This document shows, piece after piece, positions 1-39,886 of a stretch of 39,886 nt of DNA (its first letter is position 1; the number at the start of each line of letters is the position of its first letter). The DNA is from a bacterium (GTDB lineage Archaea > Thermoplasmatota > Thermoplasmata > Lutacidiplasmatales > UBA184). The position numbers were made by a program, and so were the translations under genes. Under the pieces are notes generated by a model. That model saw only the letters and a program-made list of their open reading frames with translations, was not told the DNA's origin and did not search any database. Location of the stretch: contig DAIDCO010000015.1 of assembly GCA_027309555.1 (NCBI GenBank), forward strand, positions 1-39,886, read 5' to 3'.

Positions 1-1286
1 ATCCGGTAGTCTGCCCGAAGGGCGCTGAGTTCGTCGGGCACGGGCCCGGGTCCGGTCTCGAGCGCACGACCGATCCGGATCCCGTTCCCCTCGATAGCGT
101 CGAGCCGACGAAGCGTTTCGCCCGGGAGCGTTCGCACCTGGCCCAACGCGTCGACCTCCCCGAGGACGAACCCGACGTAGGAGAGACGTTGGGCGCGGGC
201 CTCCGCGACGAGGCGGTCCACCTGCGTCGGCGACGCGACCGGGGCGAGGTGCACATGGAGGTCGCCGACCCGATCGTCCTCCGTTACCAGCCGGGGGAGC
301 TCGCCCCGGGCGGCCGCGTCGATCTCGCCGTGGTCCTCCCGCAGCTCGGGCGGGATCCAGGGGAGCCCGAGGCTCGCGTAGACCTCCTCTTCGGTCCCCC
401 CGCCGACGCGCTCCTCTTCGCGGAAGACCCCGTACTCGTTGATCTTGAGACCGCGCGCCCGGGCGATCGACCGGAGATGGACGTTGTGCTCCTTCGAGCC
501 GGTGAAGTACTGGAGAGCCGCGCCGAACGACGACGGCTCGACGACCCGCAGGTCGACCTGGAGACCGTTCGCGAGCACGACGGTCTCCTTCGTGTCGCCC
601 CGGGCGCGGACCTCGCGGACCTCGGGCAGGGCGGAGAACGCGTCGAAGACCTTCGCGGGGGCGGCCGAAGTGACGAGGATGTCGAGGTCGCCGACCGTCT
701 CGCGCCGCCGGCGAAAGCTCCCCGCCGCCTCGACCCGGTCGGTCCCCGGCACCCCCCTCAGGGCACGGGCGATCCGCTCGGCGAGCGGGTAGGCCCGCTC
801 GATCGGGAGGCGTCCTCCGCCCTCGGCCGGAGCGGTTCGGGCCGCGCGCAAGGTTGCGCGGATCTGCTCGATCTTCTTCGGGCCGAACCCTTTGACCCCG
901 TCGAGCCGCCCTCGGTCGATCGCATCGGAGAGCTCCGCGGGACCTTCGAGGCCGAGCTCTACCCAGAAGCGCCGTGCGGTCTTCGGGCCGAGCCCGGAGA
1001 GCCGCATCAGCTCGACGACCCCCGGAGGCACCTCGCGGCGCAATCGCTCGTAGTACGCGACGGTCCCATGGGCCAGATACTCCCGAATCTTCTCCGAGAT
1101 CGCCTCCCCCACGCCCGGGATCGTGCGCAGCTCGTCGCGCGCCGCGACGCGGGCGAGCTCCTCGGTAAGCGACTCGATCGAGCGGGCGGCCCGTCGGTAC
1201 GCCTCCGGCTTGAACTTCTCCCCGAGCACGTCGAGCAGGTCGGCGATGTTCCGGAATATCTCCGAGGCTTCGGCGTTCGACGGCAC
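1..1286 (-). CDS. polX: DNA polymerase X family protein (PolX: HhH + NT + start of PHP domain), C-terminus truncated by window edge
   Basis: Reverse-strand translation from GTG at 1286: VPSNAEASEIFRNIADLLDVLGEKFKPEAYRRAARSIESL...IPGVGEAISEKIREYLAHG...LSGLGPKTARRFW...GVKGFGPKKIEQI...GSFRRRRETVGDLDILV...DLHVHLAP. HhH motifs, GSFRRR..VGDLDIL nucleotidyltransferase motif and PHP-type DLHVH are present. Not in the ORF track because it has no stop in the window. Confidence 0.9.
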   Translation of the reverse strand, partial: MPSNAEASEIFRNIADLLDVLGEKFKPEAYRRAARSIESLTEELARVAARDELRTIPGVGEAISEKIREYLAHGTVAYYERLRREVPPGVVELMRLSGLGPKTARRFWVELGLEGPAELSDAIDRGRLDGVKGFGPKKIEQIRATLRAARTAPAEGGGRLPIERAYPLAERIARALRGVPGTDRVEAAGSFRRRRETVGDLDILVTSAAPAKVFDAFSALPEVREVRARGDTKETVVLANGLQVDLRVVEPSSFGAALQYFTGSKEHNVHLRSIARARGLKINEYGVFREEERVGGGTEEEVYASLGLPWIPPELREDHGEIDAAARGELPRLVTEDDRVGDLHVHLAPVASPTQVDRLVAEARAQRLSYVGFVLGEVDALGQVRTLPGETLRRLDAIEGNGIRIGRALETGPGPVPDELSALRADYR

Positions 1287-1339
1287 GGTGCGTCCGGCCG
1301 GGGGCCAGGCACCCGAGCCGAGATAGTCGTTGGGATGGG

Positions 1340-2149
1340 TCAGGGAGCGAGCCCCGCCCCGAGGTCGACCCAGATCCGGCGGTCGACCGGGCGGAACGAG
1401 AGCCGCTCGTAGAGCGCACGGGCCGCCGCTCGGTCCTCCCGGACGTAGAGCGCGACGCGCGCGTGCGCGGCGGCCGCCGCTCGGAGCGCGGCCCCGACGA
1501 GCTCGCGACCCCATCCCTGGCCCCGGGACTCGTCGTGGACGTAGACGCCCCCGAGGATCCAGACCCGCGGGAGGCGCACCTCCGCGCGGACGACCCCGAC
1601 GAGCCGCTCGCCGTCGAACGCGCCCCACATCAGCTCGGCCTCGGGGTCGAGGAACGGATACTCGGCGACGACCGGGTCGCTCTGGCGCCGAGCCCACGTC
1701 GAGAGGAGCGGCACGTCGGTGCGCCGGAGGGGCCGCACCGCCCCTCCCGGGCGCGGCGGAGCGATCGGGGCGTCCGCATCCCGGGCGAGAACGAGCACGG
1801 AGTACCGGCGTCCCGGGCCGCGCGCCGCCTCTACCGTCGGCACCGCTTCCTCGGGAACGATCGCGACGCACGGGCGCCCGGGGAGCACGTCCGCGAGCGC
1901 TCGGGCGTCGGTCCCGCGGCCGAACCAGTGGACGATCGGGGCGACCGGGTGGCCGAGCCATACGAGCAGGTAGCCGATCGTCGTGGGGCCGCGGACCGCC
2001 GAAAAGAACCGAATGCGGTCCGGATTCCGATCGAGGTCCCACAGCGCGAAGGCGTGACTCACCGGGTCCTCGGCGCTAGCCCCTTCGAGCCACGTCCGGT
2101 CGATCGTCGGCCGGACCTCGACCGCGGCTCCGGTCATGACCGGGGGCAC
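1340..2149 (-). CDS. GNAT family N-acetyltransferase (start may be ATG at 2137)
   Basis: C-terminal GNAT signature GVYVHDESRGQGWGRELVGAALRAAAAAHARVALYVREDRAAARALYERLSFRPV. AT-rich box near 2166 lies about 29 nt upstream of the internal ATG at 2137. Confidence 0.85.
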   Translation of the reverse strand: MPPVMTGAAVEVRPTIDRTWLEGASAEDPVSHAFALWDLDRNPDRIRFFSAVRGPTTIGYLLVWLGHPVAPIVHWFGRGTDARALADVLPGRPCVAIVPEEAVPTVEAARGPGRRYSVLVLARDADAPIAPPRPGGAVRPLRRTDVPLLSTWARRQSDPVVAEYPFLDPEAELMWGAFDGERLVGVVRAEVRLPRVWILGGVYVHDESRGQGWGRELVGAALRAAAAAHARVALYVREDRAAARALYERLSFRPVDRRIWVDLGAGLAP

Positions 2150-2222
2150 GGCACGCGCGTAGTTAGTTTGCTCGACCCGGAGTCGCGCGCAACCGTAAAT
2201 CCGAGCGCGGGGTCGCGACGTC

Positions 2223-3092
2223 GTGCGCGCCCACCGGCCGACCCCCGAGTTCCCGCACCACCTCGCGCTCCTCTACGCGCGGTTTCCCTTTGAGCGCTCG
2301 CTCGCGGACGACCCGATATCGGTGCTCCGCCCGCTCGGCCGGGACCGCCGGCGCGCCGAGATCGCGGGGGTCGTTGGTTCGACGCTGGCGATCGGGAACA
2401 CGACCGCGATCCGCGGGGCGATCGGTCGCCTCGCCGGCATCACGGACGGGGATCTCGCGCGTTTGGTCGATCCGTCATGGGCCGCGGAGCGCTCGCGGCG
2501 CCTCGCGTCCTTCCGCCACCGGTGGATCCGAGGGGACCAGCTCGACCATCTCGCCGAGGTGCTGACCGACTACTATGCGGATCGGCCATCGCTCGAGACG
2601 GCGTTCCTAGGAGGCTGGGAGCGGGGCGGGTTCGCCGCGGGACTCGACGCACTGGCCCGGACGCTGCGCGGCTCGGGCCGAGCGCCCGCCGGGTACCGCG
2701 CCCTGTTTCCGAGCCCGCTCGATGCCTCCGCGAGCCCGTGCAAGCGCCTCACGCTGTTCCTGCGGTGGATGGTGCGGACCGAGTACCCCGACTTCGGACT
2801 CTGGAGCCGGGTGCCGACGGGAGCGCTCTGCATCCCGCTCGATCAGCACGTCCACTGGATCGCCTACCACCTGGGGCTCACTTCCCGTCGGACGCGGTCG
2901 TGGGCGGCCGTCGAGGAGGTCAGTGAGGCGTTGCGTCGGATCGACCCGATCGATCCGACGAGGTACGACTTCGTGCTCTGCCACACCGGGATCTCGGGAG
3001 ACTGCCCGAAGCACCGGGACCTCTCGGTCTGCGGGCCCTGCTCGGTGCGCCCGGACTGCCGGCTCTGGCAGGGGCGGGGGATTGCGGTATGA
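2223..3092 (+). CDS. TIGR02757/DUF2400-type HhH-GPD-like protein with C-terminal Cys cluster
   Basis: DPISVLRPLGRDRRRAEIAGVVGSTLAIGN..., PLDQHVHWIAYHLGL, and CHTGISGDCPKHRDLSVCGPCSVRPDC (likely FeS cluster). GTG start with AT-rich box (cgtaaatcc, about 2192) near leaderless spacing. Confidence 0.8.
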   Translation: MRAHRPTPEFPHHLALLYARFPFERSLADDPISVLRPLGRDRRRAEIAGVVGSTLAIGNTTAIRGAIGRLAGITDGDLARLVDPSWAAERSRRLASFRHRWIRGDQLDHLAEVLTDYYADRPSLETAFLGGWERGGFAAGLDALARTLRGSGRAPAGYRALFPSPLDASASPCKRLTLFLRWMVRTEYPDFGLWSRVPTGALCIPLDQHVHWIAYHLGLTSRRTRSWAAVEEVSEALRRIDPIDPTRYDFVLCHTGISGDCPKHRDLSVCGPCSVRPDCRLWQGRGIAV

Positions 3093-3487
3093 CCGACGGA
3101 CCGCTGCCGATCGACGCCGGACTCCTCGCACGCTTCCGCGCTGCCGGCGCGACGATCGCCTGGCGGCCGGCCCCCCCGAAAGGGCGGCCGCCCCGGGGAC
3201 GCCGAGCGCGCATCGCGCACCTCCACGACGAGGAAGCGCGGGTCGAGACGTGGGGGCGGGAGCCCGAGGGCGGGATCGAGGTCGACTCGGGCCCGCTCGG
3301 CGCCCTCGTCCTCCTGCTCGAAGCAGACCGACGGGGCGCGCTGCCGGCGGTCGACGCGCGGGAAGCCGGGACCGACATCGGGTTCGCCGCGGGGGCGCTT
3401 CGGGCGGTCTGGGGTTCGGGGCCCACTGCTTCTCTAGGTCCGACCGTGCGCGATCTGGTCGAGCTCGCCCGATACGCCCTCGCGTGA
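3089..3487 (+). CDS. Hypothetical protein, translationally coupled to upstream gene
   Basis: 132-aa ORF; ATG at 3089 overlaps the upstream TGA (ATGA). Confidence 0.65.
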   Translation: MTDGPLPIDAGLLARFRAAGATIAWRPAPPKGRPPRGRRARIAHLHDEEARVETWGREPEGGIEVDSGPLGALVLLLEADRRGALPAVDAREAGTDIGFAAGALRAVWGSGPTASLGPTVRDLVELARYALA

Positions 3488-3571
3488 GCCGTGGCGGGAA
3501 TGCGCCGATCCCCCGCCCGTCGGACCGATGTGCCGTTAGATAGTCGAACGAAATCGGTGCGGCGAGGCCTC

Positions 3572-3907
3572 ATGCCCCCGGTCCGTTCGATTCTGTCGCT
3601 CACCGCCGGCCCCGGAGCCGAAGAGCTCGACGCGGTCCGTGACGTCCTGCGGGCGACCGTCCTCCGGTGGATCCCCCACGGGGCCGCCCCGGGCCTCGGT
3701 TGCCCGGCGTTCTGGCCGCCCACCTACCCCGGGCGCGGCCCCGAGCACCTTCCGGGCGCGCGGGACGGGAGACTCGCCGCCTCCCTCGCGGGGCCGATCG
3801 GGGCGCCGGCCCCGTCGGACGTCTCGCTCACCGCGCGCCCCCGGCGCACGCTCGCGGACCGGCCGGGGTCCGAAGCGACGGCCGGGCCGGCGGGGAACCG
3901 ACCGTGA
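3572..3907 (+). CDS. Hypothetical protein
   Basis: ATG at 3572, about 33 nt after AT-rich gttagatag (3536); stop overlaps the GTG of the MFS gene (GTGA at 3904). Confidence 0.45.
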   Translation: MPPVRSILSLTAGPGAEELDAVRDVLRATVLRWIPHGAAPGLGCPAFWPPTYPGRGPEHLPGARDGRLAASLAGPIGAPAPSDVSLTARPRRTLADRPGSEATAGPAGNRP

Positions 3908-5511
3908 ACGCTCCCAACGACCACCTCGCCCGCACCGCGGCCGGGACGCCGTACGATGCCCGCGCCGCGCGGGCGGTCCTGCTCATCCTCGCCCTGATGG
4001 CGCTCATGGTCACCTACGTGGAGACGATGGTGCTGCCCGCGTTCAAGTCGTTCGCCCAGTTCTTCGACTTTCCCCCATCGACGACCATCGTGTGGATCAT
4101 TTCCGCGTACCTGCTCGTCGGGACCGTCGCGACCCCGATCTTCGGAAAGCTCGGGGACAAGTACGGCAAGAAGCGAGTGATCCTCTCGGTGATGGGACTC
4201 TACGCGATCGCCGTGAGCGTCGCGGGGTTCACGCCCGAAATCGGCGCCGCGTTCGGGATCGACCGGGCGAACCAGATCTACGTGCTGATCGTCGTGCGGG
4301 CATTCCAGGGGCTCGGGATGGGGATGTTCCCGCTCGCCTTCGCGATGATCCCCGAAGTCTTCCCCGCCGCCCGGGTCGGTCAGGCCCAGGGGGTCATCGG
4401 GGGCATGTTCGCGGCGGGCGCCGCAATCGGGCTCGTCGGCGGGGGCTACATCGCCTTTCAGTTCGGCTGGCAGCTCACCTACCACACCGTGATCCCGCTC
4501 TCGGTGGTCCTGGTCGTCCTCGCCCACTTCGTTCTGCGCGAATCCCCCCACCTCTCCCCCAACCCGATCGACTTTCCCGGCATCAGCAGCCTCGGCTTCG
4601 CGCTCGGCACCGCCATGTTCGGTCTCACCGAAGGGACGTACTGGGGGTGGACGGACCTCGCGGCCGTCCGCCTCGGCGTCGTCCCCTTCGGGGTCCCGGA
4701 GCTCTTCCTCCTCGCCCTCGCGGCGGCCGTCTTCTTCGTTGGTTGGGAGCGGCGGGCCGCGAACCCCGTGGTCTCGTTCACCGCGATGCGGCAGCGGAAC
4801 ATCTGGGTGTCGAACGTCAACGGGATCTTCGTGGGCATGGGGATGTTCCTGATCTTCGTCTCGATGGTGCTCTTGGTCGAGTACCCGGTGGCGCCCGGGT
4901 TCGGCTACAACGAGTTTCAAATGGGGCTGGTCGCGCTCCCGTCCGCGCTCAGCATGCTCGCCCTCGCGCCGCTCTGGGGCCGCTGGGCGGCGGCTCGAGG
5001 ACCGAAGCCGGTCATGATCGCCGGGTTCGCGATCATGGGCCTCGGCGCGACCGGGCTGCTCGTCTTTCACGCGAACGTCTACGAGCTACTGCTGCTCTCG
5101 ATCCCCTCGCTCGTGGGAAACGTCGCGGTCCTGATCGCGATGTCGAACATCATCGTGCTCTCCGTCTCCCCGAGGGAGCTCGGGATCCAGACCGGTATGA
5201 ACCAGACGTTCCGCAATCTCGGCAGCGCGGTCGGGCCGGTCATCGCGGCGACCGTGACCGCGAGCTTTCTGACCGAGACGGTCTACGGCCCCCCGGGGAG
5301 CGCCGTCGTGAGGTCGACGTACTCGATCGTCGGCTTCGAGGTCGTCTTCGGCATTACCGCGGCGATCGCGGCCGTGGGGCTCGTGCTCTCGCTCGCGCTT
5401 CGCAACTTCCGCTTCCTGGCGGACGGTCGGCGCACCGGCTCCTCCGACGAGACCTCTCCAGTCCCCGCGCGGCCCGGGGAGGAGCCCGGGGTCGCGGTCC
5501 CTGCTTCCTAG
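3904..5511 (+). CDS. MFS transporter, DHA2 (EmrB/QacA-like) family
   Basis: GTG start; VNAPNDHLARTAAG...FGKLGDKYGKKRVILSVMGLYAI...; about 14 hydrophobic segments; MFS loop motif GKLGDKYGKK. Confidence 0.85.
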   Translation: MNAPNDHLARTAAGTPYDARAARAVLLILALMALMVTYVETMVLPAFKSFAQFFDFPPSTTIVWIISAYLLVGTVATPIFGKLGDKYGKKRVILSVMGLYAIAVSVAGFTPEIGAAFGIDRANQIYVLIVVRAFQGLGMGMFPLAFAMIPEVFPAARVGQAQGVIGGMFAAGAAIGLVGGGYIAFQFGWQLTYHTVIPLSVVLVVLAHFVLRESPHLSPNPIDFPGISSLGFALGTAMFGLTEGTYWGWTDLAAVRLGVVPFGVPELFLLALAAAVFFVGWERRAANPVVSFTAMRQRNIWVSNVNGIFVGMGMFLIFVSMVLLVEYPVAPGFGYNEFQMGLVALPSALSMLALAPLWGRWAAARGPKPVMIAGFAIMGLGATGLLVFHANVYELLLLSIPSLVGNVAVLIAMSNIIVLSVSPRELGIQTGMNQTFRNLGSAVGPVIAATVTASFLTETVYGPPGSAVVRSTYSIVGFEVVFGITAAIAAVGLVLSLALRNFRFLADGRRTGSSDETSPVPARPGEEPGVAVPAS

Positions 5512-5518
5512 CGCGCGA

Positions 5519-8311
5519 TCACGAGCAACCGCTCGTGGACCCGCAGACGGTGCACGCATAGCACGTGCCCGAGCGCATCATGATCCCGCCGCAGACGGCG
5601 CAGGAGGGGGCGTCCTCGCTCGAGGCGCCCGCGCTCGACGACTCCGGGGCGAACGCATCCAGGGGTCGGGTCTCGAACTTCACCGTCTGGCTCGCCGGGA
5701 CGCCCGGCTTCGTGGCGGCCGGGGCCGGTGCATGGCCGTTCCCGTTCCCTTCGGCCGGACCTTCGAGCCCGATCGCGCGCCGCTCATCCTCCGTGAGGAA
5801 CTCGAGCGCCAGCCAGCGCGCGACGTAGTCAGGGATCGACTTCGCGAAGCGGATCTTCGAGTTGTTCGTCGCGCCGGCGGGCTCGAAACGGAGGTGCGCG
5901 AGCTTCCGCACGAGGTCCCGGAGCGGCACTCCGTGCTGGAGCGCCATCGACATCGAGATCCCGAGGGAGTCCATGAGGCCGTTGACGGTCGACCCCTCCT
6001 TCGTGACCCGGAAGAACACCTCGCCCGGGCGACCGTCCGGGTACAGCCCGACCGTCACGTAGCCGTCGTGCCCCCCGACCGAGAAGTGGTGCGTGATCGC
6101 CTTGCGCTCGTCCGGCAGTCGCTCGCGCGCCGGACCCCGAGGTCCGACGGGCGCGCCGGCCCGGCCCTTGCCGGTCTCGAACGGTTGGGAGGCCTTGCAG
6201 CCGTCGCGGTAGAGCGCGACCGACTTGATCCCGAGGCGCCACGCCTCGAGGTAGATCTTCTCGATGTCCTCGACGGTCGCCTCGTTGGGGAGATTGATCG
6301 TCTTCGAGGCCCCGCCCGAAAGGAACGGCTGGACGGCGCCGAGCATCTTCAGGTGGCCCATCGGTGGGATCGTGCGGACCCCTCCGGCCGGCGCGAGCGC
6401 GCAGTCGAAGACGGTGAGGTCATCCGGGTCGAGCCCGGGGGCGCCCTCGATCGTCCCGACTTTCTCCACGTGCTCGGTGATCGCCCGGATCTCCGCGGGC
6501 GAGTAGTCGAGCGCTGCGAGGCCATCGGGCACCGTGCGGTTCACCATCCGCAGCACGCCGCCCCCCACGAGGTTCTTCACCTTCACGAGCGAGAGCTCGG
6601 GCTCGAGTCCGAGGGTGTCGCAGCCCATCAGGAGCCCAATCGTGCCGGTCGGGGCGATGACGCTGATCTGGGCGTTGCGATAGCCCCAGAGCTCGCCGGC
6701 CTTCACGGTGTCGTGCCAGCGGTCGACGGAAGCCTGCACGAGCGCCGTCAGGCGCGCGTCGTTGAGCGGGATCCCCGCTGCGGCCTTCGCGTGCTTGCCC
6801 ATGACGCGGAGCATCGGGGCCCGGTTCTTCTCGAAGCCCGCGAACGGAGCCATCCGCTTCGCGATCTCGCTCGACATGTGGTAACCTTCCGCGGAAAGGA
6901 ACGCCGAGATACCGGCGGCCAGCGTGCGCCCCTCCTCCGAGTCGTACGCGAGCCCGTAGTGCATCAGGAGCGCGCCGAGGTTGGCGTAGCCGAGCCCGAG
7001 GGGACGGTAGTCGTGGGAGTTCTGGGCGATCGAGGCCGTGGGGTAGCTCGATGCGTCGACGATGATCTCCATCGCAAGGATCATGGTTCGGACGGCCTGA
7101 CGGAAGAGCTCGACGTCGAGCTGGCCCTTGGCGTCGAGGAACTTCATCAGGTTGATCGACGCGAGGTTGCACGCCGAGTCGTCCAGGAACAAGTACTCGC
7201 TACAGGGGTTGGAGGCGTTGATCCGGGCGGTGTTCGGACAGGTATGCCAATCGTTCGTGATGTCGTCGAACTGGACGCCGGGGTCGCCGCAGCGCCAAGC
7301 GGCGTAGGCGAGCTTGCGCCACAGCTCGCGGGCACGGAACGTTCCCCCGACTGTGTGGTCGGTCCGGTTGAAGGTCTTCCATTCCCCGTCCCGGACGACG
7401 GCGTCCATGAACGAGTCCGGGATCCGGACGGAGTGGTTCGCGTTCTGGTAGGCGATCGAGGCGTAGGCGCTGTCGGGGTCGGTCCCGTCGAAGTTCGACG
7501 AGTAGCCTTCTCGAATAAGGGCGAGCGCTTTGTCTTCCTCCCGGACCTTGCAATCGATGAAGTCGACGACGTCGGGGTGGTCCATGTTGAGGATCACCAT
7601 CTTGGCGGCCCGACGGGTCGTACCGCCGGACTTGATGACCCCGGCGAGCGCGTCGAACGCGCGCATGAACGAGACGGGTCCCGACGCGATCCCTCCGCCG
7701 GCGAGCTTCTCGTGGCTGCCCCGCAGGGGGGAGAGGTTGGTGCCGGTACCGCTGCCGCCCTTGAACAACCGGCCCTCGCTCGTCGCGAGGTTGAGGATCG
7801 AATCCATGTCGTCTGCGACCGACTGGATGAAGCACGCGGAGCACTGGGGCGGTTCGCGAACGCCGACGTTGAACCAGACGGGGCTGTTGAACGCCGCCAT
7901 CTGCTGGACCATGAGGTAGGAAAGGCTCTCCTCGAACGTCGTGGCCTCGTCGGGCGTGTCGAGATAGCCGAGGTCGAGCCCCCGTTGGGCCATGAAGTGG
8001 CAGACCCGCCGGATCATGCCATCGATCGAGCTCTCGCGACGTCCTTGGATGATGCGGAAGTACTTCGACGCGGAGATGTTGATGCTCGTGTCCGACCAGG
8101 AGGTCGGCGCCCGGATCCCTTTCTGCTCGAAAATGGCCCGGCCATCGGCATTCTTGATGACCGCGTCGTGGCTACGCCACTGGACGGTGTCGAAGGCGGT
8201 CTTGCCGCGGGGCACGAGACGAGGGATCGGAATTGGTTCGCGTCCGATCCGGGCCGGCCGAGAGGCAAGCTCGTCGGAGGCGGGCATCGCGCGCTTTTTG
8301 GCAACAGCCAT
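5519..8311 (-). CDS. nrdJ: Adenosylcobalamin-dependent (class II) ribonucleotide reductase NrdJ
   Basis: 930 aa: MAAFNSPVWFNVG, CSACFIQSV, NPCSEYLFLDDSACNLASINL, APTGTIGLLMGCDTLGLEPELSLVK; C-terminal Cys-rich CAVCGGIMMRSGTCYACTVCGSTSGCS typical of NrdJ. No intein-like insertion in the motifs read. Confidence 0.95.
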   Translation of the reverse strand: MAVAKKRAMPASDELASRPARIGREPIPIPRLVPRGKTAFDTVQWRSHDAVIKNADGRAIFEQKGIRAPTSWSDTSINISASKYFRIIQGRRESSIDGMIRRVCHFMAQRGLDLGYLDTPDEATTFEESLSYLMVQQMAAFNSPVWFNVGVREPPQCSACFIQSVADDMDSILNLATSEGRLFKGGSGTGTNLSPLRGSHEKLAGGGIASGPVSFMRAFDALAGVIKSGGTTRRAAKMVILNMDHPDVVDFIDCKVREEDKALALIREGYSSNFDGTDPDSAYASIAYQNANHSVRIPDSFMDAVVRDGEWKTFNRTDHTVGGTFRARELWRKLAYAAWRCGDPGVQFDDITNDWHTCPNTARINASNPCSEYLFLDDSACNLASINLMKFLDAKGQLDVELFRQAVRTMILAMEIIVDASSYPTASIAQNSHDYRPLGLGYANLGALLMHYGLAYDSEEGRTLAAGISAFLSAEGYHMSSEIAKRMAPFAGFEKNRAPMLRVMGKHAKAAAGIPLNDARLTALVQASVDRWHDTVKAGELWGYRNAQISVIAPTGTIGLLMGCDTLGLEPELSLVKVKNLVGGGVLRMVNRTVPDGLAALDYSPAEIRAITEHVEKVGTIEGAPGLDPDDLTVFDCALAPAGGVRTIPPMGHLKMLGAVQPFLSGGASKTINLPNEATVEDIEKIYLEAWRLGIKSVALYRDGCKASQPFETGKGRAGAPVGPRGPARERLPDERKAITHHFSVGGHDGYVTVGLYPDGRPGEVFFRVTKEGSTVNGLMDSLGISMSMALQHGVPLRDLVRKLAHLRFEPAGATNNSKIRFAKSIPDYVARWLALEFLTEDERRAIGLEGPAEGNGNGHAPAPAATKPGVPASQTVKFETRPLDAFAPESSSAGASSEDAPSCAVCGGIMMRSGTCYACTVCGSTSGCS

Positions 8312-8511
8312 CGAGGCTCACTCCTTGGAAGGGCCGCAGAGACGTCCGTCGAGTCGACCGTACCATGCCGCGGGCGCCTATCCCTCGCGCGGCCGGGCGC
8401 TGAAACACCCTCGGAGCAGGGCCGTTTCTCGCCGGTCGGCGACGGGCGACGACGCGGATGGTGTCGCTCGGGACACCGTGAAAACCCTCCGGGTGCCGCC
8501 AACTGTCCGTT

Positions 8512-8518
8512 AGTATAA
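8512..8518 (-). promoter_or_regulatory. Possible TATA element for nrdJ, implying a leader of about 180 nt
   Basis: taaccttatactaac on the minus strand in an otherwise very GC-rich region, about 200 nt upstream of the nrdJ ATG. Confidence 0.35.
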
Positions 8519-8938
8519 GGTTACTCGGTTCGACGACCGCCGCGCGCGCCCCGGTGCGCGTCGTCCGAAGCGCTCAACGCGTGTCTTGGTAAGAGCGATT
8601 GCGCGTTTCGGCGTGGCGGTCCTCGCAGCTCTCTCCGGCCGCGCCGGGCAGGGATGGCGCCCCCCGTGTGGGTCCGCCGGGGGGCGACGATCGTCGAGCG
8701 GTGCTACCTACGTACGACCCGCTCCCACCCTCGAGCCTCCCAGGGCAGCCCCGGTACCGCTAGGGGCACCGAGTTTCGGCCGAGCGGCCCCGTTCTTCCG
8801 TCGGCACCCGGACCTCCTTCTCCTCGCCCTCACGCGAAGGATCCTCCAGTACCTCGCGGCTCCTCGTCAGCTCACGCGGCCTATCGTGCTCGTAGCGGCT
8901 CTCGTCTTCGGTCGATCATCCGCGCGTCCCGGGAGCCG

Positions 8939-9136
8939 CTACCCACCCGGGGGGGCCCGTGCGGCCGCTTCTCTGTGGCCCCGGGCGGGCTCGAGCAGCA
9001 ACGGGGGCTTCAGCCGCATCGTGCACGGCATCAGCGACCCGCAGTCACCGCAGTAGAGACCCTCGTCAGCGACCCAGAGGAAGGCACCGCACCGTTCGCA
9101 CTTGCGGGGATCGTCGGGGTCGTTCCGGCAGACCAT
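8939..9136 (-). CDS. Small zinc-ribbon protein
   Basis: 65 aa: CRNDPDDPRKCERCGAFLWVADEGLYCGDCGSLMPC, with CxxC...CxxC spacing. Confidence 0.55.
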   Translation of the reverse strand: MVCRNDPDDPRKCERCGAFLWVADEGLYCGDCGSLMPCTMRLKPPLLLEPARGHREAAARAPPGG

Positions 9137-9254
9137 CGGGAAGGATCGGAGGGCTCGTGGGGTATTATAATCCGTACGGGCGACCGGCTGGGGAAAGCGG
9201 AAAAAAGGGGGACGGGGAGCCTCGAAAAGCTCCCCGAAAGAGTAGGGGCGCCGT

Positions 9255-9470
9255 TCAGGCGTTCTTCATCTTGGCGCGAGAAATGAAGCCCTTCTTGTCC
9301 AGGAAGTACATGTAGCCATCCTGGCGGGTGATCTTCTCCGTTCCGACGCGCGACTTCTTGCCGGACTTGTTCAGCTTGGTCGGGGTCTTCCAGAGATACC
9401 CATCCTTGCCGAGATAGTACAGGTAGCCCTTCTCTCGCTTGATTTGCTCCTTGCCTACGCGCTCCGCCAT
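9255..9470 (-). CDS. Small conserved-type protein with internal tandem duplication
   Basis: 71 aa: MAERVGKEQIKREKGYLYYLGKDGYLWKTPTKLNKSGKKSRVGTEKITRQDGYMYFLDKKGFISRAKMKNA; AT-rich promoter-like ctatttagatg near 9506-9516. Confidence 0.8.
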   Translation of the reverse strand: MAERVGKEQIKREKGYLYYLGKDGYLWKTPTKLNKSGKKSRVGTEKITRQDGYMYFLDKKGFISRAKMKNA

Positions 9471-9527
9471 GTTGGCGACCTCTATCGGCGAGAAGAAAGG
9501 CCCTCCTATTTAGATGTACTGACGGAG

Positions 9528-10781
9528 TTACGGCGAAGAAATCGATTTTCCCTGACGGAAAACAAGCGTCGGGACGGCTTCGAAACGATAGCCGAGGTGG
9601 TCGGCCGATGGGAGGTCGAAGACCGAGAAGTCGGCCGGGAATCCCGGCACGATCCGTCCCGCGTCCGCGATCCCCGAGGCGTGCGCGGCGTTCACCGTAG
9701 CGGCGGTGAGTGCTTCGGCCGGGGTGAGGTGAGCGCCGTGCACGGCGTGGGCGAGGACGAGGGGCATCGACTCGACCCAGGAGTTCGGCGAGCAGTCGCT
9801 GCCGAGAGCGACCGGTACGCCCGAGTCGACGAACTCCCGGCCCGGACTGCGGTGGGCCGGGGTCGCCGAGAACGCCGTGAGCGGGAGCAGGACGGCGGTG
9901 ACGCCGGCGGCGGCGAGCCGGGTGCGGTCGGCTTCGGTCGATCGCAAGAGGTGGTCGGCCGACCGCGCTCGAAGCCGGGCCGCGAGGCGGGCACCGCCCG
10001 AGAGGACGAACTCGTCCGCGTGGATCTTGACCTCGAGTCCGAGGGAGAGGGCGGCGCGCAGGAGCCGTTCCGACTGGGCGACCGTGAAGAACCCCGGCTC
10101 GCAGAAAACGTCGCAGAACCGGGCGAGCTTCTCGCGCGCGACGACGGGCAGCGTACGGCGGACCATTTGCTCGACGTAGCCGTCCGGACGCGTGCGGAAC
10201 TCGGGGGGGATCGCGTGGGCCCCGAGATACGTCGGAACGAGGCGCAGTCCGGTCCGTCGGGCGAGGCGGGGGATGAGCCGCAGCAGGCGGAGCTCGCCCG
10301 CGAGGGTGAGCGCGTAGCCGCTCTTCACCTCGATCGTCGTGCTTCCCGACCGGGCCATGTGCCCGAGTCGACCGGCGGTCGTGGAGAGCAGCTCCGCATC
10401 CGAGGCACGCCGAGTAGCCCGTACGGTCGCGTAGAGGCCGCCGCCCCGGCGGGCGATTTCGGAGTAGCTCTTGCCGGCGATCTTGAGGGGGAGCTCGAAC
10501 GCACGATCCCCGGCGAAGAGGGCATGCGTGTGGGCATCGACGAACCCGGGGACCAACGTGCCGCCTCGGCCGTCGATCCGGGTGCCGCCCCGGCACAGAT
10601 GCACCGAGCGGAGGAGGGCTCGCTCGGGCCCCACCGCGACGAACCGGCCATCCCGGACCGCGACGGCTCCGTGCGGGATGCGGTCGATCTCGCGCATCGC
10701 CGGTCCGACGCGCGGGACGGGCCCCACCGCGAGCGTTACGACCTCGGCGAGGTTCGTGACCAAGAGGTCGACCGCCGTCAT
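9528..10781 (-). CDS. hutI: Imidazolonepropionase
   Basis: ATG at 10781: MTAVDLLVTNLAEVV...GGTLVPGFVDAHTHALFAGDRAFELPLKIAGKSYSEIARRGGGLYATVRATR...TTIEVKSGYAL...HADEFVLSGGARLAA...LGSDCSPNSWVESMP. Amidohydrolase metal motifs and the HutI GGG..ATVRATR motif. Confidence 0.88.
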   Translation of the reverse strand: MTAVDLLVTNLAEVVTLAVGPVPRVGPAMREIDRIPHGAVAVRDGRFVAVGPERALLRSVHLCRGGTRIDGRGGTLVPGFVDAHTHALFAGDRAFELPLKIAGKSYSEIARRGGGLYATVRATRRASDAELLSTTAGRLGHMARSGSTTIEVKSGYALTLAGELRLLRLIPRLARRTGLRLVPTYLGAHAIPPEFRTRPDGYVEQMVRRTLPVVAREKLARFCDVFCEPGFFTVAQSERLLRAALSLGLEVKIHADEFVLSGGARLAARLRARSADHLLRSTEADRTRLAAAGVTAVLLPLTAFSATPAHRSPGREFVDSGVPVALGSDCSPNSWVESMPLVLAHAVHGAHLTPAEALTAATVNAAHASGIADAGRIVPGFPADFSVFDLPSADHLGYRFEAVPTLVFRQGKSISSP

Positions 10782-11680
10782 GGCTGGCGGATCAGGTGGT
10801 CGAGGAGGTCCCGCGCGACCTCCGCGCCGGGGAAGACGAGGCGGGCCTCGCCCGCCAAGGGCTCGAGGTCCTTGTACCGGGCCGAGAAGTGGGTGAGATA
10901 GAGCGCGGCGACTTCGGCGGCGCGCGCGAGCTCCGCGGCCTGCCGCGCGGAGGAGTGCCCCCACTGGTTGGCCTCGGTCTCGAGCTCTTGCCCGGTCGTC
11001 GATTCGTGAATGAGCAGGGTCGCTCCGTGGGCGAGCTTGCGGACCTCCTCGGACGGAGCGGTGTCACCGGAGTAGACGACCGAACGCCCGGGTCGCGGGG
11101 GGCCCATCACGTCCGCGGGGTGAACGGTGTGGGGGCCCACGTGAACCGACTCCCCGGCCTCGAGCCGGGCGAAGTCGCGGCCCTGGATACCGAGGGCGCG
11201 CGCTCGCGCCCCGTCGAACCGTCCGCGTTTCGCTCCCTCCTCGACGCGATAGGCGAGGGCCGGGACCGGGTGGTCGGCGCAGGCGGTCCGGACCGAGTAG
11301 TCAGCGAGCTCGACCGTCGACCCCGGCGTCAGCGCGTGCACCGCGACCGGGAAGCGGAGCGTGAAGTAGCCCATGCGGAGAGCGCGGCCGATCATCTCCT
11401 CGGCATCGGGCGGGCCATAGATGTCAAGGGGTTCCGTCCGATTGTTGAGGTTCATGCTCTGGATGAGGCCCGGGAGGCCGAGAAAGTGGTCGCCGTGGAA
11501 GTGCGTGAGGAAGATCCGCCGCACGCGCATGAACGACACCCCCGACTGGAAGAACTGGCGTTGGGTGCCCTCCCCGCAATCGAGCAGCACGAGCTCCTTC
11601 TCGAGATCGAGCGCGATCGCGCTCGCCGACCGGTCCTTCGTCGGCCAGGAGCCGGCGGTGCCGAGGAAGGTGAGGTGCAT
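10778..11680 (-). CDS. rnz: Ribonuclease Z
   Basis: MHLTFLGTAGSWPTKDRSASAIAL...LLDCGEGTQRQ...FLTHFHGDHFLGLPGLIQSM...SGDTAPSEEV...LIHESTT...GHSSARQAAELA...YLTHFSARY. 4-nt overlap with hutI. Minus-strand box ccttttagac about 28 nt upstream suggests a leaderless start. Confidence 0.93.
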   Translation of the reverse strand: MHLTFLGTAGSWPTKDRSASAIALDLEKELVLLDCGEGTQRQFFQSGVSFMRVRRIFLTHFHGDHFLGLPGLIQSMNLNNRTEPLDIYGPPDAEEMIGRALRMGYFTLRFPVAVHALTPGSTVELADYSVRTACADHPVPALAYRVEEGAKRGRFDGARARALGIQGRDFARLEAGESVHVGPHTVHPADVMGPPRPGRSVVYSGDTAPSEEVRKLAHGATLLIHESTTGQELETEANQWGHSSARQAAELARAAEVAALYLTHFSARYKDLEPLAGEARLVFPGAEVARDLLDHLIRQP

Positions 11681-11807
11681 CGCCCCGTGGCACTCGTCGG
11701 CGTCTAAAAGGTGGAGGGGGGACCGGGGCAGGTCGCGGTGCGTACCGGGAAGGGGTCACCTTCCCTCAACCGAAACGGGAAGGGGCGGGAGCGCCCGGTG
11801 CGGAGCG

Positions 11808-12115
11808 ATGGTCGACTGGGACCGGGCCGAGGCGCTTCGCACCCGGGGCTGGGATTGGGAGCGCATCGCGAGCGATTCGAAGGTCGGAATCCATCCCGAC
11901 GACTCCGTCCGCGAGCGGGGACGGGCACCGCGGGGCCTCATCCACCGAGAACGCTCCCGCGAGCACCGGCGTCCGAGTTCCCCGGGCGTCCCCTCGAAGC
12001 GAGCGGCGGTGGAACGCGAGCGTCGCTGGGGTCCTCCCGGGTCGGGTACTTATTGAACCCGGTGTTCGGGGTCTGGTCCGCCGCCGCCTTCCGAGGGGCC
12101 CGGTCGTGTCCCGAC
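11808..12115 (+). pseudogene. Frameshifted, truncated paralogue of the downstream DUF929-like gene
   Basis: Frame 1: MVDWDRAEALRTRGWDWERIASDSKVGIHPDDSVRERGRAPRGLIHRERSR...ERRW then stop at 12054-12056; 37/51 N-terminal residues identical to the 12165 gene by eye. After a 1-nt frame change at about 12028-12031 homology resumes as SSRVGYLLNPVFGVWSAAAF vs intact LARWGFLLTPILGIWFAIAY, then ends. Confidence 0.75.
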
Positions 12116-12164
12116 GCGCGGACCGGGGGCAAAAGAGGAAAAGGGGCCCTGGGCTCGCGGGTCC

Positions 12165-13340
12165 GTGGTCGACTGGGACCGGGTCGAAGAGCTCCGGGAC
12201 AAAGGGTGGGACTGGGACCGGATCTCGGAAGACTCGAAGGTCGGTTTCCATCCGGACGCCTCGATGCGCGAGCCCGGCCGCGCCCTACGCGGCCTCTACC
12301 ACCGGCAACGATCCCGGCGGCGTCGCGAGGAGCCGACGACGGCGGCGAAGTCGAAGAAGATCGCCGAGGCACGCGAACGGCGCTGGTCGCTCGCGCGGTG
12401 GGGCTTTCTCCTCACGCCGATCCTCGGGATCTGGTTTGCGATCGCGTACTTGGCCCCCTCCCCCGTCGGGCTCATCCTGCCCGCGTTCCCGTATCTGGCG
12501 CTCGGCCTCGCGATCGCGGCGTTCCTTCTCGTCTTCGGACTGTGGCGCTCGAGCGCAGCGCGCTGGACCAAGGTGTTCCGCACGACGCTCGTCACGGGCA
12601 TCGTCCTCGGCCTCGTGCTCTCCTCCATGATCGCGCTCGGAGGCATCCTGTTCTTCGGCTGCCCGTACCTCCCCTCGGCTGCGACGGCCGCGCCCCAGCC
12701 GGGCGGCCAGGGGTGGACGTCGGTCAGCGTTTCCCCGTGGCAGGACGGGGGAAAGCCGGTCTTCTACTACTACGGGGCCATCTGGTGCCCGTACTGCTCG
12801 GCGAGTAGCTGGCCGTTGTACAAGGCGCTGAGCTCGTTCGGTAGCCTCTCGGGGACGTACCTGGCGTACTCCAGCACCGCCCCGACCGAGCCGTACCCCG
12901 CCACCCCGGAGATCGTCCTCGGCCAGGCCACGCTGAGCTCCCAATGGATCTCGTTCCAGGTCAGCATGTACACCGGCAGCCAGGACTCGGTGTTCCCGGC
13001 CACGAGCAACTGCTACCAGCAGGCCTACGTCGGGGCCTACTCCGGAAGCTCGATTCCCTTCGTCGTGATCAACGGGCAGTACGTCCACGGCGGGAGCAGC
13101 TTGGTCAATCCCGCGCAGTTGAGCAGTTACGCCGGCTCCGGCGCCCAGACCGTGCTCAACCAGGTCAACAGCGAGAGCGGCCCGGCCTGGTCGACCATCA
13201 GCTCCCAGGCCTGGTGGATGATGGCGTTCATGGCGAAATCGACCGGTGCGACCTCCTCCAACGTGGCGAGCCAGGCGTACGCTTCGGGATGGACCGTGGC
13301 CGACAAGACGAACGTTGCAAGCGACCTCGCACTGCTCTAG
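12165..13340 (+). CDS. DUF929-like membrane-anchored thioredoxin-fold protein (WCPYC) with N-terminal cytosolic domain
   Basis: GTG start; MVDWDRVEELRDKGWDWDRISEDSKVGFHPDASM..., three hydrophobic segments, then FYYYGAIWCPYCSASSWPLYKAL and SIPFVVINGQYVHGG (thioredoxin-like, cis-Pro region). Confidence 0.82.
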   Translation: MVDWDRVEELRDKGWDWDRISEDSKVGFHPDASMREPGRALRGLYHRQRSRRRREEPTTAAKSKKIAEARERRWSLARWGFLLTPILGIWFAIAYLAPSPVGLILPAFPYLALGLAIAAFLLVFGLWRSSAARWTKVFRTTLVTGIVLGLVLSSMIALGGILFFGCPYLPSAATAAPQPGGQGWTSVSVSPWQDGGKPVFYYYGAIWCPYCSASSWPLYKALSSFGSLSGTYLAYSSTAPTEPYPATPEIVLGQATLSSQWISFQVSMYTGSQDSVFPATSNCYQQAYVGAYSGSSIPFVVINGQYVHGGSSLVNPAQLSSYAGSGAQTVLNQVNSESGPAWSTISSQAWWMMAFMAKSTGATSSNVASQAYASGWTVADKTNVASDLALL

Positions 13341-13348
13341 GGGCGACC

Positions 13349-13864
13349 GTGCGAACCCGGACCGTCCGGACCCTGATCTACCTCGCCGCCGGGCTCGGTC
13401 TGATCGTTTCGATCTTCGCGGCGCTCGAGTTCTACGAGGCGTCGCTCCGCAGCCTCTGCTCGATCAACGCCTTCTTCTCGTGCTCGACGGTCGATACGAG
13501 CGGACGGACCACCACGCTCTGGATCCCGGACTATTTGTGGGGGATCGGGGGCTTCCTCCTCACCCTCGCCTTCGCGGGGGTCGCGGAATCGCGCCCCCGC
13601 GACCGACGGTGGACCTACGCCCTGCTCGGGCTGACCTCGCTGGGCGTGGGATTGTCGCTCTACTTCGTCTACGTGGAGCTCGCCCTCATCGGGGCATTCT
13701 GCGTCGTCTGTGCGACCGCCTACGTCTTCGGCGGGATCGCGTGGGGGGGCGCCCTCGCCCTCGCGACCCGTCCCCCCCGAGGCTCGGAGCCCACGGTCCA
13801 TCGACGTCGTCCCCGCCCCTCGGCCCCGGCCGAAGACGAGCCCGTGGCGCTTGAAGAGGACTGA
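13349..13864 (+). CDS. Vitamin K epoxide reductase (VKOR) family protein
   Basis: GTG start 8 nt after the upstream stop; LCSINAFFSCSTVDTS loop Cys pair and GAFCVVCATAY CXXC in a predicted multi-TM protein. Confidence 0.85.
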   Translation: MRTRTVRTLIYLAAGLGLIVSIFAALEFYEASLRSLCSINAFFSCSTVDTSGRTTTLWIPDYLWGIGGFLLTLAFAGVAESRPRDRRWTYALLGLTSLGVGLSLYFVYVELALIGAFCVVCATAYVFGGIAWGGALALATRPPRGSEPTVHRRRPRPSAPAEDEPVALEED

Positions 13865-13930
13865 GCGGGACCGCCACCTCCTCGCCCGAGCTCGGTTTTC
13901 CCTCGGCCGGTGAGCCCGGGGCAGGGGCGG

Positions 13931-13938
13931 TTATATAT
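13931..13938 (+). promoter_or_regulatory. TATA box for the atpKEC operon
   Basis: ttatatat, centred about 34 nt upstream of the atpK ATG, in GC-rich context. Confidence 0.8.
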
Positions 13939-13968
13939 CCGACCTTGCTCGGCCGCCCCGGTTAGCCT

Positions 13969-14193
13969 ATGGCAGTAGACCCCTACGCAACGCTGGCCGC
14001 GGGAATCGCGATCGCGGGTGGACTGATCGGCACGGGCATGGCCCAGTCCGGCATCGGAGCCGCCGGCATGGGGATCATCGCCGAGAAGCCGGAGAAGTTC
14101 GGTCAGGTGCTGTTCTTCTTCGTCATTCCCGAAACGCTCTGGATCATCGGGTTCGTTCTGGGGATCATCCTCCTGCTCGGGGTCATCTCCTAG
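13969..14193 (+). CDS. atpK: A-type ATP synthase subunit K (rotor proteolipid)
   Basis: 74 aa: MAVDPYATLAAGIAIAGGLIGTGMAQSGIGAAGMGIIAEKPEKFGQVLFFFVIPETLWIIGFVLGIILLLGVIS; two TM helices and VIPET ion-binding Glu. Confidence 0.95.
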   Translation: MAVDPYATLAAGIAIAGGLIGTGMAQSGIGAAGMGIIAEKPEKFGQVLFFFVIPETLWIIGFVLGIILLLGVIS

Positions 14194-14216
14194 GGCCGCG
14201 CTCGAGCCCCTCTGCC

Positions 14217-14768
14217 ATGACCCTCGAAAGCCTGGTGGAGGAGATCCGCCGGCGCGGGCAGGCCGAGCTCGACTCGATCGAGAGGTCCCGGGACGCCGAA
14301 ACGACCCGCATCGCTGCCGATCGCGATCGCCGGGTCGCCGAGATCCGGACGGAGTCGGCCCGGGCGACCGAGGGCGAAGCCGCCCGCGAACGGGCCCAGC
14401 GCCTCGCGGCCGCGAAGCTGCGGGCCCGTAAGCTCCTCTACGAAGCGCGCGAAGCGCGGCTGCAGGCGGCGATGGTCGATACCCGGGCACTCCTCGAGCG
14501 ATTCGCATCCTCCGCCGCCTACGCGCCCGCGCTCAAGCGGATGTTCGCGGTCGCGACCGAGACGCTCGGTAAGTCGGTGCGGGTGCGCGGCCGCTCCGAG
14601 GACGCGCCGCTCCTCCAGAAGCTCGCCGGCAAGGCCTTCGACCCGACCCCGGAGCCGATCCTGGGCGGGCTCGTCGCCGAGACCGTGGACGGTGCGCGGC
14701 GGCTGACCCTGTCGTTCGACGAGCTCTTGCGCCTGCGCGAGGACCAGGTCCGCGAGCTCTTGGCCTAG
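14217..14768 (+). CDS. atpE: A-type ATP synthase subunit E
   Basis: MTLESLVEEIRRRGQAELDSIERSRDAETTRIAADRDRRVAEI... peripheral stalk coiled coil; position between K and C; ...GGLVAETVDGARRLTLSFDELL. Confidence 0.9.
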   Translation: MTLESLVEEIRRRGQAELDSIERSRDAETTRIAADRDRRVAEIRTESARATEGEAARERAQRLAAAKLRARKLLYEAREARLQAAMVDTRALLERFASSAAYAPALKRMFAVATETLGKSVRVRGRSEDAPLLQKLAGKAFDPTPEPILGGLVAETVDGARRLTLSFDELLRLREDQVRELLA

Positions 14769-14782
14769 CGGGGGCGGCGGCG

Positions 14783-15859
14783 ATGGCGGGCTCCCCGTAC
14801 GCGAGCGCCCTCGGGCGCCTGAAGCCCGAGTTCTCCCAGTTCCTCGGGCGCGACGCCTACGCTTCCCTCGTCGCGGCGAAGGAGCCGAACGAACTCGCGA
14901 AACTCCTTGAGACGACGCCCTACACCGTCGACATCGCCCGGGCGCGGGCGACCCTCACGGGGGCGACGATGGTCGAGGTCGCCATCAATCGCACCTTCGT
15001 GCGGCGCAACCGCCACGCCTACGAGGCGGCGCCTTTCGCCGGACGGGCGATCGTCGCAGCGTATCTCGGCCGCTGGGACATTCAGAACATCGAGATGATC
15101 CTCTCGGCGAAGGTGCTCGGCCGCACCATCACCGAGACCGAGGACCACCTGGTCTCGAGCCGTGAGATCCCGGCCGGCCTGTACGCCGGAGTGATGACGC
15201 TCGACGACTTCCGCATCGTGCTCGGCCAGCCGACGGTGGAGGCGACCGTCGCCCATCTCGTAAAGCACGGCTACGGGGGAACGATCCTCCCGCTCCTCGA
15301 GGCGTTCGAACGGACGCACGACATCTTCCCCGTCCTCCAGGCGCTCGACCGGCAGTACTACCGCTCGGTTCTCGAAGCCGCCCGGTTCTTCCAGGGCGAC
15401 GAGTGGGTCGTCCGCGCGTTCGTCCAGAGCGAGATCGACGTGCGGAACACGATGCTGTTGCTCAAGGGGAAGGCCGCGGAGCTCGGCGTCGAGGCGGTCC
15501 TTGCCCGCTGGCTCGACGGCGGGACGCTCACCTCGGCGCAGGCGCCGGACCTCTATGCGGCGCGCGGGGTCCCCGAGCTCGCCGAGCGGCTCGCGACCCG
15601 GTTTCCGTCGATCACGGAAGGGAACGCGGAGCACGCGAACGGGGAGAGCCTTTCCGGCTACGAGGTGGCGATCCAGCGCGACCGCGCGCTCACCGAGCTC
15701 AAGCGGATGCGGACCTACCCCCTTTCCCTCGCGGTGATCTTCGCCTATCTCCTGATGGCCGAGCTCGAGCGGGCCGACCTGCGGCGGATCGTCTTCGGTC
15801 GGCTCTACGGCTTCTCGCCCGAACGCCTGACTCCGTTGCTCATCTCCCCGCGCCTGTAG
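14783..15859 (+). CDS. atpC: A-type ATP synthase subunit C
   Basis: AGSPYASALGRLKPEFSQFLGRDAYASLVAAKEPNELAKLLETTPY...IVAAYLGRWDIQNIEMILSAKVLG; subunit C/d family; K-E-C synteny. Confidence 0.92.
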   Translation: MAGSPYASALGRLKPEFSQFLGRDAYASLVAAKEPNELAKLLETTPYTVDIARARATLTGATMVEVAINRTFVRRNRHAYEAAPFAGRAIVAAYLGRWDIQNIEMILSAKVLGRTITETEDHLVSSREIPAGLYAGVMTLDDFRIVLGQPTVEATVAHLVKHGYGGTILPLLEAFERTHDIFPVLQALDRQYYRSVLEAARFFQGDEWVVRAFVQSEIDVRNTMLLLKGKAAELGVEAVLARWLDGGTLTSAQAPDLYAARGVPELAERLATRFPSITEGNAEHANGESLSGYEVAIQRDRALTELKRMRTYPLSLAVIFAYLLMAELERADLRRIVFGRLYGFSPERLTPLLISPRL

Positions 15860-15874
15860 CACCCTCGCCGCTCG

Positions 15875-17875
15875 CTAGGTCGGGGGGCCCTGAACGAACG
15901 GCTCCGCCACAACCCGGCCGTCCGGCCCGATTGAGCTCAGCGTGTGCGTCCGAGGCGCGCCGAACGGCCGGAACGCCCGGCCGTTCCCGGAGTAGAACTT
16001 CGAGAAGTACTCGACGAAGATCAGCCGCGCGCCCTGGATGCCGGGCTCGAAGACCCCGAGGATCACGTTGAACGTCTGGCCGACGAGCAGGATGACGATG
16101 CCGGCGATCACCCCGACGACCGCCCCGCCGTAGACGAGCCCGCTGCCGATCGTGTTGATCACGAGCGCGAGGATGACGCTCGCGAGCAGGATCCCGACGA
16201 GCCGAGTGTAGGACAGAATGTGGCTCACCACTTCGATGAGCCCCATCATCCCCATCTGGATCCCCTCCCCGAAGACGAGCAGTCCGAGCCCGACCGCGAG
16301 CAGGACGAGGTAGAGGTCGAAGAGCGGGTTCGAGAGGGAGTACTGCCGGTGGATGACCGCAAGGCCGAAGAACGCGACCCCGAAGGCGAAAAGGATCCCG
16401 CCGAACTTCCCAAGGACGCCCCGCCGGCGGTGGTGGAAGTACTCCTTGAGGGCCCCGAAGGCGAACCCGAGGACGACCATCCCGAGCCCGACGTACCCGG
16501 CGAAGAGGAGGAGGATGGGGACGCCCGCCTTGCTCGCCGGATCGAGGGGGGACGCGTAGCCGAAGAGGAGATGGAGCAAGTGGAAGCCGAAGAACTCGTC
16601 CCAGACGAGACCGAGTCCGATCGCGAGGGCGCAGCCGGGAAGGAGCGCGTAGGCGAGCTGCTGCATGCCTCTTGGTCCCATGATCATCTTCACGAAGTTG
16701 CGGCCGAACTTCGGAAGGAAGCGGGCGCCGGGGAAGCCCGCGATCATCCAGAGGGAGATGAGCAGGATGACGAGCCCGTAGCCCCAGTCCCCCAGCATGA
16801 ACCCGAAAAAGATGGGAAAGACGATTGCGAAGACGAGCGTGGGGTCCCACTCGGTCGCCTGCGGCAGCGAGTAGAACCGGATGAAGAACTCGAACCGGCG
16901 CACCCCTCTCGGGTTGCTCATCAAGGTCGGAGGCTCCTCAGGAGTGGGAACGTCGTAGAAGTGGACCCGTCCCGCGGTCGCCGCCGCGACGACCGAGCGC
17001 AAACGGTCCACGTCGCGCTGGGGGACCCAGGCCTCGAGCGCGAACGTCGCCCGGCTCGCACCGAGCTTCGCGAGCACCTCCGCCTTGCGGTTCTCGATCT
17101 CGAGCGCCTCGTCGATCGCGGCGACCGTCGGGTACCACGCGCCCGCGATCGTGCGCAGCCGTTCGTCGATCTCGGCTCGTCGGCGGTCGATCGCGTCCCG
17201 GCGCGCGCGCCGTTCGACGAGCTCCTCGGTCGGGGTGCCGCGCAGCGCCGGCACGGCGACCAGGCGCACCCCGTGACCCTGGGCCGCTCGGCTGAGCGCC
17301 TCCGCGCCTGCGGGGCGGGTGATGACGAGGAATCGGACGGTCTCTCCCGCCGGACCGAGGAGGAAGCGGGCGTCCGCCTCGGGGGGAAGCGCATGCTCGA
17401 CCTCGCCGAACGCATCGGCCGGGGCCTGCCCGAAGAACGTGAGGTAGTTCGCCGAGCGGAGGTACTCGAGACGCTCGGGGTAGAACGAAAGCTGCTCGAG
17501 GAGTTCGACCGTGTCCTGCGTGGCCTTCTTCTCGGTGAGCAGGCGGTCGTCCTCCCGCTTGAGCTCGCCGACCTCGGCGTCGATCGGAACCGATTCCGCG
17601 GCCCGGAAGATCTCCGAGAGCGAGTCGAACCGCCGCGGGGTCGTCATCCCGGTCCGGGGCAAGGCGCTCAGAAGTCCCCGGAACCGGAGGGTCTCGTCCC
17701 CGACGCGGCGTAAAGTCTCCGAGCCGCGCTCGGGCGCGAGTTCCGCCATCGCTTCGGGGCGGAGGGGCTCGACCTGCGCGACCCTCAGGTCGTGGAGGAC
17801 GGTGAGGACCCGCTCCTCGTCCTCCCGAAGGCCGAAGAGGCCGACCTTCGCCATCCGCACCGGACGCAGCACCAT
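15875..17875 (-). CDS. atpI: A-type ATP synthase subunit I
   Basis: 666 aa: MVLRPVRMAKVGLFGLREDEERVLTVLHDLRVAQVEPL..., C-terminal multi-TM with FFGFMLGDWGYGLVILL and VSHILSYTRLVGILLAS. Confidence 0.95.
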   Translation of the reverse strand: MVLRPVRMAKVGLFGLREDEERVLTVLHDLRVAQVEPLRPEAMAELAPERGSETLRRVGDETLRFRGLLSALPRTGMTTPRRFDSLSEIFRAAESVPIDAEVGELKREDDRLLTEKKATQDTVELLEQLSFYPERLEYLRSANYLTFFGQAPADAFGEVEHALPPEADARFLLGPAGETVRFLVITRPAGAEALSRAAQGHGVRLVAVPALRGTPTEELVERRARRDAIDRRRAEIDERLRTIAGAWYPTVAAIDEALEIENRKAEVLAKLGASRATFALEAWVPQRDVDRLRSVVAAATAGRVHFYDVPTPEEPPTLMSNPRGVRRFEFFIRFYSLPQATEWDPTLVFAIVFPIFFGFMLGDWGYGLVILLISLWMIAGFPGARFLPKFGRNFVKMIMGPRGMQQLAYALLPGCALAIGLGLVWDEFFGFHLLHLLFGYASPLDPASKAGVPILLLFAGYVGLGMVVLGFAFGALKEYFHHRRRGVLGKFGGILFAFGVAFFGLAVIHRQYSLSNPLFDLYLVLLAVGLGLLVFGEGIQMGMMGLIEVVSHILSYTRLVGILLASVILALVINTIGSGLVYGGAVVGVIAGIVILLVGQTFNVILGVFEPGIQGARLIFVEYFSKFYSGNGRAFRPFGAPRTHTLSSIGPDGRVVAEPFVQGPPT

Positions 17876-17892
17876 CGGACCCGATCCTTCCG

Positions 17893-18258
17893 TCAGTCGG
17901 TCGCGAAGCGCCCGAGGAGGACCGCGAGAAGCTCTTCTTTGCGGTCAGCCACGCCCTTCCCCGCGCCGCGAGCGACGGCCGCGGCCTCCCGCTCGCCGTC
18001 CGCAATGATCTGCCGGGCCTCGGCATCGGCCGTGGCCCGGGCCGCGTCGACGGCCCGCGCCCGTTCCGCGTCCGTCACCTCGCGGGCCGTGGCGATCGCC
18101 GTTTCGGTCTCTGAGCTCGTCCGCTTCCGCGCCGCCTCGGCCTCCCGTCGGGCCTCCGCGAGCCGTGCGTCCCACTCGTCTTCGACGGCCTTGATCCGCT
18201 TCAATGCCTCGATCGTACCGGTGTCGGCCGACCGGGGCTTTCCTTCCGAATCGTTCAT
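17893..18258 (-). CDS. atpH: A-type ATP synthase subunit H (peripheral stalk coiled coil)
   Basis: 121-aa Ala/Glu/Arg-rich coiled coil immediately upstream of atpI. Confidence 0.8.
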   Translation of the reverse strand: MNDSEGKPRSADTGTIEALKRIKAVEDEWDARLAEARREAEAARKRTSSETETAIATAREVTDAERARAVDAARATADAEARQIIADGEREAAAVARGAGKGVADRKEELLAVLLGRFATD

Positions 18259-18380
18259 CCGATCCCTCCCGCGAGCTTGAGAACGAGCAGGAGGAAGAGG
18301 GCGAGCGCGACGACCTTGATCGTGACGCTCACCGTCCAGAGCGCTGCGAACCGCGAGACCGCGTTACGCGACGGCGACAC
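18255..18380 (-). CDS. Small predicted membrane protein (about 41 aa) within the ATP synthase operon
   Basis: Not in ORF track (below size cut-off). Reverse strand from GTG 18378-18380: MSPSRNAVSRFAALWTVSVTIKVVALALFLLLVLKLAGGIG*. TGA overlaps the atpH ATG (ATGA, 18255-18258); 5' end overlaps atpD; fills the only large gap in an otherwise tight operon. Confidence 0.65.
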   Translation of the reverse strand: MSPSRNAVSRFAALWTVSVTIKVVALALFLLLVLKLAGGIG

Positions 18381-19008
18381 CCGAACCCTCCTGCTCCATC
18401 TTGCGCTTGACGGCCTTCAGCATGCTGAACGCGTCGCGCTCCATCTCGTCGAAGCGGAACTTGATGTAGCGTACGATCGCATCGAGGCGGGGGATCAGGA
18501 CGTTCTCGATCGCGCTCGCCCGCCGCTTCGTCTTCTCGATCTCCTTGAGCAGCCGGCGAAGGGCGTTCTCCTTTTCCGCGATGTCGAGGACGACCTGGTA
18601 GATCCCCTGGAAGTGGCGGATCGACTCCTGGACGGACGTCGGGAGGTCGAGGAGGGCGCTCGCCTCCGTCGGGGCGTAGCCCCCCCGGTCGATGCGGGGG
18701 GTGCGCACGCCCATCACGTTCTTCGTGGAGACCGCGACCGGCCGCACGTCGGGCAGTAGCATGGAGATGTTCTCGAGCCGGGTCGGCCCCTCCATCATCT
18801 CGGCGTTGCGGATCGACTCGTAGCCACGGGCGATCCGTGCCTGGAGGTCGCCGCGCAGTCGCAGCGCCTCCCGCGAGATGGCGAAAAACTCGGCGATGAG
18901 CGCCGAGCGCTTCAGTTTGAGGAGGTTCAGTCCGCGTTTTGCGACGCCGATCCGCCGACGGGTGCGCAGGAGCTCGAGGCGAGTCGGCCGGACGTTCTCG
19001 AGCGCCAT
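18364..19008 (-). CDS. atpD: A-type ATP synthase subunit D
   Basis: ATG at 19008: MALENVRPTRLELLRTRRRIGVAKRGLNLLKLKRSALIAEFF...RRASAIENVLIPRLDAIVRYIKFRFDEMERDAFSMLKAVKRKM. Confidence 0.95.
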   Translation of the reverse strand: MALENVRPTRLELLRTRRRIGVAKRGLNLLKLKRSALIAEFFAISREALRLRGDLQARIARGYESIRNAEMMEGPTRLENISMLLPDVRPVAVSTKNVMGVRTPRIDRGGYAPTEASALLDLPTSVQESIRHFQGIYQVVLDIAEKENALRRLLKEIEKTKRRASAIENVLIPRLDAIVRYIKFRFDEMERDAFSMLKAVKRKMEQEGSGVAVA

Positions 19009-19027
19009 GGGGTCTCCTTTTCCCGTC

Positions 19028-20458
19028 CTAGGAGTCCGCGACGGGCGGGTGGGCGCGGAACTGCGAGATGAACTCGGGACGGATCCGCTTGAGCTCGGAG
19101 TCGGGGAAGTCGGAGAGGATGTCCCAGGCAAGCGCGAGGCTCTGGTCGATCGTCCGGTCCTCGTCCGGCCGTTGGTTGACGAACTCCTTCTCGTAGCGGT
19201 CGGCGGCTCGCAAGTAGATCCGGTCCGTGGCGCTGAGCGCCTCCTCCCCGACGATCGCCGAGAGCGCCCGCTGGTCCTTGCCGGTCGCGTACGCCGCGAA
19301 CAACTGGTCGGAGACGCCCCGGTGGTCCTCTCGCGTACGTCCCTTCCCGATCCCGAGGCTCATGAGGCGGGAGAGGCTCGGCAGGACGTCGATCGGCGGG
19401 TAGATGCCTTTGCGTTGAAGCTCGCGGCTGACGTAGACCTGGCCCTCCGTGATGTACCCTGTGAGGTCGGGGATCGGGTGGGTGACGTCGTCGGCGGGCA
19501 TCGTCAGGATCGGCAATTGCGTGATCGACCCCTTGCGGCCGTGGATCTTCCCGGCCCGCTCGTAGAGCGTCGCGAGGTCGGTGTAGAGATACCCCGGATA
19601 CCCGCGGCGCCCCGGCACCTCCTCCCGGGCGGCCGAGACCTCTCGCAATGCCTCGCAATAGCTCGTCATGTCGGTGAGGATGACGAGGACGTGCAGGTTC
19701 CTCTCGTACGCGAGAAACTCGGCGGCGGTGAGCGCCATCCGCGGCGTCACGACGCGCTCCATCGACGGGTCGGAGGAGAGGTTCAGGAACACCACGGCGC
19801 GCTCGAGCGCCCCGGTCGACTCGAACTGCCGGAGGAAGTAGTTCGCCTCTTCGCTCGTGATCCCCATGGCTGCGAAGACGATCGCGAACCCCTCGGTCGA
19901 GTCGCGAAGCTTCGCCTGCCGGACGATCTGCGCGGCGATCTGGTTGTGCGGAAGTCCCGCCGCCGAGAAGATCGGGAGCTTCTGGCCGCGGACGAGCGTG
20001 TTGTTGACATCGATGGTCGAGATCCCGGTCTGGATGAACTCGCTCGGCTCCTCGCGCGAGTACGGGTTCATCGCGTTCCCGACGATCTCGAGCCGCGTGT
20101 CGCTGACGATCTTCGGACCGCCGTCGCGAGGCTCGCCGAGCCCATTGAAGACCCGCCCGAGGAGCTCGTCCGAGACCGCGAGGGTCGCGACCTCGCCGAG
20201 GAACTTCACGCTGGTCTGCTCGATGTTGATCCCCATCGTTGGGCCGAAGACCTGGACGATCGCGAGCCCCTTGCGGGAGTCGAGCACCTGGCCCTGTCGG
20301 CGCTCGCCGTTCGGGAGGGCGATCTCGACGATCTCCCCGTAGGCGGCATTCGCGACATCGCGCACGAAGATCAGCGGGCCCGACACCCGGTCGATCGTGC
20401 GGTAGTCGACGGGGACGTCGCGGGGAGTCTTCGGGGCGTTCGCGCCTTTCGTCGCCAT
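19028..20458 (-). CDS. atpB: A-type ATP synthase subunit B
   Basis: 476 aa: [28 protein letters not shown]...[22 protein letters not shown]...[46 protein letters not shown]. Confidence 0.97.
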
Positions 20459-22213
20459 CTACGCCCCTCCGGCCGAGGCGACGGCTTCGGCCATCTCGGC
20501 CTCGAGCTGGTCGAACTGGTTCTTCAGGTCCGCCTCGGGGATCCACTTCATCCGCGAGAGCTTCGTCCGGACGGGAAGCCGCTGCAGCTGGGCGACGGTC
20601 GCGCCCTTCCCGATCGCATCCTGTTCCCGGTCGCCGAACGAGAGGATCGCGCGCAGCATGCGCAGCTGCTTCTGGATCGACGTGTAGGTATCGACCTCGT
20701 CGAACGCGCTCTGCTGCAGGTAATCCTCGCGCAGCATCCGCGCGACGTCGAGTGTCGCCTTTTCGCGCTCGGGCAGCGCGTCGACTCCGACTAGCTGCAC
20801 GATCTCTTGGAGCTCCGACTCCTTCTGGAGCGTTTCGAGGGCGCGCTGGCGCAAGGCGACGAACTCCTTCGAGAGCTCCTTGCGGTACCAGGGCTCGAGG
20901 TCGTTGAGGTAGAGGGAATAGCTCTGCAGCCAGTTGATCGAGGGGAAGTGACGCCGCGACGCGAGCGACGCATCGAGGGCCCAGAAGACGCGCGCGACCC
21001 GCAGCGTGTTCTGGCTGACGGGCTCGGAGGTATCCCCCCCCGGGGGCGAGACGGCGCCGACGACCGTCACCGAGCCGGTCCGTCCTTCGGGGGACAGGGT
21101 GATGACCCGACCGGCGCGCTCGTAGAACTCAGCGATGCGTCGGCCGAGGTAGGCGGGATATCCTTCCTCACCGGGCATCTCCTCGAGGCGGCCGGAGATC
21201 TCGCGCATCGCTTCCGCCCAGCGGCTCGTCGAGTCGGCCATCAGCGCGACGTCATAGCCCATGTCGCGGTAGTACTCGGCGATCGTGATCCCGGTGTAAA
21301 CGCTTGCCTCCCGGGCGGCGACCGGCATGTTGGAGGTGTTCGCGATCAGGATCGTCCGCTCCATGAGCGGGCGCTTCGACTTCGGGTCCTGGAGGTTGGG
21401 GAACGTCGCAAGAACCTCCGTCATCTCATTGCCGCGCTCGCCGCAGCCGACGTAGACGACGATGTCGGAATCGGCCCACTTCGCGAGCTGCTGCTGAGTG
21501 ACCGTCTTCCCGGACCCGAACGGGCCCGGGATGGCGGCCGTCCCGCCCTTCGCGACCGGAAAGAACGAGTCGATGACGCGTTGGCCGGTGATGAGCGGGA
21601 CTTGGGGCGGAAGCTTCTGGGCGACGGGCCGCGCGACGCGGACCACCCACTTCTGGGAAAGCGCGAGGGGGACGGCGCCGTTCGGTGTCGCGACCGATCC
21701 GATCGGGTCGTGGACCGTGTAGGTCCCGCTCTGAAGCTCCTTCAGGGTTCCGCGAAGTCCGGGAGGGACCATGATCTTGTGCAAGATGAGGGCGGTCTCC
21801 TGGACGGTCCCGAGAACGGCGCCCGGCGTGACTTCGCTCCCCACCTTCGCGGTCGCGGTGAACTCCCACTTCGTGGTCGGGTCGAGCGGGGGAACGGAGA
21901 AGCCTCGAGTGATGAAATCCCCGACGCTCTTCTGGATGACGTCGAGCGGGCGCTGGACGCCGTCGTAGATGGACTTGAGGAGCCCCGGCCCGAGCTCGAC
22001 GCTCAGCGCTTGACCGGTGTTCTCGACGGGGTCCCCAGGGCGGATGCCCGTGGTGTCTTCGTAGACCTGAACGGTCGCCGTGCCGGCGACGAGGCGGATG
22101 ATCTCTCCCACGAGGCCGAGCGCGCCGACGCGCACGACGTCGTACATCTTGGCATTCGTGAGGCCTTCGGCGATAACCACCGGACCGGAAACCCGCGCGA
22201 TGACCCCTGCCAT
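20459..22213 (-). CDS. atpA: A-type ATP synthase subunit A (catalytic)
   Basis: 584 aa; Walker [80 protein letters not shown]. No intein at the P-loop. Confidence 0.98.
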
Positions 22214-22222
22214 CTTCCTCTC

Positions 22223-22561
22223 CTACGTCGGAACCTGAAGCGTGACCCCGAGAACCCGCTTCGCGAGCGCGTTGATGCTCTCGACCTCAAACTCGCCGGT
22301 CGGCGTCGGGACGAAGACCGTCAGCGGTTCGAGGGAGGCGTCGGCGTTCGCGCGCTGGGCCTCGGAGAGGGAGGCACGGACCGACTGGCTCGCGATGACG
22401 AGGCTGTACTGTCCCTCGTTCATCACCCGTTGGAACTCCTCGACGGAGTTCTCGGGGGTCACTTCGATGACATTCTTGAGCCCGATCAGGCGGAATCCGA
22501 TGGCGAGCTCACGCTCGCCGAGCACGACGGTGGGTCCCGGTTCCTGTGGGGTCTCGGGCAC
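22223..22561 (-). CDS. atpF: A-type ATP synthase subunit F
   Basis: 112 aa: VVLGERELAIGFRLIGLKNVIEVTPENSVEEFQRVMNEGQYSLVIASQSV. Confidence 0.93.
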   Translation of the reverse strand: MPETPQEPGPTVVLGERELAIGFRLIGLKNVIEVTPENSVEEFQRVMNEGQYSLVIASQSVRASLSEAQRANADASLEPLTVFVPTPTGEFEVESINALAKRVLGVTLQVPT

Positions 22562-22584
22562 GGCGTTGCCCGCGGGGTTCCGGC

Positions 22585-22592
22585 GTATTTAA
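22585..22592 (-). promoter_or_regulatory. TATA box for the atpFABD-x-HI operon
   Basis: Minus strand ttaaatac, centred about 27 nt from the atpF ATG; implies a leaderless transcript. Confidence 0.75.
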
Positions 22593-22653
22593 GAACTGCC
22601 CCGGGCGGGCGGACGTCCCGGCGACCGGGGAGCTCCGGCCCTCGGCCGGGAGC

Positions 22654-22932
22654 TCACTTGTAGACCGAGTTGTGGACGTGGCCCTCTTCGTCGGTGATCA
22701 GGATGCACTCGCCCTCGCACTCGAACAGGCAGGCCTCGCAGACGATGCAATCCGGGCCGTGGAGGGAGACGGACTTCTCGCCGCGGAACTGGAACTTCGC
22801 CCCGACCGCCGGGTCATCGATGAGGTCGGGCAGCTCGTCCCGCGGGCGTAGCTCGAAGACGTTGACCGGGCAGACGTCGCGGCAGTGCGAACAGCCCGTA
22901 CACTTGGCGAGGTCGATATCGACCGTGACCAT
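22654..22932 (-). CDS. Ferredoxin, probable 2x[4Fe-4S]
   Basis: 92 aa: CTGCSHCRDVCPVNVFEL ... CIVCEACLFECEGECILI. Confidence 0.9.
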   Translation of the reverse strand: MVTVDIDLAKCTGCSHCRDVCPVNVFELRPRDELPDLIDDPAVGAKFQFRGEKSVSLHGPDCIVCEACLFECEGECILITDEEGHVHNSVYK

Positions 22933-23150
22933 CGCGCTTCTCCGTCCGCGAAATCCACCAGCGTCCCCTATTTAGGATTGCGAACCACGCTACCGGCCGT
23001 GGCCTCGCGGGCGCGAAAGGACCTCACCTCCCTGCCTTGGGCGGGGAGCCGACTCCCGCCCGACGGGACAAACCTCTTTGAGCCGGACGTGTCGCTGGGC
23101 CGGCGGGGAACGAATTCCTCGAGGGGGTAGCTCCGATTCCGATCGCGCTC

Positions 23151-24449
23151 GTGTGGGACGCCGCTTTTCTGGCCGGCCTCGTGCCGGTCGTTTTCCTGCT
23201 GGTCAATGCGCTCCTCTCCCGCCGACGGGCGTCGGGGGGACGGGTTCGCGCACTCCCTCCGAAGGAGGTCACGATCGTCATCCCCGTTCACGCCGAGCGG
23301 CCGGAACGATTCGAGGAGTGCCTCCGCTCGGCCGTTCGCCAGGGCAGCCGTGTGGTGGTGGTCGGCGACGGCTGCGAGGAACCGTATCGTTCCCTCGCGC
23401 GCCAGGCGGCGGCCGAGTTCATCCACCTGCCCGAGCAGGGAGGGAAGAAGCGAGCATTGGCCGCCGGACTACGCGAGGTGACGACTCCGTTCGTCCTCTT
23501 CGTCGACAGCGACACCGAGCTCCCCGAGCACGCCGTCCGGGACCTGTCGACGTACTTCGAAGCCGGGGTCGGCGGCGTGGGGGCGAACCTCTTCGTCCGG
23601 GCCAGCGGCTCTCCCGCGGCCCGGGCCGCCGAGTTCGTCGAGCGGGCGCGGGAGGTCGTGCTGCGGGCGATGTCCTCGCGGGGGAACGTTCTCTACCTCG
23701 ACGGTGCGTGCATGATGTTCCGCACCGAAGTGGTTCGTCCGTACGTCCTATCGGACGAATTCCAGCGCCTCACCGTCCTCGGCCGCCCGACCCGGCTCGG
23801 GGACGACTGGCAGCTCACCGACTATGTCCTCCGCCAGGGTCTGCGCACGGTGAAAGCGTATCCCGTCGCGGTCGTGACCGAGCGGCCCGAGACCCTGGCC
23901 GACTTCGTCCGGCAGAACGTCCGCTGGTCCCGCTCGGGCTGGATCCGCGTCGGCCGCTACCTGCGCGGCGAGGGTCCGCAGAACCCGGGGCTGTTCTACC
24001 GTTTCGAGCTGGTGGGAACCTACGCGCTCCCCCTTTTGGCCCTCGCGCTCGGCATCGTACGGCTGCCGGCCTACCTGCACATGGTCGAGCGGTTCCTGGA
24101 CCCCTTTACCGACGCCGTCATGGGGCTGGTCCCGTCGTCGCCCGTCTTCCATGTCTCCCCGCTTGTGCGAGCCTTCTTCTCCGTACAGGTCGCGGTGGGC
24201 GGGCTCGCCGCGGGCGCGTTCGGATGGGCGGTGGCTCGTCGGCTTCCGCCCGGTGACCGCGCCCGGACGCTGGCCTGGGGGATGCTGGGGTCGGTGCTCC
24301 TCCTTCCCACGACGATCTACGCCCTCCTCACGTTCTGGCGTTCCCCGGTCTGGCGCGGTTCCGCTCGGGGGCGATCGGACGGGTCGATCGTGCCGACCTC
24401 GGCGCTTCCTCCGGGCCCCGCCGGAAGGTCGCCGCTGCTGCCGCGCTGA
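23151..24449 (+). CDS. Membrane-associated family 2 glycosyltransferase (hyaluronan/chitin/cellulose synthase-like)
   Basis: EVTIVIPVHAERPERFEECLRSAV...VVVGDGC...VLFVDSDTELPEHA...GDDWQLTDYVLRQG...QNVRWSRSGW (QxxRW) plus TM helices on both sides. Confidence 0.87.
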   Translation: MWDAAFLAGLVPVVFLLVNALLSRRRASGGRVRALPPKEVTIVIPVHAERPERFEECLRSAVRQGSRVVVVGDGCEEPYRSLARQAAAEFIHLPEQGGKKRALAAGLREVTTPFVLFVDSDTELPEHAVRDLSTYFEAGVGGVGANLFVRASGSPAARAAEFVERAREVVLRAMSSRGNVLYLDGACMMFRTEVVRPYVLSDEFQRLTVLGRPTRLGDDWQLTDYVLRQGLRTVKAYPVAVVTERPETLADFVRQNVRWSRSGWIRVGRYLRGEGPQNPGLFYRFELVGTYALPLLALALGIVRLPAYLHMVERFLDPFTDAVMGLVPSSPVFHVSPLVRAFFSVQVAVGGLAAGAFGWAVARRLPPGDRARTLAWGMLGSVLLLPTTIYALLTFWRSPVWRGSARGRSDGSIVPTSALPPGPAGRSPLLPR

Positions 24450-24518
24450 TCTCCGCGGGACCCACCCGAGCCGGGAGGAGCCGTTAACCGGCCCCGGGCC
24501 CTGGGGCGGTGGCAGGCC

Positions 24519-25307
24519 GTGAGCGATATCCTGCTCGGGACCAGCGGTTGGGATTACTCGGAGTGGCTCGGCCGCGTCTATCCCCCGCGCGGGGTCTCTG
24601 ACCGCCTGGCCTACTACGCCAAGCTGTTCCCGATCGTCGAGGTCAACTCGACGTTCTACCGGCTCCCGCCCCCGTCCGTCGCCGCCTCGTGGGTGCGTCG
24701 GACACCCGCCCGGTTCCGGTTCGCCGCGAAGTTCCCGCAGACGATCACCCACGATCTTCGCCTCGTCGGGACCGACGAAGAGCTCACCCGCTTCCTCGCG
24801 GTGCTCCGTCCGATCCGCGAGGCCGGCAAGTTCGTCGCCGCGCTCCTACAGCTCCCGCCGTCGCTCCCGTTCGAAGCGGCGACCGTGCGCCGGTTCTACG
24901 AGACGCTCCCCCGCGACCTTCCGGTCGCGGTCGAGTTCCGGGAGCGCTCGTGGCTCGTCCGAGAGTCGTACGCGCTCCTGCGGGAGTTCGGGCTCGCCCA
25001 CGTGATCGTCGACGGGCCCCACCTTCCGATCGCACTCGAGGTGACGGCCCCGTTCGCGTACGTCCGCTGGCACGGCCACGGAAGCCCGCTCTGGTACGAC
25101 TACCTGTATGGCCCTGCGGAGCTCTTCGCCTGGGTCCCGCGGGTCCGCACCCTCACCGAGCACGTCACGACCGTCTACGGGTTCTTCAACAACCACTTCC
25201 GCGGGGACGCTGCCGTGAACTGCCGCACGCTCTCGGAGGAGCTCGGGCTCCCGCTGCCGGCCGGAAGCGGGCGGCTCGACGCACCCGAACCCGCGCGGAA
25301 ACCGTAG
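24519..25307 (+). CDS. DUF72 domain-containing protein
   Basis: ILLGTSGWDYSEWLGRVYPPRGVSDRLAYYAKLFPIVEVNSTFYRLPPPSVAASWVRRTPARFRFAAKFPQTITHD...FFNNHFRGDAAVNC. Confidence 0.92.
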   Translation: MSDILLGTSGWDYSEWLGRVYPPRGVSDRLAYYAKLFPIVEVNSTFYRLPPPSVAASWVRRTPARFRFAAKFPQTITHDLRLVGTDEELTRFLAVLRPIREAGKFVAALLQLPPSLPFEAATVRRFYETLPRDLPVAVEFRERSWLVRESYALLREFGLAHVIVDGPHLPIALEVTAPFAYVRWHGHGSPLWYDYLYGPAELFAWVPRVRTLTEHVTTVYGFFNNHFRGDAAVNCRTLSEELGLPLPAGSGRLDAPEPARKP

Positions 25308-25357
25308 CCGCCCTCTCCCTCCTCCCAGGGGCTCGACGGGGGGTCGGCTCGGGCCGG

Positions 25358-25451
25358 GGATCTGCGAAGGACCCCGCCGGGCCCCGCGGAGATCCGTGCG
25401 GAACCGCTACAGCGGTTATCGCTGGAGGCCGGCGCTCTGACGCCGGCCTTC
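25358..25451. other. Three consecutive inverted repeats (possible structured RNA, terminator cluster or element remnant)
   Basis: (i) ggatct(25358-25363).../agatcc(25390-25395); (ii) aaccgc-taca-gcggtt (25402-25417); (iii) ggaggccggcg-ctctga-cgccggccttc (25424-25451, 11 bp with one G.U). In the non-coding gap after DUF72. Confidence 0.45.
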
Positions 25452-25928
25452 CGCAATCCCTGTCGCGTGAGGGCTCGAACGCGGTACCCCATCGACGCAG
25501 GGCTCGCGGTGACGCTCGGTCGAAGCTCCCGAAGCTCGAATCGCGGTACGGGCCGCAGATGTCCATAGTCAGGAACACGCGGCCGGCTGCGTTCGCGGCG
25601 AGATTCTCGAACGAAGCGCAGTGTAATGCAGCTCTTGAAAGTGAGGGCCGAAGGAGGAGGTGCTGGTAGCGGGCCCCATCCGAGACCGGCGGCGGGCGGG
25701 GTGGCTCTAAGCAACGTTTGGGATCACGGAAGCAATGTTCGTACGCGGGGTTCCGGCCGAGGAGATTGGAACGGACAGGAGCTTAGCACGGCTGATCCGA
25801 GTTCCCGGTAACGGGCCCGCGGAGGGCCGTGCGCGGGCGGCGGCCACACGCCCCGAGGAGGCGCCGATTCCGGAGGCTGCTGCACAGGGCTATCTAGGCG
25901 CGTCCATTGGTCTTGGTGGCGATTACGC

Positions 25929-26483
25929 GTGCGGTCACGGTCAGCGGAGACGGCGGAGACGCTCATCCTGATCGGGCTGATCTTCCAGGGGCTCACGGTC
26001 CTCGTGCTCTTGGGAGCGGGATTGTTCCTCCTGATCGTTCCCGTAATCGGAGGCATCCTCCTCTTTCTCGCGCTCCTCGCGTTCGTCTGGCTAATCCTCG
26101 TCTATGCCTACTCGTACGCGCGCACCCGGGACGGGGACTACGAAGGGGCTCGGACGCCAACCTTGGTGTTTGGCATTCTGGCCTTGATAACGGGCGGGAT
26201 CATCTCGGGTATCCTCTACATCGTAGCCGGCGTGAAGCTGGGAGATGCGGCCGACGAGAAGGAGGCAAGAAGGTCACGGCCCTTCTCACCATCGGGTCCT
26301 GCAACAGACTCACCGTTCACGCGATCCCCTTACACTCCTACGACTTCCACGCCGTTGGCGCCCGCAAACTCTCCTCCCGCCTCCACTCCGGTGACCTCCG
26401 GCTCGAGCTTCTGCCCGAACTGTGGTCGACCAACGCCGATGCCGGCCCATTTCTGCCGAAGTTGCGGGGCGTCACTTCAGTAA
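25929..26483 (+). CDS. Membrane protein with C-terminal zinc ribbon
   Basis: GTG start; three to four hydrophobic segments, Pro/Thr/Ser-rich linker, C-terminal CPNCGRPTPMPAHFCRSCGASLQ. Confidence 0.75.
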   Translation: MRSRSAETAETLILIGLIFQGLTVLVLLGAGLFLLIVPVIGGILLFLALLAFVWLILVYAYSYARTRDGDYEGARTPTLVFGILALITGGIISGILYIVAGVKLGDAADEKEARRSRPFSPSGPATDSPFTRSPYTPTTSTPLAPANSPPASTPVTSGSSFCPNCGRPTPMPAHFCRSCGASLQ

Positions 26484-26558
26484 GGGGTACCGACGGAGAC
26501 CGCCGCCGCGATTACCCACGGATCAGCGTACAAGGTTCGAGATCCCCGTCGGGCGCTC

Positions 26559-26882
26559 GTGGGGCAGCCAAGTGTGCCGCACGCCCGCGTCCAGTCGACG
26601 CGCGCTATCGTGGCGACCATGCCGGGCCCCGCGGAGATCCTCGCGAGTGACTGGCGGAAGGCGGGGCGGATCTACGCGCGGTACGGAGCTGCGCTAGAGA
26701 TGATGCGGAGGGCCGCGCGCCCGGGAGCGGCCATGGTGGATTCTCCCGCCCCGGGGAGGGCCCGGCCCGAAAGGCCTCTTCACCCCTGCTCGGTTTCCCG
26801 GTCTCTGCGGGCTTCGGACTCGGCGCGTGACCCCGCGAAACTCTCCCGGTTCGTCGCGCGGCGTTTCGCGACGTTCAAATAG
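26559..26882 (+). CDS. Hypothetical ORF or gene remnant, related to the IS-interrupted fragment at 28.8/30.0 kb
   Basis: RVQSTRAIVATMPGPAEILASDWRKAGRIYARYGAALEMMRRAARPG; similar to RVKAARAAVATTPGLAEILRRA*RRAAWFYARFG encoded by 28825-28896 + 30031-30060. Confidence 0.4.
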   Translation: MGQPSVPHARVQSTRAIVATMPGPAEILASDWRKAGRIYARYGAALEMMRRAARPGAAMVDSPAPGRARPERPLHPCSVSRSLRASDSARDPAKLSRFVARRFATFK

Positions 26883-26920
26883 ATTTTCCTCCATATAGCG
26901 GGAGGGGGAAGGAGACGGGA

Positions 26921-28570
26921 GTGGACGCGAGGGCTTCTGTGGAGCTCGATCAACGGAGCCTCCGTCCGAAGCGACGCCGACCTCGGGTGGTCGTCGCCCT
27001 CGTGATCGCGGCGATCGTGGTGTTGGCTGCGCTGGCCTCGGCGATGACCTTCGGATGGGGGCCTTTCGCTCGTCCCGGGCCCGTGCCTTCCGGTCCACTG
27101 GGTCCTGGGGTTGCGATTCAGGTCGATCCCCCGGCGATCGCGGCCATCGCCCAGGAGCCTTTCGCCACGGTGGCCGGCTCCGTGGTCATCCAGATTTCGT
27201 CGGTCGTGCCCGCCTCGACCGGGTATCTGGCCGAGAACCTGAGCGGAATCAACGCCACAACGAATCCATACACCGATCTTCTCTTCCAAGGCGCGCCGGG
27301 AATCTCGGGCATCGCATCGGGGAACCTGTCCGCGCAGTTCTACTCGATCGACCAGAGCTGGCTCACTCAGGCTAGCCCCCTCACCCAAACGGTCAGTCTC
27401 CAACTACATGCCGAGCTGAACGTCGTCCGCAACGGCACGGACGAGGTCTACACCTACTTCGACAATCTCCCGTACGATCCGCACGCGCCGCCGCTGGTCT
27501 TCACCGCTAAGATCAGCTTCCCGAGCACGCCGATGTTTGCGGTTCCTGCCACTACCCCGGCGGCGGGAGCCCCGCTCTCTCCGGACGGGAAGACCCCTCC
27601 TCCCTGCAACGTAGGGTACTACTGGGTGCAGTGGAACTCGACATACATCTCGAACGGAGTGCTGCCACTGGCGATCGGCAATGCGAATCAGTCTCCGGCG
27701 GGAGCCGAACTCTCGTACGGCATCTCTTTCGCGCAGTCGGCGCTCCAGTTGAGCTTCACGAGCGACACGGCGTACACCTCCTATTCGAGCCTCTCCGGCC
27801 TGCAGATGAGTCAGAACCCTTCCTGGTCGGGCAATGACACCACCTTCCAAGGGGCCATCGAGACCAGCACGGCCACTTCGGGAGGAAACTCCGTCACCAT
27901 GATCGGGCTGACGGGGGTTGAAATGACCGTGACGAACTATCGGTACGTCCACGTCTGGGGGACGTCCGGTAACTGCAACGACCAATGGTATGACAAGTAC
28001 ATGGAGTCGGTCCAGGTCGACGGGTTCTCCGGAGGTTCGAGTTTCACTTTCGGAGCCCCCGCTCTCCCCAGCTTTTTCAGCGGACTCATGAACGACATGA
28101 GTGACTGGGGTTTGCTGGCGAGCGAGAACCTGAAGTGGGGCGGGAGCGGATTCGAGCTGTATTCCGTCATGGTCACCGCGACAGGATACAACAGCGCCAG
28201 CAACGCGGAGGGCCAGGCGGAGGCAGCGCTGTCGACCCTCTCCTTCTGTCTCGGAACGATGCTCTTGGCCGATGACGTGTTGGGTTTCTTTCCGGGATTC
28301 GGAGATGTCGGGAGCACTGCGATCGCTCTCGAGGCAATAGCGGAGGTTGCGGGGGACGCGGCGATGTTCATGACGATGTTCAACTCGATCAGCTTCTCGA
28401 CTTCGGAACACACGTCCGTCGAGCAGTTCGGTGTCAGTGTTGGAACGGGCGGCACACAGACCAATCTCGTGGCGGATGTCTACGCGGCCACCCAACAGGC
28501 CGAGCTGACCCTCGGGGGCGGGAACTCCTACTACCCCAACATGCCGCTGGTCTACGTGGTGGCGACCTGA
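26921..28570 (+). CDS. Large predicted secreted / cell-surface protein, unknown function
   Basis: 549 aa from GTG; basic N-terminus then one TM helix (VVVALVIAAIVVLAALASAMTFGW), Ser/Thr/Gly/Asn-rich extracellular-type sequence, later hydrophobic stretch LGTMLLADDVLGFFPGFGDVGSTAIALEAIAEVAG. Confidence 0.75.
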   Translation: MDARASVELDQRSLRPKRRRPRVVVALVIAAIVVLAALASAMTFGWGPFARPGPVPSGPLGPGVAIQVDPPAIAAIAQEPFATVAGSVVIQISSVVPASTGYLAENLSGINATTNPYTDLLFQGAPGISGIASGNLSAQFYSIDQSWLTQASPLTQTVSLQLHAELNVVRNGTDEVYTYFDNLPYDPHAPPLVFTAKISFPSTPMFAVPATTPAAGAPLSPDGKTPPPCNVGYYWVQWNSTYISNGVLPLAIGNANQSPAGAELSYGISFAQSALQLSFTSDTAYTSYSSLSGLQMSQNPSWSGNDTTFQGAIETSTATSGGNSVTMIGLTGVEMTVTNYRYVHVWGTSGNCNDQWYDKYMESVQVDGFSGGSSFTFGAPALPSFFSGLMNDMSDWGLLASENLKWGGSGFELYSVMVTATGYNSASNAEGQAEAALSTLSFCLGTMLLADDVLGFFPGFGDVGSTAIALEAIAEVAGDAAMFMTMFNSISFSTSEHTSVEQFGVSVGTGGTQTNLVADVYAATQQAELTLGGGNSYYPNMPLVYVVAT

Positions 28571-28660
28571 ACCTGCGGAGGGGTCGGAATCGAAGTGAGG
28601 GTGGCGGGAGCAGGGCGCCGGTAACGGCATCTGCGCCGGCCCGCCCCTGACGACGCGCGC

Positions 28661-28680
28661 ACCCGCGCCTCGGCGCGGGT
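28661..28680. other. Perfect 9-bp hairpin downstream of the surface-protein gene
   Basis: acccgcgcc-tc-ggcgcgggt; followed by a second small inverted repeat gtcgcg-tat-cgcgac. Transcription termination role not shown. Confidence 0.4.
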
Positions 28681-28765
28681 CGCGTATCGCGACCAGGACG
28701 GGGACGCGGAGGAGTCTCCGACTCCGAGCCACCGATTCTCTGCCGTTGGGATCACCAGTGGATTC

Positions 28766-28897
28766 TTGGATGACACCCGAGAAGAGGACGAGCGTCAGGT
28801 CGAGCGGCGCCTCCGCGAGTTGCGCGCTCGAGTGAAGGCGGCGCGCGCGGCCGTGGCGACCACACCGGGACTCGCGGAGATCCTCCGGCGTGCCTAG
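28766..28897 (+). pseudogene. 5' portion of a gene fragment interrupted by the IS630-type element
   Basis: LDDTREEDERQVERRLRELRARVKAARAAVATTPGLAEILRRA*; homology to the 26559 ORF continues on the other side of the IS at 30031 (RRAAWFYARFG vs RKAGRIYARYG). Confidence 0.55.
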
Positions 28898-30000
28898 TGG
28901 GCCGTAACTGACAGACGTTGTATTTTGCGGACCTTTCGCAGGATCGTCTCGGCATCCTTGGTCCACACGAACGGTTGGGCCCTCTCATTGCTGATCTCGG
29001 CATACTCCTCGATCGCGCGCTTCAACGCCGTCACATTACGAAAACTCCCTCGAAGGAGCGCCTTCTTGGTGAGCTTCGAGAACCATCCCTCCACGGCGTT
29101 CAGCAGGGATGATCCCGTCGGGACTTGGTGCAACTGGAACCGCACATGCCGTCGGAGCCACCGCTCCACCTCCTTGGTCAGGTGCGAGCTCGCGTTGTCC
29201 ATGATCACGTGCACCGCGAGATCGGAGGGAGTTCGATCGTCGAGCCTCTGGAGGAAGGAGAAGAACTCTTGGTGCCGATGCCGATGGTGGATCTCGGTCA
29301 CCACCGTCCCGTCGAGGACATTGAGCGCCGCGAACAGGTCGATCGTTCCATGGCGGGCGTAGTCATGCGGCCGACCTTCCGGAAAGTTCGGGCCCATGGG
29401 CAGTACCGCCTGAGTGCGTTCCAGTGCCTGGACCTGGGGCTTCTCGTCCACCGAGAAGACGATCGCCCTCTCGGGAGGATTGCGGTAAAGCCCGACCACG
29501 TCGACCAGCTTCTCCTCCAAGCGAGGGTCCGTACTGAGCTTGAACGATCTTACGCGGCGGGGTTGGAGGTGGTGGTTCGTCCAGACTCGATGAACGGTCA
29601 TGTGGCTCACGCCGAGCTCGGCGGCGAGCGTGCGGGTCGACCAGTGGGTCTCCCCGCGGGGCTTGGTGTGCAGAGTTCGGTCGATGATCCGACGTACGAG
29701 TTCGGGAGGGAGTTCGGGCCGTCGGCCCGGGCGGGGAGCATCTTGGCGGATACCCGGGATACGAAGGAGGGCGAAGCGGGAGCGCCATCGGCCGACCGTG
29801 ATGGGGTTGGTGTGGAGGTCGACGACGATCTGGTGGTTGGTCTGTCCCTCGGCGGCCCGCAACACGATCTGAGAACGGAGGACCAATCGCTGGGGGATGG
29901 ATCGGCCGCGGGACCAGTGCTCGAGTTCGATACGTTCTTCGGGGGCGAGCACGATCGAGGGGGCGAGGCGCATGGAGGGCTGTAACGCAAGCAGGTACAA
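28894..30000 (-). CDS. IS630 family transposase (HTH + DDE)
   Basis: 368 aa: NHQIVVDLHTNPITVGRWRSRF (HTH), VFSVDEKPQVQALERTQ (first D), VHVIMDNASSHLT (second D), SSLLNAVEGWFSKLTKKALLRGSFRNV (E). Start could be internal Met residues. Confidence 0.92.
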   Translation of the reverse strand: MYLLALQPSMRLAPSIVLAPEERIELEHWSRGRSIPQRLVLRSQIVLRAAEGQTNHQIVVDLHTNPITVGRWRSRFALLRIPGIRQDAPRPGRRPELPPELVRRIIDRTLHTKPRGETHWSTRTLAAELGVSHMTVHRVWTNHHLQPRRVRSFKLSTDPRLEEKLVDVVGLYRNPPERAIVFSVDEKPQVQALERTQAVLPMGPNFPEGRPHDYARHGTIDLFAALNVLDGTVVTEIHHRHRHQEFFSFLQRLDDRTPSDLAVHVIMDNASSHLTKEVERWLRRHVRFQLHQVPTGSSLLNAVEGWFSKLTKKALLRGSFRNVTALKRAIEEYAEISNERAQPFVWTKDAETILRKVRKIQRLSVTAH

Positions 30001-30028
30001 TAATGTACCTACTTCAGTTACGGTCCAC
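28897..30028. mobile_element. Complete IS630-type insertion sequence with TA target-site duplication
   Basis: Terminal inverted repeats gtgggccgtaactga (28897-28911) / tcagttacggtccac (30014-30028; revcomp gtggaccgtaactga, 14/15), flanked by TA at 28895-28896 and 30029-30030; one transposase ORF. Confidence 0.93.
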
Positions 30029-30267
30029 TAGCGGAGGGCGGCGTGGTTCTACGCGCGTTTCGGGGTCAGGAGACCTCAGCACGGCACGGGGTCCCCGATG
30101 CATCGATCGGAGAGGAGAACGGCATGGGAGGACCAATCTGTTCGAGAGCCGGCGGAACCTGCGAAACGCGCGTGCGGGCGACTCTCCGCTCGTCTTCCGA
30201 TTGACGATAGACCCCTCTCGGAAGGTTTATGCCGCTCGGGCCAGCATAGCCCCATCGGCCGGGATTT

Positions 30268-31575
30268 ATGGGAGCCGCCATCGACCTTCCGACCGAACTG
30301 GTTCACTTTCTGAATCGCCCTGCGCCCCAGGCGCTGCTGGTGCGAGGGGCGCCCGGCACGGGGAAGACGATGCTGGCCTTGGCCCTTCTTCGCGCGTTCC
30401 GCGGAAGGCGGATCTACGTTTCAAGTCGAGTTCGCCGGGCCGATCTCGACCTCGATTTCCCCTCTCTTCACCAGGCGAACCAGACCGGTCCGCTATCGAT
30501 CGTCGACGTGACCGCCGCCGGTCCCGATCTCCGCGATGCCTCGCGGGCCCTGGGGACCTCCCAAGCGCTGATCAGGGCGGACGCCTCGAGCCGCGGCCTC
30601 CGTGCGCTCCTCTTGCCTCCGGAAGTTCTGGCGGCCTGGAGCCAGACCTCACCGGCCACGCCCGCCCTCATTGTGCTGGACTCGTGGGATGCGCTCGTCG
30701 AACGGCATGTCGGGAGCGCAAGCCGAGCCGACGAGGGTCTCCCCTCGCGCGCAGAGGTCGAGCGGATTGCGCTCGCGCAGATGGCCGAAGGTCCGGTCTT
30801 CCTCGTATTCGTGGTGGAACATCGCGAAGCCAGCCAGCTCGAGTATCTTGTCAACGGCGTCGTGACAATGGAGCGGGAGACCCGCAACGACCGAGTGGAA
30901 CGCTGGCTGCGCATCGACAAGCTTCGGGGGACGCGCATCACCCATCCGTCGTATCCGTTCTCGTTGGAAGGGGGTCGATTCCAGTGCATCACGCCTCTGC
31001 GGCACGACCTGCCGCCTTCCTTCAGCCGCATCGATCCGGAGCCCGGCCGTTCGCCGGGTCAGATATGGCCGGGCTCGGCCGACTATGCTTCGTTGTTCGG
31101 ATGGCTTCCCATCCACAAACTGACGCTCATCGAACACGATGCCGAGGTCCCGCTGGCCGCCGTGAACCTGCTGCTGAATCCGATCCAGAGCCACGTCTTC
31201 CAGCGGGGGGGCCGCATCTTTCTCGTGCCCCCACCCGGTATCCATCCGGTCGATGTATGGAACCTCTACAAGGAACGGGTCCCGAAGGAGGCATTCCTTC
31301 GCCAAGTGCGGATTCTCGGCATGCTGGCGCGCGATGAATCGGAGGACCTCGCCCCTGTGATGCTCCCGCTTCCATCCGGGAACGTGGACGGCTACAACCC
31401 CCGGACTCCCGAGGCCGCGAAGTTCTTGCGTGAGGATTCCAACCCCGAGACCCCTAGCCTCGGGCTCATTTGGATCTCGGGCTTGAAGTCCATCAACTCG
31501 TTGGTGCCCGGTACGTACACCGCCGAAACGCTCCGTTCTCGCGCCGTTTCAACGTCTCCCGAGCCGCCGCTTTAG
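30268..31575 (+). CDS. RAD55/KaiC/GvpD-like RecA-superfamily ATPase
   Basis: 435 aa: ALLVRGAPGTGKTMLALALLRAFRGRRIYVSSRV (Walker A), PALIVLDSWDALVE (Walker B), VEHREASQLEYLVNGVVTMERE. Confidence 0.75.
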   Translation: MGAAIDLPTELVHFLNRPAPQALLVRGAPGTGKTMLALALLRAFRGRRIYVSSRVRRADLDLDFPSLHQANQTGPLSIVDVTAAGPDLRDASRALGTSQALIRADASSRGLRALLLPPEVLAAWSQTSPATPALIVLDSWDALVERHVGSASRADEGLPSRAEVERIALAQMAEGPVFLVFVVEHREASQLEYLVNGVVTMERETRNDRVERWLRIDKLRGTRITHPSYPFSLEGGRFQCITPLRHDLPPSFSRIDPEPGRSPGQIWPGSADYASLFGWLPIHKLTLIEHDAEVPLAAVNLLLNPIQSHVFQRGGRIFLVPPPGIHPVDVWNLYKERVPKEAFLRQVRILGMLARDESEDLAPVMLPLPSGNVDGYNPRTPEAAKFLREDSNPETPSLGLIWISGLKSINSLVPGTYTAETLRSRAVSTSPEPPL

Positions 31576-31615
31576 AGCGCTCCCGGCGCTCGATCCCCCG
31601 GAGGCCTCATCGCTC

Positions 31616-32485
31616 ATGCTCGTCGATCCGTCGTCCGTACCCGGGGGCGTGCCGGACACGCCGGAGCTTTGGGACCCGCTCCCGTACGAGGCCTCCGATA
31701 GCCCCGTCCTCCCGTTCCCTCTCCGCGTCCGACCCGTCCGGCGCCCCCGGGGGAGCCGGACCGCGCCCCTCCTACCGTCCGAGCCGGCGCTGTTCCCCTG
31801 GCTCGCCCGCCGGCTCGCTCCCGGAGAGGCGACGCTCTGGACCGGCCCCCGGGTCGCGATCGAACCGGTCCTCGAGCTCCTCTACGCGGGAAACGCGGTG
31901 GTCCACGGCCGGATCTCCCTCCTCGAAGGGGCGAACCGATTTCATCCGTACCGCATCGGCGAACTCGGACGGGCGTTCGGGGTCGATGCCGCCCGGACGC
32001 TCGAGGGGATCCGGCTCGCCCGGGCGTTCACCGTCTACCAGATGGTCGCCCTGGTCGACGGCTGGGCCGCCGAGGCGCGTCGCCACCCGCCGACCCTGCT
32101 CGTCGGCCACGACCTCCCCGCGCTCTTCGCGGACGCCGAGGTCCCGGTCGAAGAGCGGGCGGCGCTCCTCCGCCACATCGCCCGCGCGCTCCTTCCGCTC
32201 CTGGAGGCGGTCCGCGTCCCTCTGCTCCTTACGCTCGGGCCCGACGGATTCGCCGGGTTCCCCGGCCTCGCGGACGAGGGACCCCGCTGGGCGGATGTCG
32301 TCACGTTCGCCCGTGGGCCGGCCGGCTTGCATCTGCGCGCGCTCCGGGACGACGCCCGGCTCTCGCTCGTGCCGCGACCGGCCGGCCAGCGCGGGATCGA
32401 CGAGTTCGGCGGCGGGTCCGCCGAGGAGGTGATCCCGTGGGACGTACCGCCCCGACCTACCGTCAGGCGCTCGAAGAGCGGATGA
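31616..32485 (+). CDS. RadA/RecA-fold paralogue lacking Walker A (ImuA-like candidate)
   Basis: NAVVHGRISLLEGANRFHPYRIGELGRAFGVDAARTLEGIRLARAFTVYQMVALVDGW resembles the RadA core '..DTENTFRPERI...A...G.D...L.NI..ARAF..' but the position of GPxxxGKT reads TLWTGPRVAIEP. Confidence 0.7.
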   Translation: MLVDPSSVPGGVPDTPELWDPLPYEASDSPVLPFPLRVRPVRRPRGSRTAPLLPSEPALFPWLARRLAPGEATLWTGPRVAIEPVLELLYAGNAVVHGRISLLEGANRFHPYRIGELGRAFGVDAARTLEGIRLARAFTVYQMVALVDGWAAEARRHPPTLLVGHDLPALFADAEVPVEERAALLRHIARALLPLLEAVRVPLLLTLGPDGFAGFPGLADEGPRWADVVTFARGPAGLHLRALRDDARLSLVPRPAGQRGIDEFGGGSAEEVIPWDVPPRPTVRRSKSG

Positions 32486-32691
32486 AGCGCTGGGATGAGT
32501 TCGCGCGGCTCCTGACGACGCCCGAGGAGCGCGCCGCGTTCGAGCTCGTCCGCACCGGGGCTCGACGCTACGCTGCCCAGGCGACGTACGTCGGCAGCCC
32601 CGATCTTCTCGAGTCGATCCTCCTCTCCGTCCTCACCGACCTCGCCGCGCGGATCCGCGTCGAGCCTCCGGAGCGGGCGGCGCACCGCTAA
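32437..32691 (+). CDS. Small helical protein between the RadA-like and PolB genes
   Basis: 84 aa from GTG with near-perfect Shine-Dalgarno gaggaggtgatc (32424-32435); overlaps upstream gene by 49 nt. Confidence 0.75.
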   Translation: MGRTAPTYRQALEERMKRWDEFARLLTTPEERAAFELVRTGARRYAAQATYVGSPDLLESILLSVLTDLAARIRVEPPERAAHR

Positions 32692-32705
32692 CGGGGGAGG
32701 GGGCG

Positions 32706-35030
32706 ACGCCGACGCCCGACGGCTGGCTCCTCGATATCACCGAGAGCGAGGACGGCCGCTCGGTCGTCCTCTGGGTGAAGTCGCGACGGACCGGACGGGT
32801 TCGCCGCACCGCGGTCGAGTACCGCCCGCCGTTCCTCGTCACCGGGGCGCGCCCGGCGCTCGCCGACCTCGCCCGGCACCTCGCGCGCCGACCGACCGTC
32901 GCGCGCGTCGACCTCGGGTCGGGCCGCCCGTCGCTCTTCGACCGACGCCGTTCCCCGGTCCTCACCGTGACGGCCGAGCGGAACCCGGACCGCCGGACGC
33001 TCGCCCGGGAGGTCGACGCGTTCGGTCGCTACGAAACGTTCTCGCTCTACGACGTCGACCTCGCCCCGCCGCAGCTCTATCACCTCGACCACGCGCTCTA
33101 TCCGTTCGCCCCCGTCACGGGAGCGGGCGCAGCGCTCGTCGCGACCGAACCGCCCGAGACGATCGACTACGCCCCGCCCCCGCTCCGCCTCGCGCGGCTC
33201 GAGGTCCGCCTCGCCGGGCAGCGCCGGGGCCGCCTTCCCCCGCCGGACGGCCGGATCGGGTCGGTCCGGCTCGGGGAGACCACCCTCGAGGGACCCGAGG
33301 AGGATCTGCTGCGCGCGCTCGTCGACGAGGTCGCGCGGAGCGACCCGGACATCCTGCTCACACAGGGCGGCGATTCCTTCGACCTTCCGTGGCTCTACCG
33401 TCGGGCGGCAGCCTGTGGGCTCTCCCCGGCCGAGTTCGCCCTCGGCCGGGAACGGGTCGGCTTCCGGCCGTCCCGGCCCGCCGGCGCGTTCGAATCGTAC
33501 GGTCGGGTCCTCTACCGGTCCGCGTCGTTCCCGCTGCCCGGCCGGTTCCACATCGACCGGGAGAACTCGTTCCTCTACGACGACGCCGAGATCGCCGGTC
33601 TCGTCGATGCCGCCCGGCTCTCCCGCCTCTCGCTCGCGACCGTGGTCCGCCAGTCTCCGGGGACCTGCTTCACGGCGATGGAGATGGCCCACGCGCTCGC
33701 GCTCGGCGCGCACGTGCCGTGGAAGAAGAACCGCCCCGAAGGGTTCCGCCGGGCGGACCGTCTGGTCGCCGCCGACCGCGGCGGCGTGATCTTCCTCCCG
33801 CCGGTCGGTGTCCACGACCACGTCGACGAGTTCGACTTCGCGAGCCTCTACCCGCACATCATGGTACGAAAGAACCTCTCGGCGGAGACGCTCGAGTGCC
33901 GCTGCTGCCCGAGGAGCCCGATCCGGGCGCCGGGGCTCGGCTACCGCTCCTGCACCCGGCGCGTCGGGCTCATTCCCCGTACCCTCGCGCCGCTGCTCGC
34001 CCGGCGGCTTGCCTACAAGGCGGCCCTGAAGCGGCCCGGCCTCCCCGCGGAGGAGGCGTACCGTCTCCGTCGCCGCGTGAAGATGCTGAAGTGGATCCTC
34101 GTGACGGCGTTCGGCTATCAGGGCTACCGCAACGCCCGCTTCGGCCGGATCGAGTGCCACGAAGCGATCAACGCCTACGCACGGGAGCTCATTGCGTCGC
34201 TCCTCCCCCCGGCCGAGCGGGCCGGCTACTCGGTCCTGCACGGGATCGTCGATTCCCTGTGGCTTCGGCCGACCGACCTCGCACGGCCGCCGGACCCCGA
34301 GCGGTTCGCCGCCCGGATGAGCGAACGCTTCGACCTGCCGCTCGGCTACGAGGGCCGCTACCGCTGGATCGTGTTCCTGCCGGCGGTGACGCACGGGCTC
34401 GGGGTGCCGAACCGGTACTACGGGCTCTACGAGCACGGAGAGTTCAAGCTCCGCGGGATCGGCGGCCGTCGTCACGACACTCCCGGGCTCGTCCGGCGGT
34501 TCGAGAGCGAGGTGCTCTCCCTGTTCCGGGCGGCGCGGGACGCGGACGGGGTGCGGGCGCTGCTCCCCCGGGCGCTCGCCCGTGCCGACCTCATCGCCGC
34601 TCGTCTCGCGGCGGGCGATTGGCCCGTCGAGGAGCTCCTCGTGAGCCACCGGGTCGGTCAGGCGCCCGAGGCGTTCGTCACCTTCACCGATTCGGTCGCG
34701 GCGCTCCGCCAGCTCGCCGACGCGGGCGCCCCGCGGGGAGCGGGAGAGGTCGTCCGCTTCGTCCTGCTCGATCGAGAGAGCCGCTCGTTCCGCCGCCGGG
34801 TGCGCGTCGCGGAGATGCTCACGGGGGACGAGCGGTACGACGCGGGGGCGTACCTCGACCTCCTCGCGCGGGACGCCGAGACCCTTCTCGCCCCTCTCGG
34901 GGTCGACCGAGCGACGCTGCTCGAGCGCTGGGGCGCCGACGAGGCCTCGCCGCGCGGCCCGTACCGTTCGCCCGAGCGGGCCGGGCAACTCGAGCTCGCG
35001 TCCGCGTCGGGCCCCGAGCGGACCTTTTAG
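32706..35030 (+). CDS. Family B DNA polymerase, PolB2 (Dpo2)-like with altered exonuclease and motif C residues
   Basis: Motif A DEFDFASLYPHIMVRKN; motif B region LKWILVTAFGYQGYRNARFG; motif C HGIVDSLWL (YGDTDS expected); ExoII-like DPDILLTQGGDSFDLPWL. First canonical start in frame is GTG 32775, but PolB-like sequence DGWLLDITESEDGRSVVLWV starts upstream; in-frame ACG codons at 32706/32712 follow a gggggaggggg tract. Confidence 0.85.
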   Translation, partial: TPTPDGWLLDITESEDGRSVVLWVKSRRTGRVRRTAVEYRPPFLVTGARPALADLARHLARRPTVARVDLGSGRPSLFDRRRSPVLTVTAERNPDRRTLAREVDAFGRYETFSLYDVDLAPPQLYHLDHALYPFAPVTGAGAALVATEPPETIDYAPPPLRLARLEVRLAGQRRGRLPPPDGRIGSVRLGETTLEGPEEDLLRALVDEVARSDPDILLTQGGDSFDLPWLYRRAAACGLSPAEFALGRERVGFRPSRPAGAFESYGRVLYRSASFPLPGRFHIDRENSFLYDDAEIAGLVDAARLSRLSLATVVRQSPGTCFTAMEMAHALALGAHVPWKKNRPEGFRRADRLVAADRGGVIFLPPVGVHDHVDEFDFASLYPHIMVRKNLSAETLECRCCPRSPIRAPGLGYRSCTRRVGLIPRTLAPLLARRLAYKAALKRPGLPAEEAYRLRRRVKMLKWILVTAFGYQGYRNARFGRIECHEAINAYARELIASLLPPAERAGYSVLHGIVDSLWLRPTDLARPPDPERFAARMSERFDLPLGYEGRYRWIVFLPAVTHGLGVPNRYYGLYEHGEFKLRGIGGRRHDTPGLVRRFESEVLSLFRAARDADGVRALLPRALARADLIAARLAAGDWPVEELLVSHRVGQAPEAFVTFTDSVAALRQLADAGAPRGAGEVVRFVLLDRESRSFRRRVRVAEMLTGDERYDAGAYLDLLARDAETLLAPLGVDRATLLERWGADEASPRGPYRSPERAGQLELASASGPERTF

Positions 35031-35052
35031 TCCCCCGCACGGTCCGGCGTCC

Positions 35053-36558
35053 GTGCCGGACCGCGGGCGCCGACGTACCTCGCGGTCCCGCTCGCGGGTC
35101 CGCATCCGCCGTCGGACGCCCGGAGGAGCGACCGCGGTACGGTCCCCCGCGGAGCGGGCCGTGTCGATCCGCGCGAGCGTGGAGTGCGGGCTTGTGTCGG
35201 ACCTCGGCCCCCTCCTCGCCGCCCTGAACGACCCGGTGCCCGGGATCCGCGAGACCGCCGCGGTCGCGCTGGGGATCCTCAAGGACCCGCGGGGACGTTC
35301 GTCGCTCTCGGCCGCACTCTCCGACCCGGACGCAAAGGTCCGCGCCGCCGCCGCCGACGCGCTCGGGGCGATCGGCCACGGCGAGAGCCGGGGCGCGCTC
35401 GAGTCGGCGCTCGAGGACCCCGCGCCGGGCGTGCGCGTGAGCGCGGGATACGCGCTGGCCCGGCTCGCAGACCCGCGCTCGGTGGCCCCGCTCTCCGCCC
35501 GGGTGGACGACGCGATGCCCGAGGTGCGCCGGGCGGTCGCGGCCGCGCTCGGCCAGGGCGGGACCCCCGAAGCGCGGCGCCTGCTCGAGCCCTTGCTCGA
35601 GGACCCGCAGGACCGGGTGCGGCGGGAGGCGCTGCTCGCCTTCGGACGCTCGGCGGGGCCCGCGGAGCTCCCGACGATCCGGGCCCGCCTCTCGGCCCGT
35701 TCCCGACGGGTCCGCGTCGCGGCCGCGATCACCCTCGGCCGACACCGCGACGCCGAGAGCGTCACGGCGCTCCTCGGTCTTCTCCACGCGCGCGAGACGT
35801 GGGAGAAGCCCGCGGTCCTGGTCGCCCTAGGGCGGATCGGCTCCCCCGCGGCCGTCCCCGAACTCGCCCGCGCGGCCGACCACCCGGCGCACTGGGTCCG
35901 GGTCTGCGCGATCCACGCCCTCGGCGAGATGCGGGCTCCCGAGGCCCGGTCCGTCGCCCTCGCCCATCTCACCGATACCGCGTGGTCCGTACGAGGCGCC
36001 TCGGCCGTGGCGCTCGGCGAGGTCGGGTGGCCCGCGGACCTCTCCGTGCTGCTCGCCCGTCTCCGAGACGAGCACCCATGGCCCCGCCGGGGCGCGATCT
36101 ACGCCCTCGGCCGCCTCGGCCTTACGGAGGCGGCTCCCCGCATCCGCGAGGAGCTCGGTGATGCGGCGGCCGAGGTACGGCTCGCGGCGGTATGGGCGCT
36201 CGGCTGTCTCGCGGACGACGGCGCTCGGGAGGAGCTCGTGCGACTCCTCTACGAGTCCCACCCGGTCGACCGCGCGACCCCAGCCCCTCGGGCCGAGGAG
36301 GAGAGCTCACTTCGGTCCGACGCGGAGAGCCGGCTCTTCGACGCGGCCGTCCAGGCGCTCGGGCGCCTCGCCCACGGCGTGCCCGACGCCCTGATCCACC
36401 GGGCGCTCGTCGACGCGCGGGGGCGCCTGACCGAGGAGGAGCTCGACCGGGCGGCGCGACTTCCGCTCCCCGAGATCGGTGCCGACCGGCCCCCCCCGAC
36501 TGTGCGTCTCCTCTTCGATGCGGCGATCCCGAGCTCGGGGGAGGACGACGACTCGTGA
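35053..36558 (+). CDS. HEAT-repeat (PBS-lyase-like) protein
   Basis: About 31-residue repeats e.g. LLAALNDPVPGIRETAAVALGILKDPRGRSSLSAALSDPDAKVRAAAADALGAIGHGES...; GTG at 35053 lies about 26 nt after ccttttag (35023-35030). Confidence 0.85.
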   Translation: MPDRGRRRTSRSRSRVRIRRRTPGGATAVRSPAERAVSIRASVECGLVSDLGPLLAALNDPVPGIRETAAVALGILKDPRGRSSLSAALSDPDAKVRAAAADALGAIGHGESRGALESALEDPAPGVRVSAGYALARLADPRSVAPLSARVDDAMPEVRRAVAAALGQGGTPEARRLLEPLLEDPQDRVRREALLAFGRSAGPAELPTIRARLSARSRRVRVAAAITLGRHRDAESVTALLGLLHARETWEKPAVLVALGRIGSPAAVPELARAADHPAHWVRVCAIHALGEMRAPEARSVALAHLTDTAWSVRGASAVALGEVGWPADLSVLLARLRDEHPWPRRGAIYALGRLGLTEAAPRIREELGDAAAEVRLAAVWALGCLADDGAREELVRLLYESHPVDRATPAPRAEEESSLRSDAESRLFDAAVQALGRLAHGVPDALIHRALVDARGRLTEEELDRAARLPLPEIGADRPPPTVRLLFDAAIPSSGEDDDS

Positions 36559-37499
36559 AGGTGCGCGAGCTCCGCGCGGCGGACGCCGCCGACCTCCTCG
36601 GATTCCTCCAGCGTGACTTTCCCGAGGAGGAGGCCCTCCTCGGCACCCGCCCCGAGGGGTTCCAGGAGGTCGTCCGCCGGGTCTTCCGATGGGATGTGCG
36701 GCTCGTCCTCGGGCTCTTGCGGCTCGTCGGCCGGCCGATCTTCCGGTTCTTCGTGATCGAGGAAGGGGGTCGGCTCGCCGCGACAACGCTCCTTACCTAT
36801 TCACCGCGCGCCGGCTACGTGAGCATGGTCGTGGTCGCCCCGGAGCATCGGCGCCGGGGGTTCGCCCGCACGCTCCTCGAGGAAGCTCGTCGCGCGGCCC
36901 GGGCGCGGGGCCGACGCTACGTCGTGCTGGACGTCCTCGCCGCCAACACGCCGGCGCGAACGCTCTACGAGCGGCTCGGATACCGGACCTTGCGGAGCAC
37001 GGCCTACTTCGTCCACGACCGGCCGTCGGCCCTCCCGCCCGCGCCGGGGGGCGGCGTGACGGGACAGCGGCCGTTCCGTCCTCGCGACGCCCGGGAGCTC
37101 GCTCGAATCGACGCTCGCTCCCGCCCGGCCGACGTCGTGCGGGTGCTGCCGACGAGCCCCCGGGATTTCACCGGATCGGCCTGGGAAAGCGGGCTCCTCG
37201 CCAGCGAGCGCGCGGCCTGGGTGATCGACGACGGGGAGGGTCCCCGGGCCTGGGTCTCGGCGACGATCTCGAAGGCGACCGAAGCGGGACATCTGTCGAA
37301 CCCGATCGTCGACGGATCGGTGACGCCCGAGCGAGTCGAAGCGCTCGTCCGGACCGCCGCGGCCTGGTGTGCCACGCGCGGTGCGCCGCGACTGCTCGCG
37401 ATGGTTCCCGAGGAGAACGAACGAGGTCGGGCCGCCCTGACGGCCACGGGGTTCCGCGATGTCCTACCGGTCCTCACGCTCTACCGGACCGTCGACTGA
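36555..37499 (+). CDS. GNAT acetyltransferase with probable second GNAT-like domain
   Basis: GTG overlaps upstream TGA (GTGA). First domain VSMVVVAPEHRRRGFARTLLEEARRAARARGRRYVVLDVLAANTPARTLYERLGYRTL; second half TPERVEALVRTAAAWCATRGAPRLLAMVPEENERGRAALTATGFRDVLPVLTLYR. Confidence 0.85.
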   Translation: MKVRELRAADAADLLGFLQRDFPEEEALLGTRPEGFQEVVRRVFRWDVRLVLGLLRLVGRPIFRFFVIEEGGRLAATTLLTYSPRAGYVSMVVVAPEHRRRGFARTLLEEARRAARARGRRYVVLDVLAANTPARTLYERLGYRTLRSTAYFVHDRPSALPPAPGGGVTGQRPFRPRDARELARIDARSRPADVVRVLPTSPRDFTGSAWESGLLASERAAWVIDDGEGPRAWVSATISKATEAGHLSNPIVDGSVTPERVEALVRTAAAWCATRGAPRLLAMVPEENERGRAALTATGFRDVLPVLTLYRTVD

Positions 37500-38784
37500 T
37501 CCGGGCCGCGCCCGCCGCGGGGGCGCGGACGTCTACCTCTTCCCGGCCGTGGTCGGTGGAGGCCTCGGGGACATCGAGGAGGTGCTCGCCGCGGGGCGAT
37601 GTCTCGCCAGGGCCGGGTTCCCGATCTTCCTCTACCGAGGGCGGGACCGGCCGCTCCCCCGGTCGGTCGAAGGTCCCTGGGATTGGCCACCGCTAACGAG
37701 GATCGACCAGCTTCGCCCCACCGCCTCCGCAGCGCTCACCGTCAGCCCGTCGTTCGGCCTCAGCGCGGCCCGCCACCGTCCGGGTCCCCTCGGCCGGGAG
37801 GGGCCATGGGCCGTCGAGGCCCAGGAGGTCGAGGCCTCGTACGGGCCCGGTCGCACCCTCCATGTGAGCCTCGAAGAGTTCGCTCGCACGCTCACGAGCC
37901 GCGAGGAGACGCGCGAACGGCTGCGCGAAGGGGGCGTGCGATCCCGGGCGCTTGCCGCGGGCGCTCGGCGGGCGCGCGCGGCCCAGGAGGAGGCGACGTT
38001 CCGGGTCGCGTTCGAACGGTTCCGCGCGTTCGAGCGCGCGGACGTCCTTCATCTCTACGCCACGTTCCGCCCGAATCCTGCGTTCGCCCGGGAGTTCCCC
38101 TCGGCGGTGCAAGTCGGCCCCCTCTGGTCGGAGGGTCGTGGCCGGGTCCGCCGTGGAAAGGTGGGAGAGAACCGCGAATGGGTATGGTACGCGAGCCCCG
38201 CGAGCGCCGAGCGGATCGCACCGTCGGTCGCCGCGGGCCTGCACGGTAGCGGGACTTCCGTACGCGTGCACGTTCGCTCGCCCCGCCCCTGGCACTCCGT
38301 TCCGGCCGAGTCGACCTGGAGCTTCGCTACCCTCCCGGAGCCGTCCGCGGCCTGGCGGCGCCGGTTCGCCGAGGCGGAGGTGCGGATCGTCACCGGCAGC
38401 CGCTCGCTCCTCGAAGCGATCGAGGTCGGAGGACCGTTTCTGTACTTCAACGGGATCCTCGGCGAAGGGTCCCGCGCCCGACGACACCGCCCCGAGAAGC
38501 TCCGGGCCCTGCTCGACTTCGCCCGCACCGCGGGCCTCCCGGACGACGTGCGACGCGACCTTGCCGACTTCGGACGGGGACGGCGCGTGGCCGACGTGGT
38601 GGGTCGCGTGGCGTCCCACTCCGGGGGCTGGCGGCATTTCGCGCTCGCGCCGCGGTCGGTCGATTTCCGACCCCCGTTCCACGATGCGGGGGCGCTCGTG
38701 GTCGCGGTCGCCCGCTCGCTCGCGCGATCCGAGGCCGTCGCCTCGGAGGTCGTCGCGCGGGTGCGCCGGGGCTCGAATCCTTAA
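37459..38784 (+). CDS. Conserved-looking hypothetical protein (possible GT-B-like fold)
   Basis: 441 aa, overlaps GNAT gene end by 41 nt; ADVYLFPAVVGGGLGDIEEVLAAGRCLARAGFPIFLYRGRDRP; no family recognised with confidence. Confidence 0.65.
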   Translation: MSYRSSRSTGPSTDPGRARRGGADVYLFPAVVGGGLGDIEEVLAAGRCLARAGFPIFLYRGRDRPLPRSVEGPWDWPPLTRIDQLRPTASAALTVSPSFGLSAARHRPGPLGREGPWAVEAQEVEASYGPGRTLHVSLEEFARTLTSREETRERLREGGVRSRALAAGARRARAAQEEATFRVAFERFRAFERADVLHLYATFRPNPAFAREFPSAVQVGPLWSEGRGRVRRGKVGENREWVWYASPASAERIAPSVAAGLHGSGTSVRVHVRSPRPWHSVPAESTWSFATLPEPSAAWRRRFAEAEVRIVTGSRSLLEAIEVGGPFLYFNGILGEGSRARRHRPEKLRALLDFARTAGLPDDVRRDLADFGRGRRVADVVGRVASHSGGWRHFALAPRSVDFRPPFHDAGALVVAVARSLARSEAVASEVVARVRRGSNP

Positions 38785-38809
38785 TCGGGGGACGCCCCTC
38801 CGTACCGCG

Positions 38810-39886
38810 ATGCCGGCCGACCAGGCCAGTCCTCCCGCGGTCGCCCGGGCGATCGTCGGGAGCGCGCTCGGGGTCCGCCGGGGAGAGCACGTCGCGGTGG
38901 TGACGTGGAACCACACGCTCGCCTGGGCGGCCGCCGTGGTGGCCGAGGTTCGGCGGGTCGGCGGGCGGCCGTTCCTCCTCCTCGAGGACGAGGGGGCGTT
39001 CTGGAAGAGCCTCGACCTCGCCCCGTCGGCCCGGGCCTGGTCGGGGCTCACGGCTCCGGTCCGGTCCGCGATCGCGCACTCGAACGCGCTCGTCTACTTC
39101 CCCGGGCCGGCCGACCGGCCGCGCCTCCACGCGCTGCCCCCGCACCTGCTCTCTCCGTTCCTCGGCAGCGACGACGAGTGGTTGCGCCGCTGCCGCTCCG
39201 CCCGGGTGCGAGGGGTTCGATGCCTGCTGGGGTACGCCTCGGACGCCCAGGCCGAGCCGTGGGGGCTCCCCGGCGCGACGTGGCGCAGCCAGCTGATCCG
39301 CGGGATCACCGAGGTCGACTACGGCGCACTCCGTACGAGGGCCGCTCGGGCGGCCCGACTCCTGGCCCACGGGCGCGAGCTCCGGGTGATGGCCGCGAAC
39401 GGCACCGACCTGCGCGTGCGCCTGCGCGGACGCCGCCCGTGGGTCGACGACGGCCGGGTCGATCGCGAGGACCTGCGCACGGGCCGCAACCTCGCGACGG
39501 CGCCGGCCGGGTCGATCGCCGTCGCGATCGACGAACGGAGCGCCGAGGGAACGGTGATCGCGAACCGGCCGAGCTTCCTCCCGGGGGGCCGTGCGGAAGG
39601 CGGTCAGTGGGAGGTCGAGGGCGGACGGCTACGCAACTACTGGTACACGGAAGGAGGAGAGGCGTTCGAGACGGAGTTCGTGGCTGCGCCCCGGGGGCGC
39701 GCCACGCTCGCGCTCTTCGCGCTCGGTCTCAACTCCGCGCTCGCCCCCGGGGTCCCCCAGGCCGAGGACCAGGAAGAGGGGGCCGTAACGATAGGGATCG
39801 GGGGGAACACGCTGTACGGGGGACGGAACCGGTGCCGGTACCTCTCCTGGCTCGCCGTCGGGGAGGCGACGGTCGCCGTCGATGGG
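38810..39886 (+). CDS. M29 (aminopeptidase T)-like protein, apparently lacking metal ligands; runs off the window
   Basis: Open from ATG 38810 to the end (359 codons, no stop, so absent from the ORF track). Alignable with M29 C-terminal sequence: ALFALGLNSALAPGVPQAEDQEEGAVTIGIGGNTLYGGRNRCRYLSWLAVGEATVAVDG. Confidence 0.7.
   Translation, partial: MPADQASPPAVARAIVGSALGVRRGEHVAVVTWNHTLAWAAAVVAEVRRVGGRPFLLLEDEGAFWKSLDLAPSARAWSGLTAPVRSAIAHSNALVYFPGPADRPRLHALPPHLLSPFLGSDDEWLRRCRSARVRGVRCLLGYASDAQAEPWGLPGATWRSQLIRGITEVDYGALRTRAARAARLLAHGRELRVMAANGTDLRVRLRGRRPWVDDGRVDREDLRTGRNLATAPAGSIAVAIDERSAEGTVIANRPSFLPGGRAEGGQWEVEGGRLRNYWYTEGGEAFETEFVAAPRGRATLALFALGLNSALAPGVPQAEDQEEGAVTIGIGGNTLYGGRNRCRYLSWLAVGEATVAVDG

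Follow-up and report, generated by a model that had tools for sequence, protein, structure and literature searches.

The analysed stretch of DNA, hereafter the window, is 39,886 nucleotides long and belongs to a single contig in a Thermoplasmata genome bin of 2.0 Mb. The ORF check of the window found three genes, all on the + strand and forming a tight operon, in agreement with the first-pass annotation, which had described them as overlapping or abutting. They encode a RadA-like protein (iRadA), a small protein (PPB2), and a B-family DNA polymerase (PolB2), and their coordinates are collected in Table 1 together with those of the neighbouring features. The search for a TATA-box pattern gave no match. 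The observations presented here concern the three genes with their motifs and conservation, the fold and the helices predicted for iRadA and PPB2, respectively, and the position of the polymerase within PolB2.

Table 1. Features of the PolB2 locus and its upstream region (positions in the window).
Feature	Position	Strand	Basis and remarks
DUF72 gene	24519..25307	+	Pfam PF01904, 4.7e-63; in relatives, commonly the gene before the trio
Lineage-specific insert between DUF72 and iRadA, 6.3 kb	25308..31615	.	Comparison, GC; carries IS630 and the RAD55/GvpD-like ATPase
IS630 element	28894-30031		Transposase NF033545, 1.6e-67; 18-nt terminal inverted repeats 28894-28911 / 30014-30031, ending CTAG
iRadA, RadA/Rad51-fold protein without P-loop, 289 aa	31616..32485	+	Pfam, profile against PDB, AlphaFold/Foldseek
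PCNA-box-like motif QRGIDEF, iRadA C-terminus, residues 258-264	32387..32407	+	Motif count, alignment, model
Shine-Dalgarno of PPB2, GGAGGTGATCC, within the iRadA coding region	32425..32435	+	Read directly
PPB2, arCOG07300-like, 84 aa, N-terminal arm MGRTAPTYR followed by helices	32437..32691	+	Alignment, model
PolB2 polymerase (probable start)	32706..35030	+	Tree, motifs, upstream conserved residues, NCBIfam; mechanical ORF from GTG 32775

The product of the first gene had been read as a RadA core from which the Walker A motif is missing, and both parts of this reading hold. The sequence contains no P-loop, and the match to the Pfam Rad51 family (E=2.3e-4) falls just under the cut-off, with weak matches to the DMC1/RadA models of NCBIfam. 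The profile constructed from 45 relatives finds the solved RadA structures in the PDB at E=7e-12, and the AlphaFold model (pLDDT 85) resembles RadA, RAD51, and DMC1 in Foldseek (E about 2e-11). Residues 1-50 are modelled with low confidence and without helices, and the N-terminal helical domain is absent. At the other end of the protein, a PCNA-box-like motif of the form Q..[ILM]..[FYW] occurs within the last 60 residues in 62 of 64 relatives, where shuffling of the tails gives an expectation of 0.5. Its Q258 is invariant across the 45 alignment rows, and a short helix is modelled at residues 261-264. The tails of PolB2 carry such a motif in 4 cases out of 78. It was previously reported that the clamp motif is found more often in iRadA than in PolB2 (PMC11791011); as judged from motif occurrence, the bias seen here agrees with that report, and the putative clamp motif of iRadA is nearly universal in this clade.

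The second gene encodes a protein which starts with MGRTAPTYR, including Arg3 and Arg9. Relatives share the pattern MGRTxPTYR, and MGRT is invariant among the 39 aligned PPB2 relatives. A gene with the MGRT start is also located directly upstream of PolB2 in haloarchaeal plasmid operons. Three helices are modelled in the window protein, at residues 8-25, 29-51, and 57-75. The fold search of this monomer against the PDB gave no significant match, and therefore the published resemblance to sigma factors is not reproduced from the monomer. The small gene does adjoin the first one, as initially described, but its placement has to be corrected, since it starts inside the 3′ end of iRadA. The overlap amounts to 49 nt in the window and has the same length in 57 of the 69 loci in which it was measured. 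A Shine-Dalgarno-like motif precedes PPB2 in 69 of 72 loci, and conservation is raised there; in the window this motif, GGAGGTGAT, falls in the EEVI codons of the iRadA tail. The conservation within the overlap follows the codon frame of PPB2. Some of the conservation in the iRadA tail is therefore probably a by-product of the PPB2 signals.

The start of the third gene is less regular. The mechanical ORF begins at GTG 32775, and the PolB2 proteins of relatives have about 25 further conserved N-terminal residues (TPDGWLLDITESEDGRSVVLWVK), which are also encoded in frame upstream of this GTG in the window. Because conserved in-frame residues precede it, GTG 32775 is probably internal, and the true start would lie about 70 nt upstream, at about 32706, with a non-standard codon. 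No ATG, GTG, or TTG start for the conserved N-terminus is present in the window at 32694-32775, nor in the relative L005:5915-6001. One candidate is the ACG at 32706, which follows a G-rich, Shine-Dalgarno-like stretch. It is also possible that the missing standard start reflects a sequencing error.

The product of 32775-35030 is a B-family polymerase, and its motifs read as the first-pass annotation had given them: motif A is DFASLYP, motif C is HGIVDS, and the position of ExoI is occupied by LARLEV. The PolB3 of the same genome has YSDTDS in motif C and SFDIEN at the ExoI position; the ExoI motif of the window PolB2 is gone. All aligned PolB2 rows contain HG[IL][IV]DS, in contrast to YSDTDS or YGDTDS in the PolB3 rows, and all have a D(K/R)GG motif before motif A, which is ADRGG in the window. 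One member of the family, L143:2421-5120 (G054:C36), has an apparent intein in motif B, with the insert extending from CLDSGTEIPF to VLTHN, before CFGYTG. The loss of the first Asp of motif C, the Asn of motif B, and all ExoI residues would fit the older view, according to which the complex, with a catalytically dead PolB2, acts as a structural or regulatory replication factor. This view is nevertheless quite improbable here, as the Asp of motif A, the second Asp of motif C, and the Lys of motif B are retained, and the Dpo2 of S. islandicus, with the motif C change IID, is a robust polymerase (PMC8764526, PMC11791011). The change to IVD in the window is of the same kind, and by this analogy the window PolB2 is likely to be catalytically active.

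The region upstream of the trio differs from that of relatives. DUF72 is found upstream of iRadA in 36 of the 58 loci whose upstream sequence extends for 1 kb or more, at a median gap of 124 nt, and its enrichment near polB2 has been published (PMC11791011). In the window, the two genes are separated by an insert. The closest relative, L010 (90% identity), lacks it and has 92 nt between the end of DUF72 and iRadA. The GC content of the insert is mostly 0.60-0.69, compared with 0.71-0.78 in the operon. In the stretch 25300-28900 there are diverged direct repeats (at 25370, 26579/26615, and 28822/28858) as well as long ORFs with no match in Pfam; these may be decayed copies of genes. The insert also encodes the RAD55/GvpD-like ATPase, whose possible participation had been suggested in the first-pass annotation. 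Such a four-part mutasome, with the ATPase as an active recombinase-like motor, would account for its intact Walker A motif (APGTGKT) and its location on the same strand as iRadA, 40 nt ahead of it. However, among 109 loci the ATPase adjoins the trio at the window locus only, within the lower-GC, IS630-carrying insert which parts DUF72 from iRadA, and this contradicts the suggestion. Its homologues occupy other positions in many relatives, and the window genome itself encodes a 45% identical paralogue on a different contig. The DUF72-iRadA inserts of other relatives hold assorted unrelated genes, with no shared ATPase and nothing recurrent. A four-part complex is therefore highly improbable, and the ATPase is rejected as a fourth component, being an unconserved neighbour.

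The trio without the ATPase was followed through the relatives; those with names are Thermoplasmata MAGs, among them Candidatus Lutacidiplasma silvani, whose order is described in PMC9287336. In the phylogeny of 45 rows, a 100/100 branch divides PolB2 from PolB3 and leaves the window polymerase on the PolB2 side; the tree contains no PolB1 sequences, and its groups were labelled by BLAST score, with the motif columns agreeing independently. With respect to PolB1, the assignment is based on HMM scores: the PolB1-type NCBIfam models reach 67-114 bits, and NF004418 (type B DNA-directed DNA polymerase) scores 401.5 bits (6.5e-120), below its curated cut-off of 692. The phylogeny called for in the first-pass annotation thus places the polymerase in PolB2 rather than PolB3. 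An intact proofreading PolB3 or PolB1 misread as PolB2 has next to no chance of being correct, even with a palm similar to that of the Pyrococcus and Thermococcus polymerases, since an intact PolB3 is encoded separately in the genome and the split in the tree is clean; the tree excludes PolB3, and PolB1 is judged by the HMM scores. That PolB3 (DFKSMYP, YSDTDS, DIEN) is accompanied in the genome by a Y-family polymerase, PCNA (G000:C25), and one strong and a second, weaker RadA-family match.

All three genes are present in 68 of the 78 related PolB2 loci and contiguous in 64. The other 10 are without a detected neighbouring PPB2 or iRadA, some of them at contig ends or with homologues which have diverged too far; L044, L062, L070, and L079 have PolB2 genes with neither iRadA nor PPB2 detected next to them. 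Within the genus, a close PolB2 is present in all genomes that are at least 90% complete. Neighbouring ORFs were called with a codon-weighted caller, since shadow ORFs swamp the clustering in a GC-rich genome. At two loci other genes separate PPB2 from PolB2, namely a DUF981 gene with an unknown gene (L046:2610-5090) and an MFS transporter encoded on the opposite strand (L061:4426-5760). Directly downstream of the window operon, at 35053-38784, lie genes for a HEAT-repeat protein, a GNAT acetyltransferase, and an unknown protein of 441 aa, which are kept in the close clade and not at more distant PolB2 loci. The window trio is thus almost certainly the PolB2 mutasome operon, in the order iRadA-PPB2-PolB2, of a Thermoplasmata archaeon from the Lutacidiplasma lineage. 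The proposal that PolB2, an inactivated RadA, and a small helical protein constitute a damage-tolerance polymerase complex agrees with every test run and had already been published. None of the findings which the first-pass annotation had named as speaking against it (grouping with PolB1 or PolB3, a first product without RecA-fold similarity, an unconserved trio) was encountered.

The way in which such a complex may act can be outlined from published work. The Dpo2 of S. islandicus is damage-inducible, has no proofreading, extends mismatched or lesion-opposite ends, and produces targeted mutations (PMC7390963, PMC8764526). Likewise, the window PolB2, without proofreading, would extend primer ends that are mispaired or lie opposite a lesion. 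According to the published models, iRadA has lost ATP binding and would act in docking, anchored by a RadA-like oligomerisation motif of PolB2, which in the window protein probably lies around GTCFTAMEMA. A PPB2 trimer is expected to insert one of its N-terminal arms (MGRT, Arg9) between PolB2, iRadA, and DNA. Recruitment of the clamp would proceed through the C-terminal PCNA-box-like motif of iRadA and not through PolB2. The outcome would be damage tolerance, and its cost mutation. An extended module DUF72-iRadA-PPB2-PolB2 is a tentative and somewhat unlikely elaboration; in it, the DUF72 TIM barrel, resembling a UV endonuclease, would act on lesions together with the polymerase, itself tethered to PCNA solely via iRadA.

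Several known systems can be compared with the window operon. The first-pass annotation had seen in it a layout like that of ImuA/ImuB/DnaE2. Both this system and Pol V (UmuC-UmuD'2-RecA), the latter being the published structural parallel of the PolB2 mutasome, combine a damage-tolerance polymerase with a RecA-family protein, and to this extent the analogy stands. It remains an analogy only, as the polymerase belongs to family B here and to family Y or C there, with no Y-family ImuB or C-family DnaE2 in the trio; the likeness of their small subunit to PPB2 is similarly an analogy. The Sulfolobus Dpo2 (PMC7390963, PMC8764526) shares with the window the PolB2 family, the degenerate motif C, and the missing exonuclease site, whereas the window host is a GC-rich Thermoplasmata archaeon. 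In 2014, Makarova predicted an operon of PolB2, inactivated RadA, and arCOG07300 (PMC4104785); the same three families are found here, with no Orc1/Cdc6 gene among the scanned neighbours. The names iRadA and PPB2 come from the work of Timinskas in 2025, together with a model of the heteropentamer of PolB2, iRadA, and three PPB2 (PMC11791011). In that work the order iRadA-PPB2-PolB2 is among those listed, the first Asp of motif C is replaced in most members, and the D(K/R) motif contacts PPB2. The window shares with this system the gene set and order, the MGRT arm, the D(K/R) motif, the IxD motif C, the decayed exonuclease, the iRadA clamp motif, and the DUF72 neighbour, and nothing essential differs. 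The window operon is thus an ordinary further example of an already described system, and the picture of that system is unchanged. The additions are modest and consist of features of this clade: the near-universal PCNA-box-like motif of iRadA, the 49-nt overlap with the Shine-Dalgarno motif of PPB2, and the close link to DUF72, often immediately upstream. They come with PolB2 mutasomes in large number, nearly universal within a single uncultured archaeal clade, and this set sharpens two published predictions, the recruitment of the clamp via iRadA and a functional link between DUF72 and PolB2.
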